Positions 1 through 64,000 of a stretch of DNA of 64,000 nt are shown piece by piece. This stretch comes from Streptomyces justiciae (GTDB taxonomy: Bacteria > Actinomycetota > Actinomycetes > Streptomycetales > Streptomycetaceae). A program made the translations under genes and the position numbers. The DNA lies in contig NZ_JADDXU010000012.1 in assembly GCF_015163075.1 (NCBI RefSeq), positions 62,001 to 126,000 of the forward strand. Reading direction: 5' to 3'. The notes below the pieces were generated by a model. The model ran no database searches. It was not told the origin of the DNA and worked only from the letters and a program-made list of their open reading frames with translations. How positions within the stretch are numbered: the first letter of the stretch is position 1; the number at the start of each line of letters is the position of its first letter.

Positions 1-1157
1 ACATCGCCCTCGGCGGTGAAGCCGATGACGGTCATCAGGTGCCCGGAGGTGCCGTACCCCGCCCCGGTGAGCTCCTCCTTCAGGAAGGACTGGGACGTTA
101 TGGCCGGGATGCCGGCCGCGATCAGCGTCTCCAGGTCGGTGAGCGAGCCGAGCCGGGTGACCACGCCCTGGAGCCCGTCGAAGGTGGCCGCGTAGGCCGC
201 GTTGAACGGCCAGTTACCGCAGCCCGCGTACTGGTAGTCGAACGTGTACCGGGCCGCGTGGCACACCTGCGGATCGGCGTACGTCGGGTCGACCCAGGCC
301 AGCTGCTCCGGGGTGAGCCTGCCGCCCCAGTACTCGATGATCATCTGCGAGGAGGTGGGGCTGCACCAGGCCTCGCCGCCGTTGTCGTACTGGGGGTACT
401 GGCCGGCGTGGATCTCCTGCGAGTACCGCGGGACGATCAGCTCCTGGGCGAGCCCCGGCGTGGAGGCCGGGACGGTGAAGCGGTCGGGGATGTCGGAGCC
501 CATCGCGCCGAGCCGCCAGACCGTGGGGGTCTTCTTGGTGCCCGGCTTGCGGTAGAGGGTCAGCCGCAGGCGGTACGAGGTGAGGCGGAGGCCCGTCGCC
601 GGGTCGTCGATCGCGAAGGTGTCCGTCCAGATGCTGCTCTTGTCGTCGGTCTGGTCGTCCACCGAGGTCCGCCGGATGTCCTGGTCCCCGGCCGCCCAGC
701 GGCCCATGACGTACCAGGGGGTGTCCGTGCCGTCGGAGTACGTGCCCTTCAGCTCCACCTGGAGCCAGGTGCCGTCCGGGGTGTGCGCGTTCCAGGACGC
801 GATGGCCTCGGTCGAGGGGACGGCGAGCTTGTGGACGGGGGACGTCCAGCTCGCGTACTCCCAGGCGGCCGTCGTGCCGGCGTGCGGGTCGGTGTAGTCG
901 ACGGTGCCCGCGGCGGTCCCGATGACCAGCCCCGGACGGGCGCCCGCGACGGCACGCGTGCCCTTCGCGAGACCGCCGCGCCAGTCGGCGTACGACGTCC
1001 AGAAACGGTTGTCGACCAGGCGGGCCGGGGCCTGGGCGGGCCTCCCGGCGCCGGGCGCGGCGTCGGCGGCGACGGCCGGGCCCGCGCTGCCCGCGACCGC
1101 GGCGACGACCGCGGCGGTCAGAACGGTTCTCCGGGACGGCTGTTCGGCTCTGCTCAT
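1..1157 (-). CDS. Secreted C39-like cysteine peptidase (3' end cut by window)
   Basis: The protein opens with a Tat-type signal: SRRTVL near residues 8-13 followed by an alanine-rich hydrophobic stretch, so it should be exported folded. The region around residues 30-250 looks like a substrate- or wall-binding portion. The peptidase part follows, with a candidate catalytic Cys at about residue 265 in GGEAWCSPTSSQM and a candidate His at about 373 in GHLMTVIGF. That spacing and context match the peptidase_C39_2 family (papain-like fold). The ATG at 1157 is chosen because the twin-arginine motif follows directly. About 385 codons are visible and the C-terminus lies outside the window. The gene is divergent from the uridine-kinase-like gene across 201 bp. 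The substrate is unknown; a role in wall or peptide processing is inference. Confidence 0.85.
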   Translation of the reverse strand, partial: MSRAEQPSRRTVLTAAVVAAVAGSAGPAVAADAAPGAGRPAQAPARLVDNRFWTSYADWRGGLAKGTRAVAGARPGLVIGTAAGTVDYTDPHAGTTAAWEYASWTSPVHKLAVPSTEAIASWNAHTPDGTWLQVELKGTYSDGTDTPWYVMGRWAAGDQDIRRTSVDDQTDDKSSIWTDTFAIDDPATGLRLTSYRLRLTLYRKPGTKKTPTVWRLGAMGSDIPDRFTVPASTPGLAQELIVPRYSQEIHAGQYPQYDNGGEAWCSPTSSQMIIEYWGGRLTPEQLAWVDPTYADPQVCHAARYTFDYQYAGCGNWPFNAAYAATFDGLQGVVTRLGSLTDLETLIAAGIPAITSQSFLKEELTGAGYGTSGHLMTVIGFTAEGD

Positions 1158-1358
1158 GGGCGGAACGACCCCCAAGTGTGTCCGAGTTCGGGCAGGTCCA
1201 CTGCACGTTTGTGCGCCAACTATGACCACAATCAACAGGCTCCTGCCAGCACTTCGAGCCATGCCACGCCCACGAATATTGGCCTCGACCACTGGCATGA
1301 CCTGCGGCGGCTAAAGTGCACAGCGCTCACCGCCCCCCGACGCCCCAGGAAATCGGCC

Positions 1359-1979
1359 ATGCGCGACCTCGTCTCCCGGCTCCGCCGGCTCCCCCCGTCC
1401 TGCGGGCCGGTCCGGCTGGTCGCCGTCGACGGACATGCCGGCTCCGGGAAGTCCACGTTCGCCGGGCAGTTGGCGGCGGAGCTCGGCGGGGCGCCGGCGT
1501 TGCACCTCGACGACATCGCGAGTCATGAGGAGCTGTTCGACTGGACCGGGCGCCTGCTGGAGCAGGTGATCGAGCCGCTGCGGCGGGGGGAAACCGCGCG
1601 CTACGCCCCCTACGACTGGCACGCGCGGCGCTTCGGACCGGTCCGGGATCTGCCCCCGGCCCCCGTGATCCTCGTCGAAGGCGTCGGTGCGGGACGTCGG
1701 GCACTGCGGCCGCACCTCGCCCAGTTGCTGTGGATGGAGTTGCCCCGTGAGGAGTCCTGGACCCGGGGGCGCTCCCGGGACGGGGCGGAGCAGCGGGAGT
1801 TCTGGGAGGGGTGGGTCCGGGCGGAACGCGCGCACTTCGCGGACGATCCTTCCCGGCCGTTCGCCGATCTTCTGGTGCGGCAGGTGGAGAAGGGGTACGA
1901 GGTGCTCACCGGGCCTGCCGGGACCGTTGGACCGGACCAGGAAATCACTCAGGGTGACGGACCATCCGCAGTGTGCTGA
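1359..1979 (+). CDS. Uridine-kinase-like P-loop ATP-binding protein
   Basis: A 206-residue protein with a Walker A motif GHAGSGKS near residue 28, a LHLDD acidic motif near residue 50 and a VILVEGVGAG strand near residue 107, the layout of the uridine kinase/phosphoribulokinase-like P-loop family. It probably phosphorylates a small metabolite, but uridine itself is not proven; many short actinobacterial members are annotated only by family. The ATG start is supported by AGGA eight bases upstream. A longer upstream open frame exists in the same phase, but it runs antisense to the peptidase gene and has no family match, so it is not included. A likely terminator or small RNA lies just downstream. 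Confidence 0.75.
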   Translation: MRDLVSRLRRLPPSCGPVRLVAVDGHAGSGKSTFAGQLAAELGGAPALHLDDIASHEELFDWTGRLLEQVIEPLRRGETARYAPYDWHARRFGPVRDLPPAPVILVEGVGAGRRALRPHLAQLLWMELPREESWTRGRSRDGAEQREFWEGWVRAERAHFADDPSRPFADLLVRQVEKGYEVLTGPAGTVGPDQEITQGDGPSAVC

Positions 1980-2028
1980 ACTTGTGAAGACCCTTGCGGC
2001 CGAACTTCCCGGAGTGCTTCAACTCGGC

Positions 2029-2057
2029 TTGACCGAGGGGCCGTACAGGACTTACGT
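2029..2057 (+). promoter_or_regulatory. Candidate housekeeping promoter
   Basis: TTGACC (2029-2034), a 17-bp spacer and TTACGT (2052-2057) resemble a -35/-10 pair. Transcription would start near 2064 and meet the hairpin at 2095-2130. The -10 is imperfect, so this is tentative. Confidence 0.35.
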
Positions 2058-2094
2058 TCTCAATGTGCGGCCTTTCGCAGCCGCCCGCAGTCGC

Positions 2095-2130
2095 GAAGCC
2101 CCCGGTTGTTCCCCCGTGATCGGGGGCTTC
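2095..2130 (+). terminator. Rho-independent-type hairpin after the kinase gene
   Basis: GAAGCCCCC (2095-2103) pairs perfectly with GGGGGCTTC (2122-2130) across an 18-nt loop. It could end the kinase transcript, end a roughly 70-nt small RNA started from the promoter at 2029, or act as an attenuator ahead of the AAA ATPase gene. Confidence 0.6.
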
Positions 2131-2411
2131 GTTCTGCCCTCAACTCCCTTTCCGGGCGCTCCGAGGCGCGATCCGCTCACCCTCGGTCACCATGCGGAAT
2201 GCGCCCCATCTGCTCCCACCTCGCCAAACGGCCTGTGCGGCACCCTTCGGCGGGCCGTACCCCCGCAGGTACGATGCCCTCGGTGCGACCTACGGACGGC
2301 AGCTCTGCGCACCGTTGCAACTCCGGTCCGCAGCAAGGCGGTTCGATCAAGGCGGTCGGCGGGCGACGGCTCGGTGACCAACCAACGGGGGCACGGTTTG
2401 TGGGGGACGTG

Positions 2412-4268
2412 ATGGACTTCGGCACGCAGGGCCCGCAGGCCCCGGCCGACCTCGCCTGGCTGCGAGGTGTGGATGCCTACACGATGGGCGCCTATCCGCA
2501 GGCGGAGGAGGAGTTCCGGGCCGCGGTGCGGATGGATCCGGGGATGGCCGACGGCTGGCTCGGGCTGCACGCGCTGCGCATCGACACGACGACCGCGCTG
2601 CTGCGGATGTTCCGGCACCGCGAGCGCTTCGGGGAACAGCGCGCCCGGCACCGCAGGACGCTCAACTCCTGGTACTGGCTGGGCTGGTGGGTGCAGCCGG
2701 TGCTGGAGAGCCCGCGCGACCTGCTGCTCGCGCACGCCTCGCACTGGCTCGACGGACGCCATGTCCCGGAGCTGGACCGGGCGTTGGCGGGCCTGCCGCC
2801 CGTGGACGCCGATCCGCAGGTGCGCTTCCTGCACGCCTGCCGGTCCTATCTGGTCAAGGACTGGGACCAACTCGTCCGGCACACCGACCCGTTGATCGAC
2901 GATCCGCTGCTCGGCATCGAGGCCGGCCTGTTCGGCGGCATGGCCCGGGTGCGGCTGGAGATGTACGGCCAGGCGGAGCCCCTGCTGTCGGCGGCGCTGA
3001 TGCGCTGCCGCAGCGAGCAGCCGCAGCGCAAAGAGCTGCGCTACTGGCTCGCCCGGGCGCACGAGGGCACCGGCCGCTCCGCCGCCGCGCTCCCCCTCTA
3101 CCGTGCCGTGCACCGCGTCGACCCGGCGTTCATGGACACCTCCGCCCGGCTCGCGGCGATCGCCGAGGGCGACGGCTACGACGACGCGGCCGACCTCGCG
3201 GCGATCACGCTGTCCGGCGCGCAGGACGTCCTGGACGGGCCGGACGGCCTCGATCCGCTCTTCGGCGCGGAGGGCCGGGACCTCCGGCTGTCCGAGCCCG
3301 ACCTGCCGACGGGCCCGTTGCCGCAGGTGACCGACCCCACGGTGCGCGAGAAGCTCGCCACCTCCCCGGCCCTGCCCGCCGGCCCCACCGACCCGGTCTT
3401 ACTCGAGGAAGCGCTCAACGAGCTGGAGCGCATGGTGGGCCTGGAGCCCGTGAAGCGGCAGGTCAAGGCGCTGTCGGCACAGTTGAACATGGCGCGGCTG
3501 CGCGCCGGGCAGGGGCTGCCGGTCCAGCCGCCCAAGCGGCACTTCGTCTTCTCCGGCCCCTCGGGCACCGGCAAGACCACCGTCGCCCGGATCCTGGGCC
3601 GCGTCTTCTACGCCCTCGGCCTGCTCGGCGGTGACCATCTGGTCGAGGCCCAACGGGCCGATCTCGTCGGCGAGTATCTCGGACAGACCGCCGTGAAGGC
3701 CAACGAGCTCATCGACTCCGCGATCGGCGGGGTGCTGTTCGTGGACGAGGCGTACTCGCTCTCCAACTCCGGTTACGGCAAGGGCGACGCGTACGGCGAC
3801 GAGGCCCTGCAAGTACTGCTGAAGCGCGCCGAGGACAACCGGGACCACCTGGTGGTGATCCTGGCCGGCTATCCCGAGGGCATGGACCGCCTCCTCGCCG
3901 CCAACCCCGGACTGTCGTCGCGCTTCACGACGCGCGTGGACTTCCCGTCGTACCGCCCCTTGGAGCTGACCTCGATCGGTGAGGTGCTCGCCGCGGAGAA
4001 CGGTGACGTGTGGGACGAGGAGGCGCTGGACGAACTGCGGTCGATCGCCGGGCACGTGGTGGACCAGGGGTGGATCGACGAGCTGGGGAACGGGCGGTTC
4101 CTGCGGACGCTGTACGAGAAGAGCTGCGCGTACCGGGATCTGCGGCTGTCGACGTACCCGGGGATGCTGACGCGGGACGACCTGTCGACGCTGCGGTTGC
4201 CGGATCTGATGCAGGCGTACGGAGAGGTGCTGTCGGGGCGGGGGCCGCAGGACCCGTCGGCGATGTAG
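2412..4268 (+). CDS. EccA/CbxX-type AAA+ ATPase with TPR-like N-terminus
   Basis: A 618-residue protein. Residues about 1-290 are helical and TPR-like (for example WLRGVDAYTMGAYPQAEEEF and LPLYRAVHRVDPAF). Residues about 335-600 form a CbxX/CfqX AAA+ domain with Walker A GPSGTGKTT (Lys388) and Walker B VLFVDEA (Asp445-Glu446). This TPR-plus-AAA layout is that of EccA, the cytosolic ATPase of type VII (ESX) secretion, but no esx, eccB, eccC or eccD genes lie nearby, so it is an orphan here. GTG and ATG are adjacent in frame at 2409/2412; the ATG is used, with GGGGG just upstream. Codon 330 (3399-3401) is TTA, so in Streptomyces translation should need the bldA tRNA and be favoured late in development. 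Confidence 0.85.
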   Translation: MDFGTQGPQAPADLAWLRGVDAYTMGAYPQAEEEFRAAVRMDPGMADGWLGLHALRIDTTTALLRMFRHRERFGEQRARHRRTLNSWYWLGWWVQPVLESPRDLLLAHASHWLDGRHVPELDRALAGLPPVDADPQVRFLHACRSYLVKDWDQLVRHTDPLIDDPLLGIEAGLFGGMARVRLEMYGQAEPLLSAALMRCRSEQPQRKELRYWLARAHEGTGRSAAALPLYRAVHRVDPAFMDTSARLAAIAEGDGYDDAADLAAITLSGAQDVLDGPDGLDPLFGAEGRDLRLSEPDLPTGPLPQVTDPTVREKLATSPALPAGPTDPVLLEEALNELERMVGLEPVKRQVKALSAQLNMARLRAGQGLPVQPPKRHFVFSGPSGTGKTTVARILGRVFYALGLLGGDHLVEAQRADLVGEYLGQTAVKANELIDSAIGGVLFVDEAYSLSNSGYGKGDAYGDEALQVLLKRAEDNRDHLVVILAGYPEGMDRLLAANPGLSSRFTTRVDFPSYRPLELTSIGEVLAAENGDVWDEEALDELRSIAGHVVDQGWIDELGNGRFLRTLYEKSCAYRDLRLSTYPGMLTRDDLSTLRLPDLMQAYGEVLSGRGPQDPSAM

Positions 4269-4372
4269 ATGCCGGGGCGGCGGCCGGGGGTTTCCGCTCA
4301 CCCGCGCTAGCGGGGTGCCGCTGCGCCCACCCGTGCCGCCCCAGCGGCACGACTGCCCGCAGCGGCGGCCGA

Positions 4373-5458
4373 CTATCCGGCGAGCGCCTGCTCCGGCTCC
4401 CCGCTCGCCCGAGGTTCCGTCACCTTCACCTCCGTCGCCTCCCGGTGGGCCGGGTCCGTCACCTCGCCCACCAGGAGTTCGAGCACGTCCTCCAGGGCGA
4501 CGAGCCCCAGCACCTTGCCCGACGCGTCCGCCACCTGGGCCAGATGGGTCGCCGCGCGGCGCATCACCGTCAGGGCGTCGTCCAGCGGCAACTCCGACCT
4601 GAGCGTCGTCATGGAGCGCCAGACGTGCTGCGGCACCGCGCGCTCGGACTCCTCCAGGTCCAGTACGTCCTTCACGTGCAGGTAGCCCATGAAGGCGCCG
4701 TTGTCGGCGGCCACCGGGAAGCGGGAGTAACCGGTGCGCGCGGTCAGCTCGACCACCTGGCCCGGCGTGACCGACGGGCCGACGGTCACCAGGGAGTCGC
4801 GCTGGAGCAGGACGTCGGTGACCGGGCGGGAGCCCAGTTCCAGGGCGTCCTCCAGGCGTTCCTGCTCCTCGGGGTCGAGGAGACCGGCCTGCCCGGAGTC
4901 CTCCACGAGGCGGTTGAGCTGTTCGCTGGTGAAGACCGCCTCGACCTCGTCCTTGGGCTCGACGCGGAAGAGCCGCAGGATCGCCTGGGCGCAGGCGCCG
5001 AGGGCGATCGTGATGGGCTTGCACACCCGGGCGAAGGCGACGAGGCCCGGGCTCAGCCACAGTGCGGCCTTCTCCGGGGCGGCCATCGCCAGGTTCTTCG
5101 GGACCATCTCGCCGATGACGAGGTGGAAGAAGACGACCGCGGCGAGCGCGATCACATAGCCCAGCGGGTGGATCATGCCGTGCGGCAGGTGGATCCACTC
5201 GAAGACCGGCTCCAGCAGATGCGCGACGGTCGGTTCGGCGACCGCGCCCAGCGTCAACGAGCAGACGGTGATGCCGAACTGGGCCGCCGCCATCATCTGG
5301 GGCAGCCGCTCCAGGCCGTACAGCACCTGGCGGGCGCGGGCCGTGCCGAGCGGTTCGATCTGGCTGCGGCGGACGGAGACGAGCGCGAACTCGGCGCCGA
5401 CGAAGAAACCGTTGGCGAGCACGAGCAGCCCGGCGAAGAGGAGTTGGAGCACGCTCAT
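4373..5458 (-). CDS. DUF21/CBS-domain membrane protein (short form)
   Basis: A 361-residue protein. Residues about 1-180 form the DUF21 (CNNM) transmembrane region, including the conserved NGFFVGAEFALVSVRRS start and HLVIGEMVPKN. Residues about 200-330 are a CBS pair (SRFPVAADNGAFMGYLHVKD and LGLVALEDVLELLVGEV). It lacks the C-terminal CorC_HlyC domain found in its upstream neighbour. Family members are linked to Mg2+/Co2+ transport or magnesium homeostasis, although many are annotated as hemolysins. Its start overlaps the stop of the upstream gene by 4 bp, so the two are translationally coupled and may form a heterodimer. Confidence 0.9.
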   Translation of the reverse strand: MSVLQLLFAGLLVLANGFFVGAEFALVSVRRSQIEPLGTARARQVLYGLERLPQMMAAAQFGITVCSLTLGAVAEPTVAHLLEPVFEWIHLPHGMIHPLGYVIALAAVVFFHLVIGEMVPKNLAMAAPEKAALWLSPGLVAFARVCKPITIALGACAQAILRLFRVEPKDEVEAVFTSEQLNRLVEDSGQAGLLDPEEQERLEDALELGSRPVTDVLLQRDSLVTVGPSVTPGQVVELTARTGYSRFPVAADNGAFMGYLHVKDVLDLEESERAVPQHVWRSMTTLRSELPLDDALTVMRRAATHLAQVADASGKVLGLVALEDVLELLVGEVTDPAHREATEVKVTEPRASGEPEQALAG

Positions 5459-6780
5459 CGGGCGGCCTCCACGACGACGCCCGTACGGACCAGGCGGACC
5501 CGTTCGGCGCGGTAGTGGCCGACGCGGCGCACCGACAGCCGCCAGCCGGGCAGTTCGGCCCGGTCCCCGACGGCGGGAATCCGGCCGAGCAGGTCGGCGA
5601 CCAGGCCTGCGACCGTCTCGTACGGTCCCTCGGGCACGTCGAGGCCTATCCGCTGGAGGATGTCGACCCGGCAGCTGCCGTCGGCGTCCCAGGCGGGGCG
5701 GCCGTCCTCGGGCGGGGCGGCGGCGAGTTCGGGCACGTCCTGACCGTCGTGCTCGTCACGGACCTCGCCGACGATCTCCTCGACGATGTCCTCCAGGGTG
5801 ACCACTCCCGCCGTACCGCCGTACTCGTCGACGACGACGGCGATCGGCTGCTCGCTGCGCAGCTGGGCGAGGAGCGGCTGGACCGGGAGGGTCTCCGGGA
5901 CCAGCAGCGCGGGGCGGGCGATCCTGCCCACCGGGGTGCGCAGCCGCTCGTGGGTCGGAACGGCCAGCGCGTCCTTGAGATGGACCATGCCGACGATCTC
6001 GTCGATCTTCTCCCGGTAGACCGGGAAGCGAGACAGACCGGTCGCGCGGGTCAGGTTCACGACGTCCTCTGCGGTCGCCGACGACTGGAGCGAGCTGACC
6101 TTCACGCGCGGGGTCATGACGTGCTGCGCGGTGAGTTCGGCGAGCGACAGGGTCCGCACGAACAGGTCGGCCGTGTCCTGCTCCAGCGCGCCGGCCTGCG
6201 CCGAGTGCCGGGCCAGGGAGACGAGTTCACCGGGGGTGCGGGCGGAGGCCAGCTCCTCGGTGGGCTCGACGCCGAGGGCGCGGACGAGCCGGTTGGCGAC
6301 CGCGTTCAGTGCGGCGATGACCGGGCGGAACAGGCGCGCGAAGGCGTGCTGCGGGCCGGCGACGAAGCGGGCGACCTGCAACGGCTTGGAGACCGCCCAG
6401 TTCTTGGGCACGAGTTCGCCGATCACCATCTGCACGGCGGACGCGAGCAGCATGCCGATGACGACCGCGACACCGGAGACGGCGCCCTCGGGGATGCCGA
6501 TCGCGGTGATCGGGCCGTTCAGCAGCTCCGCGAGCGCCGGTTCGGCGAGCATGCCGACGACGAGGGAGGTGATGGTGATGCCGAGTTGGGTGCCGGAGAG
6601 CTGGAAGGAGAGCTCCTTGAGCGACTCGACGACCGTACGGGCGCGTTTGTCGCCCTCGGCAGCGGCTTTCTCGGCGTCAGGGCGTTCGACCGTGACGAGG
6701 CCGAACTCGGCCGCGACGAAGAAGCCGTTGGCGAGAATCAGCAGGAAGGCGGCTGCGAGGAGCAGCAGGGGGATGGTCAT
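5455..6780 (-). CDS. DUF21/CBS/CorC_HlyC membrane protein (long form)
   Basis: A 441-residue protein with an N-terminal DUF21 membrane domain (residues about 1-195, NGFFVAAEFGLVTVERPDAE and MVIGELVPKN). A CBS pair follows (about 215-340, SRFPVYREKIDEIVGMVHLK and VVVDEYGGTAGVVTLEDI). The last 80 residues are a CorC_HlyC domain (YETVAGLVADLLGRIP). This is the complete domain set of CorB/CNNM-type proteins, proposed to export or sense Mg2+. It is the first gene of a two-gene operon with the shorter paralogue. The ATG at 6780 lies just before the hydrophobic first helix. Confidence 0.9.
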   Translation of the reverse strand: MTIPLLLLAAAFLLILANGFFVAAEFGLVTVERPDAEKAAAEGDKRARTVVESLKELSFQLSGTQLGITITSLVVGMLAEPALAELLNGPITAIGIPEGAVSGVAVVIGMLLASAVQMVIGELVPKNWAVSKPLQVARFVAGPQHAFARLFRPVIAALNAVANRLVRALGVEPTEELASARTPGELVSLARHSAQAGALEQDTADLFVRTLSLAELTAQHVMTPRVKVSSLQSSATAEDVVNLTRATGLSRFPVYREKIDEIVGMVHLKDALAVPTHERLRTPVGRIARPALLVPETLPVQPLLAQLRSEQPIAVVVDEYGGTAGVVTLEDIVEEIVGEVRDEHDGQDVPELAAAPPEDGRPAWDADGSCRVDILQRIGLDVPEGPYETVAGLVADLLGRIPAVGDRAELPGWRLSVRRVGHYRAERVRLVRTGVVVEAAR

Positions 6781-6907
6781 GATGCCGCCGCCTCACCGGT
6801 ATGTCGGGAGGGGGCGGCGCAGGTACTACAGGACGATCCGTCCATCGCTGGAGGGAATCACTCCTCGGGTAGCGGTCGGGCCGCTGAGGGCCGGTCGGGA
6901 CATCAGC

Positions 6908-6936
6908 GGCGGAGGCGCGACGAAAACGCCTCCGCC
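6908..6936 (-). terminator. Strong hairpin ending the rib-his operon
   Basis: GGCGGAGGCG (6908-6917) pairs perfectly over 10 bp with CGCCTCCGCC (6927-6936) around a 9-nt loop. It lies 25 bp beyond the stop of the last operon gene at 6962, the expected place for termination. No T-run follows on the minus strand, as is common in Streptomyces. Confidence 0.65.
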
Positions 6937-6961
6937 AACAGATTAATCAAGACAGGGCCCT

Positions 6962-7405
6962 CTACGGCAGATCCCTTGTGCCGCGGGCCTCGACGAGCGC
7001 CCGCAGGGCACGGGCGTCGGTGATGGCCTGCTGCTTGGCGATGCCGGGCTGGATGCCCAGGGCGGGCAGGCTGGTGCCGTCGCTGAGGTTGAGGAACACC
7101 CACGGGTCGCCGGGGCGGAGGTTCACCTGGATGATCTCGGCCCAGTCCAGGCGGCGCCTGGAGGCGATGTTCACCACGGTGACACCGGAGTCGTCGGCGA
7201 CCACCTTCACGCGGGCGAGCATGGCCAGCACGCCGAAGATGAGGGCCGCGGTGAAGATGAAGCTGAGCCGCTCACCGGGGCCGAGCTTCTCCAGGAGCAG
7301 CGCGATCGCGGTGATCGTGGCGAAGATGGCGACACCGGCGGTGAGCAGGACGGCCCGGGTGCGGCCGGGGCGGAAGGTGACGGGGAGGGCGGGAACGTCG
7401 GACAT
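6962..7405 (-). CDS. Small membrane protein with bacterial PH-like domain
   Basis: A 147-residue protein with two hydrophobic segments (about residues 18-36 and 45-63). A compact domain follows that begins VVADDSGVTVVN and ends with an RLDWAEIIQVNLRPG-type strand, typical of the bacterial PH_6 family. The function is unknown. It is the last gene of the riboflavin-histidine operon, 14 bp after hisG, and so is probably co-transcribed. The start is the ATG just before a short cytoplasmic tail (MSDVPALPV). Confidence 0.75.
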   Translation of the reverse strand: MSDVPALPVTFRPGRTRAVLLTAGVAIFATITAIALLLEKLGPGERLSFIFTAALIFGVLAMLARVKVVADDSGVTVVNIASRRRLDWAEIIQVNLRPGDPWVFLNLSDGTSLPALGIQPGIAKQQAITDARALRALVEARGTRDLP

Positions 7406-7419
7406 GGCGGTGGGGTCCC

Positions 7420-8277
7420 TCAGAGACGGCAGGCGTGGATGGCCGTCGTCAGGATGGCCCGCGCGCCGATGTCGTACAGGTCGTCCATGATCCGCTGCGC
7501 CTCCTTGGCGGGGACCATCGCGCGGACGGCGACCCAGCCCTCGTTGTGCAGCGGGGAGACGGTCGGGGACTCCAGGCCCGGCGTGAGGGCGACGGCCTTC
7601 TCCAGCTGCTCGACGCGGCAGTCGTAGTCCATCATCACGTAGGTCCGGGCGACGAGGACGCCCTGGAGGCGGCGCAGGAACTGCTGCACCTTGGGCTCGT
7701 TCTCCGAGGAGGTGTCCGCGTCCGTGCGGCGGATCACGACCGCCTCGGACTTCATGATCGGCTCGCCGAAGACCTCCAGGCCCGCGTTGCGCAGCGAGGT
7801 GCCGGTCTCGACGACGTCCGCGATGACCTCGGCGACGCCGAGTTCGATGGCGGTCTCGACGGCGCCGTCGAGGTGGACGACGGAGGCGTCGACGCCGTTG
7901 TCGGCGAGGTGGCCCTCGACGATGCCCTCGTAGGAGGTGGCGACCGTCTTGCCCTTGAGGTCCTGGACGCCGGTCGCGGTGCCGGGCTTGGCGGCGAAGC
8001 GGAAGGTGGAGCGGGCGAAGCCGAGCGGGAGGATCTCCTCGGCCTTGGCGCCGGAGTCGATGAGCAGGTCGCGGCCGGTGATGCCGATGTCGAGGCGGCC
8101 GGAGGAGACGTAGATCGCGATGTCGCGGGGGCGGAGGTAGAAGAACTCCACCTCGTTCTCCGGGTCGACGATCCGCAGTTCCTTGGACTCGCGGCGCTGC
8201 TGGTAGCCGGCCTCATGCAGCATCTCCGCCGCAGGGCCTGACAGGGAACCCTTGTTGGGGACGGCGATGCGCAGCAT
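7420..8277 (-). CDS. hisG: ATP phosphoribosyltransferase, long form
   Basis: HisG condenses ATP with PRPP, the first and feedback-inhibited step of histidine synthesis. At 285 residues this is the long form, carrying a C-terminal ACT-like histidine-binding domain (from about residue 205), and needs no HisZ partner. Conserved features include LRIAVPNKGSL at the N-terminus, DIGITGRDLL near residue 65, and the PRPP-binding region EVIADVVETGTSLRNAGL around residues 155-172. The gene follows hisE by 49 bp in the same operon. In this genus the other his genes lie elsewhere, so hisE-hisG are separated from the main his cluster. Confidence 0.97.
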   Translation of the reverse strand: MLRIAVPNKGSLSGPAAEMLHEAGYQQRRESKELRIVDPENEVEFFYLRPRDIAIYVSSGRLDIGITGRDLLIDSGAKAEEILPLGFARSTFRFAAKPGTATGVQDLKGKTVATSYEGIVEGHLADNGVDASVVHLDGAVETAIELGVAEVIADVVETGTSLRNAGLEVFGEPIMKSEAVVIRRTDADTSSENEPKVQQFLRRLQGVLVARTYVMMDYDCRVEQLEKAVALTPGLESPTVSPLHNEGWVAVRAMVPAKEAQRIMDDLYDIGARAILTTAIHACRL

Positions 8278-8326
8278 GAGGTCGGCTTCCTTTGCGTGAT
8301 GGGGTGAATTTACGGAACTGGCTGAT

Positions 8327-8599
8327 TTACAGGTGGGCGTACACGTCGTCCAGCGAGATGCCGCGGGCGACCATCATCACCTGGACGTGGTACAGCAGCT
8401 GCGAGATCTCCTCGGCAGCGGCCTCCTTGCCCTCGTACTCGGCGGCCATCCAGACTTCGGCGGCTTCCTCGACGACCTTCTTGCCGATGGCATGGACGCC
8501 CTTGCCGACCAGTTCCGCGGTGCGGGAGGTGGCGGGGTCGCCGTGTGCGGCCTTGTGCTGGAGCTCGGTGAAGAGCTCCTCGAACGTCTTATTGGACAT
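8327..8599 (-). CDS. hisE: Phosphoribosyl-ATP pyrophosphatase
   Basis: A 90-residue single-domain HisE that hydrolyses phosphoribosyl-ATP to phosphoribosyl-AMP, the second histidine step. The MazG-like all-alpha signature [14 protein letters not shown] is present at about residues 44-57, with [14 protein letters not shown] following. The ATG at 8599 gives [10 protein letters not shown]; an upstream in-frame extension is possible but adds only unconserved residues. It lies 34 bp after ribH and 49 bp before hisG. Confidence 0.95.
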
Positions 8600-8633
8600 G
8601 GTGACGCTCAGCCTATGCCACACCCGCCGTCCG

Positions 8634-9119
8634 TCAGCGCCACGGTTCAGATACTGAGCGGAGGGTGGCCGCGGTCGCCACCGCTGCCGTCACCGCCTCG
8701 TGCCCCTTGTCCTCGTTGGAGCCCTCCAGCCCGGCCCGGTCCAGGGCCTGCTCCTCGGTGTCGCAGGTCAGCACGCCCATGCCGACGGGGACGCCGGTCT
8801 CGACGGAGACCTGGGTGAGGCCCTGGGTGACGCCCTGGCACACGTACTCGAAGTGGGGGGTACCGCCGCGGATCACGACACCGAGGGCGACGATCGCGTC
8901 GTAGCCCCGCCCGGCCAGCACCTTGGCGACGACCGGGAGCTCCCAGCTGCCGGGGACCCGGAGCAGGGTCGGCTCGTCGATGCCCAGGTCGTGCAGGGCG
9001 CGCAGGGCGCCGTCGACCAGTCCGTCCATCACCTTCTCGTGCCACTGCGCCGCGATGACGGCGACCCGCAGGTCACCCACGTTGCGTACGGACAGCTCCG
9101 GTGCACCCTTGCCGCTCAC
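8634..9119 (-). CDS. ribH: 6,7-dimethyl-8-ribityllumazine synthase
   Basis: Lumazine synthase joins 5-amino-6-ribitylaminouracil with 3,4-dihydroxy-2-butanone 4-phosphate. This 161-residue protein has the family motifs [26 protein letters not shown] (containing the active-site His) and [11 protein letters not shown]. It starts at a GTG preceded by AGGAG about ten bases upstream. It sits 26 bp after ribBA in the riboflavin operon under the FMN riboswitch. The enzyme normally forms a pentamer or a 60-subunit capsid. Confidence 0.97.
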
Positions 9120-9145
9120 GTTCTCAGGTCTCCTAGGAAGTGGTT

Positions 9146-10444
9146 CTACTGGTTGTTGCAGGCCGACACGGGGGCCGCGGGGGCGGTGTCCAGCCAGGGC
9201 AGGTCGTGGCCCATCCGGTCCCGCTTGGTGCGCAGGTAGCGGAGGTTGTGCTCGCCCGCCTGTACGGGCATCGGCTCCCGGCTGTTGACCTTGAGGCCGT
9301 GGCGCAGCAGGGCGTCGGACTTGTCGGGGTTGTTGGTCATCAGGCGGACGCTCGTGACCCCGAGATCCTTGAGGATCTGCGCGCCGGCACCGTAGTCCCG
9401 GGCGTCGGCGGGCAGGCCGAGTTCCAGGTTGGCGTCGAGGGTGTCGCGGCCGCGCTCCTGGAGCTCGTACGCCCGCAGTTTGGACAGCAGTCCGATGCCG
9501 CGCCCCTCGTGACCGCGCAGGTAGACCACCACTCCCCTGCCCTCGCTCTGGATGCGGTCCAGGGAGGCGTCGAGCTGGGGGCCGCAGTCGCAGCGGGCGG
9601 AGCCGAAGACATCGCCGGTCAGGCATTCGGAGTGGACGCGGACCAGGACGTCCTCGCCGTCGCCGATCTCACCGTGGACGAGGGCGACATGCTCGACGCC
9701 GTCGACCGTGGAGCGGTAGCCGTACGCCGTGAACTCGCCGTGGGCGGTGGGCAGCTGGACCTCGGCCTCGCGGCGGACCGTGGGCTCGGCGGAGCGGCGG
9801 TAGGCGATCAGGTCCTCGATGGAGATGATCGTCAGGCCGTGCTTGCGGGCGAACGGGATCAGCTCGGGCAGGCGCAGCATCCGGCCGTCCTCGCCGGCGA
9901 TCTCGACGATCGCGCCGGCCGGGCGCAGGCCCGCGAGGCGGGCGAGGTCGACGGCCGCCTCGGTGTGGCCGTTGCGGACCAGCACGCCGCCGGGCTGGGC
10001 GCGCAGCGGGAAGACATGGCCGGGGCGGACGAAGTCCGAGGGTTCGGCGTCGCCGCTCGCGAGCAGCTGGAGCGTGGTGGCGCGGTCGGAGGCGGAGATG
10101 CCGGTGGTCACGCCGTGGGCGCCGGAGGCGTCGACGGAGACGGTGAACGCCGTCTTCATCTGCTCGGTGTTGTCGTCGACCATCTGCGGGAGCCTCAGCC
10201 GGTCCAGCTCCTCGCCCTCCATGGGCGCGCAGATCAGGCCGCGGCACTCGCTCATCATGAAGGCCACGATCTCGGGCGTGACCTTCTCGGCCGCGACGAC
10301 GAGGTCGCCCTCGTTCTCCCGGTCCTCGTCGTCGACGACGACGATCGGGCGGCCGGCCGCGATGTCGGCGATGGCCTGCTCGATCGGGTCGAGCGCGAAG
10401 TCCTCGATGCCGTCCGTGCTGTACAGGATCGTTGCGGTGCTCAT
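9146..10444 (-). CDS. ribBA: Bifunctional DHBP synthase / GTP cyclohydrolase II
   Basis: A 432-residue fusion. Residues about 1-220 are 3,4-dihydroxy-2-butanone-4-phosphate synthase ([18 protein letters not shown], acidic metal site). Residues about 225-430 are GTP cyclohydrolase II, with the zinc-cysteine motif [17 protein letters not shown]. It supplies both precursors for lumazine synthase. The ATG overlaps the ribM stop in an ATGA arrangement. This start follows from conservation: sequence further upstream in the same phase is antisense-like and falls inside ribM. Confidence 0.97.
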
Positions 10445-11082
10445 GCCGGCGCTCCTTCCAGAGCGGGCCGCGCGGCCGTGCGGGAGCGCAGCCACCAGTC
10501 GCGCATGCCCCACAGGACGAGCGCGCCGTAGATGACGTAGACGAAGCCGGAGAAGGCGTAACCGTTGGCGAAGTTGAGGGGGACGCCGACCAGGTCGACG
10601 AGGAGCCAGGCGATCCAGAACTCGACCATGCCGCGCGCCTGGGCGTACATCGCGACGATGGTGCCGACGAAGATGTAGGCGTCCGGCCAAGGGTCCCAGG
10701 ACAGGCTCGGGTACGCCTTGAACAGCAGGGCGACGGCGACGGTACCGACGGCCGCGGCGGCGGTCATCGCGCCGCGCTCGCGCCAGGTGGCGAAGCGGGG
10801 GGCGATGTGGCCGTCGGCGCTCTGCCCCTTGTTGCGGTTCCACTGCCACCAGCCGTACAGCGCGACGGCCATGACGACGACCTGCTTGCCGGCGCTGCCG
10901 GTCAGATGGCCGTAGAAGGCGCCGAAGAGGACGAGGCCGGAGAGGAACTGCACCGGCCAGGTCCACAGGGAGCGGCGCCAGCCGAGGGCGAGGGTGATCA
11001 GGCCGAGTATGTTGCCGATCATGTCCGACCAGAGGATGTGCTGGCCGAAGAGGGTGAACGCCTCGGTGTTGAGCGAGTTCAC
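10441..11082 (-). CDS. ribM: PnuC-family vitamin transporter, probable riboflavin importer RibM
   Basis: A 213-residue integral membrane protein with several hydrophobic segments and PnuC-family features ([45 protein letters not shown]). PnuC proteins move vitamins by facilitated diffusion. Members encoded inside FMN-riboswitch-controlled rib operons of actinobacteria are the riboflavin transporter RibM, and this gene lies exactly there, between ribE and ribBA with 4-bp overlaps on both sides. Riboflavin is therefore preferred over nicotinamide riboside as substrate on context; the sequence alone does not settle it. Confidence 0.85.
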
Positions 11083-11684
11083 CGGCCCGCTCCCTGCGTG
11101 CTCGCGAGCAGCCGCTCGACGTACTTGGCGACGATGTCGACCTCGAGGTTGACCGGGTCGCCGGGCTGCTTGTGGCCGAGCGTGGTCAGGTCGAGGGTGG
11201 TCGGGATGAGGCTGACCGTGAAGTAGTCGGGGCCGGCGTCGACGACGGTGAGGCTGATGCCGTCGACGGTGATGGAGCCCTTCTCCACGACGTAGCGCGA
11301 GAGCTCCGCGGGGAGCGAGACCTTGACGATCTCCCAGTTCTCGGAGGGCTTGCGCTCCAGCACCTCGCCGGTGCCGTCCACGTGGCCCTGCACGATGTGT
11401 CCGCCGAGGCGGGCGCCGACGGCCGTGGGGCGTTCGAGGTTGACGCGGGAGCCGGCGGTCAGGGTGCGCAGGCTGGAGCGGACGAGGGTCTCCGCCATGA
11501 CGTCGGCGGTGAACTCGTCGCCCTCGTGCTCCACGACGGTGAGGCAGACGCCGTTGACGGCGATCGAGTCACCGTGCTTCGCGCCTTCGGTGACGACGGG
11601 GCCGCGCAGACGGAAGCGACAGGCATCGCCGAGGTCCTCGACGGCCGTGACCTCGCCCAGCTCTTCGACGATTCCGGTGAACAC
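11079..11684 (-). CDS. ribE: Riboflavin synthase alpha subunit
   Basis: This enzyme dismutates two lumazine molecules into riboflavin. The 201-residue protein has the expected internal duplication: a first lumazine-binding barrel starting [11 protein letters not shown] and a second around residues 98-190 starting [17 protein letters not shown] start at 11684 gives the canonical N-terminus and has AGGAGG about nine bases upstream. It is the first gene of the operon, separated from the FMN aptamer by about 150 nt of expression platform, and it overlaps ribM by 4 bp. Confidence 0.97.
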
Positions 11685-11832
11685 TTCCCGGGTCCTCCTG
11701 CCACATAGGGGCACGGACTCCGGGGCTGTCGATGACGACAGAATGAACGAGCAGGAACACCGGGGGCGACGCCGGACAGAGTCGTCCACCAGGACGAACA
11801 CTTACGGCGGCGCGCACGAATGCCCGCCCGCC

Positions 11833-11959
11833 GCGCACTGCCTCCCATCCGGACTTTAACCGTCGGTCCAGGAATTTCACCTGGTCAACCGGCCGCTGGA
11901 AGCGGTCGGGTCGCGGACTGTAACCGCCGGTTCGGACTTTCACCGACCCCGGAGTGCGC
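11833..11959 (-). promoter_or_regulatory. FMN riboswitch (RFN element)
   Basis: Read on the minus strand, the region carries the hallmark conserved blocks of the FMN aptamer: GGTCGGTGAAAGTCCG, GGTTACAGTCCGCGACCCG, GGTTGACCAGGTGAAATTCC and CGGTTAAAGTCCGGATGGGA. The ends close by a 7-bp P1 helix (11953-11959 with 11833-11839). It precedes ribE, so FMN should switch the rib-his operon off. The platform between aptamer and ribE is about 150 nt; whether it acts by termination or translation is not clear from the sequence. Confidence 0.95.
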
Positions 11960-12076
11960 TGCTTCTGGTACAGAGCCAGTGTGCCACGGCTGATCGTGGT
12001 CCATACGGGTGAGTTGTGTGGAGTGGCTCACAGGTGCTGTGACTGGACTTCTCAACCCGGTCCGACTGTAAGACTC

Positions 12077-12093
12077 TTTGGTCTAGTCCTTTT
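12077..12093. promoter_or_regulatory. dre-like imperfect palindrome
   Basis: TTTGGTCTAGTCCTTT matches 11 of 16 positions of the DasR-type site ACTGGTCTAGACCACT as I remember it. It lies about 155 bp before the SDR gene. The match is weak in the right half, so it may be chance. Confidence 0.25.
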
Positions 12094-12247
12094 TGGATCA
12101 CCACGGACCGGCCCGGCGGCGGTGACGACGGCCCTTGCCCGCCGCCGGGCCTTCAGGCATGTCACATTTCCCGGCGGGTATTCGGTCCTAGCTTTCGGAG
12201 GCGACTCCATCGGGGAGCGCCGACGTGGCACAAAGGGGCTGAACAGC

Positions 12248-13000
12248 ATGACCACGATCCTGGTGACCGGCGGCACCGGCACGCTCGGCCGGCTCGTCGC
12301 CGAGCGGCTGCGGGCGGACGGACACGAGGTGCGGGTGCTCAGCCGGCACGCGCAGCCGTACGCCGTCGATCTGCGCGAGGGCGGCGCCGCGCTGGACGCG
12401 GCCGTCACCGGCGTGGACACGATCGTGCACTGTGCGACGACGCAGACGGGCGGGGACGAGAAGGCGGCGGCTCAGCTCATCGCGGCGGCGCGACGGGCGG
12501 ACGTCGGGCACCTCGTCTACATCTCGATCGTCGGCGTCGATCAGGTGCCGTTCCCGTACTACCGGGCCAAGCTCGCGGTGGAGAAGCAGATCGAGGAGTC
12601 GGGGCTGGGGTGGACCGTGCTGCGGACCACGCAGTTCCACGATCTGCTGGTGATGTTCTTCAACGCGGTGTCCCGGGTGCCGGTGATGCTGTTGCCGGCC
12701 GGGGTGTCCGACCAGCCGATCGAAGTGGCGGAAGTCGCGGGGCGGCTGGCCGAGTTGGCGGTGGGGTCGCCTGCGGGGCGGGTGGAGGACATGGGCGGTC
12801 CTGAGGTGCGGTCGTTCGAGGAGTTGGCGCGGGCGTATCTGAAGGCGACGGGGCGTGGGCGGCGGATCGTCAATGTGCGGTTGGCCGGGAAGGCTTATCG
12901 GGAGTTCCGGGCGGGTGGGCATCTGGCGGTGGAGCGGGCCGTCGGGAAGGGGACGTTCGAGGAGTATCTGGCTCGGCGGTTCCCTGGTAGGGCCGTGTGA
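12248..13000 (+). CDS. NmrA/SDR-type NAD(P)-binding protein
   Basis: A 250-residue atypical short-chain dehydrogenase or NAD(P)H-binding protein. The glycine-rich nucleotide motif TGGTGTLG is at about residues 7-14, with a VDTIVHCATT strand near residue 58 and a YYRAKLAVEKQIEESGLGWT segment typical of the NmrA-like and complex I NDUFA9-like group. These proteins often act as redox sensors or quinone/epimerase-like enzymes; no substrate can be named. The ATG at 12248 comes immediately before the first beta strand. It converges on the ROK gene, and a dispersed repeat fills the 45-bp gap. Confidence 0.85.
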   Translation: MTTILVTGGTGTLGRLVAERLRADGHEVRVLSRHAQPYAVDLREGGAALDAAVTGVDTIVHCATTQTGGDEKAAAQLIAAARRADVGHLVYISIVGVDQVPFPYYRAKLAVEKQIEESGLGWTVLRTTQFHDLLVMFFNAVSRVPVMLLPAGVSDQPIEVAEVAGRLAELAVGSPAGRVEDMGGPEVRSFEELARAYLKATGRGRRIVNVRLAGKAYREFRAGGHLAVERAVGKGTFEEYLARRFPGRAV

Positions 13001-13003
13001 ACA

Positions 13004-13054
13004 GTGCGGGCCGGTGGGGGCTTGTCGCGCAGTTCCCCGCGCCCCTTAAGAGCC
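13004..13054 (-). repeat. Dispersed GGGGCGCGGGG element, copy A
   Basis: Short-form copy with core GGGGCGCGGGGAACTGCGCGAC when read on the minus strand, starting right at the stop codon of the ROK gene. It lies between two converging genes, as expected of a 3'-end element. Confidence 0.7.
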
Positions 13055-14221
13055 TTGGCGCTCTGGTGGGCTGAAAAGTTCTTCTTGGGCTCGCTCCCTT
13101 GCCGTAAGCAGCGCGCCCCGCAGTACCGCCGCGCCGCCCAGGACACTCGACCGCACCTCCGTCGGCAGCGGTGACATGCGGCGGACGCGCTTCTCGACTC
13201 GCGCCGCCAGTTCCTCGCCGCCCGCCTGACCCACCTCGCCGCCCAGCACCACGCAGCCGGGGTCCAATACGGCGACCACGGCGGAAACGCCTACGGCGAG
13301 GCGGTCGGCGAGGGCGTCCAGGAAGGGCGGGACCGCCGCTCTCACCAGCGCGGCGGCGACCGGCTCGTCCCCGGCCGCCTCCGCCACCACCCCGTACTCA
13401 ACCGCCAACTCCGCGATCGCCGCCGACCCCGCCAGTGAGTGGAACCCGCCCTCGCACCCCGTCGCCGACGGCAGCCCCGTCGTCCCCGGTACCGGCAGGA
13501 AGCCGATCTCCCCCGTGCCGCCGGACGCACCGCGTCGCAGGGAGCCGTCCAGGACCACCGCCGCGCCCGTGCCGTGGCCGAGCCACAGCAGGACGAAGGT
13601 GTCCCGGTCCTTCGCCACGCCGTCCCGTTGCTCCGCCAGGGCCGCCAGGTTCGTCTCGTTCTCGACGTGGACCCGAGCCTCCGGGAAGCGTTCCTGGAGG
13701 GCGGCGACCAGGCGGCGGTGCCACTCGGGCAGGCCCGTGGAGTTCCGGAGTTCACCGGTGGCGGGGTCGATGAGGCCGGGGGCGCCGATGCCGACGGTGT
13801 GGAGGCGGTCGGCGCCGGCCTCCTTGGCGACCCGTTCCACCAGGGCCACCGCCTGCTCGACCGCGGGGCCGGTGCCGATGTCCCCGGCGATCGGGACCGA
13901 GGACTCGGCCAGCACCCGGCCCAGCAGGTCGGACACGACGACCGAGACGCCCTCGGTGCGGACGTCGAGCGCGGCCAGATGGGCGCGGTCGGCGACGATG
14001 CCGTACAGCTTCGCGTTCGGCCCGCGGCGCTGCTCGCCCGACTCCCCGACCACCTCGATCAGCCCGGCCGCGGCGAGGCGCTCGACGAGGTCGGCGACCG
14101 TCGGCCGGGACAGGCCGGTGAGCTGCTTCAACTGCCCTGCCGTCAACGGCCCTTCCCGCTGGAGCAGGCTCAGGGCGAGCCGGTCGTTGATGGCCCGGGC
14201 GGTGCTGGGGGATGCGGGCAT
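13046..14221 (-). CDS. ROK-family transcriptional regulator lacking the zinc motif
   Basis: A 391-residue protein. Residues about 10-75 are a winged helix-turn-helix (LTAGQLKQLTGLSRPTVADLV), followed by a ROK sugar-kinase-like domain with ENETNLAAL and GHGTGAAVVLDG. The usual ROK zinc cluster (GH...CxCGxxGC) is absent: the His position reads GEIGFLPV and only one Cys remains (ATGCEGGFHSL). The fold is therefore kept but structural zinc is probably lost. It is divergent from an MFS transporter gene, with a palindrome in between, so it most likely controls that transporter and itself in response to a sugar or sugar phosphate. The ligand is unknown. The stop codon lies within a dispersed repeat. 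Confidence 0.9.
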   Translation of the reverse strand: MPASPSTARAINDRLALSLLQREGPLTAGQLKQLTGLSRPTVADLVERLAAAGLIEVVGESGEQRRGPNAKLYGIVADRAHLAALDVRTEGVSVVVSDLLGRVLAESSVPIAGDIGTGPAVEQAVALVERVAKEAGADRLHTVGIGAPGLIDPATGELRNSTGLPEWHRRLVAALQERFPEARVHVENETNLAALAEQRDGVAKDRDTFVLLWLGHGTGAAVVLDGSLRRGASGGTGEIGFLPVPGTTGLPSATGCEGGFHSLAGSAAIAELAVEYGVVAEAAGDEPVAAALVRAAVPPFLDALADRLAVGVSAVVAVLDPGCVVLGGEVGQAGGEELAARVEKRVRRMSPLPTEVRSSVLGGAAVLRGALLTARERAQEELFSPPERQGS

Positions 14222-14261
14222 GCCGGGGATCCTTCCAGATCGGCGGCTGGTGACGCTCTAT

Positions 14262-14284
14262 CTATCAGGCAGGGTCCCTGATAG
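14262..14284. promoter_or_regulatory. Probable ROK operator
   Basis: CTATCAGG (14262-14269) and CCTGATAG (14277-14284) form a perfect 8-bp inverted repeat with a 7-bp spacer, centred in the 110-bp region between the ROK regulator and the MFS gene. It is the only strong palindrome in that gap. Confidence 0.6.
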
Positions 14285-14331
14285 TTTACGTCGCCGGTGG
14301 GGTCCACAGGCCGCGGAGGGGCGGGGCGAGT

Positions 14332-15543
14332 ATGAGTGACGTGCTGTACGACGAGCGGCAGGTGAAGCGCGCCCGGTACGCCGTGGCCGCCGTCTTCGCC
14401 GTGCACGGCGGCGTCACCGGATCGTTCGCGACGCGCGTGCCGTGGATCCAGGACCACGCCTCGGTGAGTGCGGGTCAGCTCGGTCTGGCGCTCGCCTTCC
14501 CCGCGTTCGGCGCGTCCGTGGCCATGCCGTTGGCGGGCCGGATCAGCCATCGCTTCGGCGCCCGTAACGCGCTGCGCGGCCTCATCTCCCTGTGGACGCT
14601 GTCCCTGGTCCTGCCGTCCGTCGCCCCGAATCTGGTGGCCCTGTGTCTGGCGCTGTTCGTGTACGGCGCCACGGCGGGCATGGCGGACGTGGGCATGAAC
14701 GCGCTCGGCGTCGAGATCGAGAACCGGCTCGGCCGGTCGATCATGTCCAGCCTGCACGGCATGTGGAGCGTGGGCACCCTGATCGGCTCGGCGGCCGGCA
14801 CCCTCGCCGCCCACCTGGGTTCGGACGCGCGGCTGCACCACGCGCTCGCGGCGGCCGTCCTCACCTGTCTCGGCCTGCTGTCCTGCCGCTGGGTGCTGGA
14901 CCTCCAGCCCGCCGAGGACGAGGAGCCGCCGCCCCGCTTCGCCCTGCCGCCGAAGTCGGCGCTGCTCATCGGTGCCGTGGGCTTCTGCGCGGTGTTCGCG
15001 GAGGGCGCGAGCCTGGACTGGTCGGCGGTCTATCTGCGGGACCAGTTGGAGACCTCGGCGGGGCTCGCGGCGGCGTGCACCACCGGCTTCACGCTGACGA
15101 TGGCGGTCGCGCGGCTCGCCGGCGACCGGATCGTCGACCGGTACGGGTCGGTGCGCACGGTCCGGGCGAGCGGGGTCCTCGCCGCGCTCGGCGGACTGCT
15201 GATCGTCACCTCCCGCAACCCGGCGATGGCGATGACCGGGTTCGCGCTGATGGGGCTGGGGATCGCGGTGGTCGTGCCGCTGTGCTTCGCCGCCGCGGGC
15301 CGCAGCGGCTCGAACCCGAGCCTGGCCATCGCGGGCGTCGCGACGATCACCTACACCTCTGGCCTGGTCGCGCCGAGCGCGATCGGCACCATCGCCCAGG
15401 CGACCAGCCTGCTGGTGTCGTTCATCCTGGTGACGGTCCTGGCGAGCGGCCTGGTGGCCTTCGCGAACGTGCTGCGGGCGGGCGACCGGGACCGGCCGAA
15501 GATCAGTCCTCCGGCCGCAGCAGTTCCCGACCCACGGCCCTGA
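14332..15543 (+). CDS. MFS transporter
   Basis: A 403-residue major facilitator with about 12 hydrophobic segments, a loop-2/3 motif GRISHRFGARNALR (residues about 66-79) and a central cytoplasmic loop (AEDEEPPPRF, about 195-205). It resembles the YbjJ-like branch; the substrate is unknown, but the divergent ROK regulator suggests a sugar or sugar-derived compound. The ATG follows GGAGGGG by ten bases. The 3' 693 bp lie in the first unit of a 793-bp tandem duplication. This copy is intact, and a promoterless second copy of its 3' end lies just downstream. Confidence 0.92.
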   Translation: MSDVLYDERQVKRARYAVAAVFAVHGGVTGSFATRVPWIQDHASVSAGQLGLALAFPAFGASVAMPLAGRISHRFGARNALRGLISLWTLSLVLPSVAPNLVALCLALFVYGATAGMADVGMNALGVEIENRLGRSIMSSLHGMWSVGTLIGSAAGTLAAHLGSDARLHHALAAAVLTCLGLLSCRWVLDLQPAEDEEPPPRFALPPKSALLIGAVGFCAVFAEGASLDWSAVYLRDQLETSAGLAAACTTGFTLTMAVARLAGDRIVDRYGSVRTVRASGVLAALGGLLIVTSRNPAMAMTGFALMGLGIAVVVPLCFAAAGRSGSNPSLAIAGVATITYTSGLVAPSAIGTIAQATSLLVSFILVTVLASGLVAFANVLRAGDRDRPKISPPAAAVPDPRP

Positions 15544-15647
15544 AGCGCTCGCTCCACGGGGCCGGGCGCAGCGTCTCGGAGTCCAGCCGTACGAGGACCC
15601 GGGCACCCCGCGCGTAGGTCACCGCGCCGTCCTGCGAGCAGAAGCGG
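15503..15647 (-). pseudogene. Thioesterase 3' fragment made by the duplication
   Basis: This stretch duplicates the last 48 codons and stop of the thioesterase gene (identical to 16296-16440). It is cut at the duplication junction, so it has no start of its own. The frame reads on into antisense MFS sequence, which explains a misleading long open frame here. It is not expected to be functional. Confidence 0.85.
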
Positions 15648-16336
15648 CCGTCCTCACCTGTCTCGGCCTGCTGTCCTGCCGCTGGGTGCTGGACCTCCAG
15701 CCCGCCGAGGACGAGGAGCCGCCGCCCCGCTTCGCCCTGCCGCCGAAGTCGGCGCTGCTCATCGGTGCCGTGGGCTTCTGCGCGGTGTTCGCGGAGGGCG
15801 CGAGCCTGGACTGGTCGGCGGTCTATCTGCGGGACCAGTTGGAGACCTCGGCGGGGCTCGCGGCGGCGTGCACCACCGGCTTCACGCTGACGATGGCGGT
15901 CGCGCGGCTCGCCGGCGACCGGATCGTCGACCGGTACGGGTCGGTGCGCACGGTCCGGGCGAGCGGGGTCCTCGCCGCGCTCGGCGGACTGCTGATCGTC
16001 ACCTCCCGCAACCCGGCGATGGCGATGACCGGGTTCGCGCTGATGGGGCTGGGGATCGCGGTGGTCGTGCCGCTGTGCTTCGCCGCCGCGGGCCGCAGCG
16101 GCTCGAACCCGAGCCTGGCCATCGCGGGCGTCGCGACGATCACCTACACCTCTGGCCTGGTCGCGCCGAGCGCGATCGGCACCATCGCCCAGGCGACCAG
16201 CCTGCTGGTGTCGTTCATCCTGGTGACGGTCCTGGCGAGCGGCCTGGTGGCCTTCGCGAACGTGCTGCGGGCGGGCGACCGGGACCGGCCGAAGATCAGT
16301 CCTCCGGCCGCAGCAGTTCCCGACCCACGGCCCTGA
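15648..16336 (+). pseudogene. MFS transporter 3' fragment made by the duplication
   Basis: This repeats the C-terminal part of the upstream MFS protein (the last roughly 228 codons, from VLTCLGLL onward) with no difference seen. It lacks the first five or six transmembrane segments and its own promoter. An internal GTG could in principle begin translation at the domain-linking loop, but a half transporter is unlikely to work. Confidence 0.85.
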
Positions 16337-16754
16337 AGCGCTCGCTCCACGGGGCCGGGCGCAGCGTCTCGGAGTCCAGCCGTACGAGGACCCGGGCACC
16401 CCGCGCGTAGGTCACCGCGCCGTCCTGCGAGCAGAAGCGGAAGCCGTACGTCAGCCCGGTCGTGCCGAGCCTTTCCAGCCAGAGGTGGACGGCGTAGCCG
16501 CCGGTTTTCGTCACCGGCGCCTCGTACGAGATGCGTAGTTCCTTGACCGCGTTGCAGGCGTCGCCGGCCGCCGCCCAGTCGCCCTCGAAGTGGATGCCGT
16601 ACTCCTGCCACAGCTCGGTCCAGGCCTGCTCGACCTTGAGCGGGTAGCGGGCGTTGTGCAGGAGGCCGAGCGCGTCCAGGTCGTCGAAGTGGACGGTGAC
16701 GGGGATCAGCCGGCCGTGGGTCACAGCGGGGGCGGTCGGGGCTTCGGCGGTCAC
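16296..16754 (-). CDS. Hotdog-fold acyl-CoA thioesterase
   Basis: A 152-residue 4-hydroxybenzoyl-CoA thioesterase-like protein. The signature VHFDDLDALGLLHNARYPLKV (about residues 20-40) has the catalytic Asp in the DxLGLLHNARY context, and beta strands such as TYGFRFCSQDG follow. It would hydrolyse an acyl- or aroyl-CoA in the cytosol. The GTG at 16754 is chosen because GGAG lies eight bases upstream; an ATG at 16793 would add 13 poorly conserved residues and has no clear ribosome binding site. The last 145 bp are duplicated at 15503-15647. It is tail-to-tail with the MFS fragment (41-bp overlap). Confidence 0.85.
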   Translation of the reverse strand: MTAEAPTAPAVTHGRLIPVTVHFDDLDALGLLHNARYPLKVEQAWTELWQEYGIHFEGDWAAAGDACNAVKELRISYEAPVTKTGGYAVHLWLERLGTTGLTYGFRFCSQDGAVTYARGARVLVRLDSETLRPAPWSERFRAVGRELLRPED

Positions 16755-16899
16755 GGGTGCTGCTCCAGGGATGTACGAGAGGGACTCCCTCATGCTAAGC
16801 GGTCGCTCACCCCCTGGTGGCCCCCGGGGCGGTGACCTGGGCGGATCTCCCTGACAATGGTCCGGACATCCGCACGTACGAGGAAAGCGAAACCGCACC

Positions 16900-18291
16900 A
16901 TGGATCTTGGCGTCGGCTGGAAGCTGCACGGAGACGGGCGGACGCCCGCGCCCGGAGCGGTGGTACGCCCCGACGAACGGCTGTCCTGGCCCCGCACGGT
17001 CGGGCTCGGCGCCCAGCATGTGGTGGCGATGTTCGGGGCGTCCTTCGTGGCCCCGGTCCTCATGGGCCTGGACCCCAACCTGGCGATCATGATGTCCGGC
17101 GTCGCGACCGTGATCTTCCTGCTCGCCACGCGCGGCAGGGTGCCCAGCTACCTCGGCTGCTCGCTGTCCTTCGTGGGCGTCGCGGCCGTGATCCGTGCCC
17201 AGGGCGGTACGAGTGCCACGGTGACCGGCGCGGTGTTCGTGGTGGGCGTCGCGCTGTTCTTCGTCGGGGTCGCCGTCCAGCGGTTCGGGGCGCGGATCAT
17301 CCATGCCGCGATGCCGCCGATCGTCACCGGCGCGGTGGTCATGCTGATCGGCTTCAACCTGGCCCCGGTGACCGCGAGCACCTACTGGCCGCAGGACCAG
17401 TGGACGGCCCTGCTGGTCATGCTGTTCACCGGTCTGGCGGTCGTCTGTCTGCGCGGTTTCTGGTCCCGGATCGCGATCTTCCTGGGGCTGATCTTCGGGT
17501 ACGGCATCTCCTGGGCCTTCGACCGGATCTTCGGCCGCATCCACTCGGTCGACGCGAGCGGCAAGCTCACCGACCACTGGCGGCTGGACCTCTCGGCCGT
17601 GGGCCGGGCCGACTGGATCGGGCTGCCGGACTTCCACGGCCCGTCCTTCGAGTGGTCGGCGATCCTCGTCGCCCTCCCGGTCGTCATCGCCCTGGTCGCG
17701 GAGAACGCCGGGCACGTCAAGGCGGTCGGCGAGATGACCGGCGACCCGCTGGACGACAAGCTCGGTACGGCGATCTCGGCGGACGGCGTCGGCTCGATGC
17801 TGTCCACCGCGCTGGGCGGCCCGCCCAACACCACGTACTCCGAGAACATCGGCGTGATGGCCGCGACCCGCGTCTACTCGACGGCCGCCTACTGGGCCGC
17901 CGCCGGTTTCGCGCTGCTCTTCGGTCTGTGCCCCAAGTTCGGCGCGGTCGTCGCCGCGATCCCGGGCGGAGTCCTCGGCGGCATCACCGTCATCCTCTAC
18001 GGCATGATCGGCCTGCTCGGCGCGCAGATCTGGATCAACTCCAAGGTGGACCTGCGCAATCCGCTGAACCTGGTGCCGGCCGCGGCGGGCATCATCATCG
18101 GCGTCGGCAACGTGACCATGAAGTTCACGGACACCTTCTCGCTGAGCGGCATCGCGCTGGGCACGGTGGTCGTCATCACCGGCTACCACGCGCTGCGGGC
18201 GTTCGCGCCGGCCCATCTCAAGGAGCAGAAGCCCCTGTTGGACGAGGGCACGTCTTCTTATGAAGACTCCTACGGCGAGGCCAAGTCGTAG
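16900..18291 (+). CDS. uraA: NCS2-family uracil/pyrimidine permease
   Basis: A 463-residue nucleobase:cation symporter with many transmembrane helices. It carries the UraA-type motifs LVAENAGHVKAVGEMTG (the Glu binds the base) and GGPPNTTYSENIGVMAATRV. This matches uracil permeases rather than xanthine/urate ones. It would salvage uracil, complementing the pyr operon 40 kb away. The ATG follows GAGGAAA by about 13 bases. Its 3' end overlaps the GH6 gene tail-to-tail by 22 bp, so antisense interference between the two transcripts is possible. Confidence 0.9.
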   Translation: MDLGVGWKLHGDGRTPAPGAVVRPDERLSWPRTVGLGAQHVVAMFGASFVAPVLMGLDPNLAIMMSGVATVIFLLATRGRVPSYLGCSLSFVGVAAVIRAQGGTSATVTGAVFVVGVALFFVGVAVQRFGARIIHAAMPPIVTGAVVMLIGFNLAPVTASTYWPQDQWTALLVMLFTGLAVVCLRGFWSRIAIFLGLIFGYGISWAFDRIFGRIHSVDASGKLTDHWRLDLSAVGRADWIGLPDFHGPSFEWSAILVALPVVIALVAENAGHVKAVGEMTGDPLDDKLGTAISADGVGSMLSTALGGPPNTTYSENIGVMAATRVYSTAAYWAAAGFALLFGLCPKFGAVVAAIPGGVLGGITVILYGMIGLLGAQIWINSKVDLRNPLNLVPAAAGIIIGVGNVTMKFTDTFSLSGIALGTVVVITGYHALRAFAPAHLKEQKPLLDEGTSSYEDSYGEAKS

Positions 18292-19460
18292 GCGTACGAC
18301 GGGGTGAACGTCCCCGGCGCGCCCTTGCAGCCGTCCGACTCCCCCGGCAGCTTCACCCACAGATAGCCGTCGATGCGGGCCTCGCCGGTGTTCAGGGTCG
18401 GCGTCCGGCCCAGCTTGCGGCCGTCCGGGTCGCACCACTCGCCGTCGGCGGGGGCGCCGTTGCCGTTGCGGCTGGTGTCGATGACGGCGCCGAGGCCGGA
18501 GGGGCCGCCGAGAGCCGCGAGGACACTGCGGTCGTAGGCGATCTCGTCGGCGGTGCGGTGGAAGTTGGAGACGTTGCTGAAGATCCCGTCGGAGGACGCG
18601 GCCGAGCCGGCGCCCGCCTGGCGCAGCAGGTCCGCCTGCTTGGCCGCCGGGTGCCAGCCGGAGTGGCCGGCGTCGTAATAGACGCGCGCCTTGGGGTTCG
18701 CGGCCTTCATCACCCGGCCGGCGCGGGCCAACGAGGCGAAACGGTCGGCGCGTTGGCCGCCCGAGAGGCACTCGGACTGGGCGATCGAGTCGGGCTCCAG
18801 GATCACGACGACCTCGTCCGAGCCCAGCCCGGCGGCGAACCGGTCGATCCAGGCGTCGTACGCGTCGAGGTCCGGCGCCCCGCCCTGGGAGGCCCCGCCG
18901 CAGTCCCGGTCCGGGATGGTGTACGCCACGACGACCGGCACCCGGCCCTGAGCGTCGGCGCCCGCGGTGACGGCCCTGACCCGTGCGGTGACGGTGTCCG
19001 GCGCGTACTCGGCGAACCACACGGCCGCCGGCTGGTCGGCGATCCGGGACGCGATGACGTCGTGCCGGGGGTCGCCGGCGTTGTCGCGGACCCAGTCGAG
19101 CACCTGGGAGTCGGGGTGGCGGTAGAGGTGGGTGGAGACGACCTTCGAAGGGCTCTGCTTCTTCTCGGTCCTCGTGGGCGAAGGCGTCGGACTCACCTTG
19201 GGCTTCGAACTGGCCGACACGGAGGCTGACTTGACGGCTGACGGCGACGGGGCGGGCGGCCGGATGTCCAGGGTCGGCGACTCCGTCACCTCGGGGCGCG
19301 CCTCGTCCGAGCCGCGCCCGTCGTCCAGCGCGGACACCATCCCGGTCGCGGTGCCGACGGCGACCACGACGGAGGCAGCCGCGACCATGCCGTTGCGCCG
19401 CGCGGCACGCCGCCGCTCGGCCCTGCGCTCGGCCAGGCGACGCGCACGTAAGCCCGACAC
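18270..19460 (-). CDS. GH6 endoglucanase/cellobiohydrolase, secreted or membrane-anchored
   Basis: A 396-residue protein. An arginine-rich start and a hydrophobic helix (about residues 25-43) form a signal or uncleaved anchor. A Ser/Pro/Lys-rich linker runs to about residue 110, and then comes a GH6 catalytic domain. Active-site features are IPDRDCGG (Asp184/Asp186, with the acid in the DRDC context) and VILEPDSIAQ (Asp224). No carbohydrate-binding module is visible, so it may trim beta-1,4-glucan near the cell surface rather than degrade crystalline cellulose. It starts at GTG, preceded by GGAGGGG. Codon 4 (19449-19451) is TTA, making expression bldA-dependent. Confidence 0.9.
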   Translation of the reverse strand: MSGLRARRLAERRAERRRAARRNGMVAAASVVVAVGTATGMVSALDDGRGSDEARPEVTESPTLDIRPPAPSPSAVKSASVSASSKPKVSPTPSPTRTEKKQSPSKVVSTHLYRHPDSQVLDWVRDNAGDPRHDVIASRIADQPAAVWFAEYAPDTVTARVRAVTAGADAQGRVPVVVAYTIPDRDCGGASQGGAPDLDAYDAWIDRFAAGLGSDEVVVILEPDSIAQSECLSGGQRADRFASLARAGRVMKAANPKARVYYDAGHSGWHPAAKQADLLRQAGAGSAASSDGIFSNVSNFHRTADEIAYDRSVLAALGGPSGLGAVIDTSRNGNGAPADGEWCDPDGRKLGRTPTLNTGEARIDGYLWVKLPGESDGCKGAPGTFTPSYAYDLASP

Positions 19461-19559
19461 CCGCTGATCCCCTCCCCCACGACGGGCGCGTTCCCCCGTT
19501 CTGGGGAAGCGTCGGGCCCGCCGCCACTCGGGCCAGCCTAGGCCTGGGACCCTGCGTGC

Positions 19560-20246
19560 ATGGCGCAGTTGGAGCACTTCACCACTCCCGTCGACACCGT
19601 CGTCGACCGGATGCGAGCCCTGGACGAGGCCCTTCCGGAACGGGACGGGATCGCGGTGTTCAACCGCGTCTACCTCGCCGTCACGGAGGCCGTCGACCGG
19701 GGCATCGACAGCGGCCGGTTCGCGGACGCGCGGGCCGCGATCACGCTGGACGTGCGGTTCGCCGAGCGGTATCTGCGGGCGGTCGAGGCGGTGGCCCGCG
19801 ACCGGCGTCCGCCCGCTTGCTGGCGGCCGTTGTTCCAGTTCCGCCGCCATCCCGGCGTACGTCCGTTGCAGTTCGCGCTCGCGGGCATCAACGCGCACAT
19901 CGGGCACGATCTGGCGCTGGCCGTCGTGGACACCTGTCGTACGCTCGACTGCGAACCCGTCGACGTGGAGGACGAGTTCGACCGCGTGGGCGATCTCCTC
20001 GTCTCGCTGGAGGAGCGCATCCGCGAAGATCTGATGCCGGGTCCCGACCTGCTCCAGATCGCCGACCCGCTCACCCATCTGCTCGGCGCGTGGAGCCTGG
20101 AGCGGGCCCGGGACGCGACCTGGACCGCGGCCCGCGCGCTGTGGGCCCTGCGCGGACTGCCAGATGTGGCGGCCGAGTTCACCGAACGCCTGGACACGGC
20201 GGTGGGGTTCGCGGGACGCATGCTGCTCACGCCACTACCGGACTGA
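19560..20246 (+). CDS. DUF5995 family protein
   Basis: A 228-residue soluble, mostly helical protein starting MAQLEHFTTPVDTVVDRM, which I recognise as DUF5995. Conserved-looking segments are GIAVFNRVYLAVTEAV and FALAGINAHIGHDLALAVVDTC. The GINAHIGHDL part, with two His and an Asp, could bind a metal, but no activity is known. The ATG at 19560 is 99 bp from the divergent GH6 gene. There is no signal peptide. It is followed by an inverted repeat that belongs to the next gene. Confidence 0.75.
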   Translation: MAQLEHFTTPVDTVVDRMRALDEALPERDGIAVFNRVYLAVTEAVDRGIDSGRFADARAAITLDVRFAERYLRAVEAVARDRRPPACWRPLFQFRRHPGVRPLQFALAGINAHIGHDLALAVVDTCRTLDCEPVDVEDEFDRVGDLLVSLEERIREDLMPGPDLLQIADPLTHLLGAWSLERARDATWTAARALWALRGLPDVAAEFTERLDTAVGFAGRMLLTPLPD

Positions 20247-20286
20247 TCCGGCCACTCCCACACCCGATGCACCCGAACTGCTGTGT

Positions 20287-20301
20287 GAACGTTGTACGTT
20301 C
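20287..20301. promoter_or_regulatory. Inverted repeat before the F420-type oxidoreductase
   Basis: GAACGT (20287-20292) and ACGTTC (20296-20301) form a perfect inverted repeat with a 3-bp spacer, 33 bp upstream of the start codon. The position suits a repressor site, for example TetR type. No cognate regulator gene is adjacent. Confidence 0.4.
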
Positions 20302-20333
20302 GACAGACAGGCATCCCGTGCAAAGGAGCAGGA

Positions 20334-21263
20334 ATGGCGACACGGCTCGGACTCGGACTCCCCCAGAACAAGCAGTACGACCTCGGCCGCGACGTCCCCG
20401 ACGTGGCCCGCGCCGCCGAGGCGACCGGCTACGACAGCCTGTGGGTGTACGAGCGCGCCCTGTTCCCCGAGCCGGCCACCCAGGGCCTGTACGGCATCGA
20501 GGGACTGCCCTGGCCGGAGGCGTACCGCGGGGTCGCCGACCCGCTGGTCACGCTCACCCTGGCCGCCGCGGTGACCGAGCGGGCGCGGCTCGGCACCAGC
20601 GTGCTGGTCGCCCCGCTGCACGTGCCGTTCCAGCTCGCCAAGTCCCTCGCCTCGCTGGACGCGGCGAGCGGCGGCCGGGTCGTCGCGGGGCTCGGCACCG
20701 GCTGGTCCCTCGACGAGTACGCGGCCGCGTCGGTGCGCCCCTTCGAGGAGCGCGGGCAGGTCCTGGACGAGCTGATCGAGGTGTGCCGCGCGGTCTGGGG
20801 CCCGGACCCGGTGACGTACGACGGGCGGCTCACGAAGATCGCGTCCGCCGTGGTGGGCCCCAAGCCCGCCCGGCCGATCCCGATCCTGCTGCCGGCCATG
20901 TCGAACAAGGCCCGGCGCAGGCTCGTCGACCACGCCGACGGCTGGATGCCGGTCGGCATGGGCGCCGAGACGCTGGCCGCACAGTGGAAGGAGCTCCAGG
21001 AGCTGGCCGCCGAGCGCGGGCGCACGGAACCGATCCAGACGGTCGTACGCGTCAACACGCGGTACTCGGCGTCCGGTCACTCCGGTGCCGACCGCGCCCC
21101 CTTCCAGGGCAGCGTCGACCAGATCGTCGAGGACCTGGTCGCCCACGCCGAGGTCGGCCTGGACGAGATCCTGATCGAACTCCAGGGCTCCGTGCGGGAC
21201 GCGCGGGAGTTGAAGGAGGTCGCCGCGGAGGTGTACGAGAAGGCGCGCGCGGCCGGGATCTAG
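20334..21263 (+). CDS. LLM-class F420-dependent oxidoreductase
   Basis: A 309-residue luciferase-like monooxygenase family protein (TIM barrel). Typical features are GLGLPQNKQYDLG at the start, RARLGTSVLVAPLHVPFQLAK (about 83-103), SGGRVVAGLGTGWSLDEY (about 116-133) and a C-terminal IVEDLVAHAEVGLDEILIEL. In actinobacteria such proteins usually use cofactor F420 rather than FMN. The substrate cannot be named. The ATG has an excellent ribosome binding site (AAAGGAG, 6 bases away). The gene overlaps the convergent amine oxidase gene by 4 bp. Confidence 0.88.
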   Translation: MATRLGLGLPQNKQYDLGRDVPDVARAAEATGYDSLWVYERALFPEPATQGLYGIEGLPWPEAYRGVADPLVTLTLAAAVTERARLGTSVLVAPLHVPFQLAKSLASLDAASGGRVVAGLGTGWSLDEYAAASVRPFEERGQVLDELIEVCRAVWGPDPVTYDGRLTKIASAVVGPKPARPIPILLPAMSNKARRRLVDHADGWMPVGMGAETLAAQWKELQELAAERGRTEPIQTVVRVNTRYSASGHSGADRAPFQGSVDQIVEDLVAHAEVGLDEILIELQGSVRDARELKEVAAEVYEKARAAGI

Positions 21264-22957
21264 TCCTCGGGCAGCTCGACCGGCGCGATCTCGTCGTACA
21301 CGTCACCCGGTCCCGGGTTGGTCGCGTCGGTGGTGCCGCCGAAGTGGTGCATGACGCCCCAGACCGCGTTCAGCGCGGTCTGGACCGCGCCCTCGGCCCA
21401 GCCGGCCGTCCAGGAGACGTCGTCGCCCGCGAGGAAGATGCCGCGCTTGTCGGCGGGCAGCCGGTCCTGCATGAAGTGGGTGAACAGGCGCCGCTGGTAG
21501 CGGTAGTGGCCGGGCAGGTTGGCCTTGAACGCGCCCATGAAGTACGGCTCGTTCTCCCAGGAGACCGTCACCGGGTTGCCGATGATGTGCTTCCTGATGT
21601 CGACCTTCGGGTAGATCTCGCCGAGCGACTTCAGCATGACCTCCATCCGCTCGTTCGCGGACAGCGGCAGCCACTTCAGGCTGTCGTCGCACCAGGTGTA
21701 CGACAGGCAGATGACGGCCGGCTTGCCGGGGCCGTCGTCGAGGAGGTAAGTCCCGCGCGTCATACGGTCGGTGAGGGTCATCGACATGACGTCCCGGCCC
21801 GTCTCCTCGTCCTTGTCCAGCCAGAACGGCCGGTCGACGGGCACGAAGAGCTTGCTGGACTCCATGTAGTGGGTGCGCTCGATCGCGGTCCAGTGGTCGA
21901 TCGGGAAGAGCGAGTCGTCGCAGGCGATCTTCGAAAGGAGCATCCAGGACTGGGCGGTGAAGACGGCCGCCTGGTAGGTGCGGATGTCGCCGTTCGCGTC
22001 GGTGACCGTGATCTGGTTGCCGGCCGTGCGGTGCAGCCGGGTCACGGCGGGGCGGGGTTCGCCGTTCGCGTGCAGGCTCGCCAGCGAGGTGCCGTACGGC
22101 CAGTGGACGATCTTCTCCGGCGTACGCTCCCACAGCCGCAGCGGCAGCTGCTGGGAGCCACCGACGATGCCGCGGTGGTGGTCGTCGGCCTCGGAGTAGA
22201 CGACGCGGAGGATCTCCAGGATGGAGTTGGGGAAGTCGGTGTCCCAGCCGCCGGTGCCGAAGCCGACCTGGCCGAAGATCTCGCGGTGGCGGAAGGACCT
22301 GAACGCCTCGGAATCGCAGAGGAAGCCGTAGAAGGTCTGGTTGTCGAGCTTCTCGACGAGCTTCGCCCAGATCTCCCGGATGCGCGGCACGTCCCGCTCG
22401 CGCATGGCCTGGTTCATGTCGGAGAAGTCGGCGCCCTCTTCGAGGCACTTGTTCCAGGCGGCGGCGACATCGCGGTAGACCTGCGGCAGGTCGTCGATGG
22501 TCTCGGCGTAGTGCGACTCGCCCTTGAGGTCGACGACGGTCGAAGGCGTGGCTTCCGCAAGGGGGTTGGGGAACGGGCGGGTCTCAAGGCCCACCAGGTC
22601 GATGTAGTGCTGGAGGGCGGTGGAGGACGGCGGGAACCGCATCGCGCCCATCTCGGCCGTCAGGGAGCTGTCACAGCCCTCGAAGCCGACCGTCCGCAGC
22701 CGTCCGCCGATCTGGTCGGCCTCGTAGACGACCGGCTTCAGGCCCATCTTCATCAGCTCGTAGGCGGCCACGATGCCGGACAGACCGCCGCCGATGACCG
22801 CGACCTCGGTGCCGTGCTCGGTCGCCGGTATCTGGCCGAGGCCCGCCGGGTGGGCGAGGAAGTCGTCGTACGCGTACGGGAAGTCCGGGCCGAACATGGT
22901 GATCGGCGGCTGCTGCACGTCGGCGTGCTGGACGGCGTTGGGCACCGTGGACGTCAT
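21260..22957 (-). CDS. Flavin amine oxidase, possible aromatic amino-acid 2-monooxygenase
   Basis: A 565-residue FAD-dependent amine oxidase. The dinucleotide-binding motif VAVIGGGLSGIVAAYEL lies at about residues 53-69, followed by VVYEADQIGGRL. The C-terminal FAD-binding part is GIFLAGDDVSWTAGWAEGAV. The length and the pre-barrel extension MFGPDFPYAYDDFL resemble tryptophan/phenylalanine 2-monooxygenases and L-amino-acid oxidases more than small-amine oxidases. The next gene on the same strand is a nitrilase-family hydrolase 43 bp upstream, which would fit an amino acid to amide to acid route. AAGGAG nine bases upstream of the ATG at 22957 fixes the start; a longer frame runs antisense into the nitrilase gene and is not used. 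Confidence 0.85.
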   Translation of the reverse strand: MTSTVPNAVQHADVQQPPITMFGPDFPYAYDDFLAHPAGLGQIPATEHGTEVAVIGGGLSGIVAAYELMKMGLKPVVYEADQIGGRLRTVGFEGCDSSLTAEMGAMRFPPSSTALQHYIDLVGLETRPFPNPLAEATPSTVVDLKGESHYAETIDDLPQVYRDVAAAWNKCLEEGADFSDMNQAMRERDVPRIREIWAKLVEKLDNQTFYGFLCDSEAFRSFRHREIFGQVGFGTGGWDTDFPNSILEILRVVYSEADDHHRGIVGGSQQLPLRLWERTPEKIVHWPYGTSLASLHANGEPRPAVTRLHRTAGNQITVTDANGDIRTYQAAVFTAQSWMLLSKIACDDSLFPIDHWTAIERTHYMESSKLFVPVDRPFWLDKDEETGRDVMSMTLTDRMTRGTYLLDDGPGKPAVICLSYTWCDDSLKWLPLSANERMEVMLKSLGEIYPKVDIRKHIIGNPVTVSWENEPYFMGAFKANLPGHYRYQRRLFTHFMQDRLPADKRGIFLAGDDVSWTAGWAEGAVQTALNAVWGVMHHFGGTTDATNPGPGDVYDEIAPVELPED

Positions 22958-23000
22958 GGGGTACGGACTCCTTGCGAATGCTGCGAAGACTGCGGGGTGT

Positions 23001-23780
23001 TCAGACGTAGAGCTCGGGACGCCGGTCCCGCAGATACGGGTTGGCCTCGCGGGAGGCGGCGAGGAAGGCCGGGTCGGCGTCCGCGAACACCAGCTGCTCA
23101 CCGCGACCGGCGCGGGTGCGGGCGACCCCGTCGGGGCCGGCGAGGACGGAGAGCCCGACGAACTCGAACTCCCCTTCCTGGCCGACCCGGTTGACGTAGG
23201 CGACGTACATCTGGTTCTCGAAGGCCCGCACCGGGATCATCGACTCGGCGACGAACTGGAACGGGTGCATCTGGGCGGTCGGGACGACGAGGAGGTCCGT
23301 CCCGGCGAGGGCGTGCGCCCGGACGTTCTCCGGGAACTCGACGTCGTAGCAGATCAGCAGCCCGACGGTCAGACCGTTCAGCTCGGCCTGGACGACATGC
23401 CGCTCACCCGGCGTGAAGTGGTCGCGCTCGAAGCAGCCGAAGAGGTGGGTCTTGCGGTAGTTGGCGAGGCGTTCACCGGTGGCCGAGATCAACTGGGCGG
23501 AGTTGAAGACGGAACCGGAAGAGGCTTCCGGGTATCCGTACGCGATGGCCACCCCGTGCCGCGCGGCGATCTCCGCGACCGCGTCCGCGCCCTCCCCGTC
23601 GGCCGGCTCGGCGAGGCGGGCGATGTCGTCGCCGATGGCGTACCCGGTGAGGAACATCTCCGGCGCGGCCAGCAGCCCGGCGCCCGCGGCGGCGGCACGG
23701 CCCGCGGCCTCGTCGAGGACCTTGAGGTTCCCGTCGACCGAGCCGGGGCGGCCGGAGCTCTGGAGCAGGGCGGTGCGCAT
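23001..23780 (-). CDS. Nitrilase-superfamily carbon-nitrogen hydrolase
   Basis: A 259-residue enzyme with the complete Glu-Lys-Cys triad: Glu41 in APEMFLTGY, Lys110 in NYRKTHLFG and Cys144 in LLICYDVEFPE. Such proteins hydrolyse amides, carbamoyl groups or nitriles in the cytosol. The size and the CYDVEFPE context suit an aliphatic or aryl amidase. It is transcribed together with the downstream flavin amine oxidase, which suggests it acts on the amide that oxidase could form. The start ATG at 23780 gives the standard MRTALLQ strand. Confidence 0.9.
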   Translation of the reverse strand: MRTALLQSSGRPGSVDGNLKVLDEAAGRAAAAGAGLLAAPEMFLTGYAIGDDIARLAEPADGEGADAVAEIAARHGVAIAYGYPEASSGSVFNSAQLISATGERLANYRKTHLFGCFERDHFTPGERHVVQAELNGLTVGLLICYDVEFPENVRAHALAGTDLLVVPTAQMHPFQFVAESMIPVRAFENQMYVAYVNRVGQEGEFEFVGLSVLAGPDGVARTRAGRGEQLVFADADPAFLAASREANPYLRDRRPELYV

Positions 23781-23899
23781 GCGTGATCCTCACCGGGGCG
23801 GAAGGGGTGGTTGCGGGGGCCATCCAAAGGGGCCATGTAGACGGTACGGGCGCCTGACCAGGCCCGACAAGAAGGAGCCGTTGCGCGCCGCCGAGCGGT

Positions 23900-25111
23900 T
23901 CATTGCGCGCGAGGCGGCCCCGGCGGCGATTCGTTGCGTCGGCCGCCGAGGACCAGGGCGGTGACCAGGTAGGGCACCGCGAGGATCACGAAGACGGTGC
24001 GGTGCTCGGCGCGCGCGCCGAGCAGGACGTACGCCGCGAACGTGACGACCGTCAGGAGTTCGGTGCCCAGGCTCGCCACCGAGGTGAGGGTGGCCCGGCG
24101 GGCGTCGTCGATGCGGTGCTGGAGGCGTACGTCGGCGAGCACCTCCGCCAGCTGGAAGCCACCGAAGGCGAGGCCCACGAGCGCGATGCCGGCCGGGGTG
24201 CGGAGCGCGGCGCCGACAGCCATCGCCAGCGCGGAGGCTGCCAGCAGCCAGGCCATGCCGGTGGTGCCGAGGCGTTCGGCGGGCCCGCTCAGCAGGCTCG
24301 CGGCGGTGACGAGGGTCCAGACGAGCAGGATCAGATAGGGCACGGTCGCCTCGGCGACTCCGGTGTCCCGGGTCAGCAGGGGCGTGTACTCGTCGAGCGC
24401 GCCCCACACCGCGGCGACGGCCGGGATCAACAGCAGGGCACGGCGGACGGAACGGTTCCCGCGCGCTTCGCCGAGCCCGGTCCGCAGGGTCAGCCACCAG
24501 CCGTCACCGCCGGTCTCCCGCCCGGCGCGGTGCTCAGGGAGCCGGGTCGCCGCCACGGCGGCCAGCACACAGGCGAGGACACTGGCCGCGCCCACGCCCA
24601 TGTAGCCGCCCAGCGCGAACACCGGCCCCGCGAGTCCGATCGACGCCATGGTGGCGGCCAGCCGCGCCGCCCGGACCCGCCCCATCACGCGCGCGTACCG
24701 GTCGGCGGCCCCGAGCCGCTCCAGCTCGTCGTAGGCCAGCGCCTCCAGCGAACCGGAGCAGAGCGCGCCACCGACGCCCCACAGGACGAAGCCGAGCGCG
24801 AAGGCCCCGTACGACGGGACGATCACCCACAGCGCGAAGCCGACCGCGTTGAACAGCGGGCCGACCCACAGCAGCAGCCGCCGGGAGACGGCGTCGGCCA
24901 GGGCGCCGGAGGGCACCTCCAGCACGACGGCGGTGATCGACCACAGGGCGAAGAGTGAGGAGATCTGCCAGAGGGACATCCCCGTGTCCGCGAACAGCAG
25001 CGCGTACACGGGGTAGAGCAGCACGAAGTCGTCGAGGAACGCGTAGCCGTACAGCGTGCTCGTCAGCCGACGGACCGCGGTCGCGGGCACACGTGCAGGT
25101 GAGAGTGTCAT
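23900..25111 (-). CDS. MFS transporter (drug-efflux-like)
   Basis: A 403-residue membrane protein with about 12 hydrophobic segments. The MFS loop reads PSGALADAVSRRLLLWVG near residues 68-85, and a helix ends with LGTELLTVVTFAAYVLLGA. The sequence fits the broad multidrug or unassigned MFS group; the substrate is not known. The ATG at 25111 has GGAAGG close upstream; the upstream in-frame extension lacks homology. It ends 119 bp before the nitrilase gene, with no regulator adjacent. Confidence 0.88.
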   Translation of the reverse strand: MTLSPARVPATAVRRLTSTLYGYAFLDDFVLLYPVYALLFADTGMSLWQISSLFALWSITAVVLEVPSGALADAVSRRLLLWVGPLFNAVGFALWVIVPSYGAFALGFVLWGVGGALCSGSLEALAYDELERLGAADRYARVMGRVRAARLAATMASIGLAGPVFALGGYMGVGAASVLACVLAAVAATRLPEHRAGRETGGDGWWLTLRTGLGEARGNRSVRRALLLIPAVAAVWGALDEYTPLLTRDTGVAEATVPYLILLVWTLVTAASLLSGPAERLGTTGMAWLLAASALAMAVGAALRTPAGIALVGLAFGGFQLAEVLADVRLQHRIDDARRATLTSVASLGTELLTVVTFAAYVLLGARAEHRTVFVILAVPYLVTALVLGGRRNESPPGPPRAQ

Positions 25112-25258
25112 GAGGCCTTCCCGGAAGGGCGGTTCGGACGTCGTCGGTACGGCGTCCGAGGCGGCCCTCGGGAGGCACGGCTGGTGGATCAATGTCGCCA
25201 GGTCATGACACCGATGCTAGACAGGTCCGGTCCCGCTGCCCAGCGAAAATCAGTGCCT

Positions 25259-25915
25259 CTACATGAGGAGCGCCCGCAGTGCCGAGGGGGTCAACCCGGC
25301 CAGGCTGGCCTCCACCGTCCGGCCGGGTGCCGCCTCGATGGGGGCGAGGGACGGCACCGCGAGCACCGTGCAGCCGGCCGCCTCGGCGGAGGCGACGCCG
25401 GTCTCGGTGTCCTCGACGGCGACGCATCCCGAGGGGTCCACGCCCAGCGCGTGGCACGCGGCGAGATAGGGGTCCGGGTCGGGCTTGGTGCGGTCGGTGT
25501 CGTCGGCGGTGACGGAGACGGCGAAGCGGTCCGTGCCCAGCACGTCGAGCACGGTGTCGGCGACCGATCTCGGGGACGCGGTCACCAGGGCCGTGGGCAC
25601 CCCCTCGCGGGCCAGCGCGTCGAGCAGGTCGAGGGCGCCGGGGCGGGGTACGACCCCGGTGCGGACGCGGTCGGCGAACTCCTGGTGGAGGGTGCCGGCG
25701 AGGTCGACGGCCGGGGTGCCGGTGGCCGCGGACAGCCAGCCGGCGGTGTGTTCGACGGGGCGGCCGAGCACATCCGCCCGGTCCGCCTCGGTCAGGTCCC
25801 GTCCGGCGACCCGCTCCACCGCCTCCCACCACAGCCGCTCGGTGTCGACGAGCGTGCCGTCCATGTCGAACAGGACGGCCTGGAGCGGGAGTCGGGTCAT
25901 GTCGGTCTCTTTCAT
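25259..25915 (-). CDS. HAD-superfamily phosphatase
   Basis: A 218-residue HAD hydrolase of the beta-phosphoglucomutase/phosphoglycolate-phosphatase group: nucleophile motif LFDMDGTLVDTE (Asp18 and Asp20), the TASP threonine motif and KPDPDPYLAACHALG for the conserved Lys. The motif differs from PhnX (phosphonoacetaldehyde hydrolase), which normally reads DWAGTTVD. It overlaps the ABC ATPase stop by 4 bp and so is coupled to an importer; the likely role is to remove phosphate from the imported compound. A second ATG at 25900 with AAAGAG upstream could be the real start (213 residues). Confidence 0.88.
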   Translation of the reverse strand: MKETDMTRLPLQAVLFDMDGTLVDTERLWWEAVERVAGRDLTEADRADVLGRPVEHTAGWLSAATGTPAVDLAGTLHQEFADRVRTGVVPRPGALDLLDALAREGVPTALVTASPRSVADTVLDVLGTDRFAVSVTADDTDRTKPDPDPYLAACHALGVDPSGCVAVEDTETGVASAEAAGCTVLAVPSLAPIEAAPGRTVEASLAGLTPSALRALLM

Positions 25916-26994
25916 ACGGTACGTTCCGCGGCCAGCACCGGCCGCTCGGGCAGGGACACGCTCACCGGGGCCCCGGCGACGAGATCAGCGGCCTCATGCG
26001 CGGGCAGATCGGCCTTGACCTCGCTGCCGTCGGCGAGCCGGACGGTGATCCGGACGGCCGCACCCAGGAACGACGTGGCGAGCACACGCGCCTTCCCGTC
26101 GGCGTCGGCGGCCACCCGGACCGCCTCGGGCCGCACCAGCACGTCCACCTCACCGGCCTGCGGCGCCGCGCCGTCGACCGGCAGCCGCTGCCCGAGCACA
26201 TCCACCACCCCGTCGGAGACCCGGCCCGGAATCCGGCTCATCGTCCCGACGAACTCGGCGACGAAGGCCGTGGCGGGCCGGCCGTACAACTCGGCGGGCG
26301 CCGCGCACTGTTCGAGCTTCCCGGCGTGCATCACGGCGACCCGGTCGGCCATGGACAGGGCCTCCTCCTGGTCGTGGGTGACGAACAAGGTGGTGATGCC
26401 GAGCTCCTGCTGGAGCCGCCGGATCTCCTCGCGGAGCGTGAGCCGCACCTTGGCGTCCAGCGCGGACAGCGGCTCGTCGAGGAGCAGCACCCGGGGCCGC
26501 AGGGCGAGGGCGCGGGCCAGCGCGACGCGCTGCTGCTGGCCGCCGGAGAGCTGGTGCGGATAGCGCCCGCCCTTGTCGGCGAGCCCGACCAGTTCCAGCA
26601 ACTCGGCGGCACGGGCCCGCCGTTCACCCGTGCGCACGCCTCGCATCCGCAGCCCGAAGGCCACGTTGTCGACCGTGTCGAGGTGCGGGAAGAGGCTGTA
26701 CGACTGGAAGACCATCCCGGCGTCACGCCGGTGGGCCGGGACCCGGGTGACGTCCTCGCCGTCCACCAACACCTCGCCGGAGTCGGGGCGTTCGAAGCCG
26801 GCGAGCATCCGCAGGGCGGTGGTCTTGCCGCAGCCGGACGGGCCGAGCAGGGCGACCAGCTCACCGGGGCGGACGGTCAGATCGAGGCCGTCGAGCGCGA
26901 CCGTGGGCCCGAACTCCCTTCTGAGTCCCCGGAATTCAACGGTGGCGGCCTTGTCTGTGGTGTTCGACGTGGCGACGTTCTCTTTGGTTTTCAT
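25912..26994 (-). CDS. ABC importer ATPase
   Basis: A 360-residue MalK/PotA-type ATPase: Walker A LLGPSGCGKTT (about residues 50-60), signature QLSGGQQQRVALARAL, Walker B VLLLDEPLSALDAKVR, and the switch histidine in LFVTHDQEEA. A TOBE domain covers about residues 285-350. It energises the two permeases encoded just upstream. The gap to the preceding permease gene is only 3 bp, and its stop overlaps the HAD gene. The domain layout is shared by iron, polyamine, thiamine and 2-aminoethylphosphonate importers, so it does not fix the substrate. Confidence 0.93.
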   Translation of the reverse strand: MKTKENVATSNTTDKAATVEFRGLRREFGPTVALDGLDLTVRPGELVALLGPSGCGKTTALRMLAGFERPDSGEVLVDGEDVTRVPAHRRDAGMVFQSYSLFPHLDTVDNVAFGLRMRGVRTGERRARAAELLELVGLADKGGRYPHQLSGGQQQRVALARALALRPRVLLLDEPLSALDAKVRLTLREEIRRLQQELGITTLFVTHDQEEALSMADRVAVMHAGKLEQCAAPAELYGRPATAFVAEFVGTMSRIPGRVSDGVVDVLGQRLPVDGAAPQAGEVDVLVRPEAVRVAADADGKARVLATSFLGAAVRITVRLADGSEVKADLPAHEAADLVAGAPVSVSLPERPVLAAERTV

Positions 26995-26997
26995 GGT

Positions 26998-27810
26998 TCA
27001 ACCCCGGGAGGTGGTACGGGAACGCCCGCCGAAGCCGGCCAGGACGAGGAGCAGCAGCCAGGTGACGAGCAGGCTCATCACGGACACGGCGACGGACAAC
27101 TGGGCCTGTGAGCCACTGACGTTGACGATCCAGACGGCGAAGGGCCGGAAGCCCAGCAGCTGGGCCACGGTGAACTCGCCGAGCACCAGCGCCAGGGTGA
27201 GGAAGGAGGCGTTGAGCAGGGCGCCGCGCAGGTTGGGCAGCACGGCCTGGACAAGGGCCTGCGGCCAGCTCGCGCCACAGCTCCGGGCAGCCTCGACGAG
27301 AGTGGGGACGTCGATCGCGCGCAGTCCGGCGTCCAGCGCCCGGTACACGAAGGGCAGCGCCATCACGACGTACGCCAGAACCAGCACCACGGGGAAGTCG
27401 GGGTTCTGGATCGCCACGAAGGTCTGGAACAGCGGTGTGCGCGAGAGGTGTTCCGGCCCCCACTTCAGGACCGTGACGATGCCGGCGACGAACGCGATCG
27501 GCGGCACGACCAGCGGCAGCGAGCACACCACCTCCACCACCGGACGCAGCTTCGGCGCCCCGAGCCGCAGCGCGACCATGGCGGGCACCATCAGCAGCAG
27601 GACGACGGCGATGGTGGCGAGGGCCAGCTCCAGCGAGAGCAGCAGGCTGGAGCCGAAGCCGCCGGTGCCGACGATCTGCGTGTAGGCGTCGACGGTGAGG
27701 CCCTGGCCGGGCACGTCGACCGTGAAGACGACGGAGGCGGCCAGCGGCACCAGGAAGTACAGCCCGGCGAGGCCGAACACGCCCCACCGCCACAGGTTCA
27801 GGCGAGCCAT
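26998..27810 (-). CDS. ABC importer permease 2
   Basis: A 270-residue inner-membrane permease with about six transmembrane segments and the EAA-loop region ALDAGLRAIDVPTLVEAARS (about residues 150-170), which contacts the ATPase. It resembles PotC/ThiP-half-type permeases. The ATG at 27810 gives MARLNLWRWGVFG, a typical cytoplasmic start before the first helix. It overlaps the upstream permease gene by 13 bp, indicating tight coupling. Confidence 0.9.
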   Translation of the reverse strand: MARLNLWRWGVFGLAGLYFLVPLAASVVFTVDVPGQGLTVDAYTQIVGTGGFGSSLLLSLELALATIAVVLLLMVPAMVALRLGAPKLRPVVEVVCSLPLVVPPIAFVAGIVTVLKWGPEHLSRTPLFQTFVAIQNPDFPVVLVLAYVVMALPFVYRALDAGLRAIDVPTLVEAARSCGASWPQALVQAVLPNLRGALLNASFLTLALVLGEFTVAQLLGFRPFAVWIVNVSGSQAQLSVAVSVMSLLVTWLLLLVLAGFGGRSRTTSRG

Positions 27811-28682
27811 CGCGCACTCCTCCGCTGCAGGGGCAGGTACACCGCCATGACGAGGCCCGCGACGAGGACCATGTCGAGGCTGAGGGCGAGCGCCACGTTC
27901 TCCTGGCCGACGAGCACGTTGCCGGAGAGCGCGTCGGCGATCTGCAGGGTGATCAGCGGGACGGAACTGCCCACGATCGCGGCGGCGGTGGCGTAGGCCG
28001 CGAAGGCGCTGCCGAAGAGCAGCACGAACCCGCCGAGGAGCGTGGGCAGCAGGACGGGCAGGGCGACGTGCAGCCAGTACTGCGCGGTGGTCGCCCCGTT
28101 GTTCTGCGCGGCCTCGCGCCACTGGACGCGCAGCCCCTCCAGGGCGGGGGTGATGGTGAGGACCATCAGCGGGATGAGGAAGTACAGGTAGACGACGACC
28201 AGTCCCCAGAAGCTGTAGAGGTCCCAGCCCTTGTCGGTGAGGCCCAGGTGCCGGGTCAGCACGCCGGCGTTGCCGAGGGTGGCGACGAAGGCGAAGGCGA
28301 GCGGGACGCCGCCGAAGTTGGCGAGGACGCCGGAGGCGGTGAGCACGGCCTCGCGCAGCGCGCGGTGCCGGGAGGTGACGACGGCCTGGGCGAGCGGCAG
28401 TCCGAGGAGCGTCGCGAGGGCGGCGGAGACGGCGGACAGCTTGACGCTGCCGAGGAGGGCGGTGAGGTAGGCGCCCTGCCACGAGGCGGTGAGGTTGGCC
28501 GTGCTGTAGGCGCCGGTGCTCTTGACCGTGAAGGCACCGTCGAGGACCGCCCACGCGGGCAGCCCGAAGGCCACCGCGGTGAAGGCGAGCAGCGGGACGA
28601 CGGCGACCCAGCCGAGCGACCGGCGCCGCCGCTTCACCGCGGCGGCGGGCGCCGTGTCGACCCTCGGGAGCGTGGCCGTCAT
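27798..28682 (-). CDS. ABC importer permease 1
   Basis: A 294-residue permease of the same type as its partner, with an N-terminal cytoplasmic tail (VDTAPAAAVKRRRRSLG), about six helices and the EAA loop PALEGLRVQWREAAQNNG. Together with permease 2 it should form the heterodimeric channel. Its start overlaps the stop of the binding-protein gene by 4 bp. Confidence 0.9.
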   Translation of the reverse strand: MTATLPRVDTAPAAAVKRRRRSLGWVAVVPLLAFTAVAFGLPAWAVLDGAFTVKSTGAYSTANLTASWQGAYLTALLGSVKLSAVSAALATLLGLPLAQAVVTSRHRALREAVLTASGVLANFGGVPLAFAFVATLGNAGVLTRHLGLTDKGWDLYSFWGLVVVYLYFLIPLMVLTITPALEGLRVQWREAAQNNGATTAQYWLHVALPVLLPTLLGGFVLLFGSAFAAYATAAAIVGSSVPLITLQIADALSGNVLVGQENVALALSLDMVLVAGLVMAVYLPLQRRSARWLA

Positions 28683-29824
28683 CCGGAGACGGCCTTCGCC
28701 CAGCCCTGCCCGAGGACCGTCTTGGCCTTGTCCTGCTGGGCCTCGGTCGGGAAGGAGGGCGTGCCGGAGACCTCGGGGAGCTTGGCCGCGGCGGTCTTGT
28801 CGAGGGTGCCGGCCTTCTCCATGGCGGTCATCAGGGCCGGGCGGGCGTAGCCCTTGAGCCACAGGTTCTGGCCCTCGGCGCTGTAGAGGTACTCCTGCCA
28901 CAGCCGGGCGGCCGCCGGGTGCGGGGCGTCCTTGTTGATGGCCTGGGAGTAGTACTGGGAGAACTGCCCGTCGCTCGGCACGGCGACCTTCCAGTCCACG
29001 CCCTTGGACTTGAACTCCTCGGCGTACCCGGCGTTGAGGTAGTCCCAGTCGATGCTGATCGGCGTCTCGCCCTTCTCGACGGTGGCCGGGGTGGACTCGA
29101 CGGGCGTGTAATTGCCGTTGTCCTTCAGCTTCTTGAAGAAGTCGAGGCCCGGCTGGATGTCGTCGAAGGAGCCGCCGTTCGCGAGCGCGGCCGCCCAGAC
29201 GCCGCCGAACGCCGAACCGGACTTGGTGGGGTTGCCGTTGAGGGCGACCTGGCCCTTGTACTGCGGCTTGAGCAGGTCGGCGAAGGTGGTGGGACAGGAC
29301 TTGACGCGCTTGGCGTCGCAGCCGATGGAGATGTAGCCGCCGTAGTCGTTGTACCAGCGGGCCTGCGCGTCCTTCTGCCCGCTCGGGATGTCGGCGAACG
29401 AGGCGACCTTGTACGGCGCGAGGAGCCCCTGCTGGGCGGCGCTGATCGCGAAGGAGCTGCCGAGGTCGAGGACGTCGGGGGCGCGGTCCTGGCCCTTGCG
29501 CGACGTCACGGCGTTGATCTCGTCCTGGCTGGCGCCGTCGGGGTTCTCGACGGAGATCTTGATGCCGTACTTCTTCTCGAACCCGTCGATGAGCGCACCG
29601 TAGTTGGCCCAGTCGCGGGGCAGCGCGATGGCGTTGAGCGCGCCCTCCTTCTTGGCCGCCTTCTCGAGGGCGGCGAGCCCGCCGAGGTCGGCGGCGGAGG
29701 TGGCGGTGGCGGCGTTCTTGCCGTCGGCGGTGGTGGACGCGGTGTCGGGGGCGGCGCCGCAGGCGCTCAGGGTGAGCGCTGCTATGGCGCCGAGGGCGGC
29801 GGTTCTCGGCAGGGACAAGGTCAC
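28679..29824 (-). CDS. ABC importer substrate-binding lipoprotein
   Basis: A 381-residue extracellular solute-binding protein. The signal peptide ends in the lipobox TLSAC (Cys about residue 22), so it is anchored to the outer face of the membrane. The mature part (LPRDWANYGALIDGFEKKYG, PTKSGSAFGGVWAAALANG) is of the Fe3+/polyamine/phosphonate-type family-1 fold. It starts at GTG with GGAG five bases upstream. It is the first gene of a five-gene operon (binding protein, two permeases, ATPase, HAD phosphatase) divergent from a GntR regulator. The HAD partner suggests a phosphorylated substrate; this is inference. Confidence 0.9.
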   Translation of the reverse strand: MTLSLPRTAALGAIAALTLSACGAAPDTASTTADGKNAATATSAADLGGLAALEKAAKKEGALNAIALPRDWANYGALIDGFEKKYGIKISVENPDGASQDEINAVTSRKGQDRAPDVLDLGSSFAISAAQQGLLAPYKVASFADIPSGQKDAQARWYNDYGGYISIGCDAKRVKSCPTTFADLLKPQYKGQVALNGNPTKSGSAFGGVWAAALANGGSFDDIQPGLDFFKKLKDNGNYTPVESTPATVEKGETPISIDWDYLNAGYAEEFKSKGVDWKVAVPSDGQFSQYYSQAINKDAPHPAAARLWQEYLYSAEGQNLWLKGYARPALMTAMEKAGTLDKTAAAKLPEVSGTPSFPTEAQQDKAKTVLGQGWAKAVSG

Positions 29825-29844
29825 GGCTTCTCCAGGGCGTTGAG

Positions 29845-29942
29845 AACTTGTCTGAACAAGTTGGCCCCAGTAAGGCTGCCGCTGGTGTCGTGTTCGTAAA
29901 CACTGAAGAAACCCTGACCCCCGGATTCCGGGCCAATCAGGG
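29845..29942. promoter_or_regulatory. Cluster of three inverted repeats between importer and GntR genes
   Basis: AACTTGT-CTGA-ACAAGTT (29845-29862) and GTGTT-CGTA-AACAC (29890-29903) are operator-like palindromes. At 29912-29942, CCCTGA and TCAGGG enclose an inner CCCGGA-T-TCCGGG hairpin. All three lie within the 190 bp between the divergent genes. The first is closest to a GntR/HutC-type site and sits 20 bp ahead of the binding-protein start, well placed for repression. Confidence 0.5.
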
Positions 29943-30014
29943 TCCCCTCCACCCGTCGCCAGATGTCGACTAGGCTGGTCACGCTGTGCACAGCATTCGA
30001 CTCAGAGGGGAAGC

Positions 30015-30755
30015 ATGGCGGCGCGACACGAGGAGATCGCCGACGAACTGCGCCGGGCGATAGACCGCGAGGAGTACACGGTCGGCAGTCGACTGCCCGC
30101 CGAGACGGACCTCGCCGCCCACTACGGAGTCTCCCGGGGCACGGTCCGCCAGGCCGTCGCGGCCCTGACCGCCGAGGGCCTGATCGGCTCCCGCCAGGGC
30201 GCCCGCCGCGTGGTGCTGGCCAGCCGCCGCAGCCAGAGCTTCGCGGAGCTGCGCAGCTTCGCCCAGTGGGCACGGGCGATGGGCCGCGAGGCAACAGGCC
30301 AGGTGATCGCGCAGGAGTACCGCCCGGCTACCGCCGAGGACGCCGTACGCCTCCAACTGCGCGCGGGCACACCGGTGTTGCACGTCCTACGGGTCCGCGG
30401 CCTGGACGGCGAACCGGTGCTCCTGGAACGGACGGTGTACGCCGACTGGATCTCCCCGGCGGTCGAACCGATCGAGCCGGACTGCCCGTCCGTCACCCAA
30501 CGCCTGTACGACGACACGGGGTTGGTCTTCGCGTACGGCGAGCACGTCATCGACGCGGTCGCGGCGGGCGCACAGGACGCGGACCTCCTGTCCGTCCGCC
30601 GCACCAGCCCCCTCCTCCGCGTCCGCCGCGTGACGACGACCCGAGAGGGCCGCCCGGTGGAGTGGTCGGACGACCGCTACCGCTCGGACGCGGTGAGCTT
30701 CAGCGTGCACAACTCGATGGACAACAACGCGCTGGCGAGGAAGACGGCGGAGTAG
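30015..30755 (+). CDS. GntR/HutC-family regulator with UTRA domain
   Basis: A 246-residue protein. The winged helix at residues about 5-70 contains LPAETDLAAHYGVSRGTVRQ, a classic GntR recognition helix. The UTRA ligand-binding domain covers about 90-240 (VLHVLRVRGLDGEPVLLERT and the closing VEWSDDRYRSDAVSF). GAGGGG lies just before the ATG. It is divergent from the ABC importer operon and is the obvious candidate regulator of it. The general layout resembles PhnR of the 2-aminoethylphosphonate system, but that identity is not established. Confidence 0.92.
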   Translation: MAARHEEIADELRRAIDREEYTVGSRLPAETDLAAHYGVSRGTVRQAVAALTAEGLIGSRQGARRVVLASRRSQSFAELRSFAQWARAMGREATGQVIAQEYRPATAEDAVRLQLRAGTPVLHVLRVRGLDGEPVLLERTVYADWISPAVEPIEPDCPSVTQRLYDDTGLVFAYGEHVIDAVAAGAQDADLLSVRRTSPLLRVRRVTTTREGRPVEWSDDRYRSDAVSFSVHNSMDNNALARKTAE

Positions 30756-30806
30756 AACTCGGGGAGTGAGGTGCGGGGCTTTTGGGAGCAGGGGGCGCGG
30801 CGAGGT

Positions 30807-30857
30807 GCTTTTAGGGGCGCGGGGAACTGCGCGACCGGCCACAACGCACCCGCACCC
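30807..30857 (+). repeat. Dispersed GGGGCGCGGGG element, copy C
   Basis: Short-form copy with core AGGGGCGCGGGGAACTGCGC, about 50 bp after the GntR stop and in the same orientation as that gene. It lies between converging genes (GntR and Lrp). Confidence 0.7.
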
Positions 30858-30883
30858 GGCAACGAACCGCAACCAGCCGAGCT

Positions 30884-31336
30884 CTACCCCGGCGCCCCCG
30901 ACGAGAACCGCCTCAACAACGGCGACAACACCAACACCGACTTGGTCCGCTCAACGAACGGCTCCCCGGCGATCCGCTCCAGCACCCTCTCGAAGTGCCG
31001 CATGTCAGACGCGAAAACCTGCACGATCGCATCCGCATCCCCGGTGACGGTGGACGCGGCCACGACCTCCTGATACCGCTCCAGCCCCCGCCGAATCGTC
31101 TCCGGCGACGTGTTGTGCCGGCAGTAGATCTCGACGAACCCCTCGGTCTCCCACCCCAGCGCCGACGGATCGACCCGCACCGTGAACCCGGTGATGGCGC
31201 CGGTGGCCCGCAACCGGTCGACGCGTCGTTTCACGGCGGGCGCGGACAGACCGACGATCTGCCCGATGTCCGCGTAGGAGCGGCGGGCGTCCTCGGCGAG
31301 GGCGTGGACGATACGTTCGTCGAGATCGTTGAGCAC
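30884..31336 (-). CDS. Lrp/AsnC-family regulator
   Basis: A 150-residue regulator. The N-terminal helix-turn-helix (YADIGQIVGLSAPAVKRRVD, residues about 21-40) is followed by a RAM ligand-binding domain (residues about 65-140, TGDADAIVQVFASD). Such proteins form octamers that wrap DNA and respond to amino acids. It starts at GTG and lies 10 bp after an amino-acid permease gene on the same strand, so the pair is an operon. Three phased TTGCG-CGCAA sites upstream of that permease are the likely targets. Confidence 0.92.
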   Translation of the reverse strand: MLNDLDERIVHALAEDARRSYADIGQIVGLSAPAVKRRVDRLRATGAITGFTVRVDPSALGWETEGFVEIYCRHNTSPETIRRGLERYQEVVAASTVTGDADAIVQVFASDMRHFERVLERIAGEPFVERTKSVLVLSPLLRRFSSGAPG

Positions 31337-31346
31337 GGTGGGTGGA

Positions 31347-32831
31347 TCAGCTCTCAGGTGATGCGGGTGATGCGGACGTTGCGGTTGTCGCGAGACGGGA
31401 ACGGCGATGGCCGTACACGAAGTAGAACACGAGCCCGGCCGCCATCCAGACTCCGAAGACCACCCAGGTGACGGCGGACAGGCTGCCCATCATCCAGACG
31501 CAGAACCCGAGCCCCAGCACAGGCAGCACCGGCGACAGCGGCACCCGGAAGGTGCGCGGCATGTCCGGACGCGTCCGGCGCAGCACCACGACGGCGATGT
31601 TGACCAGCCCGAAGGCGAAGAGCGTGCCGATACTGGTGGCGTCGGCGAGCTGCCCCAGCGGGATCGCGGCGGCGAGGACACCGCAGAACAGGGACACGAT
31701 CACCGTGTTGGCACGCGGCGTACCGGTCTTCGGGTGCACGCGCCCGAACACCTTCGGCACCAGCCCGTCCCGGGACATGGCGAAGAGGATGCGGGTCTGG
31801 CCGTAGAGCACGGTCAGGACGACGCTGGCGATGGCGATGACCGCGCACGCGGCCAGCAAAGTCCCCCAGAAGCTCTGTCCGGTCACCTCGCGCATGATCT
31901 GGGCGAGCGCGGCCTCGGAGTCCCCGAACCGCTCCCAGGGCTTCGCACCGACGGCGACGGCCGCGACGAGGACGTACAGCGCGGTGACGATGACCAGCGA
32001 CAGCATGATCGCGCGCGGCAGGTCGCGCTGGGCGTTCTTCGCCTCCTCACCGGCGGTGGAGGCGGCGTCGAAGCCGATGTACGAGAAGAAGAGCGTCGCC
32101 CCGGCCGCGCTGACGCCCGCCATGCCGAGCGGCATGAAGTGCTCGTAGTTGCCGGAGCGGAAGCCCTGGATGCCGATGGCGCAGAACAGCACCAGCGCGC
32201 CGATCTTCACGACCACCATGATCGTGTTGGCGCGCGCGGACTCCCGCGCCCCGCCCAGCAGGAACGCCATGGCGAGGAGGACGACGATCAGCGCCGGGAG
32301 GTTGAAGATGCCGCCGTCGCCGGGCGGCGCGGACAGCGCGTCCGGGATGGTGACGCCGATGGTCCCGTCGAGCAGCTCGTTGAGGTACTCGCCCCAGCCG
32401 ACCGCGACGGCGGCGACCGAGACGCCGTACTCCAGCAGCAGACACCAGCCGCAGACCCAGGCGACCAGTTCGCCCAGCGTTGCGTACGCGTACGAGTACG
32501 AGGAGCCCGCGACCGGGATGGTGCCCGCGAGCTCGGCGTAGGACAGGGCCGAGAAGAGGGCCGTCAGTCCGGCGATGACGAAGGACAGGGTGACGGCGGG
32601 ACCGGCCTTGGGCACGGCCTCGCCGAGGACGACGAAGATGCCGGTGCCGAGGGTGGCACCGATGCTGATCATGGTCAGCTGCCACAGCCCGAGGGTGCGG
32701 CGCAGACTGCCGCCCTCGCCCTGGCCACCCTCGGCGACCAGGCGTTCCACGGGCTTGCGCCGCATGAGGCGGGCGCCGAGCCCAGGGGACGGCGTGGTGC
32801 GGTGTTGCGGGGGTGCGCCTTGGTCGAGCAC
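31347..32831 (-). CDS. APC-family amino-acid permease
   Basis: A 494-residue amino acid/cation symporter with about 12 or more hydrophobic segments. Family motifs are ISIGATLGTGIFVVLGEAV (about residues 55-73) and FFSYIGFDAASTAGEEAKN (about 245-263), which place it in the cationic amino acid transporter (CAT) branch. The GTG at 32831 is chosen for AAGGAG 7-8 bases upstream; an upstream extension reads through the ribosome binding site. The Lrp regulator gene follows by 10 bp. The substrate is probably a basic or branched amino acid, not proven. Confidence 0.9.
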   Translation of the reverse strand: MLDQGAPPQHRTTPSPGLGARLMRRKPVERLVAEGGQGEGGSLRRTLGLWQLTMISIGATLGTGIFVVLGEAVPKAGPAVTLSFVIAGLTALFSALSYAELAGTIPVAGSSYSYAYATLGELVAWVCGWCLLLEYGVSVAAVAVGWGEYLNELLDGTIGVTIPDALSAPPGDGGIFNLPALIVVLLAMAFLLGGARESARANTIMVVVKIGALVLFCAIGIQGFRSGNYEHFMPLGMAGVSAAGATLFFSYIGFDAASTAGEEAKNAQRDLPRAIMLSLVIVTALYVLVAAVAVGAKPWERFGDSEAALAQIMREVTGQSFWGTLLAACAVIAIASVVLTVLYGQTRILFAMSRDGLVPKVFGRVHPKTGTPRANTVIVSLFCGVLAAAIPLGQLADATSIGTLFAFGLVNIAVVVLRRTRPDMPRTFRVPLSPVLPVLGLGFCVWMMGSLSAVTWVVFGVWMAAGLVFYFVYGHRRSRLATTATSASPASPES

Positions 32832-32924
32832 GCGCTGACTCCTTCGTCGCTGCGGTCGGCGCGGCAGGGACCGGCGGGCAAGGACCACCGAGCGGGGTCC
32901 CTGCCACGCCACGTACAGCGCATG

Positions 32925-32954
32925 ACCCTATGAGCCAGGGCATCACGGTCGTAA
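32925..32954 (-). promoter_or_regulatory. Candidate promoter of permease-lrp operon
   Basis: On the minus strand TTACGA (32954-32949), an 18-bp spacer and TAGGGT (32930-32925) form a weak -35/-10 pair. It lies directly downstream of the Lrp-type sites, the geometry expected for activation. Tentative. Confidence 0.3.
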
Positions 32955-32964
32955 TGCAGCAACT

Positions 32965-33031
32965 TTGCGCATACACGCAAGATCGTTGCGTTCATCGCAG
33001 GCCTGCGCGCGTTTGTTGCGCAGCCCCGCAA
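32965..33031. promoter_or_regulatory. Three phased Lrp-type binding sites
   Basis: TTGCG-N6-CGCAA at 32965-32980, TTGCG-N5-CGCAG at 32986-33000 and TTGCG-N6-CGCAA at 33016-33031. Centre distances of about 20.5 and 30.5 bp are close to two and three helical turns, so all face the same side of the DNA. This is a hallmark of Lrp/AsnC wrapping. Confidence 0.65.
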
Positions 33032-33054
33032 TCACGGCTCCCCCGGCTGAGCGC

Positions 33055-34539
<1,485 letters not shown>

Positions 34540-34628
34540 TCAGCCAGGGGGAAGAGCACGTACTTCATTGTCCCATGTCAACCGGAATGCGATGCCCGGA
34601 CAGATCGTCCAAGCAGGTCAGAGGGGCC

Positions 34629-34931
34629 TTAGGAGGATCCTCCAAGGGCGAGCGCCACAGAGGGCACGGACGCCTCGGAGAACACCTCGCGCGCGACCGC
34701 CCACTCCTCCGGCCGCACCTCGGCGTACCGCTCCCAGTGCCGTACGACGACGACGATCCCGGCCTCGACGGCATCCGCGGGCCAGACGCCCGGGTCGGAG
34801 AGAACGTCGGCCAGCGCGTCCCAGTTGCGGCCGAAGTGGTCCGGCAGCCGCAGGTCACGGGCGCAGCGGTCCATCAGTCCGGCCTTGTCCGTGACCCCGT
34901 CGAGGTCCAGCGTGACCACGACTTCCGTCAT
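34629..34931 (-). CDS. Barstar-family RNase inhibitor
   Basis: A 100-residue protein with the barstar fold signature: VVTLDLDGVTDKAGLMDRCA, then LPDHFGRNWDALADVLSD, the helix pair that plugs the RNase active site. It should act in the cytosol as immunity against the RNase encoded immediately upstream. The start ATG lies 13 bases beyond the RNase stop, and the junction is a 17-bp tandem duplication that creates a mini open frame linking the two. No other barnase-type gene is nearby. Confidence 0.9.
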   Translation of the reverse strand: MTEVVVTLDLDGVTDKAGLMDRCARDLRLPDHFGRNWDALADVLSDPGVWPADAVEAGIVVVVRHWERYAEVRPEEWAVAREVFSEASVPSVALALGGSS

Positions 34932-34958
34932 CTCAGCACCGCCGTCATCTCAGCACCG
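34925..34958. repeat. 17-bp tandem repeat at the RNase-barstar junction
   Basis: Two head-to-tail copies of CCGTCATCTCAGCACCG (34925-34941 and 34942-34958). Each contains ATGA on the minus strand: one forms the RNase stop, the other the barstar start. Confidence 0.9.
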
Positions 34959-35325
34959 CCCGGAACGAGTTGTAGTGATCATCGGTGTAGTAGATCTCGT
35001 CGTTCCGCCCCGTGACAAGGCGCCGGGCTCCGCGGTCGCGTGAGCCCGGCGTGGGGACGGTGTATTCGTGGTAGTAACCGCGCTGGTGCGCGGGCAACAG
35101 CCCTTCGAAGTTCCCGAAGACACTGCCGTCCTTCTGATACGGGAACGGCCCGCCCTTGTCGATGAGTTGGAGCGTCTCCCGCGCCTGGACGGGCAGCTCC
35201 GACTCCTGGACCGTGGCCAAGTCGCCGGCCCACGCGGGAGCGTCGGCATCGGTCGAGGTGCAGCCGGCCAGCACCAGCACACACAGCAGCACCCGGGAGA
35301 CGAACCGCAGCAGCATGCGCACCAC
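34945..35325 (-). CDS. Barnase/RNase Sa-family ribonuclease, lipoprotein
   Basis: A 126-residue guanyl-specific-type RNase. The N-terminus is a lipoprotein signal ending VLVLAGCTS (Cys about residue 21), so the mature enzyme would be tethered outside the membrane. The catalytic set of the family is visible: Glu in FGNFEGLLP, Arg in GARRLVTG and His in DDHYNSF. Start candidates are GTG at 35325, GTG at 35322 and ATG at 35316; all leave the signal intact. Barstar follows on the same strand, making this a toxin-immunity pair or a controlled secreted nuclease. Confidence 0.88.
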   Translation of the reverse strand: MVRMLLRFVSRVLLCVLVLAGCTSTDADAPAWAGDLATVQESELPVQARETLQLIDKGGPFPYQKDGSVFGNFEGLLPAHQRGYYHEYTVPTPGSRDRGARRLVTGRNDEIYYTDDHYNSFRAVLR

Positions 35326-35356
35326 GCTGCCACGGCCACCCTCCCCCGACCTCCCG

Positions 35357-36400
35357 TCAGAGGCCGTCCGGGTCAGCCCTGTTCAACGCGGGCTTCGGCG
35401 TCGACCCCGCCGCCATCAGCACATCGGCCGCGGACGTGTCCGTGACGAGGCTGGTGACCAGCCCGGACCGCAGCACCGCGTCGATCGCCATGGCCTTGCG
35501 GGCCCCGCCCGCGATCGCCACGACCTCGGGGATACGACGGAGCTGATCGGCCTTGACGGTGATGCACCGCTCGCCCAGGTCCCGGCCCACCCGGCGCCCC
35601 TGGGCGTCGAAGAGATGCGCGGACATCTCGGCGGCGACGCCGAGGGAGGCGTAGTGCGCCCGCTCCTCGTCGCTCAGCATGTCGTGCACCGTGGAGATGC
35701 CCGGCTCCCAGGAGCCGATCGACACACAGGCGACGGTCACCTTGTCGAAGTACTCGAACGCCCGCGCGATCCCGGTCTGGTTGCGCAGCGCCGCCGCGGT
35801 GGCCGCGTCCGGCAGCAGCATCGGCGCGTAGATGGGGTGGGCGTCCCCGCCCGACACCTGGGCCGCCCGCCGCACCGCCTCCACCGAACCGCGCTCGGCG
35901 GTCCCGGCGTCGTACACGCCCGTCAGCTGCACCACCGTGCACGGCGGCAGCCGGTCGAGGGCGGCCGCCATGTGGATGGTGGACCGGCCCCAGGCGAGCC
36001 CCAGGACATCGCCCTCGTTGACGAGTTCGCCGAGCAGGTCGGCGGCCGTCTCACCGAGGTTCTCGGGGTCGGGCGACTCCTCGGCGTCGGCCGGGGACTC
36101 CACCACCACGGCGTGCCTGAGGCCGTACCGGGCCCGCAGCGCGTCCGAGCGCTCGGCGTCCAGCTCGGCCGGGACGCGGATCTCGATGCGTACGAGATCC
36201 CGCTCGAGGGCGGTCTCCAGGACCCGGGCCACCTTGAAGCGGCTCACGCCGAACTCCTCGGCGATCTGGATCTTCGATTTGCCCTCGAGGTAGAAGCGGC
36301 GGGCCATGGCCGCCGCCTGCACCAGCTCAGCGGGTCCCATCCGCATGGCTGACCGGCCCGCCGACATACCCGACACGGCCATCTCCTCACTGCTGTTCAC
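35357..36400 (-). CDS. SorC/DeoR-like sugar-binding transcriptional regulator
   Basis: A 347-residue SorC-family protein. The N-terminal helix-turn-helix (KSKIQIAEEFGVSRFKVARV, about residues 41-60) is followed by a sugar-phosphate-binding domain with GLAWGRSTIHMAAAL, CVSIGSWEPGISTVHDML and VVAIAGGARKAMAI. Family members respond to phosphorylated sugars. The next gene is rpe on the same strand, 78 bp upstream, so a link to pentose phosphates is plausible but not proven. The start is uncertain: GTG at 36400 is used, while an internal GTG following GAGGAG would shorten it by about eight residues. Confidence 0.9.
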   Translation of the reverse strand: MNSSEEMAVSGMSAGRSAMRMGPAELVQAAAMARRFYLEGKSKIQIAEEFGVSRFKVARVLETALERDLVRIEIRVPAELDAERSDALRARYGLRHAVVVESPADAEESPDPENLGETAADLLGELVNEGDVLGLAWGRSTIHMAAALDRLPPCTVVQLTGVYDAGTAERGSVEAVRRAAQVSGGDAHPIYAPMLLPDAATAAALRNQTGIARAFEYFDKVTVACVSIGSWEPGISTVHDMLSDEERAHYASLGVAAEMSAHLFDAQGRRVGRDLGERCITVKADQLRRIPEVVAIAGGARKAMAIDAVLRSGLVTSLVTDTSAADVLMAAGSTPKPALNRADPDGL

Positions 36401-36478
36401 ACTCTGGATTCGCCGTTCATCCTTGCAGATCCGGCGGACTTGATCAGCCCTGATGGGAGCCGTTCACGTTCCCGTGGC

Positions 36479-37165
36479 TCAGTGGCCGCATGCCCAGCTC
36501 GCCTTGGCGGTGGCCCCTTCCGCTTGGTTGCGCAGTGCACGTACCGCCTCGGCCGGGTCGGACGCGTTGTAGACGGCCGAACCGGCGACGAAGACGTCCG
36601 CCCCCGCGTCGGCACACCGCTCGATGGTGGAGGCCGCGACCCCACCGTCCACCTGGAGCCACAGTTCGAGGCCGTGCTTGCTGATCAACTCGCGGGTGCG
36701 GCGGATCTTCGGGAGCATGATGTCGAGGAACGCCTGTCCCCCGAAGCCCGGCTCCACGGTCATGATCAGCAGCATGTCGAGCTCGGGGAGCAGATCCTCG
36801 TACGGCTCGATGGGCGTCGCGGGCTTCAGCGCCATGGAGGCGCGGGCGCCCTTGGCGCGGATCTCCCGGGCGAGCCGGACCGGCGCGGCGGCCGCCTCGA
36901 CGTGGAAGGTGACGGAACCGGCCCCCGCCTCGACGTACTGGGGCGCCCACCGATCGGGGGCCTCGATCATCAGATGGCAGTCCAGCGGAGTGTCCGTCGC
37001 ACGGGCCAGCGACTCTACGACCGGCACGCCGAGCGTGAGGTTCGGGACGAAATGGTTGTCCATGACGTCGACGTGGAGCCAGTCGGCTCCCTCCACCGCC
37101 TTCGCCTCGTCCGCGAGGCGGGCGAAGTCTGCGGACAGGATGCTGGGGTTGATCTGCACGGCCAT
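36479..37165 (-). CDS. rpe: Ribulose-phosphate 3-epimerase
   Basis: A 228-residue TIM-barrel enzyme interconverting ribulose 5-phosphate and xylulose 5-phosphate in the pentose phosphate pathway. Typical motifs: [13 protein letters not shown] at the N-terminus, the metal-binding segment [37 protein letters not shown] and VDGGV. It starts at ATG. It is divergent from the MMPL gene across a region carrying a long-form dispersed repeat. Confidence 0.97.
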
Positions 37166-37233
37166 GACCCAAGCCTGCCATGCCCTCCGGGGGTTGGCCG
37201 CATGGGTCCTGGATGGGTACGGTCATTTGTCCG

Positions 37234-37304
37234 GTGCGGGCCGAATGTGGCTGGTCGCGCCCGCGTGGCGGAGCCGCATGTGTCACGGTCCCGCGCCCCT
37301 TACG
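37234..37304 (-). repeat. Dispersed GGGGCGCGGG element, copy E (long form)
   Basis: Read on the minus strand: AAGGGGCGCGGG, an internal hairpin around GCGGCTCCGCC, then GCGCGACCAGCCACATTCGG and CCCGCAC. It matches copy D outside the loop. It lies between divergent genes, unlike the other copies. Confidence 0.65.
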
Positions 37305-37326
37305 CGGCGTGGTTGCGGGGGTTGGC

Positions 37327-39468
37327 ATGAGTGACGAGCGAGGCATCGCGCATCTGGTGTGCGGACGGCGGGCCAAGTGGGTCGTGCTGGTGCTGTGGCT
37401 AGTGGTGCTCTTCCTGACGGCACCGCTGGCCTCTAAGCTCACCGACGCCCAGGACAACGACGCCGCCTCCTGGCTGCCCGGCTCCGCCGAGTCCACCCAA
37501 GTCCTCCAGATCTCCGAGGACTTCAGGCCCGAACAGATCCCCGCGGTCGTCATCTACGCGCGCGAGAGCGGCCTCACGGCCGAGGACAAGGCGCAGATCC
37601 AGGAGGACGCCCGGCAGCTCAAGGAGCTCCGCGACCACGGCGTCCGCGGCGCCGAGACCCGCGGCCCGACCTACGACCGTGAGACGAACCCGCGCGCGGC
37701 GCAGATCTACGTCCCCATCACGATGGACGAGAAGGGCTGGGAGGAGATCGCCCCCGCGGTCGACTCCATCCGCGACATCACCGGCAAGGGCGGCGCCGGC
37801 CTCGCCGTGCACATCACGGGCCCGGGCGGCACGTCCGCCGACTTCTCCAAGGCCTTCGAGGGCATCGACTCCACGCTGCTGCTGTCGGCGATGGGCGTGG
37901 TGATCGTGATGCTGCTGATCACCTATCGCAGCCCGACCCTCCTGCTCGTCCCCCTGCTGTCGGTGATCGCGGCCCTGTTCACCGCCCAGGCCTTCATCTA
38001 CCTGCTGGCGGAGCACGCGGGCCTGACCGTGAACGGCCAGAGCGCGGGCATCCTCACGGTCCTGGTCTTCGGCGCGGGGACGGACTACGCCCTGCTCCTG
38101 GTCGCCCGCTACCGGGAAGAACTACGTCGTCACGAGGACCGCCACGAGGCCATGGCCCTGGCGCTGCACCGGGCGGGCCCGGCGGTGATCGCGTCCGGCG
38201 CCACGGTGGTCCTGAGCATGCTGGTGCTCCTGGCCGCCGAGATGAACTCGACGCGAGGCCTCGGCCCGGTCGCCGCGATCGGCGTCGCGGTCGCGCTGCT
38301 GGCGATGATGACCCTGTTCCCCGCCCTGCTGGTGATCTGCGGCCGCTGGCTGTTCTGGCCCGCGATCCCGCACTTCGGCACGGCCGACCCCACGGACAGC
38401 GGCGTCTGGGCCCGCACGGGCCGCCGTATCGCCCGCCGCCCCCGCATGATCTGGGGCGTCACGGCGCTGGCCCTGGCGATCTGCTCCCTGGGCCTGATCC
38501 AGCTGCGCGCGGAGGGCATCAGCAACGCGGACGCCTTCACCGGCAAACCGGACTCGATCGTCGGCCAGGAGGTCTCCGCGAAGTACTTCCCGGCGGGCAG
38601 CGGCGATCCCTTGGTCATCGTCAGCAACCAGGCGCAGGCACGTCAGGTGGGCGAGGCGGTGGCCGGCACGCGCGGCGTGGTCCCCGACTCGCTGGGCCTG
38701 CCCCCGGGCACGAAACCCTCGTACGACGGCAAGGTGCTCTTCGAGGCGACGATGACCGCCCCGTCCGACAGCGAGGCCGCGAAACAGACGGTCGAACGCG
38801 TCCGGGACGCCGTCCACGCGGTGCCGGACGCCGACGCCCAGGTGGGCGGCGGTACGGCGGCCCTGCTCGACATGGACGAGGCCACCGCCCATGACAACGA
38901 GCTGATCATCCCGCTCGTCTTGGTCGTGGTCATGCTGATCCTGTGCGCCCTGCTGCGGGCTCTGATCGCCCCGCTGCTGCTGATCGGCACGGTGATCCTG
39001 TCGTTCGCGGCGGCCCTGGGGCTCAGTGCGCTCGCCTTCAGGTACGTGTTCGACTACGCGGGCGAGTCGACGGACTTCCCGCTGTTCGTCTTCGTCTTCC
39101 TGGTGGCCCTGGGCATCGACTACAACATCTTCCTGACGACCCGCATCCGCGAGGAGGCCGCCCGCCAGGGCACCCGCCCAGGCGTGGTGACCGGCCTCGC
39201 GGCAACAGGCGCGGTGATCACATCGGCGGGCCTGGTCCTGGCCGGCACCTTCGCCGCCCTGGGCACGCTCCCGATGGTCGCCTTCGCGGAAATCGGCTTC
39301 GCGGTGGCCCTGGGCATCATCCTGGACACGTTCGTGGTGAGGTCGGTGCTGGTGACGTCGCTGTTCCTGGATGTAGGGCCCAAGGTGTGGTGGCCACACC
39401 GGTTGTCAAAGGAGGACGTTGCGGAATTGCCGGTCGCGGAGGAAACGACGGTGGGACAACGCCGTTAG
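37327..39468 (+). CDS. MMPL/RND-family exporter
   Basis: A 713-residue membrane protein with the duplicated MMPL architecture: one N-terminal helix, a large external loop (about residues 45-180), five helices, then the same layout repeated (external loop about 385-530). Both halves carry the Asp-Tyr proton-relay motif (FGAGTDYALLLVARYREEL and VALGIDYNIFLTTRIREEA). Such proteins export lipids, siderophores or natural products by proton antiport. No biosynthetic or TetR-type regulator gene is adjacent, so the cargo is unknown. The stop codon is the first base triplet of a dispersed repeat. Confidence 0.93.
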   Translation: MSDERGIAHLVCGRRAKWVVLVLWLVVLFLTAPLASKLTDAQDNDAASWLPGSAESTQVLQISEDFRPEQIPAVVIYARESGLTAEDKAQIQEDARQLKELRDHGVRGAETRGPTYDRETNPRAAQIYVPITMDEKGWEEIAPAVDSIRDITGKGGAGLAVHITGPGGTSADFSKAFEGIDSTLLLSAMGVVIVMLLITYRSPTLLLVPLLSVIAALFTAQAFIYLLAEHAGLTVNGQSAGILTVLVFGAGTDYALLLVARYREELRRHEDRHEAMALALHRAGPAVIASGATVVLSMLVLLAAEMNSTRGLGPVAAIGVAVALLAMMTLFPALLVICGRWLFWPAIPHFGTADPTDSGVWARTGRRIARRPRMIWGVTALALAICSLGLIQLRAEGISNADAFTGKPDSIVGQEVSAKYFPAGSGDPLVIVSNQAQARQVGEAVAGTRGVVPDSLGLPPGTKPSYDGKVLFEATMTAPSDSEAAKQTVERVRDAVHAVPDADAQVGGGTAALLDMDEATAHDNELIIPLVLVVVMLILCALLRALIAPLLLIGTVILSFAAALGLSALAFRYVFDYAGESTDFPLFVFVFLVALGIDYNIFLTTRIREEAARQGTRPGVVTGLAATGAVITSAGLVLAGTFAALGTLPMVAFAEIGFAVALGIILDTFVVRSVLVTSLFLDVGPKVWWPHRLSKEDVAELPVAEETTVGQRR

Positions 39469-39534
39469 GGGCGCGGGGCAGTATCAATTTGCGGCTCCGC
39501 CGCGTGGGCGCGACAAGCCACATCGAACCCGCAC
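39466..39534 (+). repeat. Dispersed GGGGCGCGGGG element, copy D (long form)
   Basis: It begins at the TAG stop of the MMPL gene (TAGGGGCGCGGGGCAG), contains the internal hairpin GCGGCTCCGCCGC, and ends GCGCGACAAGCCACATCG...CCCGCAC. It lies between converging genes and may serve as a shared terminator. Confidence 0.7.
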
Positions 39535-39554
39535 TGACACGACGGCCCGAACCC

Positions 39555-40976
39555 CTACGGCGCGGTCCTCCGAATCAGCGCCAAATACATCGCATCGGTC
39601 CCATGCAGATGCGGCCACAACTGCACATCAGGCCCCTCACCAAGATCCGAGACCCCCGGCAACAAGGGCCGCGCGTCGATCAACTCCGCATCCGGCACCT
39701 GCTTCAGCACGTCCTGCACCACAGCCCGAGTCTCAGCAAGATGAGGCGAACAGGTCGCGTACCCGACCACACCCCCGACCCGCACGGAGTCGAGCGCGGT
39801 CCGCAACAACCCCCGCTGCAACGGCCCGAACCCCTCGAGATCCTCAGGCCGCCGACGCCACCGAGCCTCGGGCCGCCGCCGCAACGCCCCCAGCCCGGTG
39901 CACGGCACATCCACCAGCGCCCGGTCGAAACTCCCGGCCCGCCAAGGCGGCTGCGTCCCGTCCGCGGCGATCACCTGATACGGCCCGGGATTCCCGGCCA
40001 ACGCCTTGGCGACGAGCCCCGCCCGATGCGGCTGCTTCTCGGAGGCGAGCAGCATGGCCCCCCGCTCGGCGGCCAGCGCACCGAGCAGCGCCGCCTTCCC
40101 ACCGGGTCCCGCACACCCGTCGAGCCACTTCTCGTCGGGCCCGTCGAGAGGCGCGTTGGCAAGGGCGATGGCCACCAACTGGCTGCCCTCGTCCTGCACG
40201 CCGGCCCGCCCGTCCCGTACGGCCTCGATGGCCCCGGGCTCGCCGCCCTCGCTCAGCCGTACGGCATACGGCGACCAGCGCCCGGCGACGGCGGCCTCCT
40301 CCCGCAACAGCTCATCGGTGGCAGCACGCCCCGGCCGGGCGACGAGCGTCACCTCGGGCCGCTCGTTGTCGGCGGCGAGCAGCGCCTCGATGCCCGCGCG
40401 CCCGCCCCCGAGGGAGTCCCACAGCGCGGACACGACCCACCGCGGATGCGAGTGCACGACGGCGAGGTGATCCTCGGGATCGTCGTCGTAAGGCGGCGCG
40501 ACCTTGGCGAGCCACCCCTCCAGATCGTCCTGCGCGACCTTCCGCAGCACGGCGTTGACGAACTTGGCCCGCCCGTCACCGAGCACGACGCGGGCCAGCT
40601 CGACGGAGGCGGACACGGCGGCGTGGGTCGGGATGCGCGTCCCGAGCAGCTGATGCGCCCCGAGGCTCAACACGTCCAGCACCGGCGGGTCGACCTCACG
40701 CAACGGCCGGTCGATGCACGCCGAGATGACGGCGTCGTACGTCCCCTGCCGCCGCAGCGTCCCGTACACCAGCTCGGTCGCGAGCGCGGCGTCCCGCCCG
40801 TCGAAGTCGCCCTTCTCCCGCGCCTTGCGCAGCAGCGGCGGCAGAACGAGGTTGGCGTACGCGTCCCGCTCGTCCACGGCCCGCAGGGCCTCGAAGGCGA
40901 GGATGCGGACGGGGTCCTTCTTGGGCCGACGGTAGGGCTTGCCGGACGGGCGGGGCCGACGGGGCTGGTCGCTCAC
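39555..40976 (-). CDS. rsmB: 16S rRNA m5C967 methyltransferase
   Basis: A 473-residue RsmB/Sun protein. The N-terminal NusB-like RNA-binding domain spans about residues 20-165 (RILAFEALRAVDERDAYANL), and the C-terminal methyltransferase domain has the SAM motif DGCAGPGGKA. Both catalytic cysteines are present (VDVPCTGLGALRRRPEARW and GYATCSPHLAET). It methylates C967 of 16S rRNA. It starts at GTG. It lies 62 bp after fmt, a common pairing linked to translation initiation. Confidence 0.95.
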   Translation of the reverse strand: MSDQPRRPRPSGKPYRRPKKDPVRILAFEALRAVDERDAYANLVLPPLLRKAREKGDFDGRDAALATELVYGTLRRQGTYDAVISACIDRPLREVDPPVLDVLSLGAHQLLGTRIPTHAAVSASVELARVVLGDGRAKFVNAVLRKVAQDDLEGWLAKVAPPYDDDPEDHLAVVHSHPRWVVSALWDSLGGGRAGIEALLAADNERPEVTLVARPGRAATDELLREEAAVAGRWSPYAVRLSEGGEPGAIEAVRDGRAGVQDEGSQLVAIALANAPLDGPDEKWLDGCAGPGGKAALLGALAAERGAMLLASEKQPHRAGLVAKALAGNPGPYQVIAADGTQPPWRAGSFDRALVDVPCTGLGALRRRPEARWRRRPEDLEGFGPLQRGLLRTALDSVRVGGVVGYATCSPHLAETRAVVQDVLKQVPDAELIDARPLLPGVSDLGEGPDVQLWPHLHGTDAMYLALIRRTAP

Positions 40977-41038
40977 GAAAAAGGTGCTCCGGATGTCTTG
41001 AGGGAATACGCACCAAGCGTACGTCCCCCACGTCGCCG

Positions 41039-41971
41039 CTAGCGGCCGACGACCTCTCCTTCACCGATGCGCACCCCGCGCGCCCAGTCGGCGGCCCGCA
41101 TCGGCTTCTTGCCCTGGGCCTGCACCCACAGCAGCTCGACGGCGTAGGAGCCGGTGCCGACATGGACGCTGTTCTTGCCGACGGCCAGTTGCCCCGGCGC
41201 GAGGTCGGTCCGCTCGGGCACGGGCGTGACCTGGATGAGCTTGAGCCGCTCGCCCCGGAAGACGGTCCAGGCACCGGGAGCGGGCGTGCACCCGCGCACG
41301 ACGCGGTCGACGCGCAGCGCCGGGGTGGCCCAGTCCACCAGCGCGTCCTCGACGGTGATCTTCGGTGCGAGGGTGATGCCGTCGTTGGGCTGCGGTACGG
41401 CCTTCAGGGTGCCGTCCTCGATGCCGTCCATGGTCGCGGCGAGCAGCCCGGCACCGGCGAAGGCGAGCCGGGTGAGCAGGTCACCGCTGGTGTCGGTGGC
41501 GCGGATCTCCTCGGTGACCGTCCCGTACACGGGCCCGGAGTCGAGCCCCTCCTCGATGAGGAAGGTGGAGGCACCGGTGATCTCGTCGCCCGCCATGATG
41601 GAGTGCTGCACGGGCGCGGCCCCACGCCAGGCGGGCAGCAGCGAGAAGTGCAGGTTGACCCAGCCGTGGGCGGGAACGTCGAGGGCGACGCGGGGCAGCA
41701 GGGCACCGTAGGCGACGACGGGACAGCAGTCGGGCGCGATCTGCCTCAACCGCTCCAGAAACTCCGGGTCCCGCGGCTTAAGGGGCTTCAGCACCTCGAT
41801 GCCCGCCTCCTCCGCCCGCTCCGCGACCGGGCTCGCGACCAGCCTGCGCCCACGCCCGGCCGGCGCGTCGGGCCGCGTGACGACAGCGGCCACCTCGTGC
41901 CGCCCGGAGGCGATGAGGGCGTCCAGAGCGGGAACGGCGACTTCGGGGGTACCGGCGAAGACGAGCTTCAT
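41039..41971 (-). CDS. fmt: Methionyl-tRNA formyltransferase
   Basis: A 310-residue enzyme that formylates initiator Met-tRNA using 10-formyl-THF. The catalytic domain has [16 protein letters not shown] at the start and the signature [21 protein letters not shown] (Asn-His-Asp system with [10 protein letters not shown]-like follow-up). The C-terminal OB domain covers about residues 205-310. The ATG at 41971 gives the canonical start; upstream in-frame sequence is not conserved. Confidence 0.96.
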
Positions 41972-42027
41972 GGGTGGGTTGGGGCCTCTCGGGCGAGCGG
42001 ATGACTGGGCAGCGCCCAAGTCTATGA

Positions 42028-42783
<756 letters not shown>

Positions 42784-42796
42784 CCCCACCCACCCC

Positions 42797-42824
42797 CTGC
42801 CCTCCTGGCTCTCCGGGAGGGCAG
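42797..42824 (+). terminator. Terminator hairpin after the HTH gene
   Basis: CTGCCCTCC (42797-42805) pairs over 9 bp with GGAGGGCAG (42816-42824) around a 10-nt loop, 13 bp after the stop codon. Confidence 0.65.
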
Positions 42825-42964
42825 CCGCATGTCCACCAGGCCAGCCGAAGACCACGCACCGCCACCGACCAACCGCAGACCGCAGACGGCAGACCGCACA
42901 CGCCACCCGCCAGCCGCCGATGGCGCCCAGCCCCCACAAGGGCCACCGGCACCCGACAACGAAA

Positions 42965-43014
42965 CCCGCACGGGCGGTGCGGGTGGGAACCCCAAACCCG
43001 GCCGAAGGCCGGGT
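42965..43014 (-). terminator. Two adjacent hairpins downstream of priA
   Basis: CCCGCAC/GTGCGGG (42965-42971, 42977-42983; 5-nt loop) and ACCCGGCC-GAA-GGCCGGGT (42996-43014; 8-bp stem, 3-nt loop) lie 35 bp beyond the priA stop. They probably terminate priA transcription. The rest of 42825-43048 is C/A-rich with no gene. Confidence 0.55.
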
Positions 43015-43048
43015 GCCCCACGAACAACCCGCACCCCACAAACAACCG

Positions 43049-45226
43049 TCACCCAATATCCGGCGGATCAACCCGCACCCGCACAGCAACCTCCCCCCCA
43101 GCCCCCCCACGAGCCATCCGAGCAGCCTGCGCAGCCTTAAGCGCCGCAGCCAACGCCGCCCCCCTCCCCGGCGGCACCCGAATCAACGCCCGCTCCCACC
43201 GCTCCCCCACCGGCGGCGCCCCCACCCGCCGAGCCCCCCGCACCGTGGTGACAGGCAACGGCACCGGCCCCAACACCTCAGCCTCCCCCGGCAGTTCCAC
43301 CGCCCCCAGAAACGCCGCCACCCCCTCCGGCGGCCCGGAAACCGCCGCCATCCGCGACACCGGCGGAAACCCCAACTCGGCCCGCTCGGCCAGCTCCCGC
43401 ACCGCATGCCCAACGGGATCCCACCGCACCAACGCCTGCACAGGCCGCAACGTCGGCTCGGCAACCACGACGACAGTCCCCCCAGCCCCCTGCGGCCGCA
43501 CCAGCGCCGCCGCCGCGATCCACCGCCGCAACGCATCCTCCCCGGCCCGCAGATCAGGCCGCCCGAGCATGGCCCACCCATCGAGCAGCAGGGCCGCCGC
43601 GTACCCGCCCTCGGCGACCGGCTCGGCCCCCGGCGTACTCACCACCAGCGCAGGCGCCCCCGGCACGGTGTCCAGCACATGCTCCCGCCCGGACGTCCGC
43701 ACGGGCACCGCCGGAAACGCCCGCCCCAACTCCTCCGCGGTCCGCCGAGCCCCGACGACCTGGGCCCGCAGCCGAAAACCACCACACTCGGCACAGTGCC
43801 AGGCCCCTTCCTCCTGCCCGCACCACCCACACCGCAGCGCGCCCTCGAACCCACCCCCGGCGCCGGCCTCCTGCCCCTCCAACGGCCCCGAACAGTGCCG
43901 ACACCGAGCAGGCGCCCGGCAATTGGCACAGGCCATCCGCGGCACGTACCCCCGACGAGGTACCTGCACGAGCACCGGTCCCTGCCGCAACCCGTCCCGT
44001 ACGGCCTGCCAGGCGAGCGTCGGCAACCGAGCGGCCCGAGCCGCCTCGTCCCGCGCGAGATCCCCGTCCCCCACGGTCCGTACGAGCGGCGCGGCCCCCC
44101 GCACCTGCTCGCGCGAGGCGACGAGCGGCCGCGCCCACCCGCTCTCGACGAGCTGCGCCGCCTCCACGGTGCAACTCCAGCTCCCCAGCAGAAACCCGCA
44201 CTTGTCCTGGGCGGCCCGCAGCAACAGCACTTCCCGCGCATGGGGTTGCGGCGCATGCGGCTCACTGTGGCTGTCGTCCCCGTCGTCCCACAGCACGACG
44301 AGCCCGAGATCCCGCACGGGTGCGAACATGGCGGCCCGGGTCCCCACCACAGCCCGCACGGCCCCCCGCCGTACGGCGAGCCACTCCCGATACCGCTTCT
44401 CGGGCCCGGCATCGGCGGTGAGCACGGCATGCCGCCCCTCCCCCAACAAGGCGGTCAGCGCGGCATCGACCCGCGCGACGGCCCGCCCGTCGGGCACGAC
44501 GACAAGCGCCCCACGCCCCGAGGCCAACGTCGCACCGACAGCCCGAGCGATCTCCTCGGTCCACTCACTCCCGGGAAGCGCGTTCCAGACGGCCCGAGGC
44601 ACACCCCCGCCCGCCAGCGCCTCCAGAAACGCGCCCCCATGCTCGTACCGCCCCCAGGACCCCGCATCGGGCGCCGCAGGCGGCGGCAACGGCGCAGGCG
44701 AGGGTCGCTGCTCGGCCCGCGCACTGCGCGGCGGCACGGCGAGCTGCAGCACATCGGCAAGGCTCCCGGCATACCGATCGGCGACAGCGCGAGCCAGCCC
44801 GAGCAACTCCTCACTCAACACAGGCTCAGGCGACACGACCTGCGCCAAGGCAGCCAGCGGCCCCGAGTAATCGGTCTCGGCGACGCGCTCGACAAGAAAC
44901 CCGTCGATCAGCCCCCCACCCTCACGCCGCCCGTCCCGCACCCGCCCCCGCCCGGCCCCGAACCGCACCCGGACCCGGACCCCGGGCTGAGCCTCGGCGT
45001 CGAGCTCCTCCGGCACGGCGTAGTCGAAGTACCGATCCAGATGCAGCACACCTTTGTCGACCAGCACCCGAGCGACAGGCAGCTCCTTCGCGAGCGCGGC
45101 CCCCCGCCAGGTCCGCGGCTTCGCCCGCGGCACCCCAGCCTTCCGCACACTCTCCCGAATCAACGCAAGCTGCTCAGGCGGCGCCCCCTCACCCCGCCCA
45201 CCATCCCGCTCATCTCCGCTGCTCAC
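43049..45226 (-). CDS. priA: Primosomal protein N' lacking helicase motifs
   Basis: A 725-residue PriA-family replication-restart protein. The N-terminal DNA-binding domain (LDRYFDYAVPEELD, about residues 60-75) and the eight zinc-binding cysteines (CANCRAPARCRHC and CGWCGQEEGAWHCAEC, about 395-450) are kept. However, Walker A is absent (the region reads ATLASGRGALVVVPDG), and the DEAH-type Walker B is replaced by VVLWDDGDDSHSEP. It therefore probably binds forked DNA and recruits partners without unwinding. This is a known property of the actinobacterial family, not a local defect. GTG at 45226 is chosen as in relatives. Confidence 0.92.
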   Translation of the reverse strand: MSSGDERDGGRGEGAPPEQLALIRESVRKAGVPRAKPRTWRGAALAKELPVARVLVDKGVLHLDRYFDYAVPEELDAEAQPGVRVRVRFGAGRGRVRDGRREGGGLIDGFLVERVAETDYSGPLAALAQVVSPEPVLSEELLGLARAVADRYAGSLADVLQLAVPPRSARAEQRPSPAPLPPPAAPDAGSWGRYEHGGAFLEALAGGGVPRAVWNALPGSEWTEEIARAVGATLASGRGALVVVPDGRAVARVDAALTALLGEGRHAVLTADAGPEKRYREWLAVRRGAVRAVVGTRAAMFAPVRDLGLVVLWDDGDDSHSEPHAPQPHAREVLLLRAAQDKCGFLLGSWSCTVEAAQLVESGWARPLVASREQVRGAAPLVRTVGDGDLARDEAARAARLPTLAWQAVRDGLRQGPVLVQVPRRGYVPRMACANCRAPARCRHCSGPLEGQEAGAGGGFEGALRCGWCGQEEGAWHCAECGGFRLRAQVVGARRTAEELGRAFPAVPVRTSGREHVLDTVPGAPALVVSTPGAEPVAEGGYAAALLLDGWAMLGRPDLRAGEDALRRWIAAAALVRPQGAGGTVVVVAEPTLRPVQALVRWDPVGHAVRELAERAELGFPPVSRMAAVSGPPEGVAAFLGAVELPGEAEVLGPVPLPVTTVRGARRVGAPPVGERWERALIRVPPGRGAALAAALKAAQAARMARGGAGGEVAVRVRVDPPDIG

Positions 45227-45277
45227 GCAAGCATTCTTACCAAACCCCACTGACATCCGACCGCGCCCGGACATGCC

Positions 45278-45310
45278 GAGGCCCGGCACCCCTCAGGGAT
45301 GCCGGGCCTC
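45278..45310 (-). terminator. Terminator hairpin after metK
   Basis: GAGGCCCGGCA (45278-45288) pairs over 11 bp with TGCCGGGCCTC (45300-45310), 23 bp beyond the metK stop. It separates metK from priA. Confidence 0.65.
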
Positions 45311-45333
45311 GAAAAACCCTGGAAAGCCGAGCC

Positions 45334-46542
45334 CTACAGCCCCGCAGCCTTCCGCAGCGCGTCCACCCGGTCCGTCTTCTCCCACGTGAAGTCGGGGAGC
45401 TCGCGGCCGAAGTGGCCGTACGCCGCCGTCTGGGCGTAGATCGGGCGGAGCAGGTCCAGGTCGCGGATGATCGCGGCCGGGCGGAGGTCGAAGACCTCGT
45501 CGATGGCCTTCTCGATCTTCTCGGCCTCGACCTTGGCGGTGCCGAAGGTCTCGACGAAGAGACCGACCGGCTCGGCCTTGCCGATCGCGTACGCGACCTG
45601 CACCTCGCAGCGGGAGGCGAGGCCCGCGGCGACGACGTTCTTGGCGACCCAGCGCATCGCGTACGCCGCGGAGCGGTCGACCTTGGACGGGTCCTTGCCC
45701 GAGAAGGCACCGCCACCGTGGCGGGCCATGCCGCCGTAAGTGTCGATGATGATCTTGCGGCCGGTGAGTCCGGCGTCGCCCATCGGGCCGCCGATCTCGA
45801 AACGGCCGGTCGGGTTGACCAGCAGGCGGTAGCCCTCGGTGTCGAGCTTGATGCCCTCGTCGAGCAGCGCCTTCAGCTCCGGCTCCACCACGAACTCGCG
45901 GATGTCGGGGGCCAGCAGGGACTCCAGGTCGATGTCCGACGCGTGCTGCGAGGAGACGACGACCGTGTCGAGGCGGACGGCCTTGTCGCCGTCGTACTCG
46001 ATGGTGACCTGCGTCTTGCCGTCGGGGCGCAGGTAGGGGATCGTGCCGTTCTTGCGGACCTCGGACAGACGGCTCGACAGACGGTGCGCCAGGAAGATCG
46101 GCAGCGGCATCAGCGTCGGCGTCTCGTCCGTCGCGTAGCCGAACATCAGGCCCTGGTCGCCGGCGCCCTGCTTGTCCAGCTCGTCCTCGTCGCCCTCGAC
46201 GCGGGACTCGTACGCCGTGTCCACGCCCTGGGCGATGTCCGGGGACTGCGAGCCGATCGACACGGACACGCCGCAGGAGGCGCCGTCGAAGCCCTTCTTG
46301 GAGGAGTCGTAGCCGATCGCGAGGATCTTGTCCCGCACCAGCTGCGGGATCGGGGCGTACGCCTTGGTGGTGACCTCACCGGCCACGTGCACCAGGCCGG
46401 TCGTGATCAGGGTCTCGACCGCGACCCGGGAGGTCGGGTCCTCGCGCAGGAGCGCGTCGAGAATGGTGTCACTGATCTGGTCAGCGATCTTGTCAGGGTG
46501 ACCCTCGGTCACGGACTCCGAGGTGAACAAACGACGGGACAC
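45334..46542 (-). CDS. metK: S-adenosylmethionine synthetase
   Basis: A 402-residue enzyme forming SAM from methionine and ATP. Signatures: [20 protein letters not shown] at the N-terminus, [12 protein letters not shown] (about residues 125-136) and [19 protein letters not shown] for the phosphate loop. It starts at GTG. SAM level affects antibiotic production and sporulation in Streptomyces. I looked for a SAM riboswitch in the 240-bp leader and found none. Confidence 0.97.
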
Positions 46543-46782
46543 AACGCTCCCTGGGGTTGCAGCGGCTGCTGGCTGATCATGGGCGGACGGGCTCGGGGGC
46601 TGCGCCCGGCATCGTCCGAGAACAGTTTATCGGTCGCGCTCAGCCACGGGCTCACCTGTCTCGCTTCTCGGGAGCGCTGTGACCTGCGGCACGGGCATTC
46701 TGCCCAATCCCGGACCGGCTTGGCCAGGGGCGCCACGCCTCAATTACAGAGGTGTACGAGCGCGGTGAAGCGAATGAAACAT
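46543..46782. other. 240-bp metK leader/promoter region
   Basis: Between coaBC stop and metK start. It has some GC-rich inverted repeats but no recognised SAM-I, SAM-II or SAM-IV core, no tRNA and no small gene. The metK promoter should lie here. Confidence 0.4.
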
Positions 46783-47997
46783 TCAGCTCAGGCGTCCGGC
46801 CACCAGATCCCACACGATTTCGGCCAGTGCCTCCTTGGGGCCGTGCGGCACCGGTGTCTCACTGCCGTCGGCGCCCAGCACCACCGCTTCGTTCTCCTCC
46901 GCCCCGAAGGTCTTGCGCTCCCCCACTTCGTTGACGACGAGGAGGTCACAGCCCTTGCGGGCGAGCTTCGTACGGCCGTTGGCCAGGACGTCGTCCGTCT
47001 CGGCGGCGAACCCGACGATCACCTGTCCGTCGCGGGCACGGTCGGCCGAGATCTCGGCCAGGATGTCCGGATTTCGCACCAGCACGATGGGGTCCGGCTC
47101 CTTGCCGTCCTTCTTCTTGATCTTCCCGGTCGCGTAGTTCTCGGGGCGGAAGTCCGCGACCGCCGCCGCCATCACGACCGCGTCGGCGTCCGCGGCCGCC
47201 TTCAGCACCGCCTCGCGCATCTGCACGGCGGTGCCGACGGGGACAACGTCCACCCCCGCCGGGTCCGGCAGGCCGGTGTTCGCGGCGACGAGGGTGACCC
47301 GGGCACCGCGCGCGGCGGCGGTGCGGGCGAGGGCGTATCCCTGCTTGCCGGAGGAGCGGTTGCCGAGGAAGCGGACGGGATCGAGCGGCTCGCGGGTGCC
47401 GCCGGCGCTGACGACGACATGGCGGCCGGCGAGATCGGGCTCCCGCACTCCCCGCGCGAGGACCCGGCGGCACACCTCGAAGATCTCCCCCGGGTCGGGC
47501 AGCCGGCCCTTGCCGGTGTCGACGCCGGTGAGGCGTCCGACGGCGGGCTCGATGACGACCGCGCCACGGCGGCGCAGCGTCGCCACGTTCTCCTGCGTGG
47601 CCGGGTGCTCCCACATCTCCGTGTGCATGGCCGGGGCGAAGACGACCGGACAGCGGGCGGTCAGGAGCGTGTTGGTGAGCAGGTCGTCCGCCAGGCCGTG
47701 GGCCGCCTTGGCGAGCATGTCGGCGGTCGCCGGGGCCACGACGACCAGGTCGGCGTGCTGGCCGATGCGGACGTGCGGCACCTCGTGGACGTCGTCCCAC
47801 ACCTCGGTGGAGACGGGGTTGCCGGACAGGGCGGACCAGGTCGCCGCGCCCACGAAGTGCAGCGCGGAGGCGGTGGGGACCACGCGCACGTCGTGGCCCG
47901 ACTCCGTCAGCCTCCGCAGCAGCTCACAGGCCTTGTAGGCGGCGATGCCACCGCTGACCCCCAGCACGACCCTCGGCTTGTCCACCAGGTCTCCCAT
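46783..47997 (-). CDS. coaBC: Phosphopantothenoylcysteine synthetase/decarboxylase
   Basis: A 404-residue bifunctional enzyme of coenzyme A synthesis. The N-terminal CoaC flavoprotein domain (VVLGVSGGIAAYKACELLRR, PAMHTEMWEHPATQENVA) decarboxylates phosphopantothenoylcysteine. The C-terminal CoaB domain (VVVSAGGTREPLDPVRFLGN, SSGKQGYALA, AAAVADFRPE) makes it, using CTP. The ATG at 47997 is the conservative choice; in-frame starts at 48018/48021 would add seven or eight residues. A 15-bp hairpin separates it from rpoZ. Confidence 0.96.
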   Translation of the reverse strand: MGDLVDKPRVVLGVSGGIAAYKACELLRRLTESGHDVRVVPTASALHFVGAATWSALSGNPVSTEVWDDVHEVPHVRIGQHADLVVVAPATADMLAKAAHGLADDLLTNTLLTARCPVVFAPAMHTEMWEHPATQENVATLRRRGAVVIEPAVGRLTGVDTGKGRLPDPGEIFEVCRRVLARGVREPDLAGRHVVVSAGGTREPLDPVRFLGNRSSGKQGYALARTAAARGARVTLVAANTGLPDPAGVDVVPVGTAVQMREAVLKAAADADAVVMAAAVADFRPENYATGKIKKKDGKEPDPIVLVRNPDILAEISADRARDGQVIVGFAAETDDVLANGRTKLARKGCDLLVVNEVGERKTFGAEENEAVVLGADGSETPVPHGPKEALAEIVWDLVAGRLS

Positions 47998-48024
47998 CCC
48001 TCGAACCCAGGACTCCATCACACA

Positions 48025-48059
48025 CCACAGGCCCGACAGTCGCGCTGTCGGGCCTGTGG
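48025..48059 (-). terminator. 15-bp perfect hairpin between rpoZ and coaBC
   Basis: CCACAGGCCCGACAG (48025-48039), a 5-nt loop and CTGTCGGGCCTGTGG (48045-48059) form a perfect stem 25 bp after the rpoZ stop. It probably reduces read-through from gmk-rpoZ into coaBC. Confidence 0.75.
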
Positions 48060-48084
48060 AAAAGCAAACTGCGATCTGAAAGTA

Positions 48085-48357
48085 CTACTGCGCGGGGCCC
48101 TCGACGGCCTCGGACGTCAGCAGACCCGCGTTGATCTCGCGGAGCGCGATCGAGAGCGGCTTCTCGTGGACGTGGGTGTCGACGAGCGGACCGACGTACT
48201 CGAGGAGGCCCTCGCCGAGCTGCGAGTAGTACGCGTTGATCTGACGGGCGCGCTTGGCCGCGTAGATCACGAGGCTGTACTTCGAGTCGGTGGCCTCGAG
48301 GAGCTCGTCGATCGGAGGGTTGATGATGCCCTCGGGCGCGGTGATGGAAGAGGACAC
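48085..48357 (-). CDS. rpoZ: RNA polymerase omega subunit
   Basis: A 90-residue omega subunit that helps assemble RNA polymerase. Conserved parts are [20 protein letters not shown] (residues about 10-29) and [12 protein letters not shown]. It starts at GTG with GGAAGG upstream. It is 40 bp downstream of gmk, the usual bacterial pairing. Its C-terminus ([16 protein letters not shown]) is typical of actinobacteria. Confidence 0.96.
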
Positions 48358-48397
48358 GCTCTGCCTTCCGAAAGTTGGGATGAGATCTAGAAAACGA

Positions 48398-48991
48398 TCA
48401 CACAACGTCCATCAAGGCTAGCAGCTCGCGCGCCACGTCCTCGACGGAGGTGTTGACCAGGGTCTCGTCGAACTCGGGCTCGGCCGCCAGCTCCACCTTC
48501 GCGGCGTCGAGACGGCGCTCGATCACCTCGGGCGGCTCGGTGCCCCGTCCGGTGAGTCTGCGCACGAGCTCCTCCCAGGAGGGAGGAGCCAGGAACACCA
48601 GCTGGGCCTCGGGCATGGACTCCCGGACCTGGCGGGCGCCCTGGAGGTCGATCTCCAGCAGGACGCCCTCTCCCGCCTCCAGCCGCTCCAGGACGGCCGT
48701 GCGCGGGGTGCCGTAGCGGTTCCCGGCGAACTCGGCCCACTCCAGCAGCTCGCCGTTGGCGATCAGCTTGTCCATCTCCTCGTCGCTGACGAAGAAGTAG
48801 TGGACGCCGTGCTGTTCGCCGGGGCGGGGCTTGCGGGTCGTCGCCGACACCGAGAGCCAGACCTCGGGGTGTTCCTTGCGCATATGGGCGACGACCGTGC
48901 TCTTGCCGACCCCTGAGGGGCCGGAGAGCACGGTCAGCCGCGGACGTACGTCCGGGGGCTCGGGGGTCGTCCCCCGGAATGTTGCAGCCAT
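48398..48991 (-). CDS. gmk: Guanylate kinase
   Basis: A 197-residue kinase making GDP from GMP. It has the P-loop [11 protein letters not shown] (residues about 22-32), the GMP-binding [13 protein letters not shown] and YFFVSDEEM segments, and [10 protein letters not shown]. It starts at ATG. It forms a run sihF-gmk-rpoZ-coaBC-metK, mixing nucleoid, nucleotide and cofactor functions. Confidence 0.97.
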
Positions 48992-49051
48992 GCAGCGATT
49001 ATTCCAGCAATCCCGGAGTGCCCGGGACTCCCGGTCCGGCGGAGGCCGGAC

Positions 49052-49375
49052 TCAGGAGCCGGTGCTGCCGAACTCACGCTCCAGGGAGGCGATCTGGTTC
49101 GAGCCGAGACCACGCACGCGGCGGCTCTCGGAGATACCGAGTCGCTCCATGATCTGCTTGGCGCGGACCTTGCCCACGCCCGGCAGGGACTCGAGCAGCG
49201 CGGAGACCTTCATCTTGCCGATGACGTCGTTCTCCTGGCCCTGCTTGATGACCTCGTGAAGAGAGGCGCCGGAGTGCTTGAGTCGATTCTTGACCTCGGC
49301 CCGCTCCCGGCGAGCCGCGGCGGCCTTTTCGAGCGCGGCTGCGCGCTGTTCAGGGGTAAGGGGCGGAAGAGCCAC
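49052..49375 (-). CDS. sihF: Streptomyces integration host factor-like protein (sIHF)
   Basis: A 107-residue nucleoid-associated protein of the actinobacterial mIHF/sIHF group, unrelated in fold to E. coli IHF. The helix-two-turn-helix DNA-binding part is visible as LESLPGVGKVRAKQIMERLG (residues about 62-81), followed by GLGSNQIASLEREFG. The S. coelicolor counterpart binds DNA non-specifically, aids topoisomerase and affects sporulation. GTG at 49375 gives the known N-terminus ALPPLTPEQRAAALEKAAAA. Confidence 0.95.
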   Translation of the reverse strand: MALPPLTPEQRAAALEKAAAARRERAEVKNRLKHSGASLHEVIKQGQENDVIGKMKVSALLESLPGVGKVRAKQIMERLGISESRRVRGLGSNQIASLEREFGSTGS

Positions 49376-49663
49376 GCCTACGTCACCTCGGATGTTGAAC
49401 TGTCGGATACGGACCGGTGAGGAACCTAGTCGCCCCACACCTGGTGAGCCACGAGCAACACGCTCGCCCGTTGACTCTGCTCGGAGACTAGCGGCCAAGT
49501 CCGCCAGAGTCAGCGAGAACAGCGGAAAAGTCCTGGTCAGCCTCCGTCAGGCCGGACATTTCAGACATACTGCCCCGGATTTGAGGATGTATTCAGACTC
49601 AAGTCGGCCTGGAAACACTCATCGGAGGACTCGCGGACGCGTCTCGAACGCCGCGAACGACCG

Positions 49664-50503
49664 TCATACGAGCGCCACAGCCGCCTTGATCTCCTCCGCG
49701 AACCGCTCCGCGGACTCCCGCAGCGCGCCGATGTCGGGACCGTGCCGCAGCACGCCCCTGCTGACGTTGGGCAGGACGTTGCGCAGCACCCCGCCGAACA
49801 CCGCCGGCAGATCCGCCGGAGTGGCCCCCTGGGCACCGATGCCGGGCGCGAGGAGCGGGCCGTTGATGTCCAGGTCGTAGGAGGACAGATCGCCGAGCGT
49901 GGCGCCGACGACCGCCCCGAAGGAGCCGAGGGGCTCCTCCCCCGTGTTCTCGGCCGCGAGGTGCGCCAGCATCGTCGCGCCGACGTTCCGGCCGTCCGCG
50001 CGGACCGCGTGCTGTACCTCGCGGCCCTCGGGGTTGGAGGTCAGCGCCAGCACGAACAGGCCCGCGCCGCTCTCGCGCGCCAGCGCGATCGCCGGCGAGA
50101 GCGAGCCGTAGCCGAGGTACGGCGAGACGGTCAGCGCGTCGGAGAACAGCGGCGAGTCCTTGCGCAGGAAGGCCTCGGCGTACGCCGCCATGGTCGAGCC
50201 GATGTCGCCGCGCTTGGCGTCCATGACGACCAGCGCGCCGCCCGCCCGCGCCTCCTCGACGGTCTTCTCCAGCACGGCCACACCGCGCGAGCCGAAGCGC
50301 TCGAAGAACGCGGCCTGCGGCTTGCAGACGGCGACCCGGTCGGCCAGCGCCTCCACGACCGTGCGGCTGAACCGCTCCAGGCCGGCCACGTCGTCGTTCA
50401 GGCCCCACTCGGTGAGCAGGGAGGAGTGCGGGTCGATGCCGACGCACAGCGGGCCGCGCTCGTCCATGGCACGGCGCAGACGGGTGCCGAAAGAGTCGGT
50501 CAT
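49664..50503 (-). CDS. pyrF: Orotidine 5'-phosphate decarboxylase (group 2)
   Basis: A 279-residue enzyme making UMP, the last de novo pyrimidine step. The catalytic motif [20 protein letters not shown] (Lys and two Asp) and [11 protein letters not shown] identify the longer actinobacterial group-2 form. Its start overlaps the pyrD stop by 4 bp. It is the last gene of the pyr operon. No clear terminator is seen in the 288 bp before the sIHF gene. Confidence 0.97.
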
Positions 50504-51606
50504 GCGGTCTCCCTCACATCGGCGCCGACGGCGTCGGCGAGCGTGGCGTACGGGCTGGTGCGCAGACGCGCGGCGAGCCCCTTGTGGATGGCGCGACCCC
50601 AGAAGGGCCCTTCGTAGATGAACGCGCTGTAGCCCTGTACGAGCGTGGCACCGGCGAGGATGCGCTGCCAGGCGTCCTCGGCGTTCTCGATGCCGCCGAC
50701 GCCGACAAGCGTGATCCGGTCGCCCACGCGCGCGTAGAGGCGCCTCAGCACCTCCAGCGAGCGCGCCTTCAGGGGCGCCCCGGACAGGCCGCCGGTCTCC
50801 TTCACCAGCGAGGGTTCGGATTTCAGACCGAGACCCTCGCGCGCGATGGTGGTGTTCGTGGCGATGATCCCGTCCAGACCGAGTTCGACGGCCAGGTCGG
50901 CGACGGCGTCGACGTCCTCGTCGGCGAGGTCGGGCGCGATCTTCACCAGGAGCGGGACGCGGCGCGAGGTGACCGTACGGTCGGCGGCCTCGCGTACGGC
51001 GCTCAGCAGCGGCCGCAGCGACTCCGTGGCCTGCAGATTGCGCAGCCCGGGGGTGTTCGGCGACGACACGTTCACGACCAGGTAGTCGGCGTACGGCGCG
51101 AGCCGCTCGGTCGACTTCACGTAGTCGGCGGCGGCCTCGGCCTCCGGTACGACCTTGGTCTTGCCGATGTTGACGCCCACGACGGTCTTGAAGACGGGCG
51201 TACGGGACGCCAGGCGGGCGGCCACGGCCAGCGAGCCCTCGTTGTTGAAGCCCATGCGGTTGATCAGCGCGCGGTCCTTCACGAGCCGGAACAGCCGCTT
51301 CTTGGGGTTGCCGGGCTGGGCCTCCCCGGTCACGGTGCCGATCTCGACGTGGTCGAAGCCGAGCATCGACATCCCGTCGATGGCGACGGCGTTCTTGTCG
51401 AAGCCGGCGGCGAGCCCGAAGGGGCCGTGCATGCGCAGGCCGAAGGCCTCGGTGCGGAGTTCCTTGTGGCGGGGCGCGAGCGCGGCGGCGACGAAGGTGC
51501 GCAGCACAGGAACGCGAACCGCGAGGCGGATCCAGCGGAAGGCCAGGTAGTGGGCCTGCTCCGGGTCCATCCGTTGGAAAACCAGACGGAAGAAAATCTT
51601 GTACAT
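50500..51606 (-). CDS. pyrD: Dihydroorotate dehydrogenase, class 2 (quinone)
   Basis: A 368-residue FMN enzyme. The N-terminal helical extension ([20 protein letters not shown]) anchors class 2 enzymes at the membrane for quinone reduction. [10 protein letters not shown] and [14 protein letters not shown] (catalytic Ser) are typical. The ATG at 51606 follows GAGG by eight bases; upstream in-frame codons are not conserved. A strong hairpin separates it from carB. Confidence 0.96.
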
Positions 51607-51644
51607 GTCGGTGTCCTCTTGAAGCCTCAAAAGAGCCTCATGAA

Positions 51645-51674
51645 GAGGGGGACACCGTTTCCGGTGTCCCCCTC
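51645..51674 (-). terminator. Intra-operon hairpin between carB and pyrD
   Basis: GAGGGGGACACCG (51645-51657) and CGGTGTCCCCCTC (51662-51674) pair perfectly over 13 bp with a 4-nt loop, only 8 bp after the carB stop. It could terminate a fraction of transcripts or protect processed upstream mRNA. Confidence 0.7.
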
Positions 51675-51681
51675 AGGGCTG

Positions 51682-54982
<3,301 letters not shown>

Positions 54983-54990
<8 letters not shown>

Positions 54991-56125
54991 GCTGGCCCTC
55001 CATCAGGGAAACGAAGCGGTCGAACAGGTAGGCGGCGTCGTGCGGGCCCGCTGCCGCTTCGGGGTGGTACTGGACGCTGAAGGCCGGCTGGTCGAGCAGC
55101 TGGAGGCCCTCCACCACGTTGTCGTTGAGGCAGACGTGGGAGACCTCGGCGCGGCCGTAGGGGGTGTCGGAGACCTTGTCGAGCGGGGCGTCGACGGCGA
55201 AGCCGTGGTTGTGCGCGGTGACCTCGACCTTGCCGGTCGTACGGTCCTGCACCGGCTGGTTGATGCCGCGGTGGCCGTACTTCAGCTTGTAGGTGCCGAA
55301 GCCCAGGGCGCGGCCCAGGATCTGGTTGCCGAAGCAGATGCCGAAGAGCGGTGTCTTGCGCTCCAGCACGCCCTGCATGACCGAGACGGGGCCGTCGGCC
55401 GTGGCCGGGTCGCCGGGACCGTTGGAGAAGAACACCCCGTCGGGGTTGACGGCGTAGACGTCCTCGACGGTCGCCGTCGCGGGGAGCACGTGCACCTCGA
55501 TGCCGCGCTCGGCCATCCGGTGCGGGGTCATGCCCTTGATGCCGAGGTCGACCGCGGCGACGGTGAACTTCTTCTCGCCGATCGCGGGGACGACGTACGC
55601 CTCCTTGGTGGCGACCTCCGCGGAAAGGTTCGCGCCCTTCATCTCGGGGGCCTGGCGCACCTCGGTGAGCATGGTGCCCTGGTCGGGCAGCGCGTTGCCG
55701 GAGAAGATGCCGACGCGCATGGCGCCGCGCTCCCGCAGATGGCGCGTCAACGCGCGCGTGTCGATGCCGGAGATACCGACGACGCCCTGCTGGGACAGCT
55801 CCTCGTCGAGGGAGCGGCGCGAGCGCCAGTTGGACGGCACGCGCGCGGGGTCGCGCACGACGTATCCGGCGACCCAGATCTGCTTGCTCTCCGGGTCCTC
55901 GTCGTTGACGCCGGTGTTGCCGACGTGCGGGGCGGTCATCACGACGACCTGGCGGTGGTACGACGGGTCGGTGAGGGTCTCCTGGTAGCCGGTCATGCCG
56001 GTGGAGAACACCGCCTCGCCGAAGGTCACCCCCACGGCCCCGTAGGCGCGGCCGCGGAAGATCCGGCCGTCCTCCAGGACGAGTACCGCGGGAACCTTCG
56101 AGGCTCCCCTTGTGGAGGTCGTCAT
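54983..56125 (-). CDS. carA: Carbamoyl-phosphate synthase small subunit
   Basis: A 380-residue glutaminase subunit. The N-terminal domain begins [19 protein letters not shown]. The class I amidotransferase triad is present: nucleophile Cys in [12 protein letters not shown] (the family usually has GICLGHQ) and His/Glu in [14 protein letters not shown]. It channels ammonia to CarB. It overlaps both neighbours, the unknown membrane protein by 4 bp and carB by 8 bp. Confidence 0.97.
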
Positions 56126-56709
56126 CGTGCGCCTTCCGTTTCCGTCTTGTCCGTCTTGTTGATCATGGAGTTAATGGCGTCGACCCACTCGTTGTGCTCG
56201 GCCGCGTGGTCGGAGCGGAAGCCGGAGTCGATCAGCCTGTCCCCGTGTTCCCAGGTCACGAGCAGCAGCCCGCCCTCGGTGAGCACCTTGCCGGCGATGC
56301 CCTTGCCGAGCACGGCCTCCCGCAGCGCGCCGGCCGGGATGAAGAAGTCGGTCGCGCCGGGGCGTACGACGTCCAGTCCCGCGTCCGTCAGCGTGAGCTC
56401 GACCCGGCTGCGGGTGCCGAGGCCGTGCGCCACGATGCGGTCGAGCCACTGCCCGGCGGTGGTGGAGCCGTGGTAGCGGCCGCTCATCGTCAGTTTCGCC
56501 GCACCGAGGTCGTCCGGCGCGTCGGGCAGCTCGGGCAGGTCGCTCTGGAGCGTGCCGCGCCACTTCCAGCCCTCGCGCATCAGCCAGTAGATGAGGGCGA
56601 CGAACAGCGCCAGCCCGACGAGCCAGCCGATGCGCGCGGCCCAGTCGGTGACCTCGGCCGATTCCTTCTCGGCTGCGAGGCCGCCTGCGAGCAGGATTAC
56701 AGGTGTCAC
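56122..56709 (-). CDS. Membrane-anchored protein of unknown function inside the pyr operon
   Basis: A 195-residue protein with one strong transmembrane helix (about residues 25-45, [17 protein letters not shown]) and a hydrophilic cytoplasmic domain. The domain (residues about 75-180, [41 protein letters not shown]) reads like a PH-type beta barrel. GTG at 56709 overlaps the pyrC stop, and its own stop overlaps the carA start, so it is translationally locked into the pathway operon. No enzyme motif is seen. It may scaffold or localise pyrimidine enzymes, which is speculation. Confidence 0.8.
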
Positions 56710-57992
56710 GTGAGCTTCCCGTCGACGAGCGTGGCCTTGCCCCGGAGCCACGTGTGCGTCACACGGCCCGGCAGCTCACGCCCCTCGTACGGGGTGTTCC
56801 GGCTGCGCGAGGCGAAGCCCGCGGGGTCCACGTCCCCACGGTATTCCGTGTCGACGAGCGTGAGGTTGGCGGGCTCACCAGCCGAGACGGGACGGCCGTG
56901 GCCCTTCGCCTGCCCGATCTCGGCGGGCTTGGAGGACATGCGCTCGGCGACCCCGGCCCAGGTGAGGAGTCCGGTGTCCACCATGGTCTCCTGCACCACT
57001 GACAACGCGGTCTCCAGGCCCACCATCCCCATGGCGGCCGCGGCCCACTCGCAGTCCTTGTCCTCGTGCGGGTGCGGGGCGTGGTCGGTGGCGACGATGT
57101 CGATGGTGCCGTCGGCGAGCGCCTCGCGCAGGGCCAGCACGTCGCGCTCGGTGCGCAGCGGCGGGTTGACCTTGTAGACCGGGTTGTACGTGCGCACCAG
57201 CTCGTCGGTGAGGAGCAGGTGGTGCGGGGTGACCTCGGCGGTGACGTCGATGCCGCGGGACTTGGCCCAGCGGATGATCTCGACGGACCCGGCGGTCGAC
57301 AGGTGGCAGATGTGGACGCGGGAGCCGACGTGCTCGGCGAGCAGGACATCCCGGGCGATGATCGATTCTTCGGCCACCGCGGGCCAGCCCCCGAGCCCCA
57401 GCTCGGCGGAGACGATCCCCTCGTTCATCTGGGCGCCCTCGGTCAGCCGCGGCTCCTGCGCGTGCTGGGCGACGACCCCGCCGAAGGCCTTCACGTACTC
57501 CAGCGCCCGGCGCATGATCACCGCGTCGTCGACGCACTTGCCGTCGTCGGAGAAGACGGTGACCCCGGCGGCCGACTCGTGCATGGCACCGAGCTCGGCG
57601 AGCTTCTTGCCCTCCAGGCCGACCGTGACGGCGCCGATGGGCTGCACGTCGCAGTAGCCGTGCTCCTGGCCGAGCCGGTAGACCTGCTCGACCACGCCGG
57701 CGGTGTCGGCGACCGGGAAGGTGTTGGCCATGGCGAACACGGCGGTGTAGCCACCGGAGGCGGCGGCACGCGTGCCGGTCAGGACGGTCTCGGAGTCCTC
57801 ACGGCCCGGCTCGCGCAGATGGGTGTGCAGGTCGACGAGCCCGGGCAGGAGGACCTTGCCGCCGGCCTCGACGACCTCGGCGCCCTCGGCGGACAGCCCC
57901 GTGCCGACGGCCTCGATGACCGCACCGTCGATCAGGACGTCCTGCGGCTCGCCGCCGAGCACCTTCGCACCACGGATCAGGATCTTGCTCAT
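56706..57992 (-). CDS. pyrC: Dihydroorotase
   Basis: A 428-residue class I dihydroorotase of the amidohydrolase superfamily. The HxH zinc motif lies in LVDLHTHLREPG (about residues 54-65), with further metal and substrate residues in VHICHLSTAGSVEI, EVTPHHLLLTD and IVATDHAPHPHEDK. It cyclises carbamoyl aspartate. The ATG is 5 bp after the pyrB stop. Confidence 0.97.
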   Translation of the reverse strand: MSKILIRGAKVLGGEPQDVLIDGAVIEAVGTGLSAEGAEVVEAGGKVLLPGLVDLHTHLREPGREDSETVLTGTRAAASGGYTAVFAMANTFPVADTAGVVEQVYRLGQEHGYCDVQPIGAVTVGLEGKKLAELGAMHESAAGVTVFSDDGKCVDDAVIMRRALEYVKAFGGVVAQHAQEPRLTEGAQMNEGIVSAELGLGGWPAVAEESIIARDVLLAEHVGSRVHICHLSTAGSVEIIRWAKSRGIDVTAEVTPHHLLLTDELVRTYNPVYKVNPPLRTERDVLALREALADGTIDIVATDHAPHPHEDKDCEWAAAAMGMVGLETALSVVQETMVDTGLLTWAGVAERMSSKPAEIGQAKGHGRPVSAGEPANLTLVDTEYRGDVDPAGFASRSRNTPYEGRELPGRVTHTWLRGKATLVDGKLT

Positions 57993-57997
57993 GTCTC

Positions 57998-58975
57998 TTA
58001 CTTCTCCTCGATACGGGTGTGGCTGACGGCGGGCTCATTTCCACCCAGCAGCAGATACAGAACGGCCATCCGGATGGAGACTCCGTTTGCGACCTGCTCC
58101 ACGACGGTGCAGCGGTCGGAGTCGGCGACCTCGGCGGTGATCTCCATGCCCCGGACCATCGGGCCGGGGTGCATCACGATGGCGTGCTCGGGCATCTTCG
58201 CCATGCGCTCGCCGTCGAGGCCGTAGCGCCGCGAGTACTCGCGCTCGGTCGGGAAGAACGCGGCGTTCATGCGCTCGCGCTGGACGCGCAGCATCATCAC
58301 CGCGTCGGACTTGGCGAGCGTGCTGTCCAGGTCGTACGACACCTCGCAGGGCCAGGTCTCGACGCCGACCGGCACCAGGGTCGGCGGGGCGACGAGGGTG
58401 ACCTCGGCGCCGAGGGTGTGCAGCAGGTCGACGTTGGAGCGGGCGACGCGGCTGTGCAGGACGTCGCCGACGATCGTGATGCGCTTGCCGGACAGGTCCT
58501 GGCCGAGCCCGGCGTCCCGCCCAATGAGCCGGCGCCGCATCGTGAAGGCGTCCAACAGGGCCTGCGTGGGGTGCTGGTGGGTGCCGTCACCGGCGTTGAT
58601 GACGGCCGCGTCGATCCAGCCGGAGGTGGCGAGGCGGAACGGCGCTCCGGAGGCGCCGTGCCGGATGACCACGGCGTCGACGCCCATGGCCTCCAGGGTC
58701 TGGGCGGTGTCCTTCAGGGACTCGCCCTTGGAGACGCTCGACCCCTTGGCGGTGAAGTTGATGACATCGGCGGAGAGGCGCTTCTCCGCGGCCTCGAAGG
58801 AGATCCGCGTGCGCGTGGAGTCCTCGAAGAAGAGGTTGACGATCGTGCGGCCGCGCAGGGTCGGCAACTTCTTGATCGGCCGGTCGGCGACCCGGGCCAT
58901 CTCCTCGGCGGTGTCGAGGATCAGGACGGCGTCGTCGCGGGTGAGGTCGGCGGCCGAGATGAGATGACGCTGCAT
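57998..58975 (-). CDS. pyrB: Aspartate carbamoyltransferase catalytic subunit
   Basis: A 325-residue enzyme joining carbamoyl phosphate and aspartate. The carbamoyl-phosphate motif reads [18 protein letters not shown] (most relatives have STRTRTSFE), with [11 protein letters not shown] and [15 protein letters not shown] following. No pyrI regulatory gene is present, as expected when pyrR is. It lies 84 bp after pyrR. Confidence 0.97.
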
Positions 58976-59059
58976 CTGTCAGGCTCCGTAAGGAAGTTCA
59001 GGTCGGGAGATTCCGGGGCAAGGCAGGGCACGCCGAAGACGGACGTGCCGGGCGGCTTG

Positions 59060-59632
59060 CTACTGGGTCTGCTTCGCGCCGAGCAGCACGGTGTCGCGAC
59101 CGTCCTCCTCGGCGAGCTGGACCTTGACCGTCTCCCGCAACGACGTGGGGAGGTTCTTGCCGACGTAGTCGGCGCGGATGGGCAGTTCACGGTGGCCGCG
59201 GTCGACGAGGACCGCGAGCTGCACCGCGCGCGGACGCCCGATGTCGTTCAGGGCGTCGAGGGCGGCGCGGATGGTGCGGCCGGAGAAGAGCACGTCGTCG
59301 ACGAGGACGACGAGGCGGCCGTCGATGCCGTCACCGGGGATCTCGGTGCGGGCCAGCGCACGCGGCGGATGCATGCGCAGGTCGTCGCGGTACATGGTGA
59401 TGTCGAGCGAACCGACCGGAATCTTGCGGTCGGTGATCTCCTCGAGCTTGACGGCGAGCCGCTGGGCGAGGAAGACGCCTCGGGTCGGGATGCCGAGGAG
59501 CACCACGTCGTCGGCGCCCTTGGCGCGTTCGACGATCTCGTGGGCGATGCGGGTCAGTACGCGGGCGATGTCGGGGCTTTCGAGAACGGGCCGGGCATCG
59601 GACTGCGTGTCCTGCTGGTCGTGCTTGTCCAT
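59060..59632 (-). CDS. pyrR: PyrR, pyrimidine operon regulator / uracil phosphoribosyltransferase
   Basis: A 190-residue PRTase-fold RNA-binding regulator. The PRPP loop is [21 protein letters not shown] (about residues 105-125) and the PyrR-specific RNA-binding surface includes MYRDDLR and [18 protein letters not shown]-type segments. With UMP bound it binds pyr mRNA; in actinobacteria this is thought to block translation by covering the ribosome binding site. A matching RNA loop lies directly before its start codon. It is the first gene of the pyr operon and divergent from bldD. Confidence 0.97.
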
Positions 59633-59642
59633 AAGAAACGGA

Positions 59643-59668
59643 CCTCCTTCTCCGCCTCACGGGACGGA
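59643..59668 (-). promoter_or_regulatory. PyrR RNA-binding loop adjoining the pyrR ribosome binding site
   Basis: On the minus strand, 59668-59651 reads TCCGTCCCGTGAGGCGGA: a TCCG/CGGA stem presenting a CCCGTGAGG loop, close to the PyrR consensus UCCNGNGAGG. The ribosome binding site AAGGAGG (59649-59643) follows at once, 10 bases before the ATG. Binding would block initiation. Confidence 0.7.
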
Positions 59669-59697
59669 CCTTAAAGGACGTCGGAATTGCGCCATCC

Positions 59698-59706
59698 ACG
59701 GTAGCA
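59698..59706 (-). promoter_or_regulatory. Candidate extended -10 for the pyr operon
   Basis: TGCTACCGT on the minus strand fits an extended -10 (TGnTAnnnT). It lies about 70 bp before pyrR. No convincing -35 is seen at the right distance. Confidence 0.3.
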
Positions 59707-59786
59707 GGCCCTCAGGACACCCCTGATCACCCCCATGGCCTAATCGGCCACCGCTACCACGGAAGAGTCGGTGCGGCTCATTCGGC

Positions 59787-59816
59787 TTGACGCAGAAGAG
59801 TAACGCTGCGTAACCT
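59787..59816 (+). promoter_or_regulatory. bldD promoter
   Basis: TTGACG (59787-59792), an 18-bp spacer and TAACCT (59811-59816) form a plausible housekeeping promoter about 65 bp before bldD. It is overlapped by the BldD boxes. Confidence 0.5.
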
Positions 59817-59829
59817 CACAGTGAGTTAC
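59800..59829. promoter_or_regulatory. Two BldD boxes in the bldD promoter
   Basis: GTAACGCTGCGTAA (59800-59813) is a perfect match, on the reverse strand, to the BldD consensus TNACNCWGNGTNAN. TCACAGTGAGTTAC (59816-59829) matches with one mismatch. They cover the -10 and the likely start, as expected for autorepression by BldD bound to c-di-GMP. Confidence 0.7.
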
Positions 59830-59885
59830 CAGCCGCGCGGTACGGCGCCCCTGCCGGCCGCGTCGACACAGTGCCGGGGAGCTAT

Positions 59886-60386
59886 ATGTCCAGCGAATAC
59901 GCCAAACAGCTCGGGGCGAAGCTCCGGGCCATCCGCACCCAGCAGGGCCTTTCCCTCCACGGTGTCGAGGAGAAGTCCCAGGGACGCTGGAAGGCGGTCG
60001 TGGTCGGTTCGTACGAGCGCGGCGACCGTGCCGTGACCGTGCAGCGCCTCGCCGAGTTGGCGGATTTCTACGGTGTGCCCGTTCAGGAGCTGCTGCCGGG
60101 TACGACCCCGGGCGGCGCCGCCGAGCCGCCGCCGAAGCTGGTCCTCGACCTGGAGCGGCTGGCCCACGTGCCGGCCGAGAAGGCGGGCCCCCTCCAGCGC
60201 TACGCCGCGACGATCCAGTCGCAGCGCGGTGACTACAACGGCAAGGTGCTCTCGATCCGCCAGGACGACCTGCGCACACTCGCCGTCATCTACGACCAGT
60301 CGCCCTCGGTCCTCACCGAGCAGCTGATCAGCTGGGGCGTGCTGGACGCCGACGCGCGTCGCGCGGTGTCCCACGAGGAGAGCTGA
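59886..60386 (+). CDS. bldD: BldD, developmental master regulator
   Basis: A 166-residue regulator. The N-terminal XRE-type helix-turn-helix (KLRAIRTQQGLSLHGVEEKS, GSYERGDRAVTVQRLAEL) is followed by a C-terminal domain that binds tetrameric c-di-GMP. The known signature RQDD (QxDD/RxxD region) is visible as LSIRQDDLRTLAV, near residues 123-135. It represses sporulation genes during vegetative growth. The ATG has GGGGAG closely upstream. A 20-bp hairpin terminates it. It is divergent from the pyr operon. Confidence 0.97.
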   Translation: MSSEYAKQLGAKLRAIRTQQGLSLHGVEEKSQGRWKAVVVGSYERGDRAVTVQRLAELADFYGVPVQELLPGTTPGGAAEPPPKLVLDLERLAHVPAEKAGPLQRYAATIQSQRGDYNGKVLSIRQDDLRTLAVIYDQSPSVLTEQLISWGVLDADARRAVSHEES

Positions 60387-60412
60387 GCCGCTTCCCGCCT
60401 CAGCAGAAACGT

Positions 60413-60458
60413 GCCGCCGGGGTGGCCGGAACTTCATGGTTCCGGCCACCCCGGCGGC
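60413..60458 (+). terminator. 20-bp terminator hairpin after bldD
   Basis: Positions 60413-60432 and 60439-60458 are perfectly complementary over 20 bp (GCCGCCGGGG... with ...CCCCGGCGGC), loop TTCATG, followed by TTTCTGC. A very strong intrinsic terminator. Confidence 0.9.
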
Positions 60459-60495
60459 TTTCTGCGCTTCTCCGGTGCCTCCCGGGCACGGAGAC

Positions 60496-60535
60496 GCCAG
60501 GGGGCCCGCAGCAATCACGCTGCGGGCCCCCTGGC
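60496..60535 (-). terminator. 16-bp terminator hairpin after nusB
   Basis: GCCAGGGGGCCCGCAG (60496-60511) pairs perfectly with CTGCGGGCCCCCTGGC (60520-60535), loop of 8 nt, 16 bp beyond the nusB stop. Together with the bldD hairpin it insulates the two converging units. Confidence 0.88.
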
Positions 60536-60551
60536 GATGTCGTACCTCTGC

Positions 60552-60986
60552 TTACGCCTCTTCGCGGCGCAGCGTGGGCTTGAGGTCCTTGAGACGGCCG
60601 AGCAGGCCGTTCACGAAGGCCGGCGACTCGTCCGTGGAGAACTCCTTGGCGATCTCGACCATCTCGTCGAGCACGACCGCGTCCGGGGTCCCGTCGACCC
60701 AGATCAGCTCGTAGGCGCCGAGCCGCAGGATGTTGCGGTCGACGACCGGCATCCGGTCGAGCGTCCAGCCGACGGAGTACTGCGCGATCAGCTCGTCGAT
60801 GCGCTTCGCGTGCTGCGCGTAGCCCTCGACCAGCTGCATGGTGTACTCGCTCACCGGCGGCTGCCGGGTGTCGGTCCGGGAGAGCCGGATCCAGTCCGCA
60901 AGGACCGTCAGGACGTCGGCCCCGCGCTGGTCGCCCTCGAAGAGGATCTGGAAGGCGCGCTTGCGGGCCGTGTTGCGGGCAGCCAC
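60552..60986 (-). CDS. nusB: Transcription antitermination factor NusB
   Basis: A 144-residue all-alpha protein that with NusE binds boxA of rRNA leaders. It starts ARNTARKRAFQILFEGDQRG and ends with EMVEIAKEFSTDESPAFVNG, both typical. The ATG is 2 bp after the efp stop, giving an efp-nusB operon. Confidence 0.96.
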   Translation of the reverse strand: MAARNTARKRAFQILFEGDQRGADVLTVLADWIRLSRTDTRQPPVSEYTMQLVEGYAQHAKRIDELIAQYSVGWTLDRMPVVDRNILRLGAYELIWVDGTPDAVVLDEMVEIAKEFSTDESPAFVNGLLGRLKDLKPTLRREEA

Positions 60987-60988
60987 GG

Positions 60989-61555
60989 TTAGCTGTTCAC
61001 CCGGCCGAGGTAGTCGCTGGTGCGGGTGTCGACCTTGATCTTCTCACCGGTGGTGATGAAGAGCGGGACCTGGATCTGGTGGCCGGTCTCCAGGGTGGCG
61101 GGCTTGGTGCCACCGGTGGAGCGGTCGCCCTGCACGCCCGGCTCGGTCTCCTGGATGACGAGCTCGACGGCGGCCGGCAGCTCGACGAAGAGCACCTCGC
61201 CCTCGTGCTGCGCGACGGTGGCGGTGAAGCCCTCGATCAGGAAGTTGGCGGCGTCGCCGACGGCCTTGCGGTCGACCATGAGCTGGTCGTAGGTCTCCAT
61301 GTCCATGAAGACGAAGTACTCGCCGTCCATGTACGAGAACTGCATGTCGCGCTTGTCGATCGTGGCCGTCTCGACCTTGACGCCGGCGTTGAACGTCTTG
61401 TCGACGACCTTGCCGGAGAGCACGTTCTTCAGCTTGGTGCGCACGAAGGCCGGGCCCTTGCCGGGCTTGACGTGCTGGAACTCGACGACGGACCACAGCT
61501 GGCCGCCATCGAGCTTGAGCACGAGGCCGTTCTTGAGGTCGTTCGTGGAAGCCAC
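60989..61555 (-). CDS. efp: Elongation factor P
   Basis: A 188-residue three-domain factor that rescues ribosomes stalled at polyproline. The loop that reaches the peptidyl-transferase centre reads [15 protein letters not shown] (Lys at the tip, about residue 32), the actinobacterial form. Domains II and III follow, ending [19 protein letters not shown]. The Pro-rich kinase encoded nearby would be a client. Confidence 0.97.
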
Positions 61556-61614
61556 GGTTGCGGAATCTCCTGGACTGACGTGGACGACCCCGGCGCACGC
61601 GCGTAGCGGGAAAG

Positions 61615-62721
61615 CTACAGCGCGAGCAGCTCCTTGGTCGTGATGGTGAGTAGCTCGGGTCCGCCGTCCGCCTCGGGGCGTACGACGAGCGTGTCATCGA
61701 TCCGGACACCGCCCCGGCCCGGGAGGTGGACCCCCGGTTCGACGGTGACCGGCACGCAAGCGTCCAGTTTACCCATGGCCGCGGGGGCCAGCTGCGGGTC
61801 CTCGTCGATTTCGAGTCCGACACCGTGTCCGGTCAGGGCCGGCAGGCCCTCGCCGTACCCCGCGGAGTCCAGCACCTGGCGTGCGGCGCGGTCCACGTCA
61901 CGGTACGCGGCGCCGGGTGCGAGGCTCTCCCGGCCGGCGCGCTGAGCGGCGAAGACCAGGTCGTACAGCTCGATCTGCCAGTCCGCGGGGGACGTCCCGA
62001 TCACGAACGTACGGCCGATCTCGCAGCGGTAGCCGCGGTACGTCGCGCCGAGGCAGACGGAGAGGAAGTCGCCCTCCTCCACGCGCCGGTCGGTGGGACG
62101 GTGGGCGCGACGGCCGGAGTGCGGGCCGGTGGCGACGGAGGTCGCGAAGGCGGGGCCGTCGGCGCCGTGGTCGACGAGGCGGCGCTCCAGTTCGAGGGCG
62201 AGGTGCCGTTCGGTACGGCCGACGAGGATGGATTCGAGGAGTTCACCGAGCGCCTGGTCGGCGATCTCGGCGCCGATGCGGAGGCAGGAGATCTCCTCCT
62301 CGTCCTTGACGACCCGGAGCTGCTCCACGGCTGCGCCGAGGTCGGTGAGGTGGAGGCGGGGGGCGACGGAGCGGATGGCTCTGTGGCGCGCGACGGTGAG
62401 GTGGTGTTCTTCCACGGCGAGAGCGTCGATGCCCTGGATCGAGGCCAGGTCGACCGCCGCGACGGCGGGGTCGCCACCTGACCCAGGCAGGGTCTGCAGG
62501 CGGAGGGTCTCGTCGGGTCGGCCCTCTCCGGCACGGTCGTCCGGCGGATCGAGGCACACCAGCACGTCTTCTGTCCTGCCGAGCAGCAGGACGGAGCCCT
62601 TGGGTGCGGCGCCCGCCAGGTAGCGCACGTTGGCGGGGCGCGAGATCAGTGCCGATGCGCTGCCGACCGCGTGGCAGCGTTCCCTGAGCTTTGTGCGGCG
62701 GGCCGCGTACACCTCTGACAT
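61615..62721 (-). CDS. M24-family aminopeptidase P-like protein with altered metal ligands
   Basis: A 368-residue pita-bread-fold protein. The N-terminal creatinase-like domain covers about residues 1-130 and the M24 domain about 140-368. The usual five ligands (Asp, Asp, His, Glu, Glu) are only partly kept: the first is Cys223 ([11 protein letters not shown]), the second Glu234 (CEIGRTF), then His299 (GHGVGLEI), Glu328 (VEPGVHLPG) and Asp342 (VRIDDTLVV). It may use a different metal, have low activity or bind ligand only. It lies 59 bp upstream of efp, the order known in other actinobacteria, and is usually annotated pepP/pepQ. Confidence 0.85.
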
Positions 62722-62792
62722 GACACGAGCGTAGGAGCGGTGTCTGTTTTGTGCCGGTTGGGGGGTGCCAATGGGGGTTGTACGCGGTCTGC

Positions 62793-62840
62793 GGCGGGGT
62801 GGGGGCTGGTCGCGCAGTTCCCCGCGCCCCTGAAAAGCCT
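62793..62840 (-). repeat. Dispersed GGGGCGCGGGG element, copy B
   Basis: Short-form copy; on the minus strand it reads AGGGGCGCGGGGAACTGCGC and then GACCAGCCCCCACCCC, starting about 10 bp after the stop of the P-loop kinase gene and oriented with it. Confidence 0.7.
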
Positions 62841-63713
62841 TTACCAGCTAGGTGGGCTGGCAATGGACCGTGCGAGTACGTCGTCCAGGACCTGGGCCGT
62901 CTGGGGAACGTCCAGCTGTGAATTGTCGATGATCGGCAAGCCCGAGCCGTACCACCCCGCCATACGGCCGTGAATCCGCGCCACCTCCTCATCGGTGAGC
63001 CGGCGATTCCCCGATCGCTCGGCGTTGCGCTCCAGGACGATCTCCAGGCCCGGGAGCAGCACCACGGGCAGCAGTCCAGGTCCCACGTGCCGCTTCCAGC
63101 CGCCCAGGCCCACCACCGGGCGGTCCGGGAAGACCGCGTCGTCGAGGATGCAGGAGATGCCGTTGGCCAGGAAGTTGCGGGCGGCGAAGCCGCAGGTGCG
63201 GCGGGCCAGGCGGTACTGGGCCTCGGAGTGGTCGTTCCAGCCGGACTGGGGGTCGGCGAAGCCGGAGCGGACCCATTCGCGGACGTCGTCGAGGCTGATG
63301 TGGGCCGTGGGCACCCGGCGGTGATCGGCCCAGTACTTCGCGACGCTGGTCTTGCCCGCGCCGGCCGGACCGATGAGCAGCACCGCGAGGGTCGTGCTCG
63401 TCGGGTCGGGGGTGACCGCGGCCGGTGGGGTGCTGGGAACACCGACGGGGCCGCCGGGCGGCAGCGGAACGTGGCCGGTGGTGTCCGGTGCCGGGGGCGC
63501 CGAGGGGTGCGGCGGGGCCGGCGGCGCCGAGGGGTGCTGATGCGACGGCGGGACGAAACCCGGTGCCGGGGGCGGTGGGGGCACCGGGGCGGAGCCCTGG
63601 TGCGCGCCCGGGTGCTGGGGACCCGGGTGGTGTGCGGCCGGCGACCAGCCGACGGCCGGTCCGTGCCCCGGCTGGTGGGGCGGCGGCAGCGGAGAACCCA
63701 CTGCGTGCTGCAT
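62841..63713 (-). CDS. P-loop kinase with proline/histidine-rich N-terminus
   Basis: A 290-residue protein. Residues about 1-100 are low-complexity Pro/His/Gly/Ala, with many PPP and HPG runs. The rest is an AAA_33/polynucleotide-kinase-like P-loop domain: Walker A LLIGPAGAGKTSVAKYWA (about residues 111-128), HISLDDVREWVRSG, and LEIVLERNAERSGNRRL with an arginine lid. It may phosphorylate a nucleic acid, nucleoside or small molecule. The ATG at 63713 (MQHAVGSPLPPP) is used; GGAG lies about ten bases upstream. Confidence 0.78.
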   Translation of the reverse strand: MQHAVGSPLPPPHQPGHGPAVGWSPAAHHPGPQHPGAHQGSAPVPPPPPAPGFVPPSHQHPSAPPAPPHPSAPPAPDTTGHVPLPPGGPVGVPSTPPAAVTPDPTSTTLAVLLIGPAGAGKTSVAKYWADHRRVPTAHISLDDVREWVRSGFADPQSGWNDHSEAQYRLARRTCGFAARNFLANGISCILDDAVFPDRPVVGLGGWKRHVGPGLLPVVLLPGLEIVLERNAERSGNRRLTDEEVARIHGRMAGWYGSGLPIIDNSQLDVPQTAQVLDDVLARSIASPPSW

Positions 63714-63878
63714 CCGGTGCCACTCCGTCTCGTACAAGGCAATTGGCGCTGGCGGAGCGGGTGCGGACCCGCTCCTTACCGAACGGTACCGTCCCCGGCC
63801 GCCGTTTGGTGAACGGCCGGGGACGGCCCTAAGTGCCCGTGCCCGCAAGGCAAATGGGACGGATGACTCCTCGGCGGA

Positions 63879-64000
63879 CTACTCGCCCACTTCTCCGTAC
63901 GCGGCCAGCAGTACGGCCGGGTCGGGACCCTCCAGGACGGTGGGCTTGCCCAGGCCGTCCAGGACGATGAAGCGCAGCAGGTCACCGCGGGACTTCTTGT
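63879..64000 (-). CDS. aroB: 3-dehydroquinate synthase (C-terminal end only)
   Basis: Only the last 40 codons are inside the window. The reading KKSRGDLLRFIVLDGLGKPT and the end EGPDPAVLLAAYGEVGE match the C-terminus of AroB, which makes 3-dehydroquinate in the shikimate pathway. The catalytic parts lie outside the window. Confidence 0.85.
   Translation of the reverse strand, partial: KKSRGDLLRFIVLDGLGKPTVLEGPDPAVLLAAYGEVGE

Follow-up and report, generated by a model that had tools for sequence, protein, structure and literature searches.

Phased GCAA half-sites at two promoters suggest a local Lrp circuit for amino-acid uptake and breakdown in Streptomyces justiciae

Results

The permease-lrp operon and its promoter

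The window, by which we mean the whole stretch of 64,000 nucleotides that was analysed, spans positions 62,001 to 126,000 of the forward strand of contig NZ_JADDXU010000012.1 from Streptomyces justiciae (GCF_015163075.1). The genome of this strain comprises 10.45 Mb, and genome-wide pattern counts refer to all of it. On the minus strand of the window, an APC/CAT-type amino-acid permease gene (31347-32831; the putative start is a GTG preceded by GAAGGAG) is followed after 10 bp by the gene for an Lrp/AsnC family regulator of 150 amino acids (30884-31336). Upstream lies a guaB1-type GMP reductase gene (33055-34506, minus strand; TIGR01303 and NF052358 above cut-off), a neighbour that we place outside the circuit proposed below.

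In its longer ORF reading the permease scores 613.1 bits against TIGR00909 (cut-off 556.8), which assigns it to the CAT/APC subfamily. Its best solved relatives are 5oqt (E 4.3e-130) and 6f34 (E 8.2e-129), followed by cationic amino acid transporters. The best substrate-specific model is that of the branched-chain permease BcaP, with a score (518.8 bits) below the cut-off of 690, and the cationic model gives 314.6 bits against a cut-off of 681.7. The regulator possesses an AsnC-type helix-turn-helix (PF13404, 57.1 bits, cut-off 27) and a C-terminal ligand-binding domain (PF01037, 54.4 bits, cut-off 25). Its scores with the AsnC and LysM family models, 67.4 and 66.9 bits, are both far below cut-off (180 for LysM), so that these models do not single out lysine. 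The best match in the PDB is PH1519 (E 8.2e-17); this protein is FL11, by way of entry 2e1c, and lysine and arginine appear among the FL11 effectors in the available part of PMC2995911.

A promoter-like sequence, TTACGA-N18-TAGGGT, is located directly downstream of the sites described below. The predicted -35 element TTACGA (32949-32954, minus strand), which overlaps a conserved TTGCTGCATT, lies at a distance of 14 bp measured from where the last GCAA starts, and the predicted -10 element TAGGGT occupies 32925-32930 on the same strand. The leader of the permease mRNA contains a potential, strong stem-loop (32857-32911, minus strand; fold z = -3.15). An alignment of 33 of the 61 leaders, from which row L204 was dropped for wrong coordinates, shows 3 of its 19 pairs changed on both sides and a small covariation term, and the stem-loop is missing from L021 and L032, in which the leader is 43 nt long. 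A search of Rfam over 23700-33300, the stem-loop and both arrays included, gave no match at E up to 1.

Three sites lie between this promoter and guaB1, all assigned to the minus strand. The proximal one (32965-32980) is a perfect TTGCG-N6-CGCAA with GCAA at 32965-32968. The middle site (32986-33000) reads TTGCG-N5-CGCAG along the forward strand, with one mismatch; its conserved half is CGCAA in the direction of the permease, with GCAA at 32986-32989, and is followed by a conserved GATC. The distal site (33016-33031) is again a perfect TTGCG-N6-CGCAA, the conserved half being the GCAA at 33016-33019 (GCAAC on the minus strand), and 23 bp separate it from the end of the guaB1-type gene. The centres of the sites, at 32972.5, 32993 and 33023.5, are 20.5 and 30.5 bp apart, and in these positions and distances the sequence agrees with the first-pass annotation of this DNA. 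The TTGCG-CGCAA pattern produces five strand-matches in the window, all within the three sites. In 100 dinucleotide-preserving shuffles the mean was 0.77 (sd 1.07), and one shuffle reached five. Genome-wide the perfect palindrome occurs at seven places, two of them here, against eight for the reversed control. Since there is no enrichment, the signal rests on clustering and conservation rather than on the motif by itself.

The conserved unit upstream of the permease is an array of half-sites

Comparison loci were fetched with the Lrp protein as the query, not with the sites, and the best 80 of 547 were used. Of these, 79 are titled Streptomyces and one (L082) is Kitasatospora aureofaciens. A permease precedes lrp, with enough sequence for analysis, in 61 loci; 16 possess no permease, and three (L050, L061 and L064) were too short and were omitted. 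Together with the window, the 61 loci provide the 62 rows on which the counts for the array at this promoter (array 1) are based.

The arrangement conserved in these rows is GCAA-30-GCAA-21-GCAA-14-[-35]-24-[-10], with all three GCAA at the exact spacing of 30 and 21 in 57 of 62. When positions are counted on the permease strand from the proximal site as anchor, the distal core GCAAC at -39 is exact in 56 rows, CGCAA at -10, within the middle site, is present in all 62, and GATC at -4 in 60. The proximal site shows TTGCG at 0 in 43 rows and CGCAA at 11 in 58. Farther downstream, TTGCTGCATT at 18 is found in 54, TT at the place of the -35 in 62, and TAGNNT at 50, the place of the -10, in 56. 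A further GCAAC at -60 is present in 41 rows, the window not being one of them. Conservation is low further upstream, and in a mononucleotide shuffle control even a looser pattern was found in 0 of 3100 rows. The helical phasing on one face of the DNA, which the first-pass annotation had read from a single sequence, is real and conserved.

The palindromes behave differently. In 4 of 62 rows the left TTGCG half of the distal site is perfect or has a single mismatch, and the left half of the middle N5 site is present within one mismatch in 6. Allowing one mismatch per palindrome, the proximal site qualifies in 55 rows, the proximal and middle sites together in 6, and all three in 2, namely the window and L006. 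On these counts the palindrome was rejected as the functional motif, and the earlier description of the motif as three TTGCG-CGCAA palindromes is not supported. The same annotation had proposed a search of orthologous loci for the three-site spacing; the spacing was kept in such loci, and two of the three palindromes were not. Because the GCAA spacing is retained while palindromes are weak or lost, the conserved unit is a set of phased, same-strand GCAA half-sites, of which the proximal one possesses a mirror half in most Streptomyces loci.

This picture extends to other genera. Fourteen stretches were picked by matches to R1, a sequence-only profile of array 1; in one of them (L210) the permease match is partial and the upstream stretch misplaced, and another (L209) has an Lrp match only. 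In 10 loci from other genera that were checked the proximal palindrome is weak (5-8 of 10 positions, with 0-3 of 5 in the left half), and in all 10 the last GCAA is 14 bp before a -35-like TTA. A looser triple is present in 12 of 12 stretches with an amidase match and in 6 of 11 with a permease match. The guaB1, permease, lrp, amidase and oxidase genes are found together in most of the loci fetched from other genera. At E 0.01, R1 matches 151 of 297 genomes of the family, any kind of place being counted.

A second array precedes an amidase/amine-oxidase operon

The first-pass annotation regarded the permease-lrp circuit as self-contained. This view must be revised, because a second conserved array, 9 kb from array 1, precedes an operon for an amidase and an amine oxidase (21260-23780). 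Array 2 (23881-23937, minus strand) has GCAA at 23934-23937, 23903-23906 and 23881-23884, with spacings of 31 and 22, and the first two GCAA overlap the final codons of the MFS-type ORF that lies upstream (23900-25192). The predicted promoter (23841-23870, minus strand) consists of a -35 element TTGTCG at 23865-23870, N18 and a -10 element TACCGT at 23841-23846. The last GCAA is 14 bp before the -35, which is TTGTCC in most aligned rows, and the -10 follows 24 bp on, giving a geometry of 31-22-14-24.

The first gene of this operon encodes a carbon-nitrogen hydrolase (23001-23780, minus strand; PF00795, E 1.1e-48) with a probable DavA-like role, and the second a flavin amine oxidase (21260-22957, minus strand, from its predicted start). 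DavA belongs to the carbon-nitrogen hydrolase family. The closest solved relative of the oxidase is the L-amino acid oxidase/monooxygenase 3we0, which we take to be the L-lysine enzyme from a Pseudomonas. The match (E 1.3e-238) covers residues 7-554 of 557 and thus amounts to full-length homology to an enzyme of the DavB kind; with the tryptophan 2-monooxygenase 4iv9 the value is 5.9e-56. DavB is lysine 2-monooxygenase and DavA is 5-aminovaleramidase, as given in the accessible portions of PMC5054628 and PMC4980613.

With R1, the places recovered in the S. justiciae genome were array 1 (E 6.9e-24), window positions 23879-23952 (E 0.0033) and a place beside an Lrp paralog (E 0.12). The joint pattern GCAA-N26/27-GCAA-N17/18-GCAA-N10-TT has two matches in 10.45 Mb, both at the two promoters described here, and none in the reversed control; as the pattern was drawn from these promoters, its uniqueness measures specificity and not prediction. 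Among the 80 lrp-fetched loci, 39 show the amidase in the flank, and array 2 is exact in 38 of these, with CTTG at the end of the 14-bp distance in every one; in the 39th (L045) the first gap is 2 bp shorter. The amidase adjoins the oxidase in 19 of 19 further loci (L183-L201), which were picked for a double R1 match and are biased toward array 2, a bias from which the 39-locus count is free. Row set A1 comprised 45 of the 62 rows, and A2 comprised 32 of 36 candidate loci, with L169, L172 and L182 (no amidase match) and L179 (degenerate first half-site) omitted.

At a threshold of E 0.001, a profile of array 2 (R2) has matches in 140 of the 147 genomes of the order, a figure that counts genomes with a match at whatever place. 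R2 does not list array 1 of its own genome at E up to 10, and it does find array 1 places in some other genomes. What the two arrays have in common is therefore mainly the spacing and the half-site, and less the sequence as a whole. When 150 candidates per profile were scored in the S. justiciae genome, no further target was better than E 0.075 (R2) or 0.12 (R1).

Co-occurrence of array, regulator and enzyme

The 16 permease-less loci constitute a natural experiment. All carry guaB1 and lrp, and in none does the sequence between these two genes contain a palindrome that matches at 9 or 10 positions; in L051 and L069 the gap between the two genes is only 10 bases. The amidase is visible in the flank of seven, each of which keeps array 2. 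A genome-wide scan of the same 16 with R1 puts the top match upstream of the amidase in 13 genomes, next to the Lrp paralog in two and at neither place in one. The first-pass annotation had array 1 directly upstream of a promoter and the permease-lrp operon; this placement was confirmed, is conserved in the loci, and tracks with the permease. In L034 and L065, C-terminal remnants of a permease are present between guaB1 and lrp, and both the permease and array 1 have been lost.

Regulator, enzyme and array are tied together by co-occurrence, with G028 as a possible exception. Within a set of 150 genomes of the genus, S. justiciae included, 144 possess an ortholog-grade lrp (best E below 1e-60), three (G028, G120 and G121) have only a paralog-grade match, and three (G037, G050 and G079) have no lrp match at E 1e-30. 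Five of these six genomes also lack the oxidase (E 1e-60). Among these five, R2 matches are weak in G037, G050 and G079 (E 0.027 to 0.095; the G050 and G079 assemblies are 82% and 78% complete), and those in G120 (E 1.5e-7) and G121 (E 1.5e-4) adjoin the Lrp paralog. In G028, an assembly of about 1,300 contigs, the oxidase and array 2 are present and an lrp ortholog was not found; the contig starts just before the array. One of the 144 is G010, in which the lrp ortholog match (G010:C2:6076560-6077003) contains an internal TGA and the genome keeps the oxidase and array 2.

An Lrp paralog and a cluster of IclR-type sites

The S. justiciae genome encodes an Lrp paralog with 55% identity (L202:2986-3600, on G000:C12) that adjoins a dimethylargininase gene (NF045659, 391.6 bits, cut-off 300). 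The next ORF beyond reads like an ornithine aminotransferase, a name given by eye. The paralog promoter in this genome can be written as GCAGCGAA-31-GCAGC-21-GCAAT-14-TTGTCG-24-TACCTT. A relaxed pattern at the same distances (GCA then A or G) is present beside the paralog in three of five genomes (S. justiciae, L172 and L258, not L169 or L259) and was found 0 times in a 160-kb (two-strand) control. The R1 match beside the S. justiciae paralog is on the strand opposite to this geometry.

On the same contig, the region G000:C12:342703-390177 (L116-L119) holds five perfect TTGCG-N5-CGCAA sites within 48 kb, out of seven N5/N6 palindromes genome-wide. This cluster encodes an IclR-family regulator, a glycine-betaine-monooxygenase-like oxygenase and a sarcosine-oxidase/demethylase-like protein, the last two with scores below the cut-offs. 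The five palindromes are probably the operator of that regulator, and with such a gene content they were rejected as Lrp targets. Conversely, array 1 does not have the form of an IclR-type N5 operator, as its conserved proximal site is N6, the left half of the middle N5 site is found within one mismatch in 6 of 62 rows, and the palindrome is weak in other genera.

Discussion

We propose, with a probability of about 0.6, that the local Lrp/AsnC protein controls amino-acid uptake together with a DavB/DavA-type pathway, probably in response to lysine and probably as an activator. The Lrp product of 30884-31336 would bind both its own permease-lrp promoter, implying autoregulation, and the amidase/amine-oxidase promoter. 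At each of these it would recognize three GCAAYGA-type half-sites in the same orientation, separated first by about three and next by about two turns of the helix, with the last half-site 14 bp upstream of the -35. Lrp dimers aligned on one face of the DNA could then make contact with, or wrap, the DNA immediately upstream of RNA polymerase. The amino acid would be imported by the permease and oxidatively decarboxylated to an amide, which would in turn be hydrolysed. The closest solved relative of the oxidase favours L-lysine as this amino acid, and lysine is also the likely effector and the leading candidate for that role. The assignment of the sites to Lrp in the first-pass annotation was probably right. 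Weighing against the proposal are the BcaP score of the permease and the absence of array 1 from the R2 matches in its own genome, both of which lowered our estimate somewhat, and further the family scores of the Lrp, the R1 matches in only 151 of 297 family genomes, the case of G028, the use of TTGCG-N5-CGCAA in what looks like an IclR-type regulon, and the incompleteness of two of the five assemblies without the oxidase.

Neighbouring half-sites are 21-22 and 30-31 bp apart at the two promoters, distances that fit the alignment documented for archaeal Lrp proteins, whose sites are two or three helical turns apart (PMC2995911, in its available part). Activation seems the more likely sign of regulation, since both promoters keep 14 bp between the last half-site and the -35, which suggests an arrangement fixed relative to RNA polymerase. 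The reverse, in which the same Lrp represses both promoters and the effector either relieves or strengthens the repression, is in our estimation unlikely, without being far-fetched. The conserved block at the permease promoter reaches into the -35 (GGTTGCTGCATTAC), so that a bound repressor might cover this hexamer, and FL11 is reported to act as a repressor, more strongly so with its effectors (same part of PMC2995911). However, at neither promoter do the conserved GCAA half-sites extend as far as the -35, and the -10 is free of them. A different question is whether the neighbouring lrp is incidental, the arrays being bound mainly by the 55% paralog or by an IclR-type protein. The similar geometry at the paralog's downstream promoter region in S. 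justiciae, L172 and L258 would fit such a role, as would the array matches kept beside the paralog in G120 and G121, which lack the ortholog, and the clustering of TTGCG-N5-CGCAA sites with an IclR regulator. Yet G120 and G121 lack both the ortholog and the oxidase although the paralog is present, and the 10 loci from other genera keep the GCAA spacing with only 5-8 of 10 palindrome positions, unlike a palindromic operator. We consider binding mainly by another regulator quite improbable.

An amine oxidase with an amidase is also the logic of IaaM/IaaH, and the second operon could in principle make indole-3-acetic acid from tryptophan, with Lrp as the tryptophan sensor. An Lrp of S. scabies does answer to tryptophan, according to the part of PMC11609053 that is accessible, but the 18-bp site quoted there contains no GCAA, and the oxidase is far closer to 3we0 than to 4iv9. 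These observations make the tryptophan reading very doubtful. That the sites are chance palindromes in G+C-rich DNA might be suggested by their lack of genome-wide enrichment (seven against eight in the control); the conservation of the array across 62 loci, set against the low conservation further upstream, and the uniqueness of the geometry in the genome make this explanation negligible.

The lysine-linked Lrp circuit would belong to a general kind that is already known; its delineation is new, and its operator rule is unusually crisp. As a rule, Lrp sites are degenerate and difficult to predict (PMC2995911, accessible part), and here the comparison of loci yields a half-site, a rule for the spacing and a constant distance to the promoter that fit two places in a 10-Mb genome. 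The analysis also offers a candidate regulator for the import of lysine and for catabolism of the 5-aminovalerate type in Streptomyces. Such a circuit was not found in the open-access literature, as judged from titles and the beginnings of abstracts among the matches listed, a body of text to which subscription journals mostly do not belong, and guessed S. coelicolor locus tags matched no paper in the open-access literature.

The archaeal regulators LysM, FL11 and Ss-LrpB share with this Lrp the family domains and, at its proposed sites, the two- or three-turn spacing; lysine is an effector of LysM and FL11, and permeases are among the targets of Ss-LrpB (PMC2995911, in the portion available). 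The S. justiciae case differs in that it is bacterial, its half-site is GCAAYGA and its predicted targets serve uptake and breakdown rather than biosynthesis. The actinomycete Lrp-family regulators SACE_Lrp, SCO3361, SSP_Lrp, SCAB_Lrp and SCAB_Lrp2 are further relatives in kind. E. coli Lrp binds multiple phased sites. Its consensus YAGHAWATTWTDCTR, as quoted in the accessible part of PMC6379999, has 0 matches in the window with up to 3 mismatches. The same part states that SACE_Lrp regulates branched-chain amino acid transport and catabolism. The quoted 18-bp SCAB_Lrp2 site, from the available portion of PMC11609053, is unlike the arrays here in its lack of GCAA.

The paralog promoter raises a broader idea, namely that an actinobacterial branch of Lrp uses one fixed promoter blueprint, which paralogs employ for different cationic amino acids, lysine in one case and arginine/ornithine in the other. 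We advance this tentatively, at somewhat less than even odds, from the promoter geometries. The blueprint may place three half-sites on one strand, at about -6, -3.5 and -1.3 turns of the helix relative to the -35 (31/30-22/21-14-24). If this is true, targets could be read from geometry alone despite the short, degenerate half-site.

The proposed pathway shares with the DavB/DavA pathway the pairing of an oxidase/monooxygenase with an amidase. It differs in gene order, the amidase being first and the oxidase second, and in having a permease-lrp operon nearby, with corresponding arrays at the two operons. Positions 25259-30755 of the window, which separate lrp from the amidase operon, hold genes for a PhnF-like GntR regulator, an ABC transporter and a HAD-family hydrolase; among the family models the transporter ATPase comes nearest to one for 2-aminoethylphosphonate, with a score below the cut-off. 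This cassette looks like an insertion in the S. justiciae lineage, since in 9 of the 11 stretches from other genera that possess both genes no more than about 330 bp separates lrp from the amidase.
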